64,000 nt of DNA from Pseudomonas fluorescens (GTDB lineage Bacteria; Pseudomonadota; Gammaproteobacteria; Pseudomonadales; Pseudomonadaceae): positions 354,501 through 418,500 of the forward strand of contig NZ_CP078138.1 in NCBI RefSeq assembly GCF_019212185.1. Reading direction: 5' to 3'. Positions 1 through 64,000 of the stretch are shown here, one piece after another; position 1 is the first letter of the stretch, and each line of letters opens with the position of its first letter. The notes beneath the pieces are model-generated. The model made no database searches, was not told the origin of the DNA, and saw only the letters and a list, made by a program, of their open reading frames with translations. The position numbers were made by a program, and so were the translations under genes.

Positions 1-26
1 AATTCCTGGCGAGTTGGAGGCCAGCC

Positions 27-203
27 GTGACACAACGTATCGACCGCATTGCCCAATTGCTCAATTGCCCGGTCAAGGGCGAGGAAATGCGCCGGGCAAT
101 CACTGAAGCGCGCAAGGATTACCTGCTCGAAGACGACGAGGATGAGGACGACGAGTCATCCGCCGAGTCGGACCTCGCCGATGACGCCGCACCTGAAACC
201 TGA
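27..203 (+). CDS. Small acidic-tailed protein, function unknown
   Basis: A 58-residue reading frame starts at GTG and has a GGAGG ribosome-binding site seven bases upstream. The first 35 residues look like a basic amphipathic helical segment (MTQRIDRIAQLLN...). The C-terminus is a run of Asp/Glu/Ser (DEDEDDESS). The frame is open to the left edge of the window, so this could instead be the end of a longer gene. The ribosome-binding site argues for the short version. It ends two bases before the converging lytic transglycosylase gene. I do not recognise the family. Confidence 0.5.
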   Translation: MTQRIDRIAQLLNCPVKGEEMRRAITEARKDYLLEDDEDEDDESSAESDLADDAAPET

Positions 204-205
204 CC

Positions 206-805
206 TCACCACCAACTGCGATTGCTCTCCAGTTCGGAGCGGCATTGCTTGAGCTGCCAGCCGTAGGTTTTCGCCTGTTGCTCGACTTTTCGCGCGACCT
301 GGATCAGCCAGGGTTTTTGCAGATAGCTCTGCCGACTGAACCCGCCGCGACCCTCGTGGTAGGCCAGGTACTGGCTGTAAGTGTCCCACTTGGAAATACC
401 CAGCTGGCGTTGCGTGCCAGCGGCGTACCAGCCGACGAACATCACCGCGTCGTCGAAATTGTCCCGCGAGCCGCCGTTGCCGGTCGCGCTTTTGTACTCA
501 CCCCACACCGGATCCTGCGCCTGGGCGTAGCCATACGCCGAGCTGACCCGGCCCCAGGGAATCACCCACAAAAAATAGTCGCGTGGCGGCAGGGCGTCCT
601 CGACGAAGCTGCTTTCCTGCTTGATGATCGCCATCGCCACATGCGGCGGCAGGCCCCAGGCCTTCTCCATCTTCAGCGTGTCTTCATACCAGTCCGGGTA
701 CTGGCGGTAGATGCTGCAGATGTTGCCCTGGTCCCTTGGCGGCGTGGTCGAACAGCCGGCCAACAGGGCCAATGCCATGAGTAGCGCAAAAAAACGTCCG
801 TGCAA
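206..805 (-). CDS. SLT-type lytic transglycosylase lipoprotein
   Basis: The 199-residue product begins with a lipoprotein signal peptide ending in LLAGC (lipidated Cys near residue 18). An SLT lysozyme-like fold follows, with the catalytic Glu in the motif IIKQESSF and the later AYGYAQ motif typical of goose-type transglycosylases. It should cleave peptidoglycan glycan strands from the outer membrane face of the periplasm. The start codon is TTG. The internal ATG nine codons on would leave a signal peptide that is too short, so TTG is preferred. It stands alone and is divergent from the DUF4434 gene. I am confident of the family; the physiological role is unknown. Confidence 0.8.
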   Translation of the reverse strand: MHGRFFALLMALALLAGCSTTPPRDQGNICSIYRQYPDWYEDTLKMEKAWGLPPHVAMAIIKQESSFVEDALPPRDYFLWVIPWGRVSSAYGYAQAQDPVWGEYKSATGNGGSRDNFDDAVMFVGWYAAGTQRQLGISKWDTYSQYLAYHEGRGGFSRQSYLQKPWLIQVARKVEQQAKTYGWQLKQCRSELESNRSWW

Positions 806-936
806 AAATCACTCAATTGGCGGGGGCCAATCCTGGTGGGTGGAAGAGGGGGCCGATTGGGCAATCCCCATCATAACCGCTCGATAGACGCTATGATGAG
901 CCCTCCAGACACGCAAACACTGTCGAAGAGCACTCA

Positions 937-1941
937 ATGCCCACTCCGTTGAACGATCCATGCCAAGGTCGGCGGCAGTTCTTGCGCCTGGCAACCGGTG
1001 TCTCGCTGCTCGCCCTGTTCGGCCCGATGCTGGGTTGTTCGCCCAAGCCGCGGATGGATGCGAGCTTCCTGCAGATCTGGAAAAGTCACGCTCAACTCAG
1101 TCCCAAGGACTGGCACAACCGCATGAAGGCCATGGGCGATCTGGGCTGTGAAGAGTTGGTGCTGCAATGGGTGGGGCTGCTCGGCGGCGACGAGCCGGAC
1201 TGGATGCTGCCCGACCCGGTGATGCAGGCGCTGATGGATGCGGCGGGCGAGCAGGGGATCAAGGTGCGCATCGGCCTGCCCTATGACAACGGCTGGTGGC
1301 AGGCGCTGTCGGCCACCGACGAGCAGGCCCAAAGCGAATTCTTCAGCAGCTCATTGCAGGCCGCGAGCCGCTACATGCGCGAGTCTCAGTGGTCGAAGCA
1401 CGCACAATTCGCCGGCTGGTACATCCCTTACGAAATCGAGCAGTACCACTGGACCGAGCCGGCCCGTCAGGAGCGTCTGGGCAAGTGGTTGATGGCGCTG
1501 TCGGGTGTATCGCAGAACGCCGGCCATGGTGTGCCGGCGATTTCCACCTATTTCAGCACCCTGCAAACCGACGGCAGCTTGGTGCAGTTGTGGCAAAGCC
1601 TGCTGGATCGTGCGCAGTTGCGGCCCATGGTGCAGGATGGCGTCGGGGTGGCCGGCTGGAAAAACCTCGAGGGCATCGAGCCGCTGCTGGCCTACCTGCG
1701 CCGGCGCGACGTGGCGTTCGATGTCATTGTCGAGCTGTTCGAGCAACTGCCGTCGGAGCGTGGCGACGGCACTGACTTCAAGGCGGTTTCCGCCGACTAC
1801 CACCGCGTCGCCCGGCAACTCAAGTGGGCCCAGGGCACCGGTGCCGAGCGGGTTGTCGCTTTCGCCATCGACCCCTGGGCCACCGGCGACGATCCCCAGG
1901 CGCAAAGCCTGCGTCGGCAGTGGCTCAAGTCGCGCTCCTGA
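937..1941 (+). CDS. DUF4434 lipoprotein, putative glycoside hydrolase-like TIM barrel
   Basis: The 334-residue product has a twin-arginine-like N-terminus (GRRQFLRLATG) and a lipobox ending GPMLGC, so it is probably a Tat-exported lipoprotein. The body matches the DUF4434 family, predicted to be a TIM barrel related to glycoside hydrolases, with acidic and aromatic pairs such as YDNGWW and WYIPYEIEQYHW in barrel-strand positions. It converges on the acyl-CoA dehydrogenase that ends the exopolysaccharide operon, three bases apart. By analogy with AlgL or PslG it may trim or clear polysaccharide in the periplasm. That role is inference from position; no catalytic residue has been proven. Confidence 0.78.
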   Translation: MPTPLNDPCQGRRQFLRLATGVSLLALFGPMLGCSPKPRMDASFLQIWKSHAQLSPKDWHNRMKAMGDLGCEELVLQWVGLLGGDEPDWMLPDPVMQALMDAAGEQGIKVRIGLPYDNGWWQALSATDEQAQSEFFSSSLQAASRYMRESQWSKHAQFAGWYIPYEIEQYHWTEPARQERLGKWLMALSGVSQNAGHGVPAISTYFSTLQTDGSLVQLWQSLLDRAQLRPMVQDGVGVAGWKNLEGIEPLLAYLRRRDVAFDVIVELFEQLPSERGDGTDFKAVSADYHRVARQLKWAQGTGAERVVAFAIDPWATGDDPQAQSLRRQWLKSRS

Positions 1942-1944
1942 GGT

Positions 1945-3072
1945 TCAGAGCGAGCGGCCGATGATCTCACGCATGATTTCGCTGGTTCCGCCGAAAATCC
2001 GCAGCGCCCGGGCATCCGACCAGGCGCGGCCGATGCCGTACTCGGCGCTGTAGCCATAACCGCCATGCAGTTGCAGTAGCTCGTCGAGAATCTGCCCCTG
2101 CATCTCGGTGGCGTTGAGCTTGGCCATGGCCGCGACAACCGGGTCGAGGTTGCCCTCCATCAGGTTCGCCACGCAGTCGTCGAGGAACACCCGCAGCATG
2201 GTCAGGCGCGCCTTGGCGTCGGCCAGGGCGAAGCGGCTGTTCTGATAGTCGATGACTCGCTTGCCGAACACCTTGCGGTCGCGGGTGTAGGCCTTGGTCT
2301 GCTCCAGCATGCCTTCGGTCGAGGCCGCCGCGCGCAGGGCAATCGCCAAGCGCTCGCGGGCCAGCTCGTGGCTCATGTAGGTAAAGGCCGAGTTCAGCTC
2401 GCCGAGCAGGCAATCGGCAGGCAGGCGTACTTCGTCGAAGAACAGCTCGCAGGTGTCCTGGGCATGTTGGCCGATCTTGCGCATCGCCGGGCCCTTACTG
2501 AAACCGGGCAGGCCTTCCTCGACACAGAACAGCGACAAACCGCGCGCGCCGAGGTCGGGGTCGGTGCAGGCGAGGACGATCACCAGCCCGGCGTTGACGC
2601 CGTTGGTGATGAAGGTCTTCTGCCCGCTGAGCACGAAGTCGTCGCCATCACGCACCGCTCGGGTACGCACGGCCTTGAGATCGCTGCCAGCGCCGGGCTC
2701 GGTCATGGCGATGGCACCGATCACTTCGCCACGGGCCATTGCCGGCAGCCAGCGATCTTTCTGTGCCTGGGTGCCCAGGTTCCACAGGTAGGGCGAGACC
2801 ATGTCCGAGTGAATCGAGAAGCCGATCCCCAGGCAGTTGGCCCGCGCCAATTCCTCGATCACTACCACGGCATGCCCGAAGTCACCTTCGGCGCCATACG
2901 GCGAGGGCAGGGCCGAGTTGAGCAGGCCTTGCTCGCCGGCTTCACGCCACAGCTCACGCGGGGTCACCCCGGCGGCTTCCCACTCGTCATAGCGCGGCAG
3001 GATGCGCTCGGCGATGAAGCGCTGGACCTGCTCGCGAAACATCAAATGGTCTTCACGGAATATCTTGCGCAT
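1945..3072 (-). CDS. Acyl-CoA dehydrogenase, last gene of the exopolysaccharide operon
   Basis: The 375-residue FAD-dependent dehydrogenase should form an alpha,beta double bond in a thioester-linked acyl chain. Family motifs include MTEPGAGSD, the LHGGYGYS segment and the C-terminal FGGTSEIMREII. The position occupied by the catalytic Glu of medium-chain enzymes is Gly (FGGT). A Glu in ARERLAIA aligns with the catalytic Glu of the long-chain/isovaleryl subgroup. The ATG was chosen because the N-terminus MRKIFREDHLMFREQ is typical and the upstream gene ends eight bases before it. Its neighbours are an adenylating enzyme and a carrier protein, so the substrate may be carrier-bound rather than a CoA ester (inference). 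Confidence 0.9.
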   Translation of the reverse strand: MRKIFREDHLMFREQVQRFIAERILPRYDEWEAAGVTPRELWREAGEQGLLNSALPSPYGAEGDFGHAVVVIEELARANCLGIGFSIHSDMVSPYLWNLGTQAQKDRWLPAMARGEVIGAIAMTEPGAGSDLKAVRTRAVRDGDDFVLSGQKTFITNGVNAGLVIVLACTDPDLGARGLSLFCVEEGLPGFSKGPAMRKIGQHAQDTCELFFDEVRLPADCLLGELNSAFTYMSHELARERLAIALRAAASTEGMLEQTKAYTRDRKVFGKRVIDYQNSRFALADAKARLTMLRVFLDDCVANLMEGNLDPVVAAMAKLNATEMQGQILDELLQLHGGYGYSAEYGIGRAWSDARALRIFGGTSEIMREIIGRSL

Positions 3073-3080
3073 GACGGGGC

Positions 3081-3734
3081 CTATTTCGCGACGGGTTCGG
3101 TGCTGCTGAGCAAGCCCTTCAACACTGGTTTGGCGGCACTGCCGGTGAGGAACAGGCTGTAGTGATCGCCGGCGCGCAGCTGCGGTAACGCCAGTTTTTC
3201 TGTCGCAGCGCTGCCGCAACCGGCGGTCAGCGAGGCACTGACCGGGTTGATCGCGCGTGTGCTGGAGCTGTTTGGCGCAACGTCGGCAAACAGTTGCGGG
3301 CCACCGTCGGCCACCGACAAGCTTCCTTTGGCACAGTCGCTGGCCAGATTGTAGAAGCGCAATTCGGCTTTCATCGCGTCATCGCTGCCGGCGCTGTCAT
3401 CCAGCACCTGGAATTTGCCGTCCTGTTGGACAAGGGTGTTGAAGCTGTCTTTTTTCACGGTCATTTGACCGACCGACTTACCGTTGATGGTCACGGTGAA
3501 GGGCTCGTCACCTTTGACAATTGCGTAGCTGCTGGCCAGTTGCGCAGGGCCGATGGCTTGCTCGGTGCCGGTGCTGATTTTCACCTTGAGGGTGTCCGGC
3601 GTCGGGTTGACCACTCGCACGAATGCCGAACCCGGTGCCGGACGTGGTGCGTACAGTTGGGCCAGGACCCCTTCGGCCATAGACGGGCCGGCCAGGCAGG
3701 TGCCCAGTAGCAGGATGAGAGCGCGGGGTTTCAT
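3081..3734 (-). CDS. AlgF-like periplasmic polysaccharide acylation protein
   Basis: The 217-residue product has a cleavable signal peptide (ending PSMAEG) and resembles AlgF, the periplasmic alginate O-acetylation factor that works with AlgI and AlgJ. The conserved opening VLAQLYAPRPAPGSAFVRVVN is followed by beta-rich sequence and a C-terminal DHYSLFLTG segment. Its ATG overlaps the stop of the adenylating-enzyme gene (ATGA), implying translational coupling. An AlgF relative in an operon with no alginate polymerase suggests that this acylation machine acts on another polymer. Confidence 0.85.
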   Translation of the reverse strand: MKPRALILLLGTCLAGPSMAEGVLAQLYAPRPAPGSAFVRVVNPTPDTLKVKISTGTEQAIGPAQLASSYAIVKGDEPFTVTINGKSVGQMTVKKDSFNTLVQQDGKFQVLDDSAGSDDAMKAELRFYNLASDCAKGSLSVADGGPQLFADVAPNSSSTRAINPVSASLTAGCGSAATEKLALPQLRAGDHYSLFLTGSAAKPVLKGLLSSTEPVAK

Positions 3735-5203
3735 GGTTTCTCCTTGGTAGGTTTCATGCGCGTTTCCCGGTATTGAGCTTCCAGGCGCTTGCGGTCGACC
3801 TTGTCCGATACGTTGGTGAGGAAGCGTCCGCAGGCCACCAGTTCCGAGGGCACCATGTAGTGCGGCAGGCGTTCGCCCAGTGCTTCTTTCCAGTTGTGCA
3901 GTTGTTCCGGCAGCGGGCCGATGACTCCCGGTTCGAGGGTTTCCGGGGTCGAGACGAAGCCGATCATTCGCACCAGGCTGCCATCGGGGCGGCGCAGGGC
4001 AATGGTCGCGGCCGCGTGTACGCCCGGCAGGCCGGACAGGGCGGCATCGATTTCACCGAGCTCGATGCGGTAGCCGTTGAGCTTGATCTGATCGTCACGA
4101 CGGCCATGGAAGTACACCAGGCCCTGGTCGTCGATCTCGCCGATATCGCCGGTGCGGTAGGCGCGCTTGCCATTGTGCTGGAACAGGCTCTTGGCAGTCA
4201 GGTCCGGGCGGCCGAGGTAGCCGCGCATCACGTGATCGCCGGCGATGCAGATCTCCCCGTCATCGAGGAACACTTCGGCATAGGGCTTGGCCCGGCCAAT
4301 CGACAGCGGGTTGCGCGCGCCGTCCAGCGGGCGCTTGATTTCCACCCAGGTGGTCGAGCAGGTCGCTTCGGTCGGCCCATAGGAATTGATGATGCGTGCA
4401 TGGGGAAAGCGCGACCAGAGCTGCTCGGCCATGGCCGGGGACAGCGACTCGGCGCCGAACACGAACACGCCCAATTGCGGCAGATGCGCGTGGTTGAAAT
4501 CGTCGTTGAGAAACTGCTGGCGGACGAACGCCGGGGTCGAGGCCCAGACTTGCACGCCGGTGTCGGCCAGGTAGCGCACGAAGGCCACCGGGTCGGCGAT
4601 GGTTTCCCGTGGGCAGAGCACGCAGGCGCCACCCAGGGCCAGCGCGCCGCACAGGTCGAACAGGGAAAAGTCGAAGCTGAACAGCATCTGGTTCATGAAC
4701 GCCGGGTGCGGCTTCAGCTCCAGGCAGTCACGGATCCAGCTGGCGAACAGCGCCACGCTGTCGCGGCCGATCTGCACGCCCTTGGGCTCGCCGGTACTGC
4801 CGGAGGTGAACATGACGTAGGCGATACCCGGCTCCGCCAACGGTGTCGTCACCGCGGCGCCTTCGGCGAAGCTGTTCAGGGTGGCGTTGTAGACCTTGGC
4901 CGCCGCGACCCGCTCGGTGATCAGCTTCAGGCGCTCGGGCGGGTTGATGCTGTCGACCGGCACGTAGGTCACTCCCAGGCGCAGGCAGCCAAGCATGGCG
5001 ACCACGAACTCGATCTCCTTGTGTCCGGTGATCACCAGTGCGTGGCCCGGCAGGACGCCTGCCGCGAGGGCGCGGGTCTGCCAGGTGTCGGTGGCTTCCA
5101 GCAGGGTGCCCCAACTGATCTGGCGTTGGGCATCGCTCAGGGCAAGCGCGTCGGTGGCCTGATCCTGCTCGACGAAATCACAGCGATCGAAATCAAAATG
5201 CAT
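3731..5203 (-). CDS. DltA-like adenylating enzyme (amino-acid/acyl--carrier protein ligase)
   Basis: The 490-residue product is an ANL-superfamily adenylating enzyme close in style to DltA (D-alanine--carrier protein ligase) and to stand-alone amino-acid-AMP ligases. It should activate a carboxylic acid with ATP and load it on a carrier protein. Visible motifs are the P-loop MFTSGSTGEPKG (131-142), SYGPTEAT (274-281), YRTGD (349-353), the hinge GRRDDQIKLNGYRIE (367-381) and a Lys in SDKVDRK near the end. ATG is preceded by AGGGGG. The carrier protein gene lies just upstream and an MBOAT gene beyond that, the same trio as dltA-dltC-dltB. The substrate cannot be read from the sequence. D-Ala and L-Pro are both possible given the dehydrogenase downstream. 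Confidence 0.88.
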   Translation of the reverse strand: MHFDFDRCDFVEQDQATDALALSDAQRQISWGTLLEATDTWQTRALAAGVLPGHALVITGHKEIEFVVAMLGCLRLGVTYVPVDSINPPERLKLITERVAAAKVYNATLNSFAEGAAVTTPLAEPGIAYVMFTSGSTGEPKGVQIGRDSVALFASWIRDCLELKPHPAFMNQMLFSFDFSLFDLCGALALGGACVLCPRETIADPVAFVRYLADTGVQVWASTPAFVRQQFLNDDFNHAHLPQLGVFVFGAESLSPAMAEQLWSRFPHARIINSYGPTEATCSTTWVEIKRPLDGARNPLSIGRAKPYAEVFLDDGEICIAGDHVMRGYLGRPDLTAKSLFQHNGKRAYRTGDIGEIDDQGLVYFHGRRDDQIKLNGYRIELGEIDAALSGLPGVHAAATIALRRPDGSLVRMIGFVSTPETLEPGVIGPLPEQLHNWKEALGERLPHYMVPSELVACGRFLTNVSDKVDRKRLEAQYRETRMKPTKEKP

Positions 5204-5238
5204 ATAGCCCCCTGGGTGTGCAGAGATGGGTGTGGGCG

Positions 5239-5484
5239 TCAGGCTGTCTGGTTTTCCTCGACGAAGGCAGCAAGGGCGTTCAGGGACTCCAAGTGTTCTT
5301 CGATTTCCGTCGGGGGAATCTTGCACCCATAAGCCGCCTGCACGGCCAGCACAATATCCACGGCGGTCAGCGAGTCGACCAGTCCGGATTCGATCAGCAA
5401 ATCATCAGGCGCGACATCCGTCAGGATGACGTCTTTGACGATGTTGCCCAGGGGCTCCAGGAGTTCTTCTTTGGTTTTGCTCAC
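5239..5484 (-). CDS. Acyl/peptidyl carrier protein (DltC-like)
   Basis: The small acidic four-helix carrier protein has the phosphopantetheine attachment Ser in ESGLVDSLTAVD (Ser 38 of the 81-residue version). It probably receives the activated acyl group from the neighbouring DltA-like enzyme and presents it to the membrane acyltransferase. The GTG used here has a GGAG site nine bases upstream. A second in-frame GTG five codons earlier (at 5499) lacks a good ribosome-binding site but cannot be excluded. It lies between the MBOAT and adenylating-enzyme genes, with short gaps on both sides. Confidence 0.85.
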   Translation of the reverse strand: MSKTKEELLEPLGNIVKDVILTDVAPDDLLIESGLVDSLTAVDIVLAVQAAYGCKIPPTEIEEHLESLNALAAFVEENQTA

Positions 5485-5509
5485 GATGTAATGCTCCACT
5501 AATCAGTCA

Positions 5510-7090
5510 TCAGAATTGGAAATACAGGAAGCGCGCTTCCTTGTGCAGGTTCATCAGGCACAGGAACAGCAGCAGTGCCAGAATCACCAGCCATTTAACA
5601 TTCGGCGCCCAGCGCAGGAAGGCCGGGCCGGTCGGCTGTGGCTTGGCCAGCGAGGGCGACCAGTTGCCCATGATCTGGTGTGAATTGGGCAGGAACCAGA
5701 CCACGGCCAGCAGCGCCAGGATATGGAATATCTCAAGGTGGCGGCCCATGAACATCCGCCACGCGTCGCCCAGGGCAATACCTGCCGGATACACCACGTT
5801 CGGCAGGCTGTCGAACCCACGCAATCCCAGCATCCCTTCCACCAGGCGCACCGCATCAGAGGTATCAGCGGCACGGAAGAACGCCTGGGCGATGATCACC
5901 ACGGCAAAGGTCAGCAGCACATAGCCGGCTTCCTTGAGCCAGTTGTCCTTGCGTGCGGCGGCGGGTGTGCGACCGACCACGAAAATCCGCCAGGCATGGT
6001 TGATCGACAGGTAGCCGGCATGCAGCAGGCCGAAGATGAAGAACTGCAGGCCGGCGCCGTGCCAGATGCCGGCCAGGCCCATGGTGAAGGCGGTTGGCAG
6101 GATGATGGTGGCGGCGAATCCACCGAGGGTCGACACGCCCTTGGTGCCCACCGGCATGTTGTGCCGGGTGCGGTAGTTGGAAACCGCCATCGCCACCGGA
6201 TAGTAGAGATAGGCCGTCAAATAGCGCGTCAGGGTCATGTGCCAGCGTGCCCAGAACTCGATGATGCTGCTGGCCTTGTACGGCGAGTTGAAGTTCAGCG
6301 GGAAGCGGATGCCGAACATTTTCGCCAGGCCCAGGGCCATGTCCGAGTAGCCGGAGAAGTCGAAGTACAGTTGCAGCGCATAGGCCAGCCCGGTGCCCCA
6401 GGCCGTCCAGAATTGCAGCTCACCCGGCTGGGCGAAGCCGGCATCGGCGAAGGGAGCGATGGGGTCGGCCAGCAGCACTTTTTTAGCTAGACCGATAACG
6501 AACAGCATGCCGCCGACGCTGAGGTTTTCGAAGTTGAAACGGTAGGTCTCGCGCTTGGCGAACTGCGGCATCATTTCCTTGTGATGCAGGATCGGGCCGG
6601 CGATCAGGTGTGGGAAGAAGGTCACGAACAGCACATAGCTGAGCAGGCTGCGCTCTTTGACGATGCCGGCGCGGCAGTCGAGGAGGAAGCCGATCTGGGT
6701 AAAGGTGAAGAACGAAATCCCCAGCGGCAGGATGATGTCGTCGAGTCGGCCGCTGCCAAAGCCCCAGTCATGGGCGAAATTCATCAGGGTGACAAAGTAC
6801 TTGTAGTGGATCAGCAGGGCGATGTCCGCCGCCACCCCGAACGTCGCCACCGCCAGTTGCAGGCGCGGCCGATGGCTGGTGCTGAGGATCACCTGGCTGA
6901 CGGCGTAGTTGAACGCAATCGAGCCGACCAGCAGCATCACGAATTGCGGGTTCCACCAGCCGTAGAACACCAGCGAGGTGATGCACAGCCATACAGCCGC
7001 CAGCCGCGGGCTGATCGAGGCGAACAGGTAGTGGGCCGCGAGTGTCACCGGCAGGAACAGGAAGAGGAACAGATAAGAATTAAAGAGCAT
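5510..7090 (-). CDS. AlgI/DltB-like MBOAT membrane O-acyltransferase
   Basis: The 526-residue polytopic membrane protein opens MLFNSYLFLFLFLPVTL, the usual AlgI N-terminus. It carries the MBOAT signature with catalytic His in GIWHGAGLQFF, and the conserved segments FFPHLIAGPILHH and YFDFSGYSDMALGLA. It would pass an activated acyl group across the inner membrane to periplasmic SGNH acyltransferases. Its start overlaps the end of the upstream AlgX/AlgJ-like gene by 11 bases. A carrier protein gene follows, so the cytoplasmic donor may be a carrier thioester, as for DltB, rather than acetyl-CoA, as for AlgI. That point is inference. Confidence 0.92.
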   Translation of the reverse strand: MLFNSYLFLFLFLPVTLAAHYLFASISPRLAAVWLCITSLVFYGWWNPQFVMLLVGSIAFNYAVSQVILSTSHRPRLQLAVATFGVAADIALLIHYKYFVTLMNFAHDWGFGSGRLDDIILPLGISFFTFTQIGFLLDCRAGIVKERSLLSYVLFVTFFPHLIAGPILHHKEMMPQFAKRETYRFNFENLSVGGMLFVIGLAKKVLLADPIAPFADAGFAQPGELQFWTAWGTGLAYALQLYFDFSGYSDMALGLAKMFGIRFPLNFNSPYKASSIIEFWARWHMTLTRYLTAYLYYPVAMAVSNYRTRHNMPVGTKGVSTLGGFAATIILPTAFTMGLAGIWHGAGLQFFIFGLLHAGYLSINHAWRIFVVGRTPAAARKDNWLKEAGYVLLTFAVVIIAQAFFRAADTSDAVRLVEGMLGLRGFDSLPNVVYPAGIALGDAWRMFMGRHLEIFHILALLAVVWFLPNSHQIMGNWSPSLAKPQPTGPAFLRWAPNVKWLVILALLLFLCLMNLHKEARFLYFQF

Positions 7091-8192
7091 GGTCGTCCTG
7101 CGCGGGCAAGGTGGCCAGTACGGCACGTTCGTCGGCTGTCAGCGGCAGGGACAGGGCCATCTCGGAGAACTCCCAAATCACCAACTTGAGGCTGGCGGGC
7201 CACTTGTCGCGTTTCTTCAGGGCGGCGAGCAAGGCGCCGGAGAATTGACCGCCGTCCATGCTCTGGTTCCATACCTGGCGACCCAGGGTGATTCCCAGGC
7301 GTTCGGCAAATTCACTGCGCCGGCCATTCGAGCTACCGGCCAGCAGCACTTCCACCGGCGGCGTTTCATCCAGCAGGCCGCCACTGCGCACTGGCTCGAT
7401 GGTCACCGGTTGCACTACGTCCAGCGGCGGACGCCAAGCCGGCTCGGTTTTTTCCAGGCCGGCCAGGGTGATCAGGTCGCCCATGCGCGGCTCGGTTGCG
7501 CCGAGAGGCGAGACGGTGAAGGTCTGGTTGCCCTTGCTGCCCAGCAGCGCCAAGGCGCGATTGCCGACCACCTCGGCAGCAGCTTGGGCGCCGGTGGCGG
7601 TCATGTGCACATCGGTATGGAAGAAACGCGGTTCGCTGCCTTGGGCCAGCGCCGGGTAGAGATCGGTGTAGGGCACGCCATCGCGCTCCAGGCGACTTTG
7701 CCAGAGCTGCAGGCGCGCTTGCATCAGTGCGCTCTGTTGCAAACCGCACAGGCCTTCAGTCTGGATTCGCGACTTGTCCGGCACGGTCACTACCAGCACC
7801 TGCAAGCCCTGCTTGCGCAGGTCGCCGACCCAGTGATTCATCAATCGCACCCGCCCGTCATAGGCGTCGTGCACCCCGGGTTGCGGGCGCAGGCCGTCGC
7901 GGTAGAACAGCCAGCTTGGGCAACCCTGGACGACTTGCGCGCCAAGGTCGCCGAAGAAGCGATAACGCACCGCCGAGGTGATGGTGTCGGCCTCGTCCTG
8001 CAGCGGCAACTTCATCACATGCCCCAGCACCTGCCCGGCTGTTCCATCGACCCAGGCCGCCGGCTTTAGTTGCCCGGGCTCCAGCTTGGCCTGGGCGAGC
8101 ATCCAGATGCCCACGGCCTGGCCGATCACCAGCAAAGCAATGATCGCGCTGGCGCTCATGCGGTGCGAGACCGGGGTTTGCTCAGTCGCCAT
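7080..8192 (-). CDS. AlgX/AlgJ-like SGNH acyltransferase, copy 1
   Basis: The 370-residue product has one N-terminal membrane anchor (about residues 14-34) and a periplasmic SGNH-hydrolase-like domain of the AlgJ/AlgX family. The Asp-x-His pair is in HTDVHMTATG (Asp194, His196), and the nucleophile is probably a Ser in LLAGSSNGR (286-288). The usual DxHW is DxHM here, unlike copy 2. It should transfer an acyl group to the polysaccharide at the periplasmic face. It lies three bases after copy 2 and overlaps the MBOAT gene. Confidence 0.85.
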   Translation of the reverse strand: MATEQTPVSHRMSASAIIALLVIGQAVGIWMLAQAKLEPGQLKPAAWVDGTAGQVLGHVMKLPLQDEADTITSAVRYRFFGDLGAQVVQGCPSWLFYRDGLRPQPGVHDAYDGRVRLMNHWVGDLRKQGLQVLVVTVPDKSRIQTEGLCGLQQSALMQARLQLWQSRLERDGVPYTDLYPALAQGSEPRFFHTDVHMTATGAQAAAEVVGNRALALLGSKGNQTFTVSPLGATEPRMGDLITLAGLEKTEPAWRPPLDVVQPVTIEPVRSGGLLDETPPVEVLLAGSSNGRRSEFAERLGITLGRQVWNQSMDGGQFSGALLAALKKRDKWPASLKLVIWEFSEMALSLPLTADERAVLATLPAQDDHAL

Positions 8193-8195
8193 CGA

Positions 8196-9191
8196 TCAAC
8201 GTCCCAGGGCTTTTTGCATACGCTGGCGCCAGGCGCTGTCGCTCATGATCGAAGCGTTGTCCCAGAAACCGGTGGCTTGCGGGCCATAGGAGTAGCTGGG
8301 CTCAAACATCTGCCAGACCAGCACCTGCGGCGGGTTTTTCTTGAAGTCGGCGGACTCCAGGTATTCCAGCAGCATCACCCAGTGGCCGATGTTGCCCGGC
8401 TTCCAGTTCACCGAAACCGGACGGTCGAGGACGTTGGACAATTTCTGCGGGAAGCCGAAGTACGGCTGCACCATGCTGTGGCCGGTCACGTGCACCGGTG
8501 CCGGGGCGGAGTCGAGCAGGCTGCCGCTGGTGTCCTGGCGGCGTACCACGAAGGTTTCGCGGCCGGTGGCCTTGCGTTGGTCTTCGGTCAGGAAGCGTTC
8601 GGCCAAGTCGCCGAAACGCCGCTCATTGAACTCTTTACCCAACTGCATGCCGGAGCCGGCGTTGCCCTTGAGGTTCGGCTCGACCTGCTTGATCAGCGCG
8701 GCGGTGGCCACGGCGGTAGCGTCGGCGGCCGGCTGCGCCCAGTGCTGGTCGGTACGGTAGAACACGTCCTTGCCAGCGCTTTTGACCTGAGCCAGCACGG
8801 CAGCGTCGTCGAAGGTCGGGATGCCGGCCTGCTTGAGCTTGCCGAGAATCGCCTGGTAGCGCTCCTTGACCTGCGGGCTGAGGGCTTTGTCGGCCGGCAG
8901 TTTGTCCTGATAGAACAGGGTCTTGTCCGGCAGCATCAGCACGATGAGTTTCACCCCGCGCGCTTGCAGGGCGTCGCGGGTGTCTTTGATCAAGGCGGTG
9001 TTGCTGTCGATGCTTTTGGTGTCGACGGTCGTCAGACTGCCCCAGCCGGGGAATAGCCAGCCGTCCTTGCCGCGAATCACCAGCGAGGAGTCATCAGCCT
9101 GCGCCGCGCCCATGCACAGCATCAGTGTGGCACCGATTACAGGCGTGGTCAGTTGCTTGAAGTTGTGCGCGACCAATCGTGAAAAAGACAT
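8196..9191 (-). CDS. AlgJ/AlgX-like SGNH acyltransferase, copy 2
   Basis: The 331-residue periplasmic protein has a signal peptide ending near AAQADD. The SGNH-type catalytic set is visible as RTDQHW (Asp148, His150) and a Ser in VTGHSMVQ (Ser239), matching the arrangement in AlgJ and AlgX. The start is preceded by AAGGAT. It is paired with a second, divergent copy downstream. In alginate synthesis AlgJ and AlgX act sequentially, so two members here are consistent with a two-step transfer (inference). Confidence 0.87.
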   Translation of the reverse strand: MSFSRLVAHNFKQLTTPVIGATLMLCMGAAQADDSSLVIRGKDGWLFPGWGSLTTVDTKSIDSNTALIKDTRDALQARGVKLIVLMLPDKTLFYQDKLPADKALSPQVKERYQAILGKLKQAGIPTFDDAAVLAQVKSAGKDVFYRTDQHWAQPAADATAVATAALIKQVEPNLKGNAGSGMQLGKEFNERRFGDLAERFLTEDQRKATGRETFVVRRQDTSGSLLDSAPAPVHVTGHSMVQPYFGFPQKLSNVLDRPVSVNWKPGNIGHWVMLLEYLESADFKKNPPQVLVWQMFEPSYSYGPQATGFWDNASIMSDSAWRQRMQKALGR

Positions 9192-9217
9192 GGCAAAGAT
9201 CCTTATGACTACGGGTC

Positions 9218-12055
9218 TCAATAGGAAAAAATCAGGTTCATGAACAGGCCTTCCGCCCGCTCGGTAGCGCCGCCGCCAATCGGGTAGCGGTACTGCATCG
9301 ACCAACTGATGGATGAGCGCGGAGCGTGGTAGTGATCCTCGCGGAACCAGTAGCGAACAGCGACACCGGGACCGACACCCAGGGACCAGGAGGTGGAGTC
9401 ATTGGTAAGCGACCAGTCCTGGCTTTCCAGGCTGATGTTGCTGCCATCGGTCGTGACGAAGTCGAGGTCAGTCGCGCGATCTTTTTGCCAGATCCAATCC
9501 GCAGCGCCGACGATATGCGGGAAGACCACGAGATTGGGGCTCAGGTTATCGAAACGCAGGCTGCGACCGATCCGCAGTTCAGTGCTGGCGAACACTTGCT
9601 GGCGCTTGAGCTGGCCATCGGTCTTGGCCAGTTGCCTGGTGGATTTTCCCTGACTGTCCACATCGTAGGCGGTGAACGTCGCGTTATTGTCCTCCCAGGA
9701 GTAACCCAGTTGAGCGTAGCCATCCATGGTGAACCAATTAGATTCATTGCGACGCAGCTCGGTGCCTTTGTAGAAGCCGTAAGTGATGTACGACAGCCAG
9801 CCGCCAGCGTCACTATCGAGCTGATACCGGGTGAGAATGCCGTTGATCAGAGGGTTGGCGGTTCCGTTATCAGTATTAGCCTTGGCAATGGCTGCGTTGG
9901 CTGCCGCGACTTCTTGCTGAATTCTGCATTGGTCGTCTCGCGATGTTGGGTACGCGCTGCCTTCACGGGTCGCTGAGCCAAGGAAGAATCTTCGTTCCAG
10001 GCCAAAGGTGAGACCGGTGTCAGCCAACATGTAGCGCACACCCAGTGAGCCGATGGTGCTGGGAAATCCAGTCACGGTTCTTGAACCGTTGGTTCGATCG
10101 CCGCCATCCAGTGATTCCTGGGCAGCTTCTCCGCTGCACGGATCGATGAAACGGTCCGATTTGAACTTGCTGCCTTCGTCATACAGGGTATTGGTCAGTC
10201 GCCCATAGACCTCGAGGATGCCGTTCTGATCATTGAACTGGGTTGGCCGCCAGTACAGCTCGGCGGTACTGAACAGCGAGTCGCCCGCCGTGCTCAGGCC
10301 GGCGCCGCTGCTGTTAGTAGTTGGTTGCGCGCCGCGATAGCCGAGCGAAACGGTCGCGCCCCATTCGCGGTCCAGTCCGGAAATCGCGCTGCGGGTGTTG
10401 TAGCGCTGCTCGTCGTCCATCTCCAGCTTGTTGGCATCGGCCAGGTCGATGGCTTTCTTCAGTTGCTTGACCGCACCCGGGTTGTCGCCCATGGCTGACT
10501 GGGCGTAGGCCTGATTGAGGATAACGCTCGGTGGCGCCTTGCCCGTCGCCTCGGCGGCGCGGTAGTCCTGCAACGCCAGGTCGGGCTGGCGATTGCGTTG
10601 GCGCACGTAGCCGCGCTGGATCAGCAGGTCGGCATCGTTGGGCGTGACCGCCAGTGCACGGGACAAGCGTTGGTCGGCTTCGGCGACCTGGGCAGGGTTG
10701 CCCGATGCCAGGGCGGTGGTCAGCAGGCGCTGGTAGTCCGGATTGTCCGGTGCCTGTTCAACGGCCAGGCGCGCCTGGGTGATCGCTTCCTGATAGTCCT
10801 GCCGACCATAGGCGGCATAGGCCGCAGTGGCGGGGCCGCCGGGACCGGTGACCTGGTCGGAGGGCAACAGCTCGCACTGGGTGCCGTAGGGCGTGTCCTG
10901 GCAGGATTGGGCCGGCGCCGGATAGAGCGCGGTGGTCAGTTTGGCCGGTGGCTTTTTTGCTTCATCCAGGGCTTTGCGGCGCTTGATGGTCGCTTCGTCG
11001 CTGGCGTCCAGTTGGCTGAGCAACTGATCGGCGCGGGCCGTGTCGCCCGAGGCCAGGGCGCCGTCGATGGCAATCAGGCGCACGTTGCGCCGTTGGTCAT
11101 CGTCGAGCCAGTCCTGAGCCAGGGCCTCGTCGAAATCGCCTTTGGCTGCGTCGCCGTTGCCCTGCAACTGGCGCAGGTAGGCACGCATGACCAGCATGAC
11201 GGTGTTTTCGTCGTTCTCCTGCAGGGCTTCAGTGGCGGCCTGTTCGGCGGCGGCCGGCTGTTTGTTCTGCAGCAGGGCGGTGACCAACAGCAAGCGTTGG
11301 CTGGCAACATCCGGGGCGAGGTCAACAGCCACCCGGGCCAGTCTGGCAGCTTCAGCCGGATTATGTTCGATCAGCGCCTTGTACGCCTGTTGGGTCGGCA
11401 GCACGGCCATGCGCCGTTGCAGCATGGCCCGACGCGCTTCAAGGTCGCTGAGGTTCGGTGGCTTCAAGGCGATGGCCTGGTTGGCCGCAGCGACCCCTTC
11501 CGACCATTTTTCCTGAGCCTCCAGGGCGTCGAGCCAAAGCAAGGCCCACGGCCCTTGAGTCGGGTCGGCGCGGAAGGCTTGCTCGCCATAGCTGGCAGCG
11601 CCTGGCATGTCGCCGGCGTTGTAGGCGGCATAACCTTTGGTCGCCAGCGGGAAACCCTTTTGGTAGGCGGCGGAAGGGCCTTTACCTGGCGCAGCGGCGC
11701 CTTGCGGCTGGAGATTTTTCACCGTGGCGCGCAAGGCAGGATCATCCACCCCGCGTTTGATTGCCGCCTGGGCTGCCTGGCGTGCCTGGGTCGTGCGTCC
11801 AAGTTTTTGCAGGGTGTAGACCTGCAACAGATTCAGCCGAACCACTTCCGGGCGCAGCTTCAGTGCCGCGTTGACCTGCTCCAGCGCGTCGCGATAGCGG
11901 CCGGCCTGGTAACTCTTGTAAGCCAGATCGGCCTGCTGCCAGGCCTCGCCCTCCAAAGGCGCCTCATAGGCGGCAGCCGACGCTGGCAACGACAGGAAGG
12001 ATGCGCCGCAAAACAGCGCTGCTGTGAGCACAAGTAAGCGCGAAGTCGGAATCAT
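9218..12055 (-). CDS. NfrA-like outer-membrane polysaccharide exporter (TPR plus beta barrel)
   Basis: The 945-residue protein has a signal peptide (ending PASAAA). A long series of TPR-like helical repeats covers roughly residues 35-600, including a segment KGYAAYNAGDMPGAASYG typical of NfrA. The C-terminal part is rich in alternating aromatic beta strands and ends FMNLIFSY with a terminal aromatic, as in outer-membrane barrels. In E. coli, NfrA is the outer-membrane partner of the NfrB glycosyltransferase and a phage N4 receptor. Its ATG overlaps the TGA of the NfrB-like gene, so the two are translated together. Confidence 0.88.
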   Translation of the reverse strand: MIPTSRLLVLTAALFCGASFLSLPASAAAYEAPLEGEAWQQADLAYKSYQAGRYRDALEQVNAALKLRPEVVRLNLLQVYTLQKLGRTTQARQAAQAAIKRGVDDPALRATVKNLQPQGAAAPGKGPSAAYQKGFPLATKGYAAYNAGDMPGAASYGEQAFRADPTQGPWALLWLDALEAQEKWSEGVAAANQAIALKPPNLSDLEARRAMLQRRMAVLPTQQAYKALIEHNPAEAARLARVAVDLAPDVASQRLLLVTALLQNKQPAAAEQAATEALQENDENTVMLVMRAYLRQLQGNGDAAKGDFDEALAQDWLDDDQRRNVRLIAIDGALASGDTARADQLLSQLDASDEATIKRRKALDEAKKPPAKLTTALYPAPAQSCQDTPYGTQCELLPSDQVTGPGGPATAAYAAYGRQDYQEAITQARLAVEQAPDNPDYQRLLTTALASGNPAQVAEADQRLSRALAVTPNDADLLIQRGYVRQRNRQPDLALQDYRAAEATGKAPPSVILNQAYAQSAMGDNPGAVKQLKKAIDLADANKLEMDDEQRYNTRSAISGLDREWGATVSLGYRGAQPTTNSSGAGLSTAGDSLFSTAELYWRPTQFNDQNGILEVYGRLTNTLYDEGSKFKSDRFIDPCSGEAAQESLDGGDRTNGSRTVTGFPSTIGSLGVRYMLADTGLTFGLERRFFLGSATREGSAYPTSRDDQCRIQQEVAAANAAIAKANTDNGTANPLINGILTRYQLDSDAGGWLSYITYGFYKGTELRRNESNWFTMDGYAQLGYSWEDNNATFTAYDVDSQGKSTRQLAKTDGQLKRQQVFASTELRIGRSLRFDNLSPNLVVFPHIVGAADWIWQKDRATDLDFVTTDGSNISLESQDWSLTNDSTSWSLGVGPGVAVRYWFREDHYHAPRSSISWSMQYRYPIGGGATERAEGLFMNLIFSY

Positions 12056-13752
12056 GGCAGCTCGGTTGATCGTGGTTCGTCGGGAGGCGCGGCGAGTGGT
12101 TCGCCCGTGTCGTTCTGGAAGGAGATCGCTTCGCTCAGGGTGGCCTGGTCGAGGTACCCGTGCTCCAGCAAAATCTGCCCCAGTGGCTTGTGTTCGGTGG
12201 CCTGGGCCTCCAGGGCCTTGGTCAGCGACTCCTGGTCGATCGCCCGCCACGACATCAGCAGGTCACCCAGGCGCAGGCGCTGTTGAACGAGCTGATCGGA
12301 GGACGGGAAGTCGTGCATGGTCTTGTCCCAGACCAGCGGCTTGCCGAGGAACAGGTGGCCCAGGTACAGGCGCCAAGCCCGTGCGGCGGCCATGGCGTTG
12401 ATGAAGTTGCCGATGATCATCCGTGGCGCCGAGAGAATCGCGTGCTCCCAGCCGTACAGCCGGCCGACAAAGTAGCCACGCTGGAACACCCGCATGCTCA
12501 ATAGGATGCCGTTCGCCCACATCAACTGCAGCAGGCCGCTGTGGGGGGTGAACACTGAAGGGAAATAAGTGGTCCACCAGCCCATCGAGGTCATCAGCAT
12601 GAACAGCAGGTGCTGGGCCAGCAGGACATAGGCGACGATCGCCACGAACGAGGTGATCAAGCCCTTGCGGTCACGATACAGCAGGTACTTGGTGGCCAGC
12701 GAACCTTCCCAGCCCACCTGACTCCAGCCTTGCAGGCCAATGCCCAGGGTCCAGCGGGCTTTCTGCCGATAGGCGGTGCGGAAGGTGTCGGGGAAATACT
12801 CACGCACGCCCAACGGCATGTGCACCGCGACCATATCCACCGCGCCGTGGCCAAACCACTTGGTGCGCTTGGCGATGTAGTCCACCGGGAATTTGCCGAA
12901 AATCTGCTTCATGCCGCGCCGGGCGAGGCGCGCACCGATGTCGTAGTCCTCGGTGAGGGTGTCGGTGTTGAACGGCTGATTATCGGTTTCGGCCGAGAGC
13001 TGAAGCAGGGCTCGGCGCGAGAAACAGGTGCCGACACCGGCCGACGGCACCATCTTCGACATGCTTTCACGCACCACCAGGTCCTTGGTGTGCCACTCGG
13101 CAAACTCGTCCATGTAGGTGCCCGCCACCAGCTCGTACCACTCCCGTTCCAGGGACGTTACCGGCAGTTGGATGAAGTCGATACGTGGCAGCAGGTAATT
13201 GAAGTAGTGCAGTTCCAGGTGATGCAGGACGTCTTCGCTGTCATGCAGGATGACCCCGGCAAACGGCTCCGGCTGGCGCAGGTCCTGGGCGAAGATCGCC
13301 TGGATGATCCAGTTCAGGCAGTCGGCCTTGCAGGTCGGGCCGTCGTGGGGGACTTCGACGCGGATCAGCTGTTTATAGCGCCGACGCATGCGCTCCACCT
13401 CTTCGATGGTGCGCGCGTCGTTGCAGTAGGTGCCGACGAAGATGTAGTAGTTCTTGTACTCGAGCGAACCCACCATGTTCTCGAGCATCGGCGCGATCAC
13501 GTCGTATTCGAGCCAGGCCGGGATCATGATCGCCAGCGGCTGCTCGCGCTTGGCGCGCAGTTGCTCGGCGGTCAGCTTCTTGTAGCGGTGCTTGACCGTG
13601 AGCGAGCGGTACGTCTGGCGCGCCCAGTACCAGCCATCGATGAACAGGTCATCGAGGCTGGAGAGCATGATCAGCACGCCGACTATCACGGTCACGATTT
13701 CGAGAACGTGATAGTAGTCCGCTAATAGGTACGGCAAATATAGCGACGACAT
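12052..13752 (-). CDS. NfrB-like membrane glycosyltransferase with C-terminal MshEN c-di-GMP module
   Basis: The 566-residue processive family-2 glycosyltransferase has an N-terminal membrane helix (about 18-32) and the catalytic motifs DSED (171-174), TED in LTEDYDIG (267-269) and QKARW (330-334). Several C-terminal membrane helices follow. The last part (about 494-546) has two LG..L..(9)..L..aL..Q repeats, the pattern of the MshEN c-di-GMP-binding fold. E. coli NfrB needs c-di-GMP and UDP-ManNAc, and wecB heads this same locus. The protein is shorter than E. coli NfrB because its C-terminal region is compact. It should make a polymer from UDP-ManNAc or a related sugar; the exact sugar is inference. 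Confidence 0.9.
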   Translation of the reverse strand: MSSLYLPYLLADYYHVLEIVTVIVGVLIMLSSLDDLFIDGWYWARQTYRSLTVKHRYKKLTAEQLRAKREQPLAIMIPAWLEYDVIAPMLENMVGSLEYKNYYIFVGTYCNDARTIEEVERMRRRYKQLIRVEVPHDGPTCKADCLNWIIQAIFAQDLRQPEPFAGVILHDSEDVLHHLELHYFNYLLPRIDFIQLPVTSLEREWYELVAGTYMDEFAEWHTKDLVVRESMSKMVPSAGVGTCFSRRALLQLSAETDNQPFNTDTLTEDYDIGARLARRGMKQIFGKFPVDYIAKRTKWFGHGAVDMVAVHMPLGVREYFPDTFRTAYRQKARWTLGIGLQGWSQVGWEGSLATKYLLYRDRKGLITSFVAIVAYVLLAQHLLFMLMTSMGWWTTYFPSVFTPHSGLLQLMWANGILLSMRVFQRGYFVGRLYGWEHAILSAPRMIIGNFINAMAAARAWRLYLGHLFLGKPLVWDKTMHDFPSSDQLVQQRLRLGDLLMSWRAIDQESLTKALEAQATEHKPLGQILLEHGYLDQATLSEAISFQNDTGEPLAAPPDEPRSTELP

Positions 13753-13770
13753 ATGCTGTTCCCGTGGTCG

Positions 13771-15978
13771 TTACAAGCCTTGTTTCTTTTTCTGGCGGCG
13801 GGCCAGAACACCCAGCACCAGCAGTACCAGCAATGAAGCGGCAAACAGTGGCAACACCCACGCCAGGTACTTGCGCCATTGGTGGAACGGCGTCTCGCTC
13901 AGGCCCATCGACTGGCTCAGTTGCGGGTTGGAGCTGTCGACCCAGGTCAGCGGTCCTTCCTCACCCAACACCACGGCATTGCCCTGGTTGAACACGAACG
14001 GCGCGCGCGGAGTCAGCACCTGGTCACCCAGGGCGTACCAGATCACGCCGTGCTGGTTGTTCGAGTCGACCACCGAGGCGGCGCTCAACGGCTGCGGCCC
14101 GGTCAGGTCAAGCAGGCGCTTTTCATCACCACCGGCGCGCAGGCGTTGCAGGTCCTTGACGTCGATCAGCGGCTTGGCGCCGTCGACCGGCACATCCAGC
14201 GACAGGAACGGCTTGGTTGGTTTGAACACCTGGCTGCTGTCGGCCAGGGTCAGCTCGGCGTTGACCGGCGACACCGAGGCGGCGCTGGCGAGGCGAATGA
14301 TCTGGCGCAGATTGGCCGCCGGGTTATCCAGGGCGGTTTTCGGCACAATCACCTGAGCATTGCCGGCGAGCAGTGGCAGCAGGCCGACAAAGGTCCCGTC
14401 CGGCTCGGCATCCGAAGAGCGCAGGTAGCTGGTGGGCAGCACGTTGACCGGATAACCCTGCGGAATCTCGGCGCAGTTCGGCGAGACCGGTTGGCGCTGG
14501 AAACGCACCTGCAGGTTGTTGGTCACGCCCAGTGCATAGCCAGGGACGCGGGCCGTCAGGCGTTCGGGTTGGCCGTCGGCGGACAATTGCTTGGCATTGA
14601 GCAGGATGCCGTTCCACAGCACCGAAGCGACTGGCAGGGTGCTGGAAGCGCCCGGTGCGGCGGCGACATCCAGTACCAGCTCGCCGGGCATGCGGCCCTG
14701 GACAGCGACAGCGCTCAGCGGGAACACCGCCGTCCACTCGCCACGCGTGACGACATCGAAAGCGGTGGTTGAACCACCGAGTGCGCTGACGCGCATTTCA
14801 CGCTGACTGGCATCGCCGCTCTCGCCGGCCTGGCTGATGGTCGCTTCGGAGGAGACCAGCACATTGCGCCAGTGCGAATCAAACACCCCGGCGGCCTTGG
14901 CGCCCGCATCGGCGGCCACCGCAATCACGGCCTGGTGACCGAGACTGACCAGTTGGATCTGTTGGCTGCCCGGAACTTTCTGCGCGGCGCTGGCATGACG
15001 GCTGCGCCATTCCTGCACAGCCTTGACAGCATCTTCGTCGTTTTTCAGTTGATCTTGCAGGGCATCCAGCGCGGCGTTGATCTGGCCCACCAGCGCAGTG
15101 TCGGCAATGGCCAGATCGGCGCGGGTCGCGCTGGCGTCCAGCACCAGCAATGCGCCCAGCTCGGCGGCGTTGGCCACCTTGTGCTGGGTCTTGCCGGCGA
15201 GGGCCGAGAACGGTGCGACTGAGGTCAGCGCGGTGGGGATCTTCAGACCATCGACCGCAACGGTTTCGCCCACGGACGGAAATGCCCTGACCTGAGCGCG
15301 CTTGGCGTTGCGTTCCAGTGCCACGCCCAGGCGCCAGGCGCTATCAAAGCTTTGTTGTTCAAGCTTGCCGGCGGCAATCAGGATCACCGGTTTGCCGGGC
15401 AGGGTGCTCCAGGCATCGGCCAGGGTGTGCAGGCCCTGCATCGAGTAGCGGTAAGTCAGTGCGGTGTCCGGGGAGAGCGTCAGGATGTTGCTGCTCTGGC
15501 GCGTCGGTTCGCACAGGGTCTGGCCGCTGGGGGAGCTCCAATCGACGGTGAAGTCGACAAAACCGGACTCATGGCGGCGCGCCTCGACCGGGAGGACGCG
15601 GGCCAGGTCGCCTTCGCGCTCGGTGATGCGCTGGGCATGCAGCGGCCGGCTATCAACGGACAGTCGCAACGCGGCAGCGGCTTCTTCACCCTTGATGAAA
15701 TCGCCCTGAATGTTGATCGAGGCGGCATCCAGCGCGACGCCCTTGGGCACCGGCAGGAAGAAGGATTGATGGTTATCACTTTCTTGCAGCACCACCGGAT
15801 TGGTGATGCCCATATCGGCCAGCGACACGCTGCGTTGTACCCAGTCGTCCTGCGCCAGGGTGCGGATCGCATCGCTGCCAGGCGAGGCCATGGCAAACAG
15901 CGGGGCCGCGAATGGTGCGACCAGCACAACCTGTTTGAGGAGGGTGAGGCACTGCTTACGATTCGAGAAAGTATTCAT
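13771..15978 (-). CDS. BcsB-like periplasmic polysaccharide synthase subunit
   Basis: The 735-residue product has a signal peptide, a large beta-rich periplasmic region and a single C-terminal membrane helix followed by a basic tail (about residues 700-735, ending RRQKKKQGL). This is the layout of BcsB, the partner of cellulose synthase BcsA. It probably guides the growing chain from the NfrB-like synthase across the periplasm to the NfrA-like exporter. The NfrB-like gene starts 18 bases downstream. Assignment rests on architecture and general similarity rather than on a unique motif. Confidence 0.78.
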   Translation of the reverse strand: MNTFSNRKQCLTLLKQVVLVAPFAAPLFAMASPGSDAIRTLAQDDWVQRSVSLADMGITNPVVLQESDNHQSFFLPVPKGVALDAASINIQGDFIKGEEAAAALRLSVDSRPLHAQRITEREGDLARVLPVEARRHESGFVDFTVDWSSPSGQTLCEPTRQSSNILTLSPDTALTYRYSMQGLHTLADAWSTLPGKPVILIAAGKLEQQSFDSAWRLGVALERNAKRAQVRAFPSVGETVAVDGLKIPTALTSVAPFSALAGKTQHKVANAAELGALLVLDASATRADLAIADTALVGQINAALDALQDQLKNDEDAVKAVQEWRSRHASAAQKVPGSQQIQLVSLGHQAVIAVAADAGAKAAGVFDSHWRNVLVSSEATISQAGESGDASQREMRVSALGGSTTAFDVVTRGEWTAVFPLSAVAVQGRMPGELVLDVAAAPGASSTLPVASVLWNGILLNAKQLSADGQPERLTARVPGYALGVTNNLQVRFQRQPVSPNCAEIPQGYPVNVLPTSYLRSSDAEPDGTFVGLLPLLAGNAQVIVPKTALDNPAANLRQIIRLASAASVSPVNAELTLADSSQVFKPTKPFLSLDVPVDGAKPLIDVKDLQRLRAGGDEKRLLDLTGPQPLSAASVVDSNNQHGVIWYALGDQVLTPRAPFVFNQGNAVVLGEEGPLTWVDSSNPQLSQSMGLSETPFHQWRKYLAWVLPLFAASLLVLLVLGVLARRQKKKQGL

Positions 15979-16329
15979 GCGTAGTATCGGCCGCATCTTG
16001 TAAGTGAGAGGTCTCGACTGCCCTGCGCGGGTCCACGGCCAATGGCGTGGCCCCGCGCAGGCGACAGGCGATGTACACGGGCTCAGTGACGGTGCTCAGC
16101 CGGGATACGGGCTGGGGCACATACCTCTAATGGGCTGGCATGAGCTCGAACAATAAGTGGCAGTGCTGGAGGGAATATGGCCATTGTTTTTCCATGTGGC
16201 TGCATTGGATCCATCCCCGCATTGGCAGCCACACTGTGTAGTGTTGCAGTGCCATGTGTCAATATTTTGATGTATTTTCTTTTTTTAACACGCCTTTGGT
16301 TTGGCGCGACGTTATTTTGACTTGTTAGT
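15979..16329 (-). other. Gap between wecB and the BcsB-like gene, AT-rich
   Basis: No convincing gene is present in these 351 bases. Part of the region (about 16230-16330) is much richer in A and T than its flanks. The minus strand has a TTGACA followed after 16 bases by TACACA (16235-16262), a possible promoter for the operon from the BcsB-like gene onward. I see no U-tract terminator after wecB, so readthrough from wecB is also possible. Confidence 0.4.
16235..16262 (-). promoter_or_regulatory. Possible sigma-70 promoter for the exopolysaccharide operon
   Basis: On the minus strand a consensus TTGACA is separated by 16 bases from TACACA, about 260 bases before the BcsB-like start codon. 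The -35 is perfect and the -10 is weak, as expected for an activated promoter. It is the only good match seen in this gap. Confidence 0.3.
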
Positions 16330-17493
16330 TTAGACGAAGGTTGAGTGATTTGCCGGAAGAGGCGGCTCGAATTCGTCAAATGGGCGGCCTGTAAGGGCCG
16401 AAATAATGCGGCCGCTGGCGTGTCCATCGCCGTATGGGTTAACGCTGCGCGCGACCTGCTGGTAATGCTCGGTATCGTCGAGAAACCCATGGACGGCGCT
16501 GACGATGCGCTCGCTCCGGGTGCCCACCAGTGTCACGGTTCCGGCACTGACCGCTTCTGGGCGCTCAGTGGTATCGCGCATCACCAGCACCGGTTTGCCC
16601 AGGTGTGGCGCCTCTTCCTGGACGCCACCGGAGTCGGTGAGGATCAGGTAGGCGCGGCGCATGAACCAGACGAAGTCCAGGTAATCCAGTGGCTCGATCA
16701 GGTGGATATTCGGCAAGCCGGACAGGGTCGCCATGACCACATCGCGCACCTGCGGATTCAAATGCACCGGATAGACGACCTGCACATCGTCGCGCTGGGC
16801 GATTTTCGCCAGCGCCGTGCAGATCTGTTTGAAGCCATCGCCGAAGTTTTCGCGGCGGTGACCGGTCACCAGCACCAGTCGCTGTGACGGGTCGACCCAG
16901 TCGTAGCGTGCCGCCAGTTCGGCGTCCATCTGCGGATTGTGTTCGAACTTGCGCAGTGTCAGGTCCAGCGCATCGATGACCGTATTGCCCGTGACATAAA
17001 TACGCCCTTCGAGGTTTTCCTTGAGCAGATTTTCACGGGAGGTGACGGTTGGGGCGAACAGCCATTTACCCATCACATCGACCACTCGCCGGTTCATTTC
17101 CTCGGGGAAGGGTTGGGTCAGGTCGCCGGTACGCAGGCCCGCCTCGACGTGACCGATCGGGATACGCCGATGAAATGCCGCCAGGCTGCAGGCGGTTGCT
17201 GTCGAGGTATCGCCATGCACCAGCACACAATCGGGGCGGACCTCTTCGAGCAGGGCATCGACCCGCGTCATCAGGCGCGCAAACAGGCCGTTGAGGGTTT
17301 GCCCGGGAACCATGACGTCAAGATCGTGGTGCGCCTGGATCTCGAACAACTGCAGCACCTGATCGAGCATGTGCCGGTGCTGCCCGGTGGTGCAGACGAT
17401 GCTTTCAATGCCTTCAGCCCCGGCCAAACCGTGGACCAGCGGTGCCATCTTGATACCTTCCGGGCGAGTACCGAACAACGACAGTACCTTCAT
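16330..17493 (-). CDS. wecB: UDP-N-acetylglucosamine 2-epimerase (non-hydrolysing)
   Basis: The 387-residue enzyme interconverts UDP-GlcNAc and UDP-ManNAc. Diagnostic motifs are GTRPEGIKMAP at the N-terminus, VHGDTSTATAC, HVEAGLRTGD, DSGGVQEEAP and RDTTERPEAV, all intact. The length is close to the usual 375-385. It heads the exopolysaccharide locus, which suggests that UDP-ManNAc is the sugar donor for the NfrB-like synthase, as proposed for the E. coli Nfr pathway. A paralogue for O-antigen or common-antigen synthesis may exist elsewhere in the genome. Confidence 0.93.
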   Translation of the reverse strand: MKVLSLFGTRPEGIKMAPLVHGLAGAEGIESIVCTTGQHRHMLDQVLQLFEIQAHHDLDVMVPGQTLNGLFARLMTRVDALLEEVRPDCVLVHGDTSTATACSLAAFHRRIPIGHVEAGLRTGDLTQPFPEEMNRRVVDVMGKWLFAPTVTSRENLLKENLEGRIYVTGNTVIDALDLTLRKFEHNPQMDAELAARYDWVDPSQRLVLVTGHRRENFGDGFKQICTALAKIAQRDDVQVVYPVHLNPQVRDVVMATLSGLPNIHLIEPLDYLDFVWFMRRAYLILTDSGGVQEEAPHLGKPVLVMRDTTERPEAVSAGTVTLVGTRSERIVSAVHGFLDDTEHYQQVARSVNPYGDGHASGRIISALTGRPFDEFEPPLPANHSTFV

Positions 17494-18378
17494 GGTTTTG
17501 CGACTCCTTGCAGGGGATGGCCCCGCGCGTTTTCCGTTTAAGCCCCGAGGATGGGGTCGCAAGATAGTAGACCTGTCGAAACAGGTCTGTCAGCGCTCCC
17601 TGAAGGCGTCGTACTGTTGTCTGGCGGCGAAGGGGTTTCGTTCCCGGGTGGCAGAAAATTTTTCGTGGGAGCGCAAAACCAGCGTCGTTGCTGCCCTTTT
17701 TACCGTGGCTCAAGAAAAAAGTATTACAGAATGTAACAAGGCCTAACTACTTAATACTTTTGGCATGTTTTGATCATTAATCGAACATCCCCAAGCGCTG
17801 GGTTAGCATTTTATGATAATGAAATTACCATCCAGTTATTTTTGATTTAAATAGCGCAATCACCTGTGTTTAATCTGTTTTGCCGTGGCGGTAGTGTGGG
17901 TATTAACGGATTGAACTTTTTTCTTTGACGCCAACTTTATGCTCGCTAGTATCCCCTCAAGCGAGCCGTCATTAGTGGGGTAGAAATGTTCTGCCGCGAC
18001 GGTCTGACGCTTACTTCTTGCCTCTTTTCCAGGCCTGCTCGACAGGTCCGGAGACAGGGTGCGAATCCCCAGTAAACGGGTCAAAAGACAGGGAGCGTCT
18101 ACGGTGATCAAACCCCTCCGCAAGCGCTGGCAGCCAGGTTTGACACTGCAGGCTGACGTTGCAGCGCTCCTGTTCAAGTTCAACTTATCGAGTGTTCGCC
18201 AGGTTCCATGCCCGGCCTGCAGTGAGCGCTCTGGCGTGGGTTGAATACAACTTCTGGATTAATCCTTTTATATAACTTTCGCTGATTCGAGCGTTCGGCC
18301 TCTTTTTAAGTGGCTGCGCACGCGTTCGACTCGCTTTTGTTATCGGGTTCGACTAGCTGATACAAAAACAGGTGTGCG
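17494..18378. other. Divergent intergenic region between wecB and the giant adhesin
   Basis: These 885 bases separate two divergent matrix loci and contain no convincing gene. The centre (about 17700-17890) is strongly AT-rich. It holds the inverted repeat TTACA-GAA-TGTAA at 17724-17736, a possible operator. A TATATAAC element near 18269-18276 lies about 105 bases before the adhesin start and could be a -10 box, but no good -35 is paired with it. The region is the obvious place for shared control of the polysaccharide and the adhesin. Confidence 0.5.
17569..17588. promoter_or_regulatory. Perfect inverted repeat upstream of wecB
   Basis: The arms AGACCTGT and ACAGGTCT flank a CGAA tetraloop, 76 bases before the wecB start. 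It may be an operator or a hairpin in the wecB leader. No U-tract follows it on the minus strand, so it is unlikely to be a terminator. Confidence 0.4.
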
Positions 18379-25817
<7,439 letters not shown>

Positions 25818-25830
<13 letters not shown>

Positions 25831-25876
25831 CCACGTTGCAGGCGGGGAGCGTCGGGCCGATGGCCCGGCGTTCTCC
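25818..25876 (+). terminator. Two hairpins at the end of the adhesin gene
   Basis: CAACGTGG/CCACGTTG (25818-25838) spans the stop codon with a five-base loop. A GC-rich stem GTCGGGCC/GGCCCGGC (25851-25869) follows. Neither is followed by a real T-run, so they may stabilise the adhesin mRNA end or only attenuate readthrough into the secretion genes. Confidence 0.4.
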
Positions 25877-26042
25877 TGCCCTTCCTTCAATCACTGAACG
25901 TAACCCTCCAGGCGGCGCGCGTGCGTCGTCCTGGCGGTTACCCAACGCATTCGAACAGCGCTGTGCACGCCAGTGAAATGTTCTCGGCAGCATGGCGAAA
26001 TAGTGGCTATCTTTCTGACAGCACGTCGTATTGGAGCATTAC

Positions 26043-27494
26043 TTGAAGCCTAAGGATCGGTTCGAGTTCCTGTTTGTGACACTGTTGGCCGTGGCCATGC
26101 AGTCACTGACTATAGAGAAGGCCGTAGCGCTGACACGCGACTACGCACCTGAAAATCTTTCCACCATCAGCCCAAAAGATGTGGGCCAGCATTTACCGGG
26201 CGATTCGTTCGGAGCCAGCCGACCGGCTGCCCCCAGCAACGTGATCCCCGACAACCTCGACCTGCCACGCGCCATTCAATTGGCCGTCGCCTGGCACCCC
26301 GCGATTGCGGAGTCCATTGGTCAGCTGTACCAGCAGCACGACAACGTCACCGTCGCCCGCTCGGGTTACTACCCGCAGATCAAGGGCGGTTTCAACAGCG
26401 GTTATGACAGCGGCCTGACCGGCAATGGCCAGAGCCAGGCCTTTACCCTGTCGATGTCACAAATGCTCTACGACTTCGGCAAGGTCGACAGCGCGGTGGA
26501 CAGCGCGGTGGCCCGGCTCAATGGCAAGCAAGCCTCGGTGCTGCTGGCCATCGACCAGGTGGCCCGCGACACTGCATTTGCGGTGATCGAGTTGCAGCGC
26601 TACCAGGCCCTGCTGGCGATCTCCCGGGAACAGGTCAAAGGCCTGACGGCGATTGCCGACCTCGCGCAAAAGCGCAGCGACATGGGCGCCAGCACTCGCT
26701 CCGACCTGATCCAGGCACGCTCGCGGGTCGAGGCAGCCGTCGCCACGCAACTGCAATACACCGCGCTGTACAACCGCTGGCGCAGCACCCTCGGCAGTTT
26801 GCTCGGGGCGCGGACGCCGGTGAGCATCACCGCGAGCATGCCGGCGACGCTCAAGCAGTCCTGCGACGGCATCAATGCCGACCAAGTGCTGACGCCTTCG
26901 CTGTTGATCGCCCAGGCCCAGCAGGTCGATGCCCAAGCGCAGATCGCGCAGGCGCGTGCCGAAGCGATGCCGACCGTGTCCCTGGACCCCACCGCCACCC
27001 AATACCTGGACAGCAACGACGAGGACGGCAGCGTCGGCGGCCGCGATCGCACGCGCTATGGGGTGTTCCTCAACGTGCAGATGCCGCTGTATCAAGGCGG
27101 CGCCATCACCGCTCGAAAATCGGCGGCGGCCCAGGCCCTGCGCGCGGCCGAGGCGGCCAATGATGCCGCACGCCTGGCGGTGCGCCAGGGCTTGCTCGAG
27201 GCGCGGGATCAGACCTCCAGCCTCGAACAGCGCCTATCGACCCTGGATTTTCGTGAACGCAGCATTTCCGAAACCCGCGATTTGTATCGCCAGCAATACC
27301 TTGAACTGGGCACGCGACCGCTGCTCGATCTGTTGAACGCCGAACAGGAAATCCACCAGGCCGCCATGGACCGGGCGAACACTGCCGCCGACCTTAACCG
27401 CCTGGAAATTGATTGCCTGTACAACAGCAGCGCCCTGCGCACGGCGTTCAACCTGGACAGCAGCACCATCCAAGGTGTGGAGATTCGACCATGA
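26043..27494 (+). CDS. TolC-family outer-membrane protein of the adhesin secretion system (LapE-like)
   Basis: The 483-residue product is an outer-membrane efflux channel of the TolC family, with a signal-like N-terminus and two rounds of long helical hairpins, for example QAQQVDAQAQIAQARAEA and YGVFLNVQMPLYQGG before the second barrel strand. A TTG start is chosen because GGAG lies six bases upstream. An earlier in-frame TTG at 26031 has no such site. It should form the outer-membrane exit for the upstream adhesin. Its stop overlaps the ABC transporter ATG (ATGA), so the two are coupled. Confidence 0.9.
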   Translation: MKPKDRFEFLFVTLLAVAMQSLTIEKAVALTRDYAPENLSTISPKDVGQHLPGDSFGASRPAAPSNVIPDNLDLPRAIQLAVAWHPAIAESIGQLYQQHDNVTVARSGYYPQIKGGFNSGYDSGLTGNGQSQAFTLSMSQMLYDFGKVDSAVDSAVARLNGKQASVLLAIDQVARDTAFAVIELQRYQALLAISREQVKGLTAIADLAQKRSDMGASTRSDLIQARSRVEAAVATQLQYTALYNRWRSTLGSLLGARTPVSITASMPATLKQSCDGINADQVLTPSLLIAQAQQVDAQAQIAQARAEAMPTVSLDPTATQYLDSNDEDGSVGGRDRTRYGVFLNVQMPLYQGGAITARKSAAAQALRAAEAANDAARLAVRQGLLEARDQTSSLEQRLSTLDFRERSISETRDLYRQQYLELGTRPLLDLLNAEQEIHQAAMDRANTAADLNRLEIDCLYNSSALRTAFNLDSSTIQGVEIRP

Positions 27495-29674
27495 ATGACG
27501 CCGTCAACCTCGATACCCAGAGCGCGAGTGAACCCCAGAGCCTGGACGCGGCGCTGGCATTGAACTACGAAGGCTGGCTGGAAGCGATTATCAGCGTCGC
27601 CCGGCATAACCGCCTGGATTGCTCGGCGCAGAATGTGCGCATTGCCGCGCAGTGGAGCACCGGCGTCGACCTTGACCTGGTGCTGCGGCAGATGGCGCGC
27701 CAGGCCGGCCTGAGCCTGAAGATTGTTGACTTCTCTGCGGCGTTGCTCGTGCAACGTCGCCTGCCCCTGGTCGTGCAATTGGATGACGGACAAATCGGCG
27801 TCCTGCAGACCCTTGGCGACGACGATGAGCTGGGGATTGTCTACAGCGGTGATCAGGGCCTGCAAAGCCGCATCAGCCGGGCCGAACTGATCGCTTGCGC
27901 GCGCAAGGCGCTGATCCTGCGCCCAGCGCGGGCGGCGCGGGACTCGCGAGTCGACGACTACGTCAAACCCTACGAAAAGAGCTGGTTCAAAAGTATTGTC
28001 TTGCGTGATCTGCGTCCCTACGGTCACGTCATGCTCGCGTCGCTGGCAGCCAACGTGCTGGGCCTGGCCGGCGTCCTGTTTTCGATGCAGGTGTATGACC
28101 GGGTGATCCCGGCTGAATCGATGCCGACCCTGTTGGTTTTATTTGGCGGGGTGATGCTGGCGTTGTTCTTCGATTTCATCCTGCGGATCATGCGCGTGCG
28201 CATCACCGACCTGCTCGGCAAGCGTGCGGATATGCGCGTCTCCGACCTGGTGTTCGGCCATGCCATTCGCCTGCGCAACAGCGCACGACCGAAATCCACC
28301 GGCTCGTTCATCTCGCAGTTACGCGAGCTGGAACAACTGCGCGAACTGATTACCTCGAGCACCGCCAGCGCCCTGGCCGACCTGCCATTTTTCCTGCTGT
28401 TCGTAGTGATCTACTGGTTCATCGGCGGACCGTTGGTGGCGGTGCCATTGGGCGCGCTACTGGTGCTGGTGGTGCCAGGGTTGCTGGCGCAGAAGAAACT
28501 GGCGCGACTGGCCAACCAGTCGATGCGCGAAAGCTCATTGCGCAGCGCCATGTTGGTGGAGACGGTGCAGGGCCTCGATGACATCAAGATGCTCCAGGCC
28601 GAGCAGCGCTTCCAGCAGCAATGGAATCATTATAACGCCACCGCCGCCGAGGCCAGCCTGCGCTCGCGGACCCTCACCAGTGGCCTGGTGACCTGGACCC
28701 AGAGTGTGCAGGGCGGGGTGTTCGCCGTGGTGGTGGTGTTCGGTGCGCCGATGGTCATGGCCGGCGATATCACCACCGGTAGCCTGGTGGCTTCGTCGAT
28801 CCTGGCTTCGCGGATGATGGCACCGATGTCGCAGATCACCATGGTGCTGACCCGTTGGCAGCAGGCCAAAGTGGCTCTGCAGGGCCTGCACCGAATCATG
28901 CAATTGCCGGTCGACCAGCCCGAAGGCAGCAAGCGCGTGCAGCTGCCGGTGGTGCAGGGCAACTACGAGTTCAAGCAGGCGGAGTTCAAGTACAGCGAAG
29001 ACGCCCCGATGCCGGCCCTGCTGGTCAAGGACCTGAAGATCGCCCCCGGCGAACGCATCGCCGTGCTCGGGCGCAACGGCGCCGGCAAGTCGACGCTGTT
29101 GCAGGCGATGGCCGGAATGATCGACCTGAGTTCGGGGTCGCTGACCCTGGACGGCGTCGGCCTGAGCCATATCGACCCGGCCGATGTGCGCCGCGATGTC
29201 GGCTTGCTGACCCAGAACTCGCGGCTGTTCCACGGCACCCTGCGGGAGAACCTGATGCTGGGTGCGCCCCATGCCAGTGACCAGGAGATCCTCGAGGCAT
29301 TGACCCTGACCGGCGCCCTGGAATTCATCAGCAAATTCCCGCTTGGCATGGACCATATGATTCTTGAGGGCGGGTTGGGCCTGTCCGGTGGCCAGCGGCA
29401 GTCGCTGTTGCTGTCGCGGCTGATCATTCGTCAGCCGCAGATCGTGCTGCTGGACGAACCGACCGCGGCCCTCGACGACGCCAGCGAGCGCAAGCTGATC
29501 CAGGGCCTCGACCAGTGGGGCGCGCAACGCACGCTGATCATCGCCACGCACCGCATGAGTGTGCTGAGTCTGGTGGACCGGATCATCGTCGTCGACAACG
29601 GCACGGTGGTCATCGACGACACCAAGGACAACGCCATTGCTCGGCTTTCCAAACCCAGGAATCAGGCGCAATGA
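27491..29674 (+). CDS. Type I secretion ABC transporter (LapB-like)
   Basis: The 727-residue inner-membrane ABC exporter has three parts: an N-terminal degenerate C39-peptidase-like domain (about 25-150) lacking the catalytic Cys context, a six-helix transmembrane domain (about 180-460) and an ATPase domain. The ATPase shows the Walker A motif GRNGAGKST (about 527), the signature LSGGQRQ (about 631) and Walker B VLLDEP. The C39-like domain is typical of exporters for RTX adhesins such as LapA, where it binds but does not cut the substrate. It sits between the TolC-like and HlyD-like genes. Confidence 0.94.
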   Translation: MNDAVNLDTQSASEPQSLDAALALNYEGWLEAIISVARHNRLDCSAQNVRIAAQWSTGVDLDLVLRQMARQAGLSLKIVDFSAALLVQRRLPLVVQLDDGQIGVLQTLGDDDELGIVYSGDQGLQSRISRAELIACARKALILRPARAARDSRVDDYVKPYEKSWFKSIVLRDLRPYGHVMLASLAANVLGLAGVLFSMQVYDRVIPAESMPTLLVLFGGVMLALFFDFILRIMRVRITDLLGKRADMRVSDLVFGHAIRLRNSARPKSTGSFISQLRELEQLRELITSSTASALADLPFFLLFVVIYWFIGGPLVAVPLGALLVLVVPGLLAQKKLARLANQSMRESSLRSAMLVETVQGLDDIKMLQAEQRFQQQWNHYNATAAEASLRSRTLTSGLVTWTQSVQGGVFAVVVVFGAPMVMAGDITTGSLVASSILASRMMAPMSQITMVLTRWQQAKVALQGLHRIMQLPVDQPEGSKRVQLPVVQGNYEFKQAEFKYSEDAPMPALLVKDLKIAPGERIAVLGRNGAGKSTLLQAMAGMIDLSSGSLTLDGVGLSHIDPADVRRDVGLLTQNSRLFHGTLRENLMLGAPHASDQEILEALTLTGALEFISKFPLGMDHMILEGGLGLSGGQRQSLLLSRLIIRQPQIVLLDEPTAALDDASERKLIQGLDQWGAQRTLIIATHRMSVLSLVDRIIVVDNGTVVIDDTKDNAIARLSKPRNQAQ

Positions 29675-29716
29675 GCCGGCTGAAACTGCAATCGACTGCG
29701 CTGAAGGATAGTTCGC

Positions 29717-30913
29717 ATGGCTACTGACAACCGTACCCCCGAGCATGCCCAGGCTCACGACGACGGCCTCGATGACGTAACCGTAGTCCGCTCCACCCGC
29801 GTCGTCTGGTGCGTGGCGCTGATGCTGCTGGCCTTCGGCACCTGGGCGTACCTGTTTGAAGTCGACGAGGTGTCGACCGGCACCGGCAAGGTCATCCCCA
29901 GTTCGCGCGAGCAGGTGATCCAGTCTCTGGAAGGCGGGATCATTGCCGAGCTGAATGTCGCCGAGGGCGATATCGTTGCGCAGGGGCAGATCCTCGCCAA
30001 GCTCGACCCGACCAAGACCGAGTCCAACTTCGGCGAGAGCGCGGCCAAGTACCGCGCCTCACTGGCCAGCGTGGCGCGCCTGCAGGCGGAAGTGAACGGC
30101 ACCGCACTGAGCTTCCCCGCGGAACTCAAGGCCTACCCGGCCTTGATGGCCGCCGAAACCGATCTGTACCAGACCCGGCGCAAGGGCCTGGAAGAGTCCC
30201 AGGCCGGGGTGCGCACTTCGTTGGGGCTGGTACGCAGTGAACTGGAGATCACCGAAAACCTGGCCCGGGTCGGCGCCGCGAGCAACGTCGAGGTGCTGCG
30301 CCTGAAGCGGCAGAAATCCGAGCTGGAACTCAAGCTTACCCAGTCACGCTCCGAGTACATGGTGCGGGCCGGCGAGGAACTGGCCAAGGCCAACTCCGAT
30401 GTGCAGACCCTGTCCTCGGTGCTCATGGGCCGTTCCGACTCGGTCACCCGGCTGACCTTGCGTTCGCCGGTGCGTGGCATCGTCAAGGACATTGAGGTCA
30501 CCACCATCGGTGGGATCATTCCGCCCAACGGCCGCTTGATGCAGATCGTACCCATGGACGACCAGTTGCTAATCGAAGCGCGTATTTCTCCCCGGGACAT
30601 TGCCTTCATCCATCCCGACCAGGAGGCCAAGGTCAAGATCACCGCCTACGACTACTCGATCTACGGCAGCATGGACGGCAAGGTGGTGACGATCTCCCCG
30701 GATACCATCCAGGATGAAGTCAAACCCGAGGTGTTCTACTACCGGGTGTTCATCCGCACCAACGACAACGAACTGCACAACAAGGCCGGCAAAGCGTTCT
30801 CGATTGTGCCGGGGATGATCGCCGCGGCGGATATCAAGACCGGGCAGAAGACTGTGCTCGATTTCTTGATCAAACCGATGAACCGGGCGCGTGAAGCGCT
30901 GCGTGAACGTTAG
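29717..30913 (+). CDS. HlyD-family membrane fusion protein (LapC-like)
   Basis: The 398-residue periplasmic adaptor has one N-terminal membrane helix (about 29-46), a first half-lipoyl motif (SLEGGIIAELNVAEGD), a coiled-coil hairpin (about 110-250) and a second half-lipoyl motif (LRSPVRGIVKDIEVTTIGG). The C-terminal beta domain ends with the HlyD-family signature around GMIAAADIKTGQKTVLDFLI. It bridges the ABC exporter and the TolC-like channel. An AAGGAT site precedes the ATG. The 42-base gap after the ABC gene contains an 18-codon frame that I regard as chance. Confidence 0.93.
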   Translation: MATDNRTPEHAQAHDDGLDDVTVVRSTRVVWCVALMLLAFGTWAYLFEVDEVSTGTGKVIPSSREQVIQSLEGGIIAELNVAEGDIVAQGQILAKLDPTKTESNFGESAAKYRASLASVARLQAEVNGTALSFPAELKAYPALMAAETDLYQTRRKGLEESQAGVRTSLGLVRSELEITENLARVGAASNVEVLRLKRQKSELELKLTQSRSEYMVRAGEELAKANSDVQTLSSVLMGRSDSVTRLTLRSPVRGIVKDIEVTTIGGIIPPNGRLMQIVPMDDQLLIEARISPRDIAFIHPDQEAKVKITAYDYSIYGSMDGKVVTISPDTIQDEVKPEVFYYRVFIRTNDNELHNKAGKAFSIVPGMIAAADIKTGQKTVLDFLIKPMNRAREALRER

Positions 30914-30929
30914 TGGGCGAGGCAGCGGC

Positions 30930-31829
30930 ATGTTCGGATTGAAACCCGTGCGCGGGGTATGGGCGCTGGCTCTGCTAACCAGCTTGAGCGTGTCGGTTGG
31001 CGCCAGCGATGATTCGCCGCTGCTGTGGAATTCCGCCCCCGATCGGGCCAGATGCAACGATCCGGACTCGGCCCTGTGGGTCGAGTCTGCCAGCGGCGAA
31101 TCCTGCATCCGCTATTTCAGCGGCGAGGCTCTGGATCATGCGCCGGTGGTGATCGTGATGTTCCACGGTGACCGCGACAAGGAGATGCGCCAGGCACCCG
31201 AGGTGATCGCCGGCAATACCGTTGCGGCCAAAGACAAGCAAGCGGCGACCCTCAGTCGGCGCGCCCATGTTCCGGTGGTGATTGTCGCGCGCCCGGGGAC
31301 GTACGGCTCCAGCGGCAACCATCTGCATCGGCGTCAGGCCAGCGAATTCCAGCCTCTGGATGCGGCGCTGGATGCGTTGCGCGCACGCTATTCGATCGGC
31401 AGGTTCGTCCTGCTCGGCCACAGTGGTGGGGCGACGGCGGTAGCGGCGCTACTGACATTGGGGCGCGAGGATGTGCAGTGCGCGGTCATGACCTCGGGAG
31501 CGTTTGACCTGCTGAAGCGGGCACAGATGGTTCGTCAAAGAAGAGGCCTGCCGCCGCGTGAAGGGCGCGACACCAATGGCCTGCTCAACCCTTACGATCC
31601 CCTGGAGCATGTCGACGGCATCGCCAAAATACCCGGGCAGGCGCTGTTCGTAATCGGCAACCCTGAAGACCAAATCACCTCCTTCGCGCTGCAGCAGAAT
31701 TTTTTTCAGGCGCTGCAGGCGGCGGGGCTGCCGGCGCAGTTGATCGAAGCGCCGGCGGTGAGTCCGACCTTCCACCATCTGCGCAACGACATCGGCCTGA
31801 AGACCGCGGCGCGCTGCGCCCGGCCCTGA
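30930..31829 (+). CDS. Periplasmic alpha/beta hydrolase at the end of the secretion operon
   Basis: The 299-residue protein has an N-terminal signal peptide (VWALALLTSLSVSVGAS) and an alpha/beta-hydrolase fold with the nucleophile elbow GHSGGA, a later Asp in GNPEDQIT and a His in TFHHLRND as probable triad members. It follows the HlyD-like gene by 16 bases and converges on the MurF-like fusion with a one-base gap. Dienelactone-hydrolase or serine-peptidase-like activity is possible. Deacylation of matrix polymer would fit the context but is inference. An upstream ATG overlapping the previous gene would add an unlikely N-terminal extension. Confidence 0.8.
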   Translation: MFGLKPVRGVWALALLTSLSVSVGASDDSPLLWNSAPDRARCNDPDSALWVESASGESCIRYFSGEALDHAPVVIVMFHGDRDKEMRQAPEVIAGNTVAAKDKQAATLSRRAHVPVVIVARPGTYGSSGNHLHRRQASEFQPLDAALDALRARYSIGRFVLLGHSGGATAVAALLTLGREDVQCAVMTSGAFDLLKRAQMVRQRRGLPPREGRDTNGLLNPYDPLEHVDGIAKIPGQALFVIGNPEDQITSFALQQNFFQALQAAGLPAQLIEAPAVSPTFHHLRNDIGLKTAARCARP

Positions 31830-31830
31830 G

Positions 31831-34800
31831 TCAGGGGGTCGCCAATGCCGGCTCGGTGTTGGTCAGCGATTCCACCAGTTCTGACAAGCGGGTGCCGCCC
31901 GAGCTTTTGACCAACACATAGTCATCTGCACGGAACCAGCGCGCGGCGTGCTCGGGCAGTTGTTCGCGCAATGCACTGACGTCCTCGAACCACTCGATGC
32001 TCAACTGCCCGCGCAACTGCGCGTACAGCCCGTGCATCAACGGGCCGCACAGCAGGGTATGGCGCGGTTTGGCCGCCAGCAGGTGCTCGGCCAGTTCCAG
32101 GTGATAACGCTGGCTGTCGGGGCCGAGCTCAAGCATATCGCCCAGCACGGCGACCCGTTGTTGCGGTAGCCCAGGTAGCTCGGCGAGCATTTTCAGCGAG
32201 GCACCCATCGAGCCGGGATTGGCGTTGTAAGCGTCGTTGATCAACTGGTACGCACCGCCCTCGCAGTGAACCGTCAGGGTATTGCCGCGACCTTGCACCG
32301 CTTCGAAGGTCTCCAGTGCGATCAGGGCTTGTTCGGTGGGCAAGCCGGCGGCAATCAGCGCGGCCAGGACCGACAAGGCGTTGAGTACCATGTGGTGGCC
32401 ACGGGCGCGCAAGCTGAAGTGCAGTGGCGCGCCACGGAAACTGGCCGTGACCTGCAAATGCGAGGGCGTGGTGACACAGTCGATCAGCCGCAGGTCGGCC
32501 TGAGCATGCTCGCCGTAGCTGAGTTGGGACAATTGCGCGCGCCGGGCGGCATCCGCGAACACCTGGTAGTACGGCATGTCGTGGTTCAACACCGCGTGCC
32601 CGCCGGGCGCCATGGACCTGAAGATCGCGCTTTTCTTGCGTGCGACATTCTCCAGGGTGCCGTGGTACTCCAGATGTGCCGGCGACAGGCTGGTGACCAC
32701 GGCAATGTGCGGGCGTACCAACTCGGAGTTGATCGGCATCCTGCCCACGGCCATTTCCAACACCCAAAAACGCGCTGGGGCGGTCATGCACGACAGGTTC
32801 CAGGCGATGCCGTGGGGCAGATTGGCGTTGCCTTCGGTCTGTGCCACCGGTCCCAGTTGCTGCAGGGCATGGGTGAGCATCGCGACCACTGTGGTCTTGC
32901 CGGCGCTGCCGGTGACGCCGAACACTTGGCCGCCGAAGTTCAGGCGGGCATGTCGTCCCATTTGCAGCATCGCTTCGGCAGTGTCGGCGACTTGCAGCAC
33001 CGGCAGGCCGGTGTCGAGGTAGGGCGTCGGTTCGACGCAGACGAAGGCTGACGGCCGGCGGGATGGATCAGCGTTGGCCCACATCCGCGCCAAATGCGCT
33101 TCGTTGGGGCGCGCAGGGCTCGGTGGGCGACTCAGCATGCGCTGGTAGTTGCCGAAGACCATCGAAGGCACCAGGCCGCTGGCTTGCCAATCGGCGGGTG
33201 GAGCGACCACCCAGGTGCCGCCGGTTGCCCGGGCCACAGTGGCCGCGTCCCAGTGCCAGCCGTCTTGTGTGCGCGGCAGTGCGCGAGCGACCTGAGGCGC
33301 GCCATCACGCAGGTACTGGTGATAGGCGATCAGCCCGGACAAGTAGTGTTCGACGTCGTCGATGCGCACCCGAAACGCGTGGTGGCGAATGAAGAACGCA
33401 CCGACGATGCGTGCCGGATTGCGAAAGAACATGGCGATTTCCGGCCAGAAATAGCCATTCATCAAATGCCCGGCACGGTGGTGCAGGGCGCGGTAGAACG
33501 CCTGTAGGTCGACTTCATTGAGCAAGTGGCGCAACTCCGGCATTTGCTCGATCCGCTGCAGCATCTGCTGGGCGGCCATCATCAGTTCCAGCAGGGTCGG
33601 GAAGGTGGTGATGCGCTGCTGGACGAAGCCCAGGTAGTCGACGAAGTTGTTCAGGCCGAAACGGAAGTATTTTTCCTCGGGACGGTAGCGCGTCAGCTCG
33701 TTGACGCAGTAGCTCAGCCAATGGTCGTGCTCGCGGTGGTGCTGTTTGGCGATGAAGTAGTCGAAGGCTTTTTCAACCACCTGCAGCCAGCGCTCGTCGC
33801 CGCTCAGGCCATACAAGCGCATCAGGCCAAAGGCCGCTTCGCCGTCGTAGTAGATGATCCGGAAGGGCGCCTTGATGCTCAGGTCGCCGGCGTGCAAAAC
33901 GTGATTGAAGCCGCCGGTGCGCCGGTCCTGCATTGAGGCGATGCCGTTGGCCAGCGCGGACAGCAACGGCAAGTAATCGCGGCTGTCGGTGACTTCGCAG
34001 TATTTGACCAGGGCCAGCAGGCAAACCGCATTACCGCCTAATTTGATTTCATCGCCGGTATCCACCAGGAATGCTGCAGCGCTGCCGTCGGCCAAGGTGT
34101 AGGGCTTGATCAGATGCGTGGTGAGATAGCCGAGCGCACGCTGGATCGACCCATGCAGCGCTTCGTCGCCGGTCAGTGCAAAGGCTTCGATCATCGAGTA
34201 GGTGGTGCTGGCATGGCGCAGGGCGTTGTAGTTTTCGATGGTGCGATCGAAGCAGGGGAACACGCCGTAGACGAACTGCCCGCTGTCTTTGACCTGGCGA
34301 CTGAGAAACTCGGAGGCCGTGACCACCTTGTCGCGAACATCGCCAGCGCTCAGCTCGGCAGTTTTGCGCCGGCCCACGCTGGAGCCGTTGCCATGCAACT
34401 CATGGACGACACCGTCTTCAGCACAAAAAACGCCTCGGGTCTGAAACAGGTAGACCTGTGTGCCGGGGTTGTCCTGTGCGGCCATCACCGCGTCCAGTGC
34501 GGCCGAATCACTGAAGCGCTTTTTCACGTAGACCGAAAAGTTGCCCAGGTTGAACGTGGCCAGGGGCATGTTGGCGCCGCCGTAGAGGATGGCGTTAGCG
34601 TTGATTTCCTGTTCGGTCAGCGCGGTTTTCAGCGCCGGATCGAAAGCGATGCCCTGCCTGAAATAGTTGCGCTTGTAACGCTTGAGACGCTCCAGCAGTT
34701 GGGCCCAGGACAATGAGGTCACATTAACTGCACACTCGACTCGCAACCAAAGTGCGCTGTCGGAAAGTTCGAGCGCCTGCAGGGCCTGCAGTCCGTCGTT

Positions 34801-34974
34801 CCAGGCCGCCTCGAAGCTGGCTGCGCCCACCTGGAACACCCGCGCCCGCTGGGAGCCATCACTGATGGAAAAGAACAGACAGCAGACCGTTGGGTTGTCA
34901 TCCTCGGTTGTGAGCTCGGCATTCTGCGGTTGGAGAAAGTTGTAACAAGCCGTTAGTTGCTGTTTCAAAGACAT
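31831..34974 (-). CDS. Fusion of an alpha/alpha-toroid domain to a MurF-type Mur ligase
   Basis: The product has about 1047 residues. The first 230 residues are of unknown fold. Residues about 235-560 look like a helical (alpha/alpha) toroid of glycosidase or epimerase type, with repeats such as YSMIEAFALTGDEALHGS and IIYYDGEAAFGLMRLYGL. Residues about 575-1047 are MurF-like, with P-loop FGVTGSAGKTT (about 686-696), SLSPAHLEYHG, DAYNANPGSMG and LGDMLELG. MurF-type enzymes form an amide bond using ATP, but this is more than twice the size of MurF and lies outside the dcw cluster. It may ligate an amino acid or peptide to a sugar. The ATG chosen has a weak GGA site; alternative starts lie at 34986 (ATG) and 34992 (TTG). 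Confidence 0.8.
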   Translation of the reverse strand: MSLKQQLTACYNFLQPQNAELTTEDDNPTVCCLFFSISDGSQRARVFQVGAASFEAAWNDGLQALQALELSDSALWLRVECAVNVTSLSWAQLLERLKRYKRNYFRQGIAFDPALKTALTEQEINANAILYGGANMPLATFNLGNFSVYVKKRFSDSAALDAVMAAQDNPGTQVYLFQTRGVFCAEDGVVHELHGNGSSVGRRKTAELSAGDVRDKVVTASEFLSRQVKDSGQFVYGVFPCFDRTIENYNALRHASTTYSMIEAFALTGDEALHGSIQRALGYLTTHLIKPYTLADGSAAAFLVDTGDEIKLGGNAVCLLALVKYCEVTDSRDYLPLLSALANGIASMQDRRTGGFNHVLHAGDLSIKAPFRIIYYDGEAAFGLMRLYGLSGDERWLQVVEKAFDYFIAKQHHREHDHWLSYCVNELTRYRPEEKYFRFGLNNFVDYLGFVQQRITTFPTLLELMMAAQQMLQRIEQMPELRHLLNEVDLQAFYRALHHRAGHLMNGYFWPEIAMFFRNPARIVGAFFIRHHAFRVRIDDVEHYLSGLIAYHQYLRDGAPQVARALPRTQDGWHWDAATVARATGGTWVVAPPADWQASGLVPSMVFGNYQRMLSRPPSPARPNEAHLARMWANADPSRRPSAFVCVEPTPYLDTGLPVLQVADTAEAMLQMGRHARLNFGGQVFGVTGSAGKTTVVAMLTHALQQLGPVAQTEGNANLPHGIAWNLSCMTAPARFWVLEMAVGRMPINSELVRPHIAVVTSLSPAHLEYHGTLENVARKKSAIFRSMAPGGHAVLNHDMPYYQVFADAARRAQLSQLSYGEHAQADLRLIDCVTTPSHLQVTASFRGAPLHFSLRARGHHMVLNALSVLAALIAAGLPTEQALIALETFEAVQGRGNTLTVHCEGGAYQLINDAYNANPGSMGASLKMLAELPGLPQQRVAVLGDMLELGPDSQRYHLELAEHLLAAKPRHTLLCGPLMHGLYAQLRGQLSIEWFEDVSALREQLPEHAARWFRADDYVLVKSSGGTRLSELVESLTNTEPALATP

Positions 34975-35077
34975 AAGAAAATCCATTGTCAACGTCAGTT
35001 GAAGACAGGGGCAGGGCGAAGTGCTCTATGTACGCAACAGGATAATTATGTGAGCTGCGTCACAGTTAGCGTCATTG

Positions 35078-35111
35078 CTCCCCACCGAAATGGGCTGATT
35101 CAGGTGGGGAG
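35078..35111. other. Long-armed hairpin between the RHH gene and the MurF-like fusion
   Basis: CTCCCCACC and GGTGGGGAG form a nine-base perfect stem around a 16-base loop. It lies in the spacer upstream of the fusion ligase and downstream of the RHH gene. There is no T-run, so an operator or mRNA-processing role is as likely as termination. Confidence 0.4.
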
Positions 35112-35135
35112 TTGGGAAGACTTAGTACGCGGGTC

Positions 35136-35336
35136 CTAATTAAGTGGGAAATTATCTTCGCGAATCGATTCCTCTGCGGAAAAATTGATCGGCTGATCAA
35201 ATTCGCTCAAGTGGTTTTTGATTAGTTTTCTGAGAATTTGCGATACGGTTAGATCAACTGTCTCAGAGAGATCTTCTAATTTCTTTTTCGTCGGAAGATC
35301 GATCAATATAGTGAGGCGCGCGGTTTTCTTGTGCAT
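35136..35336 (-). CDS. Ribbon-helix-helix (CopG/Arc-type) DNA-binding protein
   Basis: The 66-residue product has a basic beta strand (TARLTILIDLP) followed by two helices (KKKLEDLSETV and VSQILRKLIKNHL), the ribbon-helix-helix layout, and an acidic C-terminal tail. A strong AAGGAT site precedes the ATG. It lies upstream of the MurF-like fusion on the same strand and in an AT-rich patch. No toxin partner is adjacent, so it is more likely a stand-alone regulator than an antitoxin. Confidence 0.75.
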   Translation of the reverse strand: MHKKTARLTILIDLPTKKKLEDLSETVDLTVSQILRKLIKNHLSEFDQPINFSAEESIREDNFPLN

Positions 35337-35917
35337 ATGCGATCCTTCTCTCCCGTCGCGATATTACAGCGACGGTTGGTTCTCCAATTCCCGATAAAAA
35401 ATAGGGCTTTAGGTGGAAATTCCAAAGCTCAGTAAGGACTCTAATTCAACCGCTGAAGATTTTCTACATTAGCGGAAAAAAATATCACCCTCCCGTGAGC
35501 CTTGATTTAAAGGGTTTTGTGACTGCTATTGGCCCCTCGTTACAATCAAGCACACATCTTTTTATCATCATATTAGGAGGTTTTTTCGTCTCTGCAAGGC
35601 ACATTCCAAATTGATCGAAAATCACGTTAAGGTAATGCTTTTGGATTAAATACAATTGTCCGGAAACCAGACTCTTTGGCGTGTTTTGAGGCGTGTATCA
35701 TTATTCATCTCAGGTGGTTGTTCGCAGCGTACTGTCCTCCTTTCTGGCGCTTGAGGTTAAGGCTGTTTAGTTGTGTGGTGGTTGCCTCGCGGATTCCCGG
35801 GTGTCGATACTTTGGGTGTCGGGTAAAGGCGTTGACGTTATCTATAACAACTAATTAAAAAGTATTAAGTGTCCAACAAACCTGCCCAGCAATTGTTGTA
35901 AAGGACAGACCTGCTTT
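35337..35917. other. AT-rich divergent intergenic region upstream of the FleN-like gene
   Basis: These 581 bases lack a convincing gene. They include a TAGGAGG sequence (about 35573) with no usable start codon after it. A TTGACG at 35832 lies close to a TATAAC, but the two are too near each other to form one standard promoter. The composition contrasts with the GC-rich flanks and may mark a foreign or H-NS-type silenced segment. Confidence 0.4.
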
Positions 35918-36763
35918 ATGCATGCAATAGACCCATTGAAAATTACTCCCGTGCATCGCGTGCGCGTTATTGCGGTCGGCGGCGGCAAAGGGGGTGTTGG
36001 TAAAACCACGGTGGCGGTTAATCTTGCCGTGGCGCTGGCAAAAGCTGGAAAGCGCGTGGTATTGCTCGATGCCGACCTGGGGCTGGGCAGTATCGATGTA
36101 CTGTTGGGGTTGCTCCCTCGGCTCACCCTGGCGGACGTCATTGATGGGCGCTGCAGTCTTGTGGAGGCACTTATCCGCGGCCCCGGCGGAATTCGCATCG
36201 CACCCGCAGCGTCGGGCCTGCAGAGCATGCTCAAGCTGCAACCCGCGCAGTTTCGTGCGCTCACCCATGCATTCAGTGCAATCAGTGAAGAGCTGGATGT
36301 TTTGATCATCGACACGGCCGGCGGTCTGGGGCAATGGGTATTGAGTTTTCTGCAGGCGGCGCAGGAAGTTTTGCTGGTGATGTGCAACGAGCCGGCCTCG
36401 GTCCGCGGGACCGCTAACCTGATCAAGTTGCTTCACCAGGACTACGGCCTTCACCGTTTTCGGATACTGGTCAACAAGTCAGAAGGGCCACTCGAGAGCC
36501 GTAAGCTGTTTGCCGAGTTACATAGGTACACCGACCCTTTTCTCGATGTGCAACTGCATTACATAGGCGCAGTCCCCAACGACGATGCTGTGGCAAAGGC
36601 CGTGCGCAAGCGTCAGGCGGTGGTCGATGGTTACGCGCGTTCCAAGTTCGCCCGGGCGTTTCGCGACCTCGCCTTGAAAACCGAGGCCTGGCCGCTGCCG
36701 ACTCACCCCGCCGGGCATGTAGAGTTTTTCGTCGAGCAACTGGCGCAGAGTTCCAGGGGCTGA
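35918..36763 (+). CDS. FleN/MinD-family ATPase, stand-alone FleN paralogue
   Basis: The 281-residue deviant-Walker P-loop ATPase has GGGKGGVGKTTV (about 22-33), LLDADLGLGS and the family segments LADVIDGRCSLVEALIRGPGGIRI and IIDTAGG. It resembles FleN, the partner of the c-di-GMP-responsive regulator FleQ, over its whole length, including the C-terminal PAGHVEFFVEQL. The true fleN sits with flagellar genes, and none are here, so this is a paralogue. Its place beside adhesin and polysaccharide genes suggests control of matrix expression, for example by modulating FleQ. That is inference. Confidence 0.85.
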   Translation: MHAIDPLKITPVHRVRVIAVGGGKGGVGKTTVAVNLAVALAKAGKRVVLLDADLGLGSIDVLLGLLPRLTLADVIDGRCSLVEALIRGPGGIRIAPAASGLQSMLKLQPAQFRALTHAFSAISEELDVLIIDTAGGLGQWVLSFLQAAQEVLLVMCNEPASVRGTANLIKLLHQDYGLHRFRILVNKSEGPLESRKLFAELHRYTDPFLDVQLHYIGAVPNDDAVAKAVRKRQAVVDGYARSKFARAFRDLALKTEAWPLPTHPAGHVEFFVEQLAQSSRG

Positions 36764-36836
36764 GCTCATCGCGGTGTTGCTCGCGCAGCACTTTCAACAA
36801 TAATGGACGCCACACCTTCTCAGGCAGAGCGTCCGC

Positions 36837-37766
36837 TTGAACATCGATACCCGCATCAAATTCCGCCATCTGCTGTGTTTTCTCGAAGTCGCGCGCCAGG
36901 GCAGCCTGGCCCGCGCCTGCGACAAACTGGCGATCAGCCAGCCGGCGCTGTCGAAGACCTTGAAGGAGCTGGAGACCCTTCTCGACTCCACCCTGTTCGA
37001 GCGCAGCAAAAAGGGCACGACCCTGACCGAGGCGGGTGTGGCGTTCCTGCGTTACGCCGGGCCGAGCGTGCAATCGCTGCGTGAGGGGGTGAACAGTCTG
37101 CGCTCCGGGGTGCACGAGCCCATCACCCTGCAGCTCGGCGTGCTGTCCACTGTCGAAAGCCTGTTGGTGCCGGAAGTGGTCTGCCGGCTGCACCAACGGC
37201 ATCCGGCGCTGGTGGTGAAAATCGTGACCGGGGCCAGTGCTCATCTGTTGGCGCAACTGCGCGTCGGCGAGCTGGATCTGGTGGTGGGGCGCATGACCGA
37301 CAGCCCGGCGATTCTCGGCCTGGCCTTCGAGCATCTTTATAGCGAGTCCATGACCCTGGTGGTGCGTACCGGTCATCCGGTTTTGGCCGATCCACAGGGC
37401 CAACACGACTTGCAGGACTATCCGTTGGTCCTGCCGTCGGCGGGCACCACTATTCGCAAATTTGCCGACAGTCTCTTCGTGCAGCACGGCATCACCCCGT
37501 CGCGGCAACGCCTGGAAACCCTGTCGGTGGCCCTGAGCCGGCGCTACGTGCAATCCAGCCAGGCGATCTGGGTCGCGCCGCTGGACGCGGTCCGCCAGGA
37601 CTTGCGCCAGGGTGATCTGGTCGAGCTGGATCTGGGCATGCGCGAGCCCGGCGGCTCGGTAGGGCTGTGCAGCAACCCGGCCTTGCCGCTGACGTCCGCG
37701 GCGCAATGGTGCGCGCAGGTGCTGCGTGAGGTGGGTGAGGAATACCGCGGTGGCCACTATCCATAA
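36837..37766 (+). CDS. pcaQ: LysR-type activator PcaQ
   Basis: The 309-residue LysR regulator has an N-terminal helix-turn-helix (LARACDKLAISQPALSKTLKELE) and a typical effector-binding domain. The TTG start gives the N-terminus NIDTRIKFRHLLCFLEV, characteristic of PcaQ and GbpR/CbbR relatives. PcaQ activates protocatechuate catabolism genes in response to a pathway intermediate. The target pcaHG genes follow on the same strand, and a PcaQ-like operator overlaps this gene's stop codon. Confidence 0.9.
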   Translation: MNIDTRIKFRHLLCFLEVARQGSLARACDKLAISQPALSKTLKELETLLDSTLFERSKKGTTLTEAGVAFLRYAGPSVQSLREGVNSLRSGVHEPITLQLGVLSTVESLLVPEVVCRLHQRHPALVVKIVTGASAHLLAQLRVGELDLVVGRMTDSPAILGLAFEHLYSESMTLVVRTGHPVLADPQGQHDLQDYPLVLPSAGTTIRKFADSLFVQHGITPSRQRLETLSVALSRRYVQSSQAIWVAPLDAVRQDLRQGDLVELDLGMREPGGSVGLCSNPALPLTSAAQWCAQVLREVGEEYRGGHYP

Positions 37767-37778
37767 CCATTTGGATAT
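37763..37778 (+). promoter_or_regulatory. PcaQ operator
   Basis: ATAACC-ATTT-GGATAT closely matches the ATAACC-N4-GGTTAA PcaQ site known from Sinorhizobium. It lies within a wider palindrome (CCATA.CC....GG.TATGG) and overlaps the pcaQ stop codon, about 85 bases before pcaH. Confidence 0.7.
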
Positions 37779-37863
37779 GGATAGGGTCGGTATTTTCAAT
37801 GTTTGATTGGGCCGCAACAGGCGAAGCTTACGGACCTTTCACCATAATAATAGGAAGTACGAC

Positions 37864-38583
37864 ATGTCCGACGCGCACGACAGCCGCTTCGTCATTCGTG
37901 ACCGTAATTGGCATCCCAAAGCCCTGACGCCTGACTACAAGACCTCGATCCTGCGCTCGCCACGCCAAGCCCTGGTGAGCATTCCGCAATCGGTCTCGGA
38001 AACCAGCGGTCCGGACTTCTCCCACCTGCGCATGGACAAGTACGACAACGACTTGCTGCTGAACTTCAATAACGGCGGGCTGCCGATTGGTGAGCGCATC
38101 CTCATCGCCGGTCGCGTCTGTGATCAGTACGGTAAGCCGATTCCCCATACCCTGGTGGAAATGTGGCAAGCCAACGCCGGCGGCCGTTACCGCCATAAGA
38201 AGGACAGCTACCTGGCGCCGCTGGACCCGAACTTTGGTGGCGTCGGCCGTGCGCTGACCGACCGCGATGGCAATTACAGCTTCCGCACCGTCAAACCCGG
38301 CCCGTACCCATGGCGCAATGGCCCCAACGACTGGCGCCCGGCCCACGTGCATGTGTCCATCAGCGGCCCGTCCATCGCCACGCGGCTGATTACCCAGCTT
38401 TATTTCGAAGGGGATCCACTGATCCCGATGTGCCCGATCGTCAAGTCGATTGCCAACCAGGAGGCGGTGCAGAGCCTGATCGCCAGACTGGACATGAGCA
38501 TGGCCAATCCGATGGATTGCCTGGCCTATCGCTTTGACATCGTCCTGCGCGGCCAGCGCAAGACCCACTTCGAAAACTGCTGA
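37864..38583 (+). CDS. pcaH: Protocatechuate 3,4-dioxygenase beta subunit
   Basis: The 239-residue product is the iron-binding subunit of the intradiol dioxygenase that opens protocatechuate to beta-carboxymuconate. Conserved segments include the family motif around [20 protein letters not shown], the Tyr in [19 protein letters not shown] and the His ligands in HVHVS. An AGGAAG site precedes the ATG. pcaG follows after 12 bases. Confidence 0.96.
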
Positions 38584-38595
38584 GGAGGCCTGCAC

Positions 38596-39198
38596 ATGCC
38601 CGTTCAACTGCTGAATGAAACCCCATCGCAAACCGCCGGCCCCTATGTGCACATCGGCCTGGCGCTGGAAACCGCCGGCAACGAGCCGCGCGAAGAGGAA
38701 ATCTGGAACCAGATGGCCAAGCCCGGCGCACCCGGCGAGCACATCGTGGTGGTGGGTTGCGTCTACGACGGCAACGGCCAACTGATTCGCGATGCGTTCC
38801 TGGAATGCTGGCAGGCCGACCACCAGGGCGTCTACGACAGCGACTACGACCTGCAAAAGCCGTTCAACGGCTTCGGTCGCACCGCCACCACCGATGCTGG
38901 CGAATGGACGATCAACACCATCAAGCCAGGCGTCGTGAAAAACGCCGCCGGCGTACCGATGGCCGCGCACATCAACGTGTCGCTGTTCGCCCGTGGCATC
39001 AACATCCACCTGCAGACCCGCCTGTACTTCGACGACGAAGCCGAGGCCAACGCCGTGGACCCGGTGCTGAACCTGATCGAACAACCCCACCGCCGCGAAT
39101 CGCTGATCGCCAAGCGCTGCACGGTGGACGGCAAGCTGGCTTATCGCTTTGATATTTATCTGCAGGGCCCAGCGGAGACCGTGTTCTTCGATTTCTGA
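38596..39198 (+). CDS. pcaG: Protocatechuate 3,4-dioxygenase alpha subunit
   Basis: The 200-residue alpha subunit is homologous to the beta subunit but lacks its iron ligands. It opens with QLLNETPSQTAGPYVHIGL, the usual PcaG N-terminus, and holds the conserved FLECWQAD and MAAHINVSLFARGINIHLQTR segments. A strong GAGGAGG site lies between pcaH and this gene. The pair forms the hetero-oligomeric enzyme of the beta-ketoadipate pathway. Confidence 0.96.
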   Translation: MPVQLLNETPSQTAGPYVHIGLALETAGNEPREEEIWNQMAKPGAPGEHIVVVGCVYDGNGQLIRDAFLECWQADHQGVYDSDYDLQKPFNGFGRTATTDAGEWTINTIKPGVVKNAAGVPMAAHINVSLFARGINIHLQTRLYFDDEAEANAVDPVLNLIEQPHRRESLIAKRCTVDGKLAYRFDIYLQGPAETVFFDF

Positions 39199-39391
39199 GG
39201 ACGGCCGAGGGTGTTGCGCTGCAAGGGCGTGGCACCCTGGATTGGGAATGCAGCAGAGAGTGTGCGCGTGTCCCTTGCTTTACAAGTGATGAAAGATGCT
39301 CAGATAATCTTCGAGATTTATCTATAATTTATTGATTTGTATTGCTTTTTGTATTTTTCGAGTTTGCAAGGCGCGAGGCATAAGGCCGGGG

Positions 39392-39425
39392 AAAAAACCA
39401 GAGAGCGAATTGCAATCACTCTCTG
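39392..39425 (-). terminator. Rho-independent terminator of the sce7726-sce7725-RES operon
   Basis: Read on the minus strand, CAGAGAG...CTCTCTG arms, with an ATTGCAAT core between them, are followed by G and six T. It lies about 25 bases after the RES gene stop. Confidence 0.75.
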
Positions 39426-39450
39426 CTGAGTTGTGGTTTTAGCTGGTCTT

Positions 39451-40470
39451 TCAGGTCGCGCAGGGGGCCGCCTTAACAAGAACGTGGTGAACTCTATGAG
39501 GGGTCAACTGAATTCCCTTTGCCTTAGCCGGGTAGAACAGTGCGAGGTTTATCTCCTCGCCAATTGAACTTTTATAAATGACGCCATCAAATCCATTTTT
39601 CTTTATAAGTTCGCATAAGTACTGGCTTGGTATGTAGTCAATCGCCGCTGACTTTGGTAGTACAGGTCGAGTTAACTCTTCGCCCAGTCGCACCAGGAAC
39701 TCAATATCTCCTCGGAGTGCAGCAATTTCTTCATCGTCTGCACAGATAAAGGGAGTTATCAAGCTTCGGGGGCTTCGTAAATCGGCGAGTCTAACTTCCT
39801 CTACGATTTTGAATTCTGCGACTGTTACAAATTCACCAGTATGTGGGCGAATTTCTGAGATTGATGTTAAAACATCCGATGCGACATATAAATAAGGTAT
39901 TCCTACGGGGTTTGCCCGGCCGTGGGTCGCTTTGTCTTTTGGCGGTGGCCCCATTTTTTCAAGCGAGTATGGTTCTTCGGACTCCTGAATTCGTGCTCTA
40001 AACCATTTTTCAGGGAGGGTGCCTTTGTAAATAAGTTGAGAGAGGAGATAGGAAAATCTATCTAGGCTAATTGTCTCTTTCGGAAAAAATCGATTTTCTT
40101 CCATTAACTCTTTTCGAAGATTTTCCCAGTTGTCTAGATTTTTAGAAAAGCATTTGGTTGAAGGCGCAAACATTTCTCGCGGAAAGTTTCCATCTTGGAA
40201 TACGTCGGCGAGTAAATCCTTTGTATTCGCCAAGTCCAAGCTTGTGAACATGTTCCAGTCGGTTTTAAACCACTCGCCCAGAGTCGCTCCACTGTCTGAC
40301 TTTGTATAAATTCCCGCCAAGAGTTCAAGATACTCTCTGAGCTTAACTGGTTCGACCAAAGGCATGTTTTGGGATTTGCAAAATGAACAATATCCATGCT
40401 CGAGAGCGATTTGTTCAATCACGGAGCTTAAATGATTATCGCCAAAGCAAATTGGGCAGCATTTTCTCAT
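39451..40470 (-). CDS. RES-domain protein with zinc-ribbon/HEPN-RES N-terminal region
   Basis: The 339-residue product has a Cys-rich N-terminus (CCPIC...CSFC) of the HEPN/RES N-terminal type. A C-terminal RES domain follows, with conserved FRARI, GRANPVGIPYLYVASD, SISEIRPH and VRLADL segments. RES toxins are ADP-ribosyltransferase-fold enzymes that deplete NAD+ or modify proteins. No Xre-type antitoxin is adjacent. It is the last gene of a tight three-gene, AT-rich operon with sce7725 and sce7726 family genes, so it is likely the toxic effector of a defence-like module (inference). Confidence 0.82.
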   Translation of the reverse strand: MRKCCPICFGDNHLSSVIEQIALEHGYCSFCKSQNMPLVEPVKLREYLELLAGIYTKSDSGATLGEWFKTDWNMFTSLDLANTKDLLADVFQDGNFPREMFAPSTKCFSKNLDNWENLRKELMEENRFFPKETISLDRFSYLLSQLIYKGTLPEKWFRARIQESEEPYSLEKMGPPPKDKATHGRANPVGIPYLYVASDVLTSISEIRPHTGEFVTVAEFKIVEEVRLADLRSPRSLITPFICADDEEIAALRGDIEFLVRLGEELTRPVLPKSAAIDYIPSQYLCELIKKNGFDGVIYKSSIGEEINLALFYPAKAKGIQLTPHRVHHVLVKAAPCAT

Positions 40471-40475
40471 GATAG

Positions 40476-41411
40476 TTACCCAAGGTAGTTTGCGATAACT
40501 TCGATGTGGTGCTTCATAGACAGCTTTTTGACATATCCAAGCCCAGGGAAGTGCTTTCTATTATAAAGATCGACAAGTTCTTCGACAGCCGATGTGCGCA
40601 GGATTTTTGAACCGGGTTCTTCAAGTTTTGCGACCAATTTGGTCAATGCTTCGTAAAATTTTCCCGCTGGGTCAGTTGGGGTATCCTGTCTATCCGATTT
40701 AAAGTGGTAAATATACATTGCATTATCCATTTCAGGATCGATGAATGTCAGGTGGATAGCAACTGCATAAGCTGGGCCGCCAGATTCAGAATACTCATCT
40801 CCAACGATCAGAAAGTCACCAAAACCATTAACGCCCTCATCTCTGAACGTTGCGTGTAGGTCCGAGAAAGGCTCTACGTCGGGGTATTTGCTATTAGCTT
40901 GGCGCTTGAATCCGTCCCGCAGCAATATGCGCGTGGTCTCACTGAAATGCTTCTGATAAAGTTTTCCGCAATATTCTTCAGCGAATACGTGGCTGACTTT
41001 TCTCTGCCAGTTTTGCGTGACTTCGACTAGAGCTTTTGGTTCAGTAAAACCAAAGTGAATAAAGTACAGTGAGTGATTCGGGTACGTGCTACAGATTTCC
41101 AGTGCGTCAGTCGTACTAGTTTTGTTTGTTAGAAGAATGCCGACCGAAACATTTTGGTGTGCCTTGATCTCTTCTGTCACGAACGATTGGATCGCAGCCG
41201 AATTTTCTGTGTGATCGCCATAATATGGGTTCACAATCAAAACTGCTTCAGCGCCAGTTGCTGATAGTGCTTCAATTGATCTTTTTAGGCCACTCAATGA
41301 CTCCCGGACTGGTTCAATAATTGAAATGATCTTGTTTTTAGCTAGAACATCTGCGGACTCTTTGATTGTAAGTAAGTCAAACTGTTTGCCACGAAAATAT
41401 GGGTAGTACAT
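40476..41411 (-). CDS. sce7725 family (Beta-protein-like) protein
   Basis: The 311-residue product begins MYYPYFRGKQFDLLTIKE, the signature opening of the sce7725 family, related to phage Beta_protein domains. A barrel-like alternation of strands and helices follows. Function is not known. It starts two bases after sce7726 ends and finishes five bases before the RES gene, so the three are cotranscribed and probably work together. Composition is far more AT-rich than the flanking pca and gab genes. Confidence 0.82.
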   Translation of the reverse strand: MYYPYFRGKQFDLLTIKESADVLAKNKIISIIEPVRESLSGLKRSIEALSATGAEAVLIVNPYYGDHTENSAAIQSFVTEEIKAHQNVSVGILLTNKTSTTDALEICSTYPNHSLYFIHFGFTEPKALVEVTQNWQRKVSHVFAEEYCGKLYQKHFSETTRILLRDGFKRQANSKYPDVEPFSDLHATFRDEGVNGFGDFLIVGDEYSESGGPAYAVAIHLTFIDPEMDNAMYIYHFKSDRQDTPTDPAGKFYEALTKLVAKLEEPGSKILRTSAVEELVDLYNRKHFPGLGYVKKLSMKHHIEVIANYLG

Positions 41412-41412
41412 G

Positions 41413-42318
41413 TTATCTCGCCCAATTAAGGGCCTCCCTGATTGATGTGTTTACAGCATCCAACAGCGTTGTTTGTTCTCGCAACTTCAGTGGTGTAGAT
41501 AAAACTGCCGCTTGCAAGGAGTCTGGCAGTTGAGGTAATAGTCCTGCGAGGGGTAAAGAGTTTCGCGATTTTCGGAGGACCTTAACCATATGTTCATGCG
41601 TGGTTACAGGGTCCAAAGATCTAAATATTTCGCCTATTGCAGACCTAATCTCTGTATTTGCAACTTGTGGTGGTGTGATTCCGAACACTCTTAAGATTTC
41701 CACTGCTTCTCGAAGCTGAATTGCCTCGAATATGACACCCGGGGAGACTCTATCCGGAGTGTCTTGAATCTCTCTTATCGTAGAAATCCCATGCCTATTG
41801 TTTAAGAGTAAAACGCCTACATCAGGTGGTGTTGTCGTTAGTATTTCATCTAAGTGGTTTTCGCCAGTTATAACATAAACTTTTGCGAAAAACTTTTTGT
41901 AAGTGCTAACTTGAGTATGCAGTCTGCCTAGGTTGTCGCGTTCGGACTTGATTTCATATGCAGTAGATGTGCCGTTGAATATGGCTACGTCGGCTTTGCA
42001 ATTATCGACGCGAAATTCAGAGACGAAAGACGCCGTTTTGAGTGAGTGTCTTCCTAAAAGCAACTTTTTTGTGATTGCCGCTTTGTATGCATATTCGTGT
42101 CTGTAGTCTTTTTTTCGCAGAAGGCGAAAGGCACTTTCAAAGATTTCGCTAATGGGGGCTGCAAGACTGGCTTCATTGATTGATAAAGACTCTTTTATAA
42201 GTCTCGAAAATAAAGGTGATTTACCTTTTTGAGCTAGTTCTCGAATGACTGCTGCAGAAAACAGTCTGGCGACTGCGGACTGCTGACTTCCATCGAGAAC
42301 TTTAGTGTGCAAACTCAT
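41413..42318 (-). CDS. sce7726 family protein, PD-(D/E)xK nuclease-like
   Basis: The 301-residue sce7726-family protein carries a PD-(D/E)xK-type active-site pattern: an Asp in CKADVAIF and the E-x-K in AYEIKSERDN, followed by a conserved QVSTYKKFF helix. It is probably a nuclease or nuclease-derived sensor. It opens the operon, with sce7725 and a RES-domain protein downstream. sce7726 and sce7725 genes are known to occur as a pair. The addition of a RES effector here suggests an anti-phage module, which has not been shown. Confidence 0.82.
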   Translation of the reverse strand: MSLHTKVLDGSQQSAVARLFSAAVIRELAQKGKSPLFSRLIKESLSINEASLAAPISEIFESAFRLLRKKDYRHEYAYKAAITKKLLLGRHSLKTASFVSEFRVDNCKADVAIFNGTSTAYEIKSERDNLGRLHTQVSTYKKFFAKVYVITGENHLDEILTTTPPDVGVLLLNNRHGISTIREIQDTPDRVSPGVIFEAIQLREAVEILRVFGITPPQVANTEIRSAIGEIFRSLDPVTTHEHMVKVLRKSRNSLPLAGLLPQLPDSLQAAVLSTPLKLREQTTLLDAVNTSIREALNWAR

Positions 42319-42927
42319 AAGGTTGAATCTCTGTTTTCGCAGAATTTATGGCGCTTTCGTATGGCCTTCTAAGGAGGCTAGTCGAAGACCGTGATTCTGA
42401 CAGATAGGCCGATTCTAGTCTCGAGATTTGTAGGCGCCAGGAAGGCTGAGGGCTGCCTAAGATATTGGGCTACCAGAGCAAATGCTGCCCTTATTGACTA
42501 CGATGTGTCGGTAACTTTTCGCACCTTGGCTTGCCCCTCGTACGTGTGAGGACCCGCGGCTACCAAATTCAGTAGCAAGCAGGTGCGATTTGACGAAGCG
42601 AAGGGTCGTTGTAAAAGAGAGCAATAAAAATCACCGATCATGACTGCAGGTGTGTGGTTGCGCGCGCTTTGAGAAAAGTAATCCGGGTGAGTGCGATTAT
42701 TGAATGTCGTGCGTGAATCCCTCGTTGGTGCTTTTTCCGGTTGTCCAACCCTTCTTGCCATTTCGTTATGTGCGATGCCCGCCCGACTGCTACCAGCAGA
42801 GGGTGTGGACTGCTTTATGATCGTGTAGGTTGCGCAATCCCCTGACTTTCATTTTTCGCCATTTTGGAGGCCCCAAAATTCGGGGCGCATGTCAAAGGTG
42901 GGTCGTTACTATTTCTGCAACGTGTTG
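42319..42927. other. Region between the sce7726 operon and the DUF3077 gene
   Basis: This 609-base region contains one weak open frame (listed separately). A GCCCC/GGGGC hairpin at about 42873-42889 could end the DUF3077 transcript but lacks a T-run. No integrase, transposase or obvious att repeat of the nearby tRNA was found by eye. Confidence 0.4.
42498..42761 (-). CDS. Doubtful 87-residue open frame
   Basis: The frame begins MARRVGQPEKAPTRDSRTT and is rich in Thr, Arg and Asn, with no recognisable domain, signal or good ribosome-binding site. It may be a chance frame in a degenerate region. It is listed only because the surrounding 600 bases hold nothing better. Confidence 0.2.
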   Translation of the reverse strand: MARRVGQPEKAPTRDSRTTFNNRTHPDYFSQSARNHTPAVMIGDFYCSLLQRPFASSNRTCLLLNLVAAGPHTYEGQAKVRKVTDTS

Positions 42928-43203
42928 CTACTGAGCCGGCTTCGATTGGGTCAGCACTTTAACCACATCATCAATCACAGCCTTACCCATCGCAGTCAGA
43001 TAATGAGCAGCCCACGCATGACGGTCAGTGTCCTTCGCATAGGCCGCATCCTCGGCGAACGCTTTAGCAAGGCACAGGAAATCTGACGCCTGCGCCAGAG
43101 CTTTGCTAATCGGCACGCCGCTGCTGACATGGAACAGCGGTTCGTCCGGGCAATAGATGCAAGGAGTCGAGCCAATGGTTTTGGCTTCTGGTTGTTCAGT
43201 CAT
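42928..43203 (-). CDS. DUF3077 family small protein
   Basis: The 91-residue product has a Cys-containing N-terminus (PCIYCPDEPLFHVSSG) and a helical C-terminal half typical of the Pseudomonas DUF3077 family. Function is unknown. Its helical half shares a pattern (AS..L, then A, R, and V..VL) with the DUF6124 protein at 60578-60961, and both are preceded by the same structured RNA. Its ATG overlaps the stop of a 31-codon upstream frame (ATGA), so translation is probably coupled to it. Confidence 0.75.
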   Translation of the reverse strand: MTEQPEAKTIGSTPCIYCPDEPLFHVSSGVPISKALAQASDFLCLAKAFAEDAAYAKDTDRHAWAAHYLTAMGKAVIDDVVKVLTQSKPAQ

Positions 43204-43295
43204 TTGCCATCTCCATTAATAGAGATGCATTGAGGGTTCGATTGGGAATCGCGCTGAGGGAGAGGCTGAATTTCGGACGGTTTTGTAGTGCGCAT
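43200..43295 (-). CDS. 31-residue leader ORF coupled to the DUF3077 gene
   Basis: The short frame begins MRTTKPSEIQ and ends NGDGK. It has a good AAGGAGCT site, and its TGA overlaps the DUF3077 ATG. The ribosome-binding site is the one controlled by the upstream structured RNA; at the second locus the same site drives the DUF6124 gene directly. It may be a true peptide or a coupling device. Confidence 0.5.
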   Translation of the reverse strand: MRTTKPSEIQPLPQRDSQSNPQCISINGDGK

Positions 43296-43525
43296 GGTCT
43301 AGCTCCTTGACGTAGAGCTGCCACTTTTTCGTTACCAAGCGAATAGGTGGCAGCTGTGCGCAGGTTGGTAAACCGGGAGTCAAGGAATCCGGCACGCCCG
43401 AAGACGTCCCACGCACAGCCGCCATAACGCAAATTGCGGGCGAAAAAAAACGCCTGCAATGCATATGGGGGCGCCGTTGCGCTCAACTCTCGGGTTACCA
43501 AGCCCGGTCGCTGAATTGGCAGCGA
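43296..43525 (-). ncRNA. Structured regulatory RNA, copy 1 (DUF3077 leader)
   Basis: Read on the minus strand: a hairpin TCGCTG/CAGCGA; a hairpin with CGGGC/CCCG arms carrying the loop tag TTGGTAA; a weak hairpin and eight T; a long stem GGCGGCTGTGCG/CGCACAGCTGCC enclosing a UUCG hairpin and the anti-tag TTACCAA; then AGCTGCCAC/GTGGCAGCT enclosing a second TTGGTAA loop; and AGCTC/GAGCT, which would mask the ribosome-binding site. The last three pairings share strands and cannot all form, so the RNA looks like a switch. The same architecture with a different tag occurs at 60962-61200. Confidence 0.72.
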
Positions 43526-43532
43526 CGGCGCG

Positions 43533-43561
43533 AGGGTACCGTGCAGGCTGATCTCCTGCAA
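43533..43561 (-). promoter_or_regulatory. Promoter of structured RNA copy 1
   Basis: TTGCAG, 17 bases, then TACCCT. The first hairpin of the RNA begins seven bases after the -10. The second RNA locus has a -35/-10 pair at exactly the same spacing and distance, which supports this otherwise weak match. Confidence 0.5.
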
Positions 43562-43594
43562 CCATCGCAAATGGCCTGTAAAAACAACACCCAC

Positions 43595-43630
43595 AAAAAA
43601 GCCCCAGACCCATAAGGCCTGAGGCTTTTT
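43595..43630 (-). terminator. Rho-independent terminator after tRNA-Arg
   Basis: On the minus strand a ten-pair stem (GCCTCAGGCC with GGTCTGGGGC, two G-U pairs) is followed by six T, about 15 bases after the tRNA CCA end. Confidence 0.8.
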
Positions 43631-43643
43631 CTTTACAGCTGTA

Positions 43644-43720
43644 TGGTGCACCAGGCGGGATTCGAACCCACGACCCCTGCCTTCGGAGGGCAGTACTCTA
43701 TCCAGCTGAGCTACTGGTGC
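43644..43720 (-). tRNA. tRNA-Arg (anticodon CCG)
   Basis: The minus strand folds into a complete cloverleaf: acceptor GCACCAG/CTGGTGC, D-loop with AGCTCAGCTGGATAGAG, anticodon stem CTGCC/GGCAG around loop CTCCGAA (anticodon CCG, reading CGG), T-arm GTGGGTTCGAATCCCGC and an encoded CCA. The gene is 77 bases. tRNA genes are common insertion points, and the AT-rich sce7726 operon lies 1.3 kb away. Confidence 0.96.
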
Positions 43721-44066
43721 AGCGGGCGCCATGATACGCATAAGCGTGGCGGGCGTCCATGCTGCTGAAAAACCTGTTGTTTTGCCTCTGTCGACGCGCG
43801 TTCGTCACGTTGATCCGAAATACTGGGCAAAAGTCGGCTTTACGTTCTTTTTTTCGAACAGCCTATTGTCCTTTACCCCCTTTGATCCTAGGATTCGTTT
43901 GAGATTTCAAACGCTCTTGTCTGGGTGCTGAACCGCACGTGTTTCGAACCGTGCGCTATTTATGTGCTTCAGCCCGGTGAATGAGTTCCCTGACGGCAGC
44001 CCAAGGGCGCCTTTCTACAATCATAATTCGCTCCGCGCGTGCGCGGTGCTGTTAAGGAAAGCCGAC
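43721..44066 (+). promoter_or_regulatory. Upstream region of gabD
   Basis: This 346-base region before gabD has no gene. It contains a ten-base palindrome ATCCTAGGAT (about 43885-43894) followed immediately by the inverted repeat CGTTTGA-GATT-TCAAACG (43896-43913), a plausible operator pair. An AAGGAAA ribosome-binding site precedes the gabD ATG. The regulator is not identified. Confidence 0.45.
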
Positions 44067-45509
44067 ATGCAGCTTAAAGATTCCCTGTTGTTCCGCCAGC
44101 AAGCCTTCATCGATGGTGCTTGGGTAGATGCGGACAATGGTCAGACGATCAACGTCAACAACCCGGCAACGGGCGATATTCTGGGCACCGTACCGAAAAT
44201 GGGCGCTGCCGAAACCCGCCGTGCCATCGAAGCTGCCGACAAGGCGCTGCCGGCCTGGCGTGCACTGACCGCCAAAGAGCGGGCGAACAAGCTGCGTCGC
44301 TGGTACGAATTGCTGATCGAAAACCAGGAAGACCTCGGTCGCCTGATGACCCTCGAGCAGGGCAAGCCATTGGCCGAAGCCAAGGGCGAAATCGTTTACG
44401 CTGCCTCCTTCATCGAATGGTTCGCCGAAGAAGCCAAGCGCATCTACGGTGACGTGATCCCGGGCCACCAGCCAGACAAGCGCCTGATCGTGATCAAGCA
44501 GCCAATCGGCGTGACTGCAGCGATCACTCCGTGGAACTTCCCGGCCGCCATGATCACCCGTAAAGCTGGCCCGGCCCTGGCCGCCGGTTGCACCATGGTG
44601 ATCAAGCCTGCTTCGCAAACTCCATTCTCGGCCCTGGCCCTGGTTGAACTGGCGCACCGTGCCGGCATCCCGAAAGGCGTGCTGAGCGTGGTGACCGGCA
44701 GCGCCGGCGACATCGGCGGCGAGCTGACCAGCAACCCGATCGTGCGCAAGCTGTCGTTCACCGGCTCGACCGAAATCGGTCGCCAGCTGATGGCCGAATG
44801 CGCCAAGGACATCAAGAAAGTGTCCCTGGAGCTGGGCGGCAACGCGCCGTTCATCGTGTTCGACGACGCGGACCTGGACAAGGCCGTCGAAGGCGCAATC
44901 ATTTCCAAGTACCGCAACAACGGCCAGACCTGCGTCTGCGCCAACCGCCTGTACATCCAGGACTCGATCTACGACGCCTTCGCCGAGAAACTCGCGGCGG
45001 CCGTGGCCAAGCTGAAGATCGGCAACGGTCTGGAAGAAGGCACCACCACTGGTCCGTTGATCGATGGCAAGGCCGTGGCCAAGGTTCAGGAACACATCGC
45101 TGACGCCCTGAGCAAAGGCGCAACCCTGCTCACCGGCGGCAAGGTGATGGAAGGCAACTTCTTCGAACCGACCATCCTCACCAACGTGCCGAAAACCGCG
45201 GCCGTGGCCAAGGAAGAAACCTTCGGCCCACTGGCGCCGCTGTTCCGCTTCAAAGACGAAGCCGAAGTGATCGCGATGTCCAACGACACCGAGTTCGGTC
45301 TGGCCTCGTACTTCTATGCCCGCGACCTGGGCCGTGTGTTCCGTGTGGCCGAGGCTCTGGAATACGGCATGGTTGGCGTGAATACCGGGTTGATCTCCAA
45401 CGAAGTCGCGCCGTTCGGCGGCATCAAGGCGTCGGGCCTGGGCCGTGAAGGCTCCAAGTACGGCATCGAGGATTACCTGGAAATCAAATACCTGTGCCTG
45501 GGCATCTAA
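44067..45509 (+). CDS. gabD: Succinate-semialdehyde dehydrogenase (NADP+)
   Basis: The 480-residue aldehyde dehydrogenase oxidises succinate semialdehyde to succinate, the last step of GABA breakdown. Motifs include AITPWNFPAAMITRKAGPALAAG, the catalytic Glu in LELGGNAPFIV and the catalytic Cys in NNGQTCVCANR with the two-Cys pattern typical of GabD. It is followed by gabT. The ATG chosen has an AAGGAAA site and gives the usual QLKDSLLFRQQAFIDG start. Confidence 0.97.
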   Translation: MQLKDSLLFRQQAFIDGAWVDADNGQTINVNNPATGDILGTVPKMGAAETRRAIEAADKALPAWRALTAKERANKLRRWYELLIENQEDLGRLMTLEQGKPLAEAKGEIVYAASFIEWFAEEAKRIYGDVIPGHQPDKRLIVIKQPIGVTAAITPWNFPAAMITRKAGPALAAGCTMVIKPASQTPFSALALVELAHRAGIPKGVLSVVTGSAGDIGGELTSNPIVRKLSFTGSTEIGRQLMAECAKDIKKVSLELGGNAPFIVFDDADLDKAVEGAIISKYRNNGQTCVCANRLYIQDSIYDAFAEKLAAAVAKLKIGNGLEEGTTTGPLIDGKAVAKVQEHIADALSKGATLLTGGKVMEGNFFEPTILTNVPKTAAVAKEETFGPLAPLFRFKDEAEVIAMSNDTEFGLASYFYARDLGRVFRVAEALEYGMVGVNTGLISNEVAPFGGIKASGLGREGSKYGIEDYLEIKYLCLGI

Positions 45510-45542
45510 GCCGCAAGGCTTGAGCCGGGCAGGGCATTGCTT

Positions 45543-45583
45543 GAAACGCAAAGGGCACGAGAGCGCTGACCCTTTGCGTGTTT
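45543..45583 (+). terminator. Intergenic hairpin between gabD and gabT
   Basis: Perfect nine-base arms CGCAAAGGG and CCCTTTGCG are extended by GAAA/GTTTC with a one-base bulge. Only a short T stretch follows. It may reduce gabT transcription relative to gabD or stabilise the gabD mRNA end. Confidence 0.45.
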
Positions 45584-45705
45584 CACCGGATTCTTATCTG
45601 TGGCCGGGAAAGCTGTGGCAGTCGATCATCGCATGCTGCCGTAGTTGCCTCCCCGCCGCGTAATCCTTGAACCACGCCGACCGATGAGCGGCGAATGAGG
45701 ACACT

Positions 45706-46983
45706 ATGAGCAAGACTAACGCTTCTTTGATGAAACGCCGTGAAGCCGCTGTACCACGCGGTGTTGGCCAGATTCACCCAATCTTCGCCGAGTCCGCGAA
45801 GAACGCCACCGTGACCGACGTTGAAGGTCGCGAGTTCATCGACTTCGCCGGCGGTATCGCCGTGCTGAACACCGGTCACGTGCACCCGAAAATCATCGCC
45901 GCCGTGACTGAACAGCTGAACAAGCTGACCCACACTTGCTTCCAGGTGCTGGCGTACGAACCGTACGTAGAACTGTGCGAAAAAGTGAACGCCAAGGTCC
46001 CAGGTGATTTCGCCAAGAAAACCCTGCTGGTCACCACCGGTTCGGAAGCCGTGGAAAACGCCGTGAAAATCGCCCGTGCCGCCACTGGCCGCGCTGGCGT
46101 GATCGCCTTCACCGGCGCCTACCACGGCCGCACCATGATGACCCTGGGTCTGACTGGTAAAGTCGTGCCTTACTCGGCAGGCATGGGCCTGATGCCAGGC
46201 GGCGTGTTCCGCGCGCTGTACCCGAACGAACTGCACGGTGTGAGCATCGACGACTCGATCGCCAGCATCGAACGCATCTTCAAGAACGATGCCGAGCCGC
46301 GTGACATCGCCGCCATCATCATCGAGCCGGTGCAGGGTGAAGGCGGTTTCTACGTCGCGCCTAAAGAGTTCATGAAGCGCCTGCGTGCCCTGTGCGACCA
46401 GCACGGCATCCTGCTGATCGCTGACGAAGTACAAACCGGCGCTGGCCGTACCGGCACCTTCTTCGCCATGGAACAGATGGGCGTTGCTGCCGACCTGACC
46501 ACCTTTGCCAAATCCATCGCTGGCGGCTTCCCGCTGGCCGGTGTCTGCGGCAAGGCCGAATACATGGACGCCATCGCTCCAGGCGGCCTGGGCGGCACCT
46601 ACGCCGGTAGCCCGATCGCGTGTGCTGCGGCCCTGGCCGTGATGGAAGTGTTCGAAGAAGAGCACCTGCTGGATCGCTGCAAGGCGGTGGGCGAGCGTCT
46701 GGTGACCGGCCTGAAAGCCATCCAGGCGAAGTACCCGGTCATCGGTGAAGTGCGTGCCCTGGGCGCGATGATCGCGGTCGAGCTGTTCGAGAACGGCGAC
46801 AGCCACAAGCCTAACGCCCCAGCCGTGGCTGCAGTGGTTGCCAAGGCTCGCGAGAAAGGTCTGATTCTGCTGTCCTGCGGCACCTACGGCAACGTGCTGC
46901 GGGTCCTGGTTCCGCTGACTTCGCCGGACGAGCAACTGGACAAAGGTCTGGCGATCATCGAAGAGTGCTTCTCCGAGCTCTGA
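45706..46983 (+). CDS. gabT: 4-aminobutyrate--2-oxoglutarate aminotransferase
   Basis: The 425-residue class III pyridoxal-phosphate aminotransferase converts GABA to succinate semialdehyde, the substrate of GabD. Features include TGSEAVENAVKIAR, the phosphate-binding GAYHGRT, IADEVQTGAGRTG and the Schiff-base Lys in TFAKSIAGGFPL. A GAGGA site precedes the ATG, and a strong terminator follows the gene. Confidence 0.97.
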   Translation: MSKTNASLMKRREAAVPRGVGQIHPIFAESAKNATVTDVEGREFIDFAGGIAVLNTGHVHPKIIAAVTEQLNKLTHTCFQVLAYEPYVELCEKVNAKVPGDFAKKTLLVTTGSEAVENAVKIARAATGRAGVIAFTGAYHGRTMMTLGLTGKVVPYSAGMGLMPGGVFRALYPNELHGVSIDDSIASIERIFKNDAEPRDIAAIIIEPVQGEGGFYVAPKEFMKRLRALCDQHGILLIADEVQTGAGRTGTFFAMEQMGVAADLTTFAKSIAGGFPLAGVCGKAEYMDAIAPGGLGGTYAGSPIACAAALAVMEVFEEEHLLDRCKAVGERLVTGLKAIQAKYPVIGEVRALGAMIAVELFENGDSHKPNAPAVAAVVAKAREKGLILLSCGTYGNVLRVLVPLTSPDEQLDKGLAIIEECFSEL

Positions 46984-47006
46984 TCACCGAGTGTGACCGG
47001 CTTCAC

Positions 47007-47033
47007 AAAAAACCCGCTTCGGCGGGTTTTTTT
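47007..47033 (+). terminator. Rho-independent terminator after gabT
   Basis: CCCGC-TTCG-GCGGG stem-loop flanked by A6 and T7; it would work in both directions. Confidence 0.92.
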
Positions 47034-47119
47034 GGTCTTTGGAAACACATCCTCGGCTTTTCACCTGTATCGAAGTGCCAGCATTGTCTAAGGTGCAAGG
47101 ATTGTCCCGGAGTGAAAAG

Positions 47120-48340
47120 ATGACCGTTGTAGAGCTTCCCGCTGTGCCTCGCGTGCTGATTGCCGAAGCCGATCCCTGGTCGCGCGATCTGCTCAAACAG
47201 GTGTTGCTCAACGTGCGTTGCGACGCGCGGCTGGACCTGTGTGCCGACGGCCAGCAAGCGCTGCAACTGTTGAGCGAGCAGCCCTATGACCTGGTGATCG
47301 CCGATTGGGAATTGCCGGGGGTCGATGGCCTCAATGTGCTGCGCAGTGTGCGTCAGCGCCGTCGCCAGCCGTTGCTGCCGTTCATTCTGATGAGCAGCCG
47401 CAACGACAGCGCCAGCGTCCATGAAGCCGTGCCGCTGGCACCCACTGCCTATCTGACCAAACCGCTGGACATGGAAAACCTGACCCTGCGCTTGCAGCAG
47501 TTGCTGCTCAACGCCGGGCAGACTGTGTCCTGCGAGGTGCCGACCCTGGCGCCGGGCATGAGCCTTTCGACCTTTCTCGAGCGCCGCCGCGAGCTGGCCG
47601 ACGGTGCGCCGCTGCTCACCGACGTGCAGCAGGCGGTCAAGCGCAGCCTTAATCCCAATGGTCTGGACCTGCGCTTGCTGGAAGAGGAAGTGCGCACCGA
47701 CCCACAGATCACCGCCGTGCTGATCGCCGCCGCCAACAGCGCCGCCCATCACCTGGGTGAAGGCGTACAGACCCTGCCCCAGGCTCTTCATCGCCTGGGT
47801 ACCGGGCAAAGCATGAACCTGGTGCTCGGGCTGGCCCTCAAGCGCAGCGCCAGGTTGAGCGACCCGCTGCTGGCCGACTACGCCGAGCGCTACTGGGAGC
47901 TGTCGCTGCACACCGCGGAATACGCCCGGACCCTGGCGCGCCTGCTTGATCTTGATCAGGAGCGCTGCTACTGCGCGGGCATGCTCCATTGCCTCGGCGA
48001 CCTGGCACTGTTGCGTTGCCTGCAGGAGTGGAAACAGGCCGGCGGCGAGCTGGATGATCAGGAGCAGATCGGCAACGCCCTCACGGAGTTTGCCGCCGCC
48101 TACGGTTCGGCCTTGCGCACCCGCTGGCGCCTGCCGCTGGAGCTGCGGGAATTGATTGCCGCGGTTTATCAGCTTGGTGGCGGGGTGTACTCGCGCGAAG
48201 CGCTGGTGATGAACATGGCGGCCAGTCTGGCGCGCCTGACCGAGCATGAGGGCGTGGAAGCGTTGGCTAAAAGCCGGACGGCGCGCCTGCTGAAGATTGG
48301 CTTGCCGGAATTGATGCGCCTGCGCAAGACGCCAGCCTGA
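47120..48340 (+). CDS. Response regulator with HDOD output domain
   Basis: The 406-residue protein starts with a CheY-like receiver domain (residues 1-125: ADPWSRD acidic pocket, phospho-acceptor Asp in VIADWELPG, Lys in AYLTKPLD). An HDOD domain (about 150-350), related to HD phosphohydrolases but lacking their metal site, follows. HDOD response regulators act in signalling through protein contacts. No sensor kinase is adjacent. A GGAG site precedes the ATG. It converges on the desaturase gene. Confidence 0.85.
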   Translation: MTVVELPAVPRVLIAEADPWSRDLLKQVLLNVRCDARLDLCADGQQALQLLSEQPYDLVIADWELPGVDGLNVLRSVRQRRRQPLLPFILMSSRNDSASVHEAVPLAPTAYLTKPLDMENLTLRLQQLLLNAGQTVSCEVPTLAPGMSLSTFLERRRELADGAPLLTDVQQAVKRSLNPNGLDLRLLEEEVRTDPQITAVLIAAANSAAHHLGEGVQTLPQALHRLGTGQSMNLVLGLALKRSARLSDPLLADYAERYWELSLHTAEYARTLARLLDLDQERCYCAGMLHCLGDLALLRCLQEWKQAGGELDDQEQIGNALTEFAAAYGSALRTRWRLPLELRELIAAVYQLGGGVYSREALVMNMAASLARLTEHEGVEALAKSRTARLLKIGLPELMRLRKTPA

Positions 48341-48342
48341 GC

Positions 48343-48368
48343 GCGGGAGTGAGTTGCCTCACTCCCGC
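48343..48368. terminator. Hairpin between the HDOD regulator and the desaturase
   Basis: GCGGGAGTGAG-TTGC-CTCACTCCCGC is a perfect 11-base stem in the convergent gap. It probably serves both genes, although no T-run follows on either strand. Confidence 0.6.
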
Positions 48369-48374
48369 CGAGTT

Positions 48375-49556
48375 TCAGGCCGCTGGACGCAGCGAGTAGG
48401 TTTTCAGTTGGTGGGCGAAGTCGCGCAGCGATTGAATGCCGCTGGCTTCGGCTTCATGAACCCAGTCCTTGATCGCAGCCAGCATGTCGTGGCCGTTGGA
48501 GCTGGTCTTGACCCAGATCTGCTGCAGCGCCAGGCGCTTCTCGTAGATCACCTTCAAGGCCTGGCTGTGCTCGAGCATGGTCTGGATGCGCAGGTGATGG
48601 CGGTCTTCCAGCAGGCTGGTCTCACGCGACAGCAGGCGTTTGGCGCGGTGGAATTGGTGGCGCACCGAATGGTCGACCTTTTCCAGCTCCTGCTTGACCA
48701 GCGGGCCAATCACCAGCTTGCGGTACTGGGCCATGATCTGGAAGCGGTTGTTGAGGATCGCCATGGCGGTGTCCATGTCCAGGCTGCCCTTGCCTTCGAC
48801 GCGGTGGGCGATAGGCGCCACCCGTTGCACCTTGGCCAGGCGCAGGAAGCTGAACACCTGGATCCAGGCCCAGCCCATGTCGAACTCCCACTTCTTCACC
48901 GACAGCTTGGCCGAGTTGGGGTAGGTGTGGTGGTTGTTGTGCAGCTCTTCACCACCGATCAGGATGCCCCACGGCACCAGGTTGGTCGCCGCATCGCGGC
49001 ACTCGAAGTTGCGATAGCCCACGGCGTGCCCCAGGCCATTGATCACGCCGGCCGCCCAGACCGGGATCCACATCATCTGGATCGCCCAGATGGTGATGCC
49101 GATGGTGCCGAACAGCAGCAGGTCGATGACCCCCATGATCGCCACACCCAGCAGCGGGTAACGGCTGTACAGCTTGCGTTCGATCCAGTCTTCGGGGCAG
49201 TTCTTGCCGTAGATGCGCAGCGTCTCGGCGTTTTCCGCCTCGGCGCGGTACAGCTCGGCGCCTTTGCGCAGCACTGTCGACAGGCCCTTGATTACCGGAC
49301 TGTGCGGATCATCGACGGTTTCGCACTTGGCGTGGTGCTTGCGGTGGATCGCCGTCCACTCGCGGGTGTTCTGCGCGGTGGTCAGCCACAGCCAGAACCG
49401 GAAGAAGTGTTTGAGGCCGGCGTTCAGCTCAAGGGAGCGGTGCGCCGAGTAGCGATGCAGGTAGACCGTGACGCCGACGATGGTGATGTGAGTCATGACC
49501 AGAGTGACCGCCACCAGTTGCCAGGCTGACAAGCCGAGTAAACCTTCGTACCACAT
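48375..49556 (-). CDS. desA: Delta-9 acyl-lipid/acyl-CoA fatty acid desaturase
   Basis: The 393-residue membrane di-iron desaturase has the three His boxes HRYSAH, HRKHH and HNNHH and two pairs of membrane helices. It introduces a double bond into saturated acyl chains for membrane fluidity. The N-terminus MWYEGLLGLSAWQLV matches the Pseudomonas DesA type. The C-terminal 120 residues form a helical extension usual for this subgroup. In P. aeruginosa the homologue (PA0286) is likewise next to a GGDEF/EAL gene and the sulfate uptake genes. Confidence 0.9.
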   Translation of the reverse strand: MWYEGLLGLSAWQLVAVTLVMTHITIVGVTVYLHRYSAHRSLELNAGLKHFFRFWLWLTTAQNTREWTAIHRKHHAKCETVDDPHSPVIKGLSTVLRKGAELYRAEAENAETLRIYGKNCPEDWIERKLYSRYPLLGVAIMGVIDLLLFGTIGITIWAIQMMWIPVWAAGVINGLGHAVGYRNFECRDAATNLVPWGILIGGEELHNNHHTYPNSAKLSVKKWEFDMGWAWIQVFSFLRLAKVQRVAPIAHRVEGKGSLDMDTAMAILNNRFQIMAQYRKLVIGPLVKQELEKVDHSVRHQFHRAKRLLSRETSLLEDRHHLRIQTMLEHSQALKVIYEKRLALQQIWVKTSSNGHDMLAAIKDWVHEAEASGIQSLRDFAHQLKTYSLRPAA

Positions 49557-49690
49557 AGGCTGTTGGGCCCTCGATAAAGAAAAAAATAGCTCGCGCATTA
49601 TCACTCAGGACACAGATAAAACCAGTCGGGCTTTCAGATAAGAGAGGAGTGGTGGCTCTTTGCTCTATAATTCTGAGCTTTCGTAGGGAC

Positions 49691-51622
49691 ATGGACGACC
49701 GAATGTCGGCATCTTATCGCGCAGCCTTCCGTGCGGCGCTGCTTTACCTGGTGGTTTCCTGCGTGTGGCTGGGTGTCACTGGTTGTTTATTGAGCAGAAT
49801 ATTCGATGGTTCAGCGGATTTGCCGCGTTGGCAGCTGATCAACGGTTATGTCTGGGTCGGCCTCAGTGCCGGCTTGATTCTGCTGGCCCTGGCCGGGCGC
49901 TGGAACGTACTGGGACTCAAGGATGCCCAGCGTTTTCACCAGGAAGATCGCGCGCGTCTGCGTCAGGCGCAGGCGGTGTTCGATTGCACCCACGAAGGGG
50001 TGCTGGTCACTGATCGCCAGCGCAAGATTGTCCACGTCAATCGTGCGTTCATGGCCATCACCGGCTACTTGCCAGACGAAGTACTGGGGCATACACCGAG
50101 CCTGTTCAAGTCCGGTCACCACTCTCCGGATTTTTATAAGCAGATGTTTCAGGCCTTGGGCCGGAACGGAGAATGGAGCGGCGAAATCTGGAATCGGCGC
50201 AAAAGCGGCGAGATTTTCCCGCAATGGCAAACCATCCGGGTCATTCGCGATGACTGCGGCCAGCTCAGTCATTACGTGGCGGTGTTCTCCGACATCAGTG
50301 CGATCAAGGATTCCGAACACGAGATCAAGCGCCTGGCGCACCATGATCCGCTGACCGATCTGCCCAACCGCCTGTTGTTCCGCGACCGCGTCGAGCAGGC
50401 ACTGGCGTCGGCGCAGGTGCACAAGCGCGGCTGTGCGTTGCTGATGATCGATCTCGACCAATTCAAGATGATCAACGACAGCCTGGGGCACAACGTCGGC
50501 GACCGCCTGCTCAAGGCCGTGGCATCGCGCTTGCGCGAGCTGTTCGGACCGGGCGTCACCCTGGCGCGGCTCGGCGGTGACGAGTTTGCCGTGCTGGTCG
50601 AGGACTGTGGGCAGTTGGTGCAGGCGGCGGGCCATGCGCAACGCATCCTCGACAGCCTGAAAGACGCCTTCGTGATCGACGGCGGCCAATTGTTCATCAA
50701 TGCCAGCGTCGGCATCAGCCTGTTTCCCAGTGACGCCTTGAGTGCCGATCAATTGCTGCGCAATGCCGATTCGGCGCTGTTCAAGGTCAAGAGCTCCGGG
50801 CGCAACGACTACGCGCTGTACACCGAAGAGCTGACGGCGCATGCCCAGCACCGGGTGGAGATTGCCTTCGAGCTGCGCCGCGCCCTTGAACAGCAGGAGC
50901 TGCGGGTCTATTACCAGCCGGTGCACGATCTACAGTTCAGCCGGTTGGTGGGCGTCGAAGCGCTGGTGCGTTGGCAGCACCCGCAACGGGGGCTGGTGCC
51001 GCCGGGTGAGTTCATCCCGATTGCCGAGCGCACCGGGCTGATTGCCGAGATCGACGCCTGGGTGATGCAGCAGGCGTGTCAGCAAATGTGCGCCTGGCAG
51101 CAGGCCGGGGTGGTGCTGTCGTTCGTCGCGGTGAATGTCTCGACCCGCTTGTTTGCTGGCCGTGAGTTGTACGAACGCGTTGCCCAAGTCCTGCACGACA
51201 CCGGTCTGGACCCCGCATTCCTCGAGCTCGAGGTGACTGAAAGCGCGGTGATGCTCGATCCGGAGGTGGCGCTGGAGCAGATGCACCGCTTGCGTGAGTT
51301 GGGCGTGCGCCTGGCCATCGACGATTTCGGCACGGGCTATTCGTCACTGCTGCGGCTCAAGCGCCTGCCGGTGCAGAAGCTGAAGATCGACCAGGGTTTT
51401 GTCGCCGGTCTGCCGGCAGACGACGATGACGCGGCGATCGTGCGGGTAATCATCGCCCTGGCGCAGAGCATGGGCATGCAGGTGCACGCCGAGGGCATCG
51501 AACATCAGGATCAGGCGGGCTTTTTGCTCGAACACCGCTGCGACCTCGGGCAGGGCTACTGGTTTGGTCGGCCGATGCCGGCGAGCGAGCTGGACTGGTC
51601 GCGGGCCCCGGCGATTCGCTAG
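49691..51622 (+). CDS. Membrane PAS-GGDEF-EAL c-di-GMP enzyme
   Basis: The protein is about 643 residues. It has two N-terminal membrane helices (about 12-35 and 48-65), a PAS domain (about 85-200), a GGDEF domain with an intact RLGGDEFA site and an EAL domain with intact VEALVRW and DDFGTGYSSL. Both diguanylate cyclase and phosphodiesterase activities are possible. Bifunctional proteins of this layout often act mainly as phosphodiesterases. It corresponds in position to PA0285. The start is uncertain because ATG at 49691 and ATG at 49703 both lack a well-spaced ribosome-binding site. It could adjust the c-di-GMP that controls the matrix genes in this window. Confidence 0.9.
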   Translation: MDDRMSASYRAAFRAALLYLVVSCVWLGVTGCLLSRIFDGSADLPRWQLINGYVWVGLSAGLILLALAGRWNVLGLKDAQRFHQEDRARLRQAQAVFDCTHEGVLVTDRQRKIVHVNRAFMAITGYLPDEVLGHTPSLFKSGHHSPDFYKQMFQALGRNGEWSGEIWNRRKSGEIFPQWQTIRVIRDDCGQLSHYVAVFSDISAIKDSEHEIKRLAHHDPLTDLPNRLLFRDRVEQALASAQVHKRGCALLMIDLDQFKMINDSLGHNVGDRLLKAVASRLRELFGPGVTLARLGGDEFAVLVEDCGQLVQAAGHAQRILDSLKDAFVIDGGQLFINASVGISLFPSDALSADQLLRNADSALFKVKSSGRNDYALYTEELTAHAQHRVEIAFELRRALEQQELRVYYQPVHDLQFSRLVGVEALVRWQHPQRGLVPPGEFIPIAERTGLIAEIDAWVMQQACQQMCAWQQAGVVLSFVAVNVSTRLFAGRELYERVAQVLHDTGLDPAFLELEVTESAVMLDPEVALEQMHRLRELGVRLAIDDFGTGYSSLLRLKRLPVQKLKIDQGFVAGLPADDDDAAIVRVIIALAQSMGMQVHAEGIEHQDQAGFLLEHRCDLGQGYWFGRPMPASELDWSRAPAIR

Positions 51623-51629
51623 GCCATTC

Positions 51630-51655
51630 AAGGGGCTACGGCGCGGCCCCTTTCC
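51630..51655 (+). terminator. Terminator after the GGDEF-EAL gene
   Basis: AAGGGGC and GCCCCTT form a seven-base stem around a nine-base loop, followed by TTT. It lies directly after the stop codon. Confidence 0.6.
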
Positions 51656-51690
51656 GTGTACATCACATCCAGTCATTCGGTTATATAAAC

Positions 51691-51715
51691 ATTCTTAAAT
51701 AGTATTTTTAAGAAT
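51691..51715 (+). promoter_or_regulatory. AT-rich inverted repeat upstream of oscA
   Basis: ATTCTTAAA and TTTAAGAAT are perfect arms around a seven-base spacer, within an AT-rich block about 80-105 bases before oscA. The location fits a CysB-controlled sulfur-starvation promoter, and the symmetric arms fit a LysR-type site. The regulator assignment is inference. Confidence 0.45.
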
Positions 51716-51795
51716 ATCTATGGCTCTCTACTATTGCTCCTACGCCGCAAGCAGTGCCGCCACTGCCAGGCACTTCCCCTTTCAGGAGCAGCACC

Positions 51796-51981
51796 ATGAG
51801 CGCATCTCTACGTAGCGTTGACGGACATGACGAAGCCACCATTCTGCGCGAAATCCAGAGCGCCCTGCGCGATCTGCGTTTTGGCGCGGTAGAGATCACC
51901 GTGCACAACGCCCAAGTGGTGCAGATCGAGCGCAAGGAAAAATTCCGCCTGCAGAGCCCGGCCGGCAACAAGCCGAGCTGA
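51796..51981 (+). CDS. oscA: Sulfur-starvation protein OscA (DUF2292)
   Basis: The 61-residue product has the DUF2292 core ([27 protein letters not shown] followed by the QIERKEKFR tail) that defines OscA, needed for growth on organosulfur compounds in Pseudomonas. An AGGAGC site precedes the ATG. It lies 74 bases before sbp, the same order as in P. aeruginosa (PA0284-PA0283). Confidence 0.9.
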
Positions 51982-52055
51982 GTCTGCCCGGCACCGGCAA
52001 CCCGTTTCCAGAAAACCATAAGAACAGCCCACACAAAAATTTCAGGAGCTTCACC

Positions 52056-53069
52056 ATGTCGTCGATTCGCCGTTACGCTTTGGCCGCTCTGGCCAGTGCC
52101 ATTTTTGCCGGTTCCGCGGTTGCCAAGGATTACGAGTTGCTGAACGTGTCGTACGACCCGACCCGTGAGCTGTATCAGGAATACAACGCCGAATTCATCA
52201 ACTACTGGAAGAAAGAACACGCTGGCGACAACGTGAAGATCCAGCAGTCCCATGGTGGCTCTGGCAAGCAAGGCCGGGCGGTGATCGATGGCCTGCGTGC
52301 CGACGTGGTGACCTTGGCCCTGGCCGGTGACATCGACGAAATCGCCAAGTTGGGCAAGACCCTGCCCGCCGACTGGCAGAAGCGTCTGCCCGATGCCAGC
52401 ACCCCTTACACCTCGACCATCGTGTTCCTGGTGCGCAAGGGCAACCCCAAGGGCATCAAGGACTGGGGCGACCTGACCAAGAACGGCGTGGAAGTGATCA
52501 CCCCGAACCCGAAAACCTCGGGCGGTGCGCGCTGGAACTTCCTCGCGGCCTGGGCCTATGGCCTGAAAGCCAACGGTGGCGATGAAGCCAAGGCCAAGGA
52601 ATACGTGCAGACCCTGTTCAAGCATGTGCCTGTGCTGGACACCGGCGCACGCGGCTCGACCATCACCTTCGTCAACAACGGTCAGGGTGACGTGTTGCTG
52701 GCCTGGGAAAACGAAGCCTTCCTGGCACTCAAGGAAGATGGCGGCGCGGACAAGTTCGACATCGTCGTGCCGTCGCTGTCGATCCTTGCCGAGCCGCCGG
52801 TGGCCGTGGTCGACAAGAACGCCGAGAAAAAGGGCAACGAGCAGATCGCCGAAGCCTATCTCAAGCACCTGTACAGCCCGGCCGGGCAGGAGATCGCGGC
52901 GAAAAACTTCTACCGTCCACGTGACAAGGAAGTGGCCGCCAAATACGCCAAGCAGTTCCCGAGCCTGGACCTGGTGACCATCGACAAGGACTTCGGCGGC
53001 TGGAAATCCGCGCAGCCAAAATTCTTCAATGATGGCGGAGTGTTCGACCAGATCTATCAGGCGCAGTAA
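52056..53069 (+). CDS. sbp: Periplasmic sulfate-binding protein
   Basis: The 337-residue product has a cleavable signal peptide (ending AGSAVA). The mature start [17 protein letters not shown] is typical of sulfate/thiosulfate-binding proteins, as are [20 protein letters not shown] and [13 protein letters not shown]. It delivers sulfate to the CysTWA transporter encoded downstream. It is separated from cysT by a REPIN. Confidence 0.96.
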
Positions 53070-53087
53070 TCTGACGACCGCCTTACC

Positions 53088-53177
53088 TGTAGGAGCGAGC
53101 CTGCTCGCGATGACGGACGATCAGCCAACCCCTTTGTTGTCTGAGTCACCGCCTTCGCGAGCAGGCTCGCTCCTACA
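53088..53177. repeat. REPIN between sbp and cysT
   Basis: Two inverted REP units, TGTAGGAGCGAGCCTGCTCG and its reverse complement, face each other across about 40 bases. It splits the sbp-cysT spacer and could stabilise the abundant sbp transcript relative to the transporter genes. Confidence 0.93.
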
Positions 53178-53207
53178 GTTGTAACCAGCCATTGACCAAG
53201 GACTTTT

Positions 53208-54026
53208 ATGTCGCGTCGTATCTCCCCCGTCATACCCGGCTTCGGGCTGACGCTGGGCTACACCTTGGTGTACCTCAGCCTGATCGTACTCATACCCCTG
53301 GCGGCGATGTTCGTGCATGCCGCGCAACTGACCTGGGAGCAGTTCTGGGCCATCATCACCGCCCCCCGAGTGCTGGCGGCGTTGAAGTTGAGCTTCGGCA
53401 CCGCGCTGTGCGCAGCCGTGATCAACGGCATCATCGGTACGCTGCTGGCCTGGGTGCTGGTGCGCTACACCTTCCCAGGGCGCAAAATCATCGACGCGAT
53501 GATCGACCTGCCGTTCGCCTTGCCGACGGCGGTCGCCGGTATCGCCTTGACCGCGCTCTACGCACCTAATGGTTTGGTCGGTCAGTTTGCCGCGGACCTC
53601 GGTTTCAAGATTGCCTATACCCCCCTGGGTATCACCCTTGCCCTGACGTTTGTGACCCTTCCGTTCGTGGTACGTACGGTACAACCGGTGTTGGCCGATA
53701 TCCCCAAGGAAATCGAAGAAGCCGCCGCGTGCCTGGGTGCCAAACCCCTGCAAGTGTTCCGCTACATCCTGCTGCCGGCGCTGCTGCCAGCCTGGCTGAC
53801 CGGCTTCGCCCTAGCGTTCGCGCGCGGTGTCGGTGAGTACGGTTCGGTGATCTTCATCGCCGGCAACATGCCGATGAAAACCGAAATTTTGCCGTTGCTG
53901 ATCATGGTCAAGCTCGACCAATACGATTACACCGGTGCCACTTCCATTGGCGTGTTGATGCTGGTGGTTTCCTTTGTCCTGTTGCTGCTGATCAACCTGT
54001 TGCAGCGGCGCATCGAAACCCCATAA
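53208..54026 (+). CDS. cysT: Sulfate ABC transporter permease CysT
   Basis: The 272-residue inner-membrane permease has about six helices and the EAA-type loop [23 protein letters not shown] that contacts the ATPase. It resembles CysT (also named CysU) throughout, including [16 protein letters not shown]. It is followed by cysW after 13 bases. Confidence 0.95.
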
Positions 54027-54039
54027 GGAGGCGCGAACC

Positions 54040-54912
54040 ATGTCCCAATCGTCTATTAGCGCCGCATCCTCGGCCAACGCCGCCCGCCGTGGCAGCCCCG
54101 GCGCCCGGCGCGTCCTGATTGTCCTGGGCTGGCTGATCTTTGCCCTGTTCCTGCTGTTGCCGTTGTTTATCGTGGTGTCCCAGGGCCTGAAACTGGGCCT
54201 GGGGGCTTTCTTCGCCGCGATCTTCGAACCGGACGCCCTGTCCGCGCTGAAGCTGACGGTAATCGCCGTGCTGATCTCGGTGCCGTTGAACCTGGTGTTC
54301 GGCGTCAGCGCCGCCTGGTGCGTGAGCAAGTACTCGTTCCGTGGCAAAAGCATGCTGGTGACCCTGATCGACTTGCCGTTCTCGGTGTCGCCGGTGATCG
54401 CCGGTCTGGTCTATGTGCTGATGTTCGGCGCCCAGGGCTTCTTCGGCCCGTGGCTGTCGGATCACGACATCCAGATTGTCTTCGCCTTGCCGGGCATCGT
54501 TCTCGCGACAATCTTCGTTACCGTGCCGTTCGTGGCCCGTGAGCTGATCCCGCTGATGCAAGAGCAGGGCACTCAGGAAGAGGAAGCCGCACGCCTGCTG
54601 GGCGCCAACGGCTGGCAGATGTTCTGGCATGTGACCGTGCCGAACATTAAATGGGGTCTGATCTACGGCGTGGTGCTCTGTACAGCGCGGGCGATGGGTG
54701 AATTTGGCGCGGTGTCGGTGGTGTCCGGGCATATTCGCGGGGTGACCAACACCTTGCCGTTGCACGTCGAGATCCTCTACAACGAGTACAACCACGTCGC
54801 CGCCTTTGCCGTCGCGAGCCTGTTGCTGATCCTGGCGCTCTTCATCCTGCTGCTCAAGCAGTGGAGCGAAAACCGTATTAACCGCCTGCGCGCCAGCGCC
54901 GCGGAGGAATAA
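54040..54912 (+). CDS. cysW: Sulfate ABC transporter permease CysW
   Basis: The 290-residue partner permease has a cytoplasmic Ser/Ala-rich N-terminus, about six helices and the EAA loop [22 protein letters not shown]. The segment [19 protein letters not shown] is characteristic of CysW. A GGAGG site precedes the ATG. It is three bases from cysA. Confidence 0.95.
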
Positions 54913-54915
54913 TTC

Positions 54916-55905
54916 ATGTCGATCGAAGTGCGTAACGTCAGCAAGAATTTCAATGCGTTCAAGGCGCTGGACAACATCAGCCTGGACATTCAAAGCGGTG
55001 AGTTGGTGGCTTTGCTCGGCCCGTCCGGCTGCGGCAAGACCACTCTTTTGCGGATCATTGCCGGCCTGGAAACCCCGGATCAAGGCAACATCGTGTTCCA
55101 CGGTGAAGACGTCTCCGGCCACGACGTGCGTGATCGCAACGTCGGTTTCGTGTTCCAGCACTACGCGCTGTTTCGCCACATGACGGTGTTCGACAACGTC
55201 GCGTTCGGCCTGCGCATGAAGCCGAAGAACCAGCGTCCAAACGAAAGCCAGATTGCCGCCAAGGTCCACGAATTGCTGAACATGGTGCAACTGGACTGGT
55301 TGTCGGATCGCTACCCGGAACAGTTGTCCGGCGGTCAGCGCCAGCGTATCGCCCTGGCCCGCGCTCTGGCGGTGGAACCCAAGGTGCTGCTGCTCGACGA
55401 GCCATTCGGTGCCCTCGACGCCAAGGTCCGTAAAGAACTGCGCCGCTGGTTGGCGCGCCTGCATGAGGACATCAACCTGACCTCGGTGTTCGTGACTCAC
55501 GACCAGGAGGAGGCGATGGAAGTCGCTGATCGCATCGTGGTGATGAACAAGGGCGTGATCGAACAGATCGGCTCACCAGGCCAGGTCTACGAGAATCCGG
55601 CCAGCGATTTTGTCTACCACTTCCTCGGCGACTCGAACCGTTTGCACCTGGGCGAGGACAATCATGTGTTGTTCCGTCCCCATGAAGTGTCGCTGTCGCG
55701 CCATGAACTGGAAGATCACCACGCAGCGCAAGTGCGCGACATCCGTCCGTTGGGCGCGACCACTCGGGTGACCCTCAAAGTCGAAGGGCAGAGCGAGTTG
55801 ATCGAGGCGGAAGTGGTCAAGGACCACGACAGCCTGACCGGCTTGGCCAAGGGCGAGACGTTGTTCTTCAAGCCGAAGGTTTGGCAGAAAGTCGCGAACA
55901 TCTAG
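54916..55905 (+). CDS. cysA: Sulfate/thiosulfate ABC transporter ATPase CysA
   Basis: The 329-residue ATPase has Walker [10 protein letters not shown], a Q-loop in [12 protein letters not shown], signature LSGGQRQR, Walker [13 protein letters not shown] and a C-terminal TOBE-like regulatory domain. It energises the CysTW permease. A strong terminator follows. Confidence 0.96.
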
Positions 55906-55916
55906 GTTCACTCGTC

Positions 55917-55968
55917 AAAAAAATGTGGGAGCGGTCCTTAGGGGGGCGGTTCACGCTGCCACATTTTT
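55917..55968. terminator. Bidirectional terminator between cysA and the Mpo1-like gene
   Basis: AAAAATGTGG and CCACATTTTT form a ten-base perfect outer stem, with a further four pairs after one mismatch. A-runs and T-runs on both sides make it work on both strands. It overlaps the last codons of the minus-strand gene. Confidence 0.85.
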
Positions 55969-56475
55969 CTTGCTCACCCGCACCGGCCCCGAGCGCTGTT
56001 CGATCTGCTGCTTGAGCTCCTGGCGCATCCCCAGCAGAAACGCCAACTCCGCTACCACAAACAACGGCCCGACGATCAACCCCGACACGTCATCGACAAA
56101 CGCCGGCTTCTTGCCTTCGTAGTAGTGCCCGACAAACTGGATCACCCAGCCCACCACAAACATCCCGATCCCGCTGCTGAGCCACACCATCGTGCTCTGC
56201 GCCGCCAGCGCGTGTCCGGCCCAAACCGACAGCCCCATCAGCACCGTCATCAGCACCCCCAGCGCCAGCTCAAGGCGCAGGTAGAACCACGCCGAAAACA
56301 ACGCCACGATGACTGCCGGTGAAATCCAGAGGCTGCCCACGACCCATTCGGGGCGCGACAGCAGCACGGCCACCGCCACCACAATCAACGGAATCCCGAT
56401 AAAGTGACTGGCGATGTTGCGCGGGTCACGGTGGTAGGCAGCGTATTGACTGAGATGGTCAACGAGGCTTTTCAT
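55951..56475 (-). CDS. Mpo1-family (DUF962) membrane protein, putative 2-hydroxy fatty acid dioxygenase
   Basis: The 174-residue protein has about four membrane helices and the two His-containing motifs of the Mpo1/YGL010w family, NIASHFIGIPLI near the N-terminus and WVIQFVGHYYEGKKPAF in the second half. Yeast Mpo1 is an Fe2+-dependent dioxygenase acting on 2-hydroxy fatty acids; the bacterial role is unproven. A strong AGGAGG site precedes the ATG. It is divergent from the CRP-type gene. Confidence 0.85.
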   Translation of the reverse strand: MKSLVDHLSQYAAYHRDPRNIASHFIGIPLIVVAVAVLLSRPEWVVGSLWISPAVIVALFSAWFYLRLELALGVLMTVLMGLSVWAGHALAAQSTMVWLSSGIGMFVVGWVIQFVGHYYEGKKPAFVDDVSGLIVGPLFVVAELAFLLGMRQELKQQIEQRSGPVRVSKKNVAA

Positions 56476-56561
56476 TGTTATTTCCTCCTGTAGGGATGTC
56501 GATCATGCCCTGCGGTCCGTCGGCGCTCTGTCAGCCAGACGACAATCAGCTTGGAGAGTGC

Positions 56562-57242
56562 ATGCAAATCCCGGTCTGGCGTTCGCGCCTGATGCAAGGC
56601 CAGTGGTTCAGCCACCTGGCGCCTGAGTTACAGGATAGTCTGCTGGCCCTGGCCCGTGTGCGACGGCTGACGCCGGGGCAGCGCCTGTTCGGCCGGGGCG
56701 ACGCGCCCTGTGGTTTGTACGCGGTGCTCGAGGGGGCGGTGCGAATCGGCGCGGTGAGCGAGCAGGGCAAGGAAGCGCTGTTGAGTCTGATCGAGCCGGC
56801 ACAGTGGTTCGGCGAGATTTGCCTGTTCGACGGCCAGCCACGAACCCACGACGCCTACGCTGTGGGGCCTTGCACCCTGCTGCAGATTCCCCAGGCGGCG
56901 CTGCTCGCCTTCCTCGACGAACACCCTCGTTACTGGCGCCAGCTGGCGTTATTGATGAGCCATAAATTGCGCCTGACCTTCATCAATATCGAGCAGTTGA
57001 CCCTGCTGCCAGCACCAGCCCGCGTCGCCCAGCGCTTGCTGATGATCGCCGACGGCTACGGTGAAATCGAACCGGCGCGCCGGGTATTGCAGTTGCCCCA
57101 GGAGCAGTTGGCGCTGCTGTTGTCGTTGTCACGGCAGACCACCAATCAGATCCTCAAGGATTTGGAAAGCCAGGGGCTGCTGCGGATTGGATACGGCACG
57201 ATCGAGATTCTCGATGCCGCAGGCCTGCGGAACATGGTTTGA
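56562..57242 (+). CDS. Crp/Fnr-family transcriptional regulator
   Basis: The 226-residue product has an N-terminal cyclic-nucleotide-binding-like beta barrel (about 20-130: RRLTPGQRLFGRGDAPCGLYAVLEG) and a C-terminal winged helix (about 150-220: LPQEQLALLLSLSRQTTNQILKDLE). The Cys pattern for an FNR iron-sulfur cluster is absent, so it is of CRP type, but the exact cAMP-binding residues are not conserved by eye. GGAGAG precedes the ATG. The target is unknown; the divergent Mpo1-like gene is a candidate. Confidence 0.88.
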   Translation: MQIPVWRSRLMQGQWFSHLAPELQDSLLALARVRRLTPGQRLFGRGDAPCGLYAVLEGAVRIGAVSEQGKEALLSLIEPAQWFGEICLFDGQPRTHDAYAVGPCTLLQIPQAALLAFLDEHPRYWRQLALLMSHKLRLTFINIEQLTLLPAPARVAQRLLMIADGYGEIEPARRVLQLPQEQLALLLSLSRQTTNQILKDLESQGLLRIGYGTIEILDAAGLRNMV

Positions 57243-57246
57243 AGGA

Positions 57247-58251
57247 TTACCCCAACCCATCCCGAAACTGCCCCGGCGTCATGCCCGTCCAGCGTTTGAA
57301 AGCGCGGCTGAAGCTGCTGGTGTCGGCGAACCCCAGCAGGTAGCTGATCTCGCTGAGTGAACACTGCGGGTCGCGCAGATGCAGCAGGGCGAGGTTTTCG
57401 CGGCTTTCGTTGAGCAAGGTGTCGAAGCGACAACCCTCGTCCGCCAGGTGGCGTTGCAGGCTGCGCAAGCTCAGGTGCAGGGTATGGGCGATGCGTTCGG
57501 CGCTGGGCTCGCCTTCGGGCAATTGCTCCTCGATGGCATCGCGGACCTTGCGTTCCCAGGTCAGCGGCTTGAGTTGCGCCAGGGTGCGTTTGAGCACGGT
57601 TTCGTTGTGCTCGGCCAACTCCGGGTTGGCGTCGTCCAGGTGGCTGTCGAAGTCATCAAGAGAGAATTCCAGGCGGTCTTGCGCGGCGGCGAAATGCACC
57701 GGGGCGCGGAATACCTTGTGCCAGGGGTGCGGATCCGCCGGTTGCGGGCGGCGCAGGTACACGGCCAGCGGCGCGTATTCACGACCCAGGCGATTGCGGC
57801 AGGTGCGCACGTAGATCGCAGCGAAAGCATCGATGGCTTCCGGTGCCGGTGCCGGGCTGTTCTCGGGAACGCTGAGGGTGAAGCAGTAGCGGTCCTCGTC
57901 ACGGCTCAGGTGCAACTCCAGGGCGTCGCTGACCACCTGGTGATAGCGCACGATGCGCTCGAACACTTCGCGCAGACTGCCGCTGGCCACCAACGCATAG
58001 CCCAGTGCGTGAAAGGTGGTGGGGCTGACGAAGCGCGAGACCCGCAGGCCGATCGCCGGGTCGCCGCTGACCTGCACCGCCAATTCCCACAGGCGAGTGG
58101 TGGCTGATAGCGGGTAGCGGGCATTCGGATCGTCCATCAGTTGCGGGTCGAGTCCGGCCTGCAGGCACAGGGCGCCGCTGTCCAGGCCCAGGGCATCGAG
58201 TTGTTTGCGCAGTGCGCGCGTCCAGCTGGCGAGGGAGGTGGGTTCAATCAT
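57247..58251 (-). CDS. AraC-family transcriptional regulator
   Basis: The 334-residue protein has an N-terminal Arabinose_bd-type ligand domain (about 20-200) and a C-terminal AraC/XylS double helix-turn-helix (about 235-330: ERIAHTLHLSLRSLQRHL and LSEISYLLGFADTSSFSRAFKRWTG). It is divergent from the fatty acid desaturase, 100 bases apart, and is likely its regulator. Fatty-acid or hydroxy-acid sensing would fit this AraC subgroup but is inference. Confidence 0.9.
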   Translation of the reverse strand: MIEPTSLASWTRALRKQLDALGLDSGALCLQAGLDPQLMDDPNARYPLSATTRLWELAVQVSGDPAIGLRVSRFVSPTTFHALGYALVASGSLREVFERIVRYHQVVSDALELHLSRDEDRYCFTLSVPENSPAPAPEAIDAFAAIYVRTCRNRLGREYAPLAVYLRRPQPADPHPWHKVFRAPVHFAAAQDRLEFSLDDFDSHLDDANPELAEHNETVLKRTLAQLKPLTWERKVRDAIEEQLPEGEPSAERIAHTLHLSLRSLQRHLADEGCRFDTLLNESRENLALLHLRDPQCSLSEISYLLGFADTSSFSRAFKRWTGMTPGQFRDGLG

Positions 58252-58351
58252 GATGATTGGCGCTTCCGGTCAACAGGTTGGCGTCCACAGCTAGCGCCCG
58301 GGGCGACCGCGCAAGGCAGCATGCGAACCTCAATAACCAGAGGATGGAAGC

Positions 58352-59425
58352 ATGCACGGTACTTCTGCAAGTCCCGATCGCCTGAATGCCCAGCAACGTT
58401 CGGCGCATATTCGTGAAGTGGTGCTGGCCAAGGGTGTCGAATTGCGTGAGCGCTATCCGTTGCTCAAGCATCAGGATGCGTTGGGAGCGGGCATCCTGGC
58501 GTTCGCCCTGGCCGGGATGGTCGGCTCGGCGGTGTTGTACATCAACGGTCACCTGGTGTGGTGGGCGTGCCTGCTGCTCAATGCTTTTCTGGCGTCGTTG
58601 ACCCATGAGCTGGAGCACGACCTGATCCACAGCATGTATTTCCGCAAACAGCGCGTGCCCCACAACCTGATGCTCGGGCTGGTCTGGCTGGCGCGGCCGA
58701 GCACCATCAATCCGTGGATCCGCCGCCACTTGCACCTCAATCACCACAAGGTGTCGGGTACCGAGGCCGACATGGAGGAGCGCGCCATCACCAATGGCGA
58801 ACCCTGGGGTGTCGTGCGTCTGTTGATGGTCGGCGATAACCTGATGGCGGCGTTGATTCGCCTGTTGCGGGCGCCCACCTGGGCGCATAAGTGGAGCATC
58901 CTGCGCCGGGTGCTCAAGGTCTATGCACCGCTGGCGTTGCTGCATTGGGGCGCGTGGTACGTGTTTCTCGGCTTTCACGCCATCACCGCCGTGGCTTATC
59001 TGGCGGGCACTTCCGTGCCGTGGTCGGACTCCACGCTGGCGGTCATGCAGGTGATTGATATCGCGGCGGTGGTGATCATTGGACCGAATGTCTTGCGCAC
59101 CTTTTGCCTGCACTTTGTCAGCTCCAACATGCACTACTACGGCGACGTCGAACCGGGCAACGTATTGCAGCAGACCCAGGTGCTCAACCCCTGGTGGCTG
59201 TGGCCGCTGCAGGCGTTCTGCTTCAACTTCGGCAGCAGCCACGGTATCCATCATTTCGTGGTCAAGGAGCCGTTTTATATCCGCCAGTTGACCGTGCCGG
59301 TGGCGCACAAGGTGATGCGCGAGATGGGGGTGCGCTTCAATGACTTCGGCACCTTTGGCCGGGCCAACCGCTTCACGCGCAAGGCTGCGCCGCAGGCAGA
59401 GGTCGCGCCGGGGTTGCGGGTGTGA
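58352..59425 (+). CDS. Membrane fatty acid desaturase/hydroxylase-family protein
   Basis: The 357-residue membrane protein has the three di-iron His motifs HELEHD, HLHLNHH and HGIHH and about four membrane helices. It is distant from the DesA-type enzyme at 48375-49556. A GGA-containing site precedes the ATG. It is flanked by a divergent AraC regulator and a convergent LysR regulator, and its last 53 bases overlap the end of the LysR gene on the other strand. The substrate is unknown. Confidence 0.85.
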   Translation: MHGTSASPDRLNAQQRSAHIREVVLAKGVELRERYPLLKHQDALGAGILAFALAGMVGSAVLYINGHLVWWACLLLNAFLASLTHELEHDLIHSMYFRKQRVPHNLMLGLVWLARPSTINPWIRRHLHLNHHKVSGTEADMEERAITNGEPWGVVRLLMVGDNLMAALIRLLRAPTWAHKWSILRRVLKVYAPLALLHWGAWYVFLGFHAITAVAYLAGTSVPWSDSTLAVMQVIDIAAVVIIGPNVLRTFCLHFVSSNMHYYGDVEPGNVLQQTQVLNPWWLWPLQAFCFNFGSSHGIHHFVVKEPFYIRQLTVPVAHKVMREMGVRFNDFGTFGRANRFTRKAAPQAEVAPGLRV

Positions 59426-60326
59426 GCGCGGGCTGCGGTGGCTGATCCAGCATCTGCAGAATGTCGATCAGGGCCCGTGCGGCGGGGGACAGTCGATACC
59501 CGGTGCGGGTGACAATCCCGCAGCGGGTGCTCAAGCTCTCGAGGTGCGGCGGCAGGTTGCGCCACTGCAGCAGGGCCACGCTGTCGTCGGTGATCTCCTC
59601 GGCACTGGCGACGCCGATGGCGTTGGACTGCAGCACGATTTTCAGCAGCGCGGGCACGTGCTCGGTCTCGATGCTCGGCGAAAAATCGCTGCGGCCACTG
59701 AGGTTGGCCAGTGATTTGCGAATGCCCGCCGGCAACTGCGTGGTCGCCAGCGGATAGACGAACATGTCATTGGTCGACAGACTTTCCTTGGCCAGCAGTG
59801 GGTGCCCCGGTCGGCAGAAGAACACGCTGCGTCTTGGGGTCAGCGCACGGGTCTGGAAATTCGGATCGGCCTCGAAATGACGGATGTCGGCGATAAAAAA
59901 TTCGATCTCTTCGCGGCTCAGGGCGCGGCTCAGTCGCTGGCCGTTATCCACCTGAAAACAACTGCGCAGCTTCGGGTGTGAGTTGACCAGGCGCGCCACC
60001 GCGTCCGGCACCAGCCTGGCGGCCGCCGCCGGGTCGCAACCGAAGCGTACTTCACCGGCATCGAGCTTGGTCATCTGCGTCACCTGGGTGCTGAGCAAGG
60101 CAGCACCCTGGACCAGGCTCAAGGCATGCTGCAACACCACCTGGCCCTCGGGTGTGGGGCGCAAATCCTTGTGCCCGCGATCCACCAGCACGCAACCGAA
60201 CTCCTGCTCCAGCCCCTGGATGCTACGGCTGAAAGCCGGCTGCGTGATGCCCATGGCGTCGGCGGCACGGACGAAGCTGCGGTGCTCGTTGAGGGCGATG
60301 AAATAGCGCAGCTGGCGGAGGTCCAT
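59373..60326 (-). CDS. LysR-family transcriptional regulator
   Basis: The 317-residue product has an N-terminal winged helix (FVRAADAMGITQPAFSRSIQGLE) and a LysR substrate-binding domain. The C-terminus (about the last 25 residues) is Pro/Ala-rich and is encoded opposite the end of the desaturase gene, suggesting a 3-prime extension into its neighbour. The target genes are not apparent. Confidence 0.9.
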   Translation of the reverse strand: MDLRQLRYFIALNEHRSFVRAADAMGITQPAFSRSIQGLEQEFGCVLVDRGHKDLRPTPEGQVVLQHALSLVQGAALLSTQVTQMTKLDAGEVRFGCDPAAAARLVPDAVARLVNSHPKLRSCFQVDNGQRLSRALSREEIEFFIADIRHFEADPNFQTRALTPRRSVFFCRPGHPLLAKESLSTNDMFVYPLATTQLPAGIRKSLANLSGRSDFSPSIETEHVPALLKIVLQSNAIGVASAEEITDDSVALLQWRNLPPHLESLSTRCGIVTRTGYRLSPAARALIDILQMLDQPPQPALTPATPARPLPAAQPCA

Positions 60327-60450
60327 GGTTTTTGCGGCGTCCTGGAAAGGGCTTGGTGGTGAGGGATGCCTGAGGTTTTAAAGGGGATTTGATATGCCGT
60401 CAATTGATCAGTTTTTATGTTGTTAGATGATATTGGAATATGCACGCCCT

Positions 60451-60552
60451 CCCTGGAGCGAGCCTGCTCGCGATGCTCGTCAACGATGACGCGCGGCAGC
60501 CTGAATCCACGCGGCGTCCTCAGGTTCTTCGCGGGCAAGCCCGCTCCAGGGT
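60451..60552. repeat. REPIN downstream of the DUF6124 gene (copy A)
   Basis: Inverted REP arms begin CCCTGGAGCGAGCC and end GCCCGCTCCAGGG. A 93-base core (60455-60547) is identical to the core at 61313-61405, so the DUF6124 gene and its RNA leader lie between two direct copies. Confidence 0.93.
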
Positions 60553-60577
60553 TTGGGGTCGGTCAACAGAGCGTGGA

Positions 60578-60961
60578 TCATTCGCCCAAATGCATAGCCC
60601 TGGGCTGATCAATCCGCTCCAGTGTCTGCTCCACCAACAGAGCGCCTAGCGAAACCATCTGCTGGATCGCCAGCGCCACATGGCGCTGTTTGCCTTCCAG
60701 CTCGAAGGCCAGATCAGTGCTCATGACATCGACCGCCGCCAGGGTTTGCGAGGCGTGGATCAGCAGGGTTTCGGTGTCCTGATTGGGGATCACGCTAAAG
60801 ACATGCGAGGCGGGTTTTTCTGGTGGTTCGGAAGGTCGGGAGGCCGGGCCGAAGTAGTGGTTCAGCGCGCGTTCGGCGGCGTCGTGGAGGGTGCGGGTGT
60901 CGGGGCTGGCGTAGGGGGAAAAGGTGTGGGGTGGCGGGGGATTTTGAGTGATTTTGTGCAT
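60578..60961 (-). CDS. DUF6124 family small protein
   Basis: The 127-residue protein has a Pro-rich N-terminus (TQNPPPPHTF) and a helical C-terminal region (ASQTLAAVDVMSTDLAFELEG) that assigns it to DUF6124, a Pseudomonas family of unknown function. Its helical half resembles that of the DUF3077 protein at 42928-43203. The ribosome-binding site AAGGAGCT is the 3-prime arm of a hairpin in the conserved leader RNA, so translation is probably controlled there. It is bracketed by two near-identical REPINs. Confidence 0.75.
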   Translation of the reverse strand: MHKITQNPPPPHTFSPYASPDTRTLHDAAERALNHYFGPASRPSEPPEKPASHVFSVIPNQDTETLLIHASQTLAAVDVMSTDLAFELEGKQRHVALAIQQMVSLGALLVEQTLERIDQPRAMHLGE

Positions 60962-61200
60962 GGTAAAGCTCCTTGATTGGCGGAGCTGCCACACATCGCC
61001 GCGACGCGATGGAGGGTGGCAGCTGTACGCAGGTTCGCGGACCGGGAATCAAGGAACCCGGCATACCCGAAGGTATCCCGCGCACAGCTGCCATAACGCA
61101 AAGCAGTAGACGATAAAAAAGCGCCAACTCAAAGCGAATGATGGCGCTGTGCGCCTTGATTGATCCGGGCCGCGACGCCCGATCGCTGAATGGGCAGCGA
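60962..61200 (-). ncRNA. Structured regulatory RNA, copy 2 (DUF6124 leader)
   Basis: It has the same element order as copy 1 on the minus strand: hairpin TCGCTG/CAGCGA; hairpin CGGGC/CCCGG with loop tag TCGCGG; terminator-like GCGCCA/TGGCGC followed by six T (61115-61147); stem GGCAGCTGT/ACAGCTGCC enclosing a UUCG hairpin (GGTATGCC side) and the anti-tag CCGCGA; stem AGCTGCCAC/GTGGCAGCT enclosing the second TCGCGG tag; and AGCTCC/GGAGCT masking the ribosome-binding site. Several stem bases differ from copy 1 in compensating pairs. The upstream terminator-like hairpin raises the possibility that the first part is a separate small RNA. Confidence 0.74.
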
Positions 61201-61207
61201 CCGTCGA

Positions 61208-61236
61208 AGCCTAAAGAGACCGCTTCCGAGCGACAA
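61208..61236 (-). promoter_or_regulatory. Promoter of structured RNA copy 2
   Basis: TTGTCG, 17 bases, then TAGGCT; seven bases later the first RNA hairpin begins. Spacing and distance are identical to copy 1. Confidence 0.5.
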
Positions 61237-61309
61237 CCTGAAAGCCTTGTCAGATATTTCCCGCAGGGTTTGTGGTGACCGCAGATCCCGAGATCAGCCA
61301 CATCCCATC

Positions 61310-61411
61310 GTAGGAGCGAGCCTGCTCGCGATGCTCGTCAACGATGACGCGCGGCAGCCTGAATCCACGCGGCGTCCTCAGGTTCTTCGCGGGCAAGCCC
61401 GCTCCTACAGG
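61310..61411. repeat. REPIN overlapping the 3-prime end of the MFS gene (copy B)
   Basis: Outer arms read GTAGGAGCGAGCC and GCCCGCTCCTAC. The core is identical to copy A over 93 bases, but the outer bases differ in a paired way (TAGGAGC/GCTCCTA here, CTGGAGC/GCTCCAG in copy A). Confidence 0.93.
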
Positions 61412-62597
61412 GGGTGTTGTCAGTACTGGCCTTGCGCTGGTAACTCGCCGGACTGAACACCCGCGTCAGCACCAGCATTGCCAGCACCGTGACAATCAAT
61501 ACCCACCAGGCGCTGGTGAAGCTGCCGGTGAGTTCGCGCAGCCAGCCGCTCAGCCACGGCGAGATGGCGTTGATCAGAAACCCTACGCCTTGCACAAAGG
61601 CCGCCAGTTGCCCGGCTTGCCGTGGGTCGCGGCGGTGGTCGAGGGTCAGCAGCAGGCTCAGGGCAAAGCAGGCGCCAAGGCCGAAACCGATCAGTGCTAC
61701 CCAGACATGCGGTGCATCCAGCGGCCACAGCACCAGGCCCGAAAAACCCAGGGCCTGGGCGACGAGGCTGATAGTCAGCAACGGACGCCGGTCAATACGC
61801 CGTTGCGCCAGGGCTGGCATCAGTAGGGCGGCGCTGACCTGGAAAATGGTCATGAACGCCAGCAGCGAGCCGCTCTGTGTAGCGCTCCAGCCCAGTTGCA
61901 GGTAATAGGCCGGCAGCCAGGCGACCATGCTCATGTAGCCGCAGTTGATCAGGCCGAAATACAGCGCCAGCATCCACGCTCGCCGCTGCCGCCACAGCGC
62001 TTCGTCGGACGTGGCGACGCTGGCGTTGTGTGCGCCGCTCGCCGGTACACACAGCCACAGCATCAGGGCCGCCAACGCCGGCAACAACCAGACGCCGAGC
62101 CCAGCCTGCCAATGACTGAAATGGCTCGCCAGGTGCGGGCTGAGCAAGGCCGCGAAGCCGCCACCGCCCATCAGCGACGCCGAGTACACGCCCATCGCCA
62201 GGGCCACGCGGCCGGCGAAGCGGCGCTTGATCAGGGCTGGCACCAGCGCCTGGATCAAGGCCACGCCGACACCGCCCAGCAGGGCCGTGGCGAGCAGGGT
62301 CGCGGCCTGGTCGAGCAGCAGGCGCAGCAGGCAGGCGAGGGCGATCAACAGCAGGCCGAGGGCAATCCCGCGACGTTCACCCAGGCGCGCTTCCAGGCGA
62401 ATGCCCAGCAGGGCGACCAGGCCCATGCAGATCACCGGCAGGCTGGTCAGCCAGGCACTGCTTTGAAAGGTCATGCCGGTGGCGCCGCGGATCTCGTTGA
62501 GCAAGGGACTGACTGAGCTGAGGATCGGCCGCAGGTTCACACCCAGTGCGATCAATAACAGCCAGCCCGCGAAGGACTGCAGGCGCGATGAGGTCAT
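61338..62597 (-). CDS. MFS transporter, CynX/NimT family
   Basis: The 419-residue protein has about twelve membrane helices and resembles cyanate-transporter-like (CynX/NimT) MFS proteins (LLLIALGVNLRPILSSVSPLL at the N-terminus, ALAMGVYSASLMGGGG in the middle). The last ~24 residues (CRSGLAREEPEDAAW...) are encoded by the REPIN, which supplies the stop codon, so the natural C-terminus was probably changed by REPIN insertion. The cargo is unknown. It follows the ankyrin gene by 16 bases. Confidence 0.87.
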   Translation of the reverse strand: MTSSRLQSFAGWLLLIALGVNLRPILSSVSPLLNEIRGATGMTFQSSAWLTSLPVICMGLVALLGIRLEARLGERRGIALGLLLIALACLLRLLLDQAATLLATALLGGVGVALIQALVPALIKRRFAGRVALAMGVYSASLMGGGGFAALLSPHLASHFSHWQAGLGVWLLPALAALMLWLCVPASGAHNASVATSDEALWRQRRAWMLALYFGLINCGYMSMVAWLPAYYLQLGWSATQSGSLLAFMTIFQVSAALLMPALAQRRIDRRPLLTISLVAQALGFSGLVLWPLDAPHVWVALIGFGLGACFALSLLLTLDHRRDPRQAGQLAAFVQGVGFLINAISPWLSGWLRELTGSFTSAWWVLIVTVLAMLVLTRVFSPASYQRKASTDNTPCRSGLAREEPEDAAWIQAAARHR

Positions 62598-62613
62598 GGA
62601 AAATCCTGGGAGG

Positions 62614-63276
62614 TCACGAGGCGCCAGCGTCGCGCAGCAGTTTGGCGATGGCTTGTTGGCCGCGTTGTTCGGCGTGACGCAACGGGCTGACGCCAGCGTT
62701 GTCCGGCAGATTCAGGTCGGCCCCGGCGGCGATCAGTTGGGCGACGATCTGCTGGTGCGCCGGGCCGCCGTCGGCCAGCACGATCGCTTCCAGCAGGCAG
62801 GTCCAGCCCAGGCGGTTGACGTGATTCAGGTCGACACCGGCGGCAATCAGCAGGCGCACGGTTTCGACGTGGCCACGCTCGCACGCCGGGATTAGCGCCG
62901 TGCCGCCGTAGCGATTGGTGCTTTTCAGGTCGGCGCCGTGGCTCAGGGTCAGACTGAGGATCTGGTTGTAACCGCTGGCGCCGGCCAGCAGGTAGGGGCT
63001 GTCCTGAATCAGGTTTTTCTGATTGACGTCGGCCCCGGCCTCGATCAGCGCCCGGGCGATTTCGACCTGATTGTCGGCGGTGGCCAACAGGAGTGGGCTG
63101 CTGCCATCCAGACCCCTAACATTCACCTCGGCGCCTTGCTGGATCAGGCTTTGCACCTGCTGCAGTTGCCCTTCGCGTACTGCTTTGAGCAATGCATCGT
63201 TATTGGCCATGACCTCTCCCACCATAAACAGCCCAGCGCACAGGAGGCTGTATTTAAGCTTTTTGCGCAGGGTCAT
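62614..63276 (-). CDS. Periplasmic ankyrin-repeat protein
   Basis: The 220-residue protein has a signal peptide (about 1-24, ending GEVMA) and about six ankyrin repeats, for example GADVNQKNLIQDSPYLLAGAS and GVDLNHVNRLGWTCLLEAI. A GGAG site precedes the ATG. Such exported ankyrin proteins often accompany catalase or transport genes as accessory factors. Here the partner may be the downstream MFS protein. The gene is divergent from a LysR regulator. Confidence 0.87.
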   Translation of the reverse strand: MTLRKKLKYSLLCAGLFMVGEVMANNDALLKAVREGQLQQVQSLIQQGAEVNVRGLDGSSPLLLATADNQVEIARALIEAGADVNQKNLIQDSPYLLAGASGYNQILSLTLSHGADLKSTNRYGGTALIPACERGHVETVRLLIAAGVDLNHVNRLGWTCLLEAIVLADGGPAHQQIVAQLIAAGADLNLPDNAGVSPLRHAEQRGQQAIAKLLRDAGAS

Positions 63277-63384
63277 CGACAGACTCCCGAGACGACAGAT
63301 TGGCCGCCAGTATGGTGAGGCCCTGTTGTATTCTGAAATTAAATATAACCATGCCAATCAGTGGCAAGCGTAATGGTGGCGCCC

Positions 63385-64000
63385 ATGTTCGATCCGGTAT
63401 TGCTGCGCAGTTTTGTTGCCGTGGCCGACAGCGAAAACTTCACCCGCGCCGCCGAGCGCCTGCACCTGACCCAATCCACCGTCAGTCAGCAGGTGCGCCG
63501 GCTTGAAGAGAGCCTCGGCTGCAAGCTGCTCGATCGTGATCAACGCCGCGTGGTCGCTACTGCGGAAGGCGAGCGCCTGCTGGCGTATGCCCGGCGCATT
63601 CTGGCCTTGCATGACGAAGCGGCGGACGTGTTGATTCATCAGCAAAGCGAAGGGGTGTTGCGCCTGGCGGTGCCGGAGGACTTCGCCGCCGAGCGTCTGA
63701 TGCCGTTGCTCTCGGCTTTTGGCGTGGAGTATCCCGGGGTGCGCCTGGAGGTCACCAGCGGCCTGGGGCCGGAGTTGCGCCGCTTGTACCAGCGCGGTGA
63801 GTTCGATCTGTTGCTGGTCAAGCAGATGGGCCACAACGATGAGTGCCTGGCCTCTTGGCCGGAGCCCCTGTGTTGGGTCGACAGTGTCGAGAACCCGGCA
63901 TTCGGTCGCGAGCCGTTGCCCCTGGTGGCGTTTCCGGTGGGCGGGCTGTATCGCCACGAAATGCTCCATCACCTGGAGGTCGGTGGCTGGCGCTGGCGCA
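63385..64000 (+). CDS. LysR-family transcriptional regulator (partial, runs off the window)
   Basis: The first about 205 residues of a LysR regulator are present. The helix-turn-helix is ENFTRAAERLHLTQSTVSQQVRRLEE, followed by the start of the effector domain (LRLAVPEDFAAERLMPLLSAF). An ATG four codons earlier (63373) is an equally possible start. It is divergent from the ankyrin-MFS pair and is probably its regulator. Confidence 0.88.
   Translation, partial: MFDPVLLRSFVAVADSENFTRAAERLHLTQSTVSQQVRRLEESLGCKLLDRDQRRVVATAEGERLLAYARRILALHDEAADVLIHQQSEGVLRLAVPEDFAAERLMPLLSAFGVEYPGVRLEVTSGLGPELRRLYQRGEFDLLLVKQMGHNDECLASWPEPLCWVDSVENPAFGREPLPLVAFPVGGLYRHEMLHHLEVGGWRWR

Follow-up and report, generated by a model that had tools for sequence, protein, structure and literature searches.

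Two loci on the minus strand of the window (the whole 64,000-base stretch of DNA analysed here) carry leaders that match both the C4 antisense RNA (RF01695) and the c4-a1b1 element (RF03163) above the Rfam curated scores. The order of parts along the minus strand is a promoter-like pair, a 5' hairpin, target a1 in a hairpin loop, target b1, a terminator-like hairpin with a T-run, C4, targets a2 and b2, and the gene. At locus 1 a 31-aa ORF comes first and is coupled to a DUF3077 gene; at locus 2 a DUF6124 gene follows directly. A preliminary description of this DNA had given the tags discussed below on the plus strand; the Rfam matches place the RNA on the minus strand, and what is a T-run there appears as a run of A on the plus strand (43443–43450 at locus 1, 61115–61120 at locus 2).

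At locus 1, with all parts on the minus strand, a −35-like TTGCAG (43556–43561) and a −10-like TACCCT (43533–43538) fit the pattern TTGN3-N17-TAN3T with a spacer of 17. The c4-a1b1 element spans 43487–43539 (57.0 bits, gathering score 46.7). Target a1 (43494–43503) pairs with anti-tag a', and target b1, GAGTTGAGCG (43480–43489), pairs with anti-tag b', partly through G-U. When sought beside a1, b1 gave 8 nt of contiguous pairing; in a wider 170-nt search an unrelated site outscored it. The terminator-like hairpin with its T-run occupies 43443–43475 (arms 43470–43475 and 43449–43454, T-run 43450–43443). C4 lies at 43343–43429 (84.2 bits, gathering score 45) and contains the 7-nt a' (43365–43371) and, in its loop, b' (43377–43388). 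Target a2 (43331–43340) pairs with a', and target b2 (43304–43311), on the Shine-Dalgarno sequence, pairs with b' over 9 nt. The stop of the 31-aa leader ORF (43200–43295) overlaps the start of the next gene as ATGA, and that gene encodes a DUF3077 protein of 91 aa (42928–43203; PF11275, 100.2 bits). A tRNA-Arg (CCG) gene lies directly upstream (43644–43720, minus strand). Elsewhere in the window, a gabT RNA motif (RF01738; 45599–45660, plus strand) follows an aldehyde dehydrogenase gene.

Locus 2, likewise on the minus strand, has the same promoter-like pattern (−35-like TTGTCG at 61231–61236, −10-like TAGGCT at 61208–61213, 17-nt spacer) and a c4-a1b1 element at 61162–61214 (53.1 bits, cut-off 46.7). 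Target a1 (61169–61178) pairs with a', and the 3' end of target b1 (61154–61161) overlaps an arm of a small hairpin, GGCGC, by 2 nt. The terminator-like hairpin and T-run (61115–61148; arms 61142–61148 and 61120–61126) are followed by C4 at 61012–61098 (85.6 bits, cut-off 45), with b' (61046–61057) in its loop and a 7-nt a' (61034–61040). Target a2 (60998–61007) pairs with a'; b2 (60971–60978), at the Shine-Dalgarno sequence, pairs with b' over 11 nt. The gene encodes a DUF6124 protein of 127 aa (60578–60961; PF19619, 95.7 bits). At both loci b2 contains AAGG(A), 8–10 nt ahead of the ATG. A perfect 93-nt direct repeat with inverted ends, which we label REPIN-like (60455–60547 and 61313–61405), flanks the locus 2 cassette, and recombination between its copies could remove the cassette.

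The promoter-like pattern was present upstream of a1 in 77 of the 119 C4 loci collected below; in 200 mononucleotide shuffles the mean count was 1.0 and the highest 5. A stricter consensus scan found no promoter at either window locus, and a consensus terminator scan, in which only loops of 3–8 were allowed, found none between a1 and C4 at these loci.

The preliminary description had drawn attention to a ten-base tag present twice at each locus, with a complement between the copies. Word counts over the window bore this out: GTTACCAAGC occurs exactly twice, at 43331 and 43494, and GCCGCGACGC exactly twice, at 60998 and 61169. The reverse complement of neither was found on the plus strand of the whole window. 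The locus 1 complement TTGGTAA, at 43365, has two further copies in the window. The locus 2 complement had been given as TCGCGG (61035–61040); that word is present at 61035 and is a common one, with 40 copies in the window, and the true anti-tag is one base longer, paired at 6 of its 7 positions.

Relation to known antisense systems

The two tags of the preliminary description are the C4 target sites a1 and a2, and its anti-tag is a' within C4. Absent from it was a second tag set, in which b' of the C4 loop pairs with b1 and b2. At both loci a' and b' are complementary to the a1b1 ahead of C4 and to the a2b2 behind it, with G-U pairs needed for b1 at locus 1 and 6 of 7 positions paired for a' at locus 2.

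This tag code is already known: it is that of the C4 system in phages P1 and P7. In P1, icd precedes ant. Points of agreement are the covariance-model match, the placement of a1b1 before and a2b2 after C4, the position of b2 on the ribosome site and, at locus 1, a small ORF overlapping the next gene as icd does before ant. The loci described here differ in being chromosomal, often in dozens of copies, in having mostly DUF3077 or DUF6124 genes behind them (Bro-N in 8 of 87 scanned first ORFs), and, at some loci, in having a terminator-like hairpin after a1b1 and before C4. C4 and c4-a1b1 were catalogued by Weinberg and others (2010), in the portion of that paper available (PMC2864571). According to excerpts of two further papers, C4 of P1/P7 blocks the ant mRNA in the region of its ribosome site and is the basis of heteroimmunity (PMC12197685), and Ant of P1 is regulated by C4 and Icd (PMC8201110). 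An antirepressor as the regulated gene, a trait of P1/P7, was not found at the window loci, where the targets are DUF3077 and DUF6124 genes. The Rfam family is defined by its RNA and not by its target; our claim is therefore limited to a C4 RNA and does not extend to a phage immunity locus.

Two other systems are relatives in layout. Termination in the satellite phage P4 is largely Rho-dependent, whereas an intrinsic hairpin is predicted here in part of the loci. The CI RNA of P4 (seqA/seqC) is otherwise alike in that complementary targets lie on both sides of the antisense RNA and pairing leads to transcription termination (PMC4825925, in part). The same excerpts describe IsrK/STnc1160/orf45/anrP of Gifsy-1, which shares the order of parts, a Rho-independent terminator ahead of the processed RNA, and a small ORF preceding the main gene. 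Gifsy-1 differs in being one locus with an antirepressor-like gene and a short RNA that activates (PMC4825925). Because the tag code belongs to a known antisense system, the two window loci alone are not new.

Pairing specificity and proposed mechanism

We collected 119 C4 loci: 6 from the genome of the window (the own genome), 30 best matches of a genus search (including one each from genomes G097 and G005), and the remainder from G097 and G005. Eleven loci (L006, L045, L069, L080, L081, L087, L094, L103, L113, L123, and L124) were dropped because the script failed to place the start site or a1, or because the locus appeared damaged; 108 remained. The mean contiguous pairing of anti-tags with their own targets was 6.8 nt for a2, 6.9 for a1, 9.2 for b2, and 7.3 for b1. 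In 2,000 permutations of partners, the own-pair scores for a2, a1, b2, and b1 (16.9, 16.9, 21.1, and 17.2) exceeded every permuted value (maxima 12.0, 10.7, 13.1, and 11.8). The slots therefore changed together in homologous loci, as the preliminary description had supposed for its three, and did not vary independently. With the own genome's 5 loci taken alone, permutations attained the observed value, because 5 loci permit few orders.

Own and foreign pairing were compared for the 89 of 96 distinct tag types that have a 7-nt a'. All seven positions of a' were paired with the own a1 in 81 of 89 types and with the own a2 in 79; with foreign loci having another a', the figures were 5.5% for a1 and 7.0% for a2 of 7,378 pairs. 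Since a1 was placed by its match to the own a', and the b1 windows were derived from a1, the a1 control is biased toward pairing; the a2 and b2 windows were placed by position alone and are free of that bias, although related loci are not independent. This comparison and the permutations support locus-specific pairing of one anti-tag with two tags, and they argue against a chance repeat, which we rejected.

With the four slots summed, the own leader was the single best partner at 34 of the 39 loci used from G097, at all 36 from G005, and at all 5 from the own genome. The corresponding numbers were 34, 33, and 5 with a2b2 alone and 32, 30, and 4 with a1b1 alone. Isolation was imperfect: for 5 of 39 loci in G097 some foreign leader scored as well as the own one or better when all four slots were counted. 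In a cruder wide-window test of all loci, the own leader was uniquely best for a2b2 in 33 of 43 (G097), 34 of 42 (G005), and 5 of 6 (own genome), and for a1b1 in 20 of 43, 23 of 42, and 4 of 6. Distinct b' cores were found in 43 of 43, 40 of 42, and 5 of 6 loci of these genomes, in all 30 examined of 47 matches in G062, and in 29 of 30 examined of 41 matches in G036. Within the own genome, locus 2 and L003 have a common b' core and different a'. Because the tags are private, each C4 would act mainly on its own locus.

It is very probable that each locus is a C4-type antisense silencing cassette. A single promoter, represented by the promoter-like pair, would give a leader containing a1, b1, the terminator-like hairpin where present, C4, a2, b2, and the gene. 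C4 would be released from the leader and act in trans, a' and b' pairing with a2 and b2. Since b2 is the Shine-Dalgarno sequence, this pairing would block downstream translation, of the DUF3077 gene through the coupled 31-aa ORF at locus 1 and of the DUF6124 gene at locus 2. The same C4 should also bind a1 and b1, and in a subset of loci this binding may cause termination ahead of C4, a negative feedback. Comparison among loci, at the level of sequence, has shown the family membership, the joint change of the slots, the position of b2 on the ribosome site, the gene linkage, and, in a subset, three shared hairpin arms; the promoter, release of C4, repression in trans, and feedback termination are proposed.

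A pseudoknot switch had been offered as an alternative. In such a switch a1b1 and a2b2 would compete for a'b' within one leader by a long-range helix or pseudoknot, with no separate RNA. The predicted whole-leader fold does pair a1 with a' in cis. C4, however, has its own compact consensus structure (24 pairs, derived from 50 loci), its family is described as an antisense RNA in the available part of PMC12197685, and a cis switch leaves the tag differences among loci of one genome unexplained. It is unnecessary to explain the data, and we regard it as quite improbable.

The terminator-like hairpin

The preliminary description had also suggested a small RNA that ends at the T-run and acts on its own leader. 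The anti-tag belongs instead to C4, an RNA of a known family whose position is downstream of the T-run and whose end is elsewhere. A transcript ending at the T-run would contain only a1 and b1 and no anti-tag; on our analysis it could be a by-product or an activator like IsrK.

Between a1 and C4, 26 of the 107 distinct chromosomal leaders and 44 of the 66 distinct viral ones contain a terminator-like hairpin (means after shuffling, 0.8 and 0.75); the viral leaders were chosen by their a1 motif and are not a random sample. Three shared arms were present in 19 of the chromosomal and 37 of the viral leaders and in none of the shuffles. In these, one segment serves both as the 5' arm of the terminator and as the 3' arm of a small hairpin; the 5' arm of that small hairpin sits at the end of b1 and overlaps b1 by at least 1 nt in 18 chromosomal and 37 viral leaders. 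The arms change together (GGCGC/GCGCC/GGCGC, GGCGG/CCGCC/GGCGG, GACGC/GCGTC/GGGCG, and GCGGC/GCCGC/GCGGC). Because b1 overlaps the first arm of the small hairpin, which competes with the intrinsic terminator, C4 binding should favor termination in this subset. When b1 was closed in the folding, the mean predicted terminator probability rose from 0.48 to 0.86 in the 19 chromosomal and from 0.36 to 0.95 in the 37 viral leaders, an effect partly built in because the first arm was sought at b1; when the terminator loop was closed instead there was no rise (0.40 and 0.42). These models make C4-driven termination likely in a subset of loci. With the hairpin in just 26 of 107 chromosomal leaders, feedback through an intrinsic terminator is not general.

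Closing b1 had no effect at locus 1 (0.91 to 0.90) and a small one at locus 2 (0.82 to 0.96); in equilibrium folding the putative feedback is thus weak at locus 2 and not seen at locus 1. Both loci already prefer the terminator with b1 free, and the translation block is therefore the better supported step there. The same preference bears on another reading, in which the short a1b1 RNA ending at the T-run is itself the active regulator and, like IsrK, binds C4 or the read-through transcript and turns the gene on. Gifsy-1 has a like order (IsrK with a terminator, a processed stable RNA, a 45-aa ORF, and an antirepressor-like gene), and the short IsrK binds its read-through transcript and activates translation (PMC4825925, excerpts). 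The hairpins counted above, more frequent in viral leaders, would suit such an RNA. Most examined chromosomal leaders lack the hairpin, however, and an activator of this kind would supplement C4 silencing rather than replace it. We judge this reading unlikely.

Target genes, distribution, and turnover

A first ORF was found behind 115 of the 119 loci. Of these, 87 were scanned, leaving out 27 of at most 70 aa and L124; 60 matched DUF6124, 8 DUF3077, and 8 Bro-N, and the rest had no Pfam match at 0.01. Among the 27 short first ORFs, 17 overlap the following ATG as ATGA. The following ORFs, of which 21 of 24 were scanned (L006, L033, and L094 left out), gave 7 DUF3077 and 2 DUF6124 matches. First ORFs of 52 aa precede varied coupled genes (L014, L029, L204, and others, also on viral contigs), and they are a possible counterpart of P1 icd. 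Linkage was also seen in the reverse direction: in three genomes, 62 of 74 DUF6124 domains over the cut-off had a C4 at most 400 bases upstream on the same strand and 12 had none, when two below-cut-off rows were left out; random placement gave 0.09. For DUF3077, a C4 lay within 650 bases in 11 of 14 rows over the cut-off; the three without C4 (26–34 bits) fall on DUF6124 domains, and the remaining 11 of 11 have one. One Bro-N target, that of L025, matches families of phage antirepressors, an indication of phage origin. The Bro-N-like targets of L116 and L125 open with a sequence resembling the MxKxTPNPP start of DUF6124 proteins, as though this region had been retained and the rest exchanged.

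Predicted models of both proteins consist mainly of two long helices (mean pLDDT 72.9 for DUF6124, 83.3 for DUF3077). A PDB fold search with the DUF3077 model found nothing at E ≤ 0.001 (best E 1.9, phage HK446 Rip1), and a sequence search of solved structures found nothing below E 0.1. Among openly licensed PMC papers, no mention of DUF6124 was found, and DUF3077 was mentioned in PMC9630843 alone, in the part of it available. For these two families of unknown function, C4 offers a probable regulator and a condition of expression that can be tested.

C4 was detected in 138 of 149 genus genomes at E ≤ 0.001 (137 above the curated score) and in 18 of 274 genomes of a class sample, own genome included. 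The genus is probably Pseudomonas, the name borne by 9 of 10 matching phage and 11 of 13 matching plasmid records. Per-genome counts in the genus sample are lower bounds (at least 27 at the top). Single-genome searches gave 43 matches in G097, 42 in G005, 47 in G062, and 41 in G036, of which 42, 39, 47, and 41 were over the curated score; the own genome has 6. In the own genome, L006 has a C4 match of 53.3 bits and no clear a1b1, and L012 has an a1b1 match of 38.5 bits and no C4 match; both are probably decayed loci.

Occupancy of the window sites was judged from flank stretches that reach only 1,500 bases past the match. At the locus 1 flank, from tRNA-Arg to the aldehyde dehydrogenase gene, C4 was present in 3 of 25 stretches, own included, with 21 aligned over the tRNA. 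One of the three, G021, has a locus 1 ortholog that is 87% identical: a1, a', b', a2, and b2 are unchanged, one base in b1 turns a G-U into an A-U pair with pairing intact, and two single substitutions within a C4 stem leave standard pairs in place. The C4 that G007 carries at this flank is a different one. In three relatives without C4 at the site (L339–L341), homology stops near 43584–43588. At the locus 2 flank C4 was found in 1 of 5 stretches, that of the own genome, and about 115 bases separate the aligned flanks in G017. Insertion linked to tRNA genes was rejected as a rule, since a tRNA gene was found within the examined stretch at only 5 of 60 scanned loci (L004, L018, L073, L080, and L265).

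The low counts at the two flanks, the tRNA gene beside locus 1, and some broken-looking loci (L094, L107, and L123) would suit dead remnants of phages or satellites that are functionless now. Tags still match in most loci, however, the G021 ortholog retains its pairing, and C4 is present nearly throughout the genus sample; we consider such decay a very unlikely account of the family.

Tags were rarely shared within a genome. Among loci with a target of at least 60 aa, both tags were common to 2 of 2,276 within-genome pairs compared with 33 of 7,454 pairs from different genomes. When protein identity was at least 80%, the figures were 1 of 94 and 24 of 184 (Fisher p 0.0006, with pairs non-independent and orthologs included in the between set). 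The low sharing within genomes fits a pressure against equal tags, without being proof of one, because orthologs raise the between-genome figure and some close paralogs have diverged scaffolds. In several near-identical protein pairs the C4 scaffold had diverged too (0.67 for L095/L118), so that part of the tag separation may reflect gene conversion of ORFs beneath older leaders. In L059/L063, L051/L060, and L091/L098 the scaffold is at 0.90–0.91 and the change is in b' alone.

A search of viral contigs by the a1b1 pattern gave at least 120 stretches, of which 86 were scanned together with 6 phage or plasmid stretches. These 92 yielded 78 C4 matches in 76 stretches; 77 were used, one being cut by a contig end. 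In phage PAJU2, C4 precedes an annotated antirepressor, and in vB_Pae_U10 and phiAH14b it lies between integrase and primase genes. L143 and L137 precede genes that are DUF3077-like by alignment, as do their chromosomal counterparts L074, L046, and L075. Of 51 distinct viral tag pairs, 3 were equal to a tag of the 119 chromosomal loci, and a role of chromosomal C4 in phage immunity through shared tags is unsupported. L257 (phiAH14b) and L015 have an identical leader.

With up to 47 C4 matches per searched genome and their tags separate, family size and separation are direct observations. We tentatively suggest that a phage immunity RNA became a large chromosomal family of C4-locked genes, mostly DUF6124 or DUF3077, in which the tag repertoire may decide which incoming cassettes or elements stay silent and which are turned on. 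As a proposed cause of the separation, cassettes with equal tags in one genome would silence one another. If this is true, a locked gene would be expressed once its DNA enters a cell without a matching C4. Among the matches listed in openly licensed PMC papers we found no account of the chromosomal expansion with private tags, nor of DUF6124/DUF3077 targets or the shared-arm terminator; subscription papers or the supplement of Weinberg and others (2010) may describe the expansion. The scale is what matters: one chromosome can hold some 40 natural antisense pairs that use one scaffold and have hardly any tags in common, a data set for the evolution and separation of RNA pairing specificity and a possible source of orthogonal regulators. 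In G005, L094, L095, and L118 are neighboring cassettes. Two of them have a common tag set, one of these lacking the start region, and the third encodes a near-identical protein under different tags.
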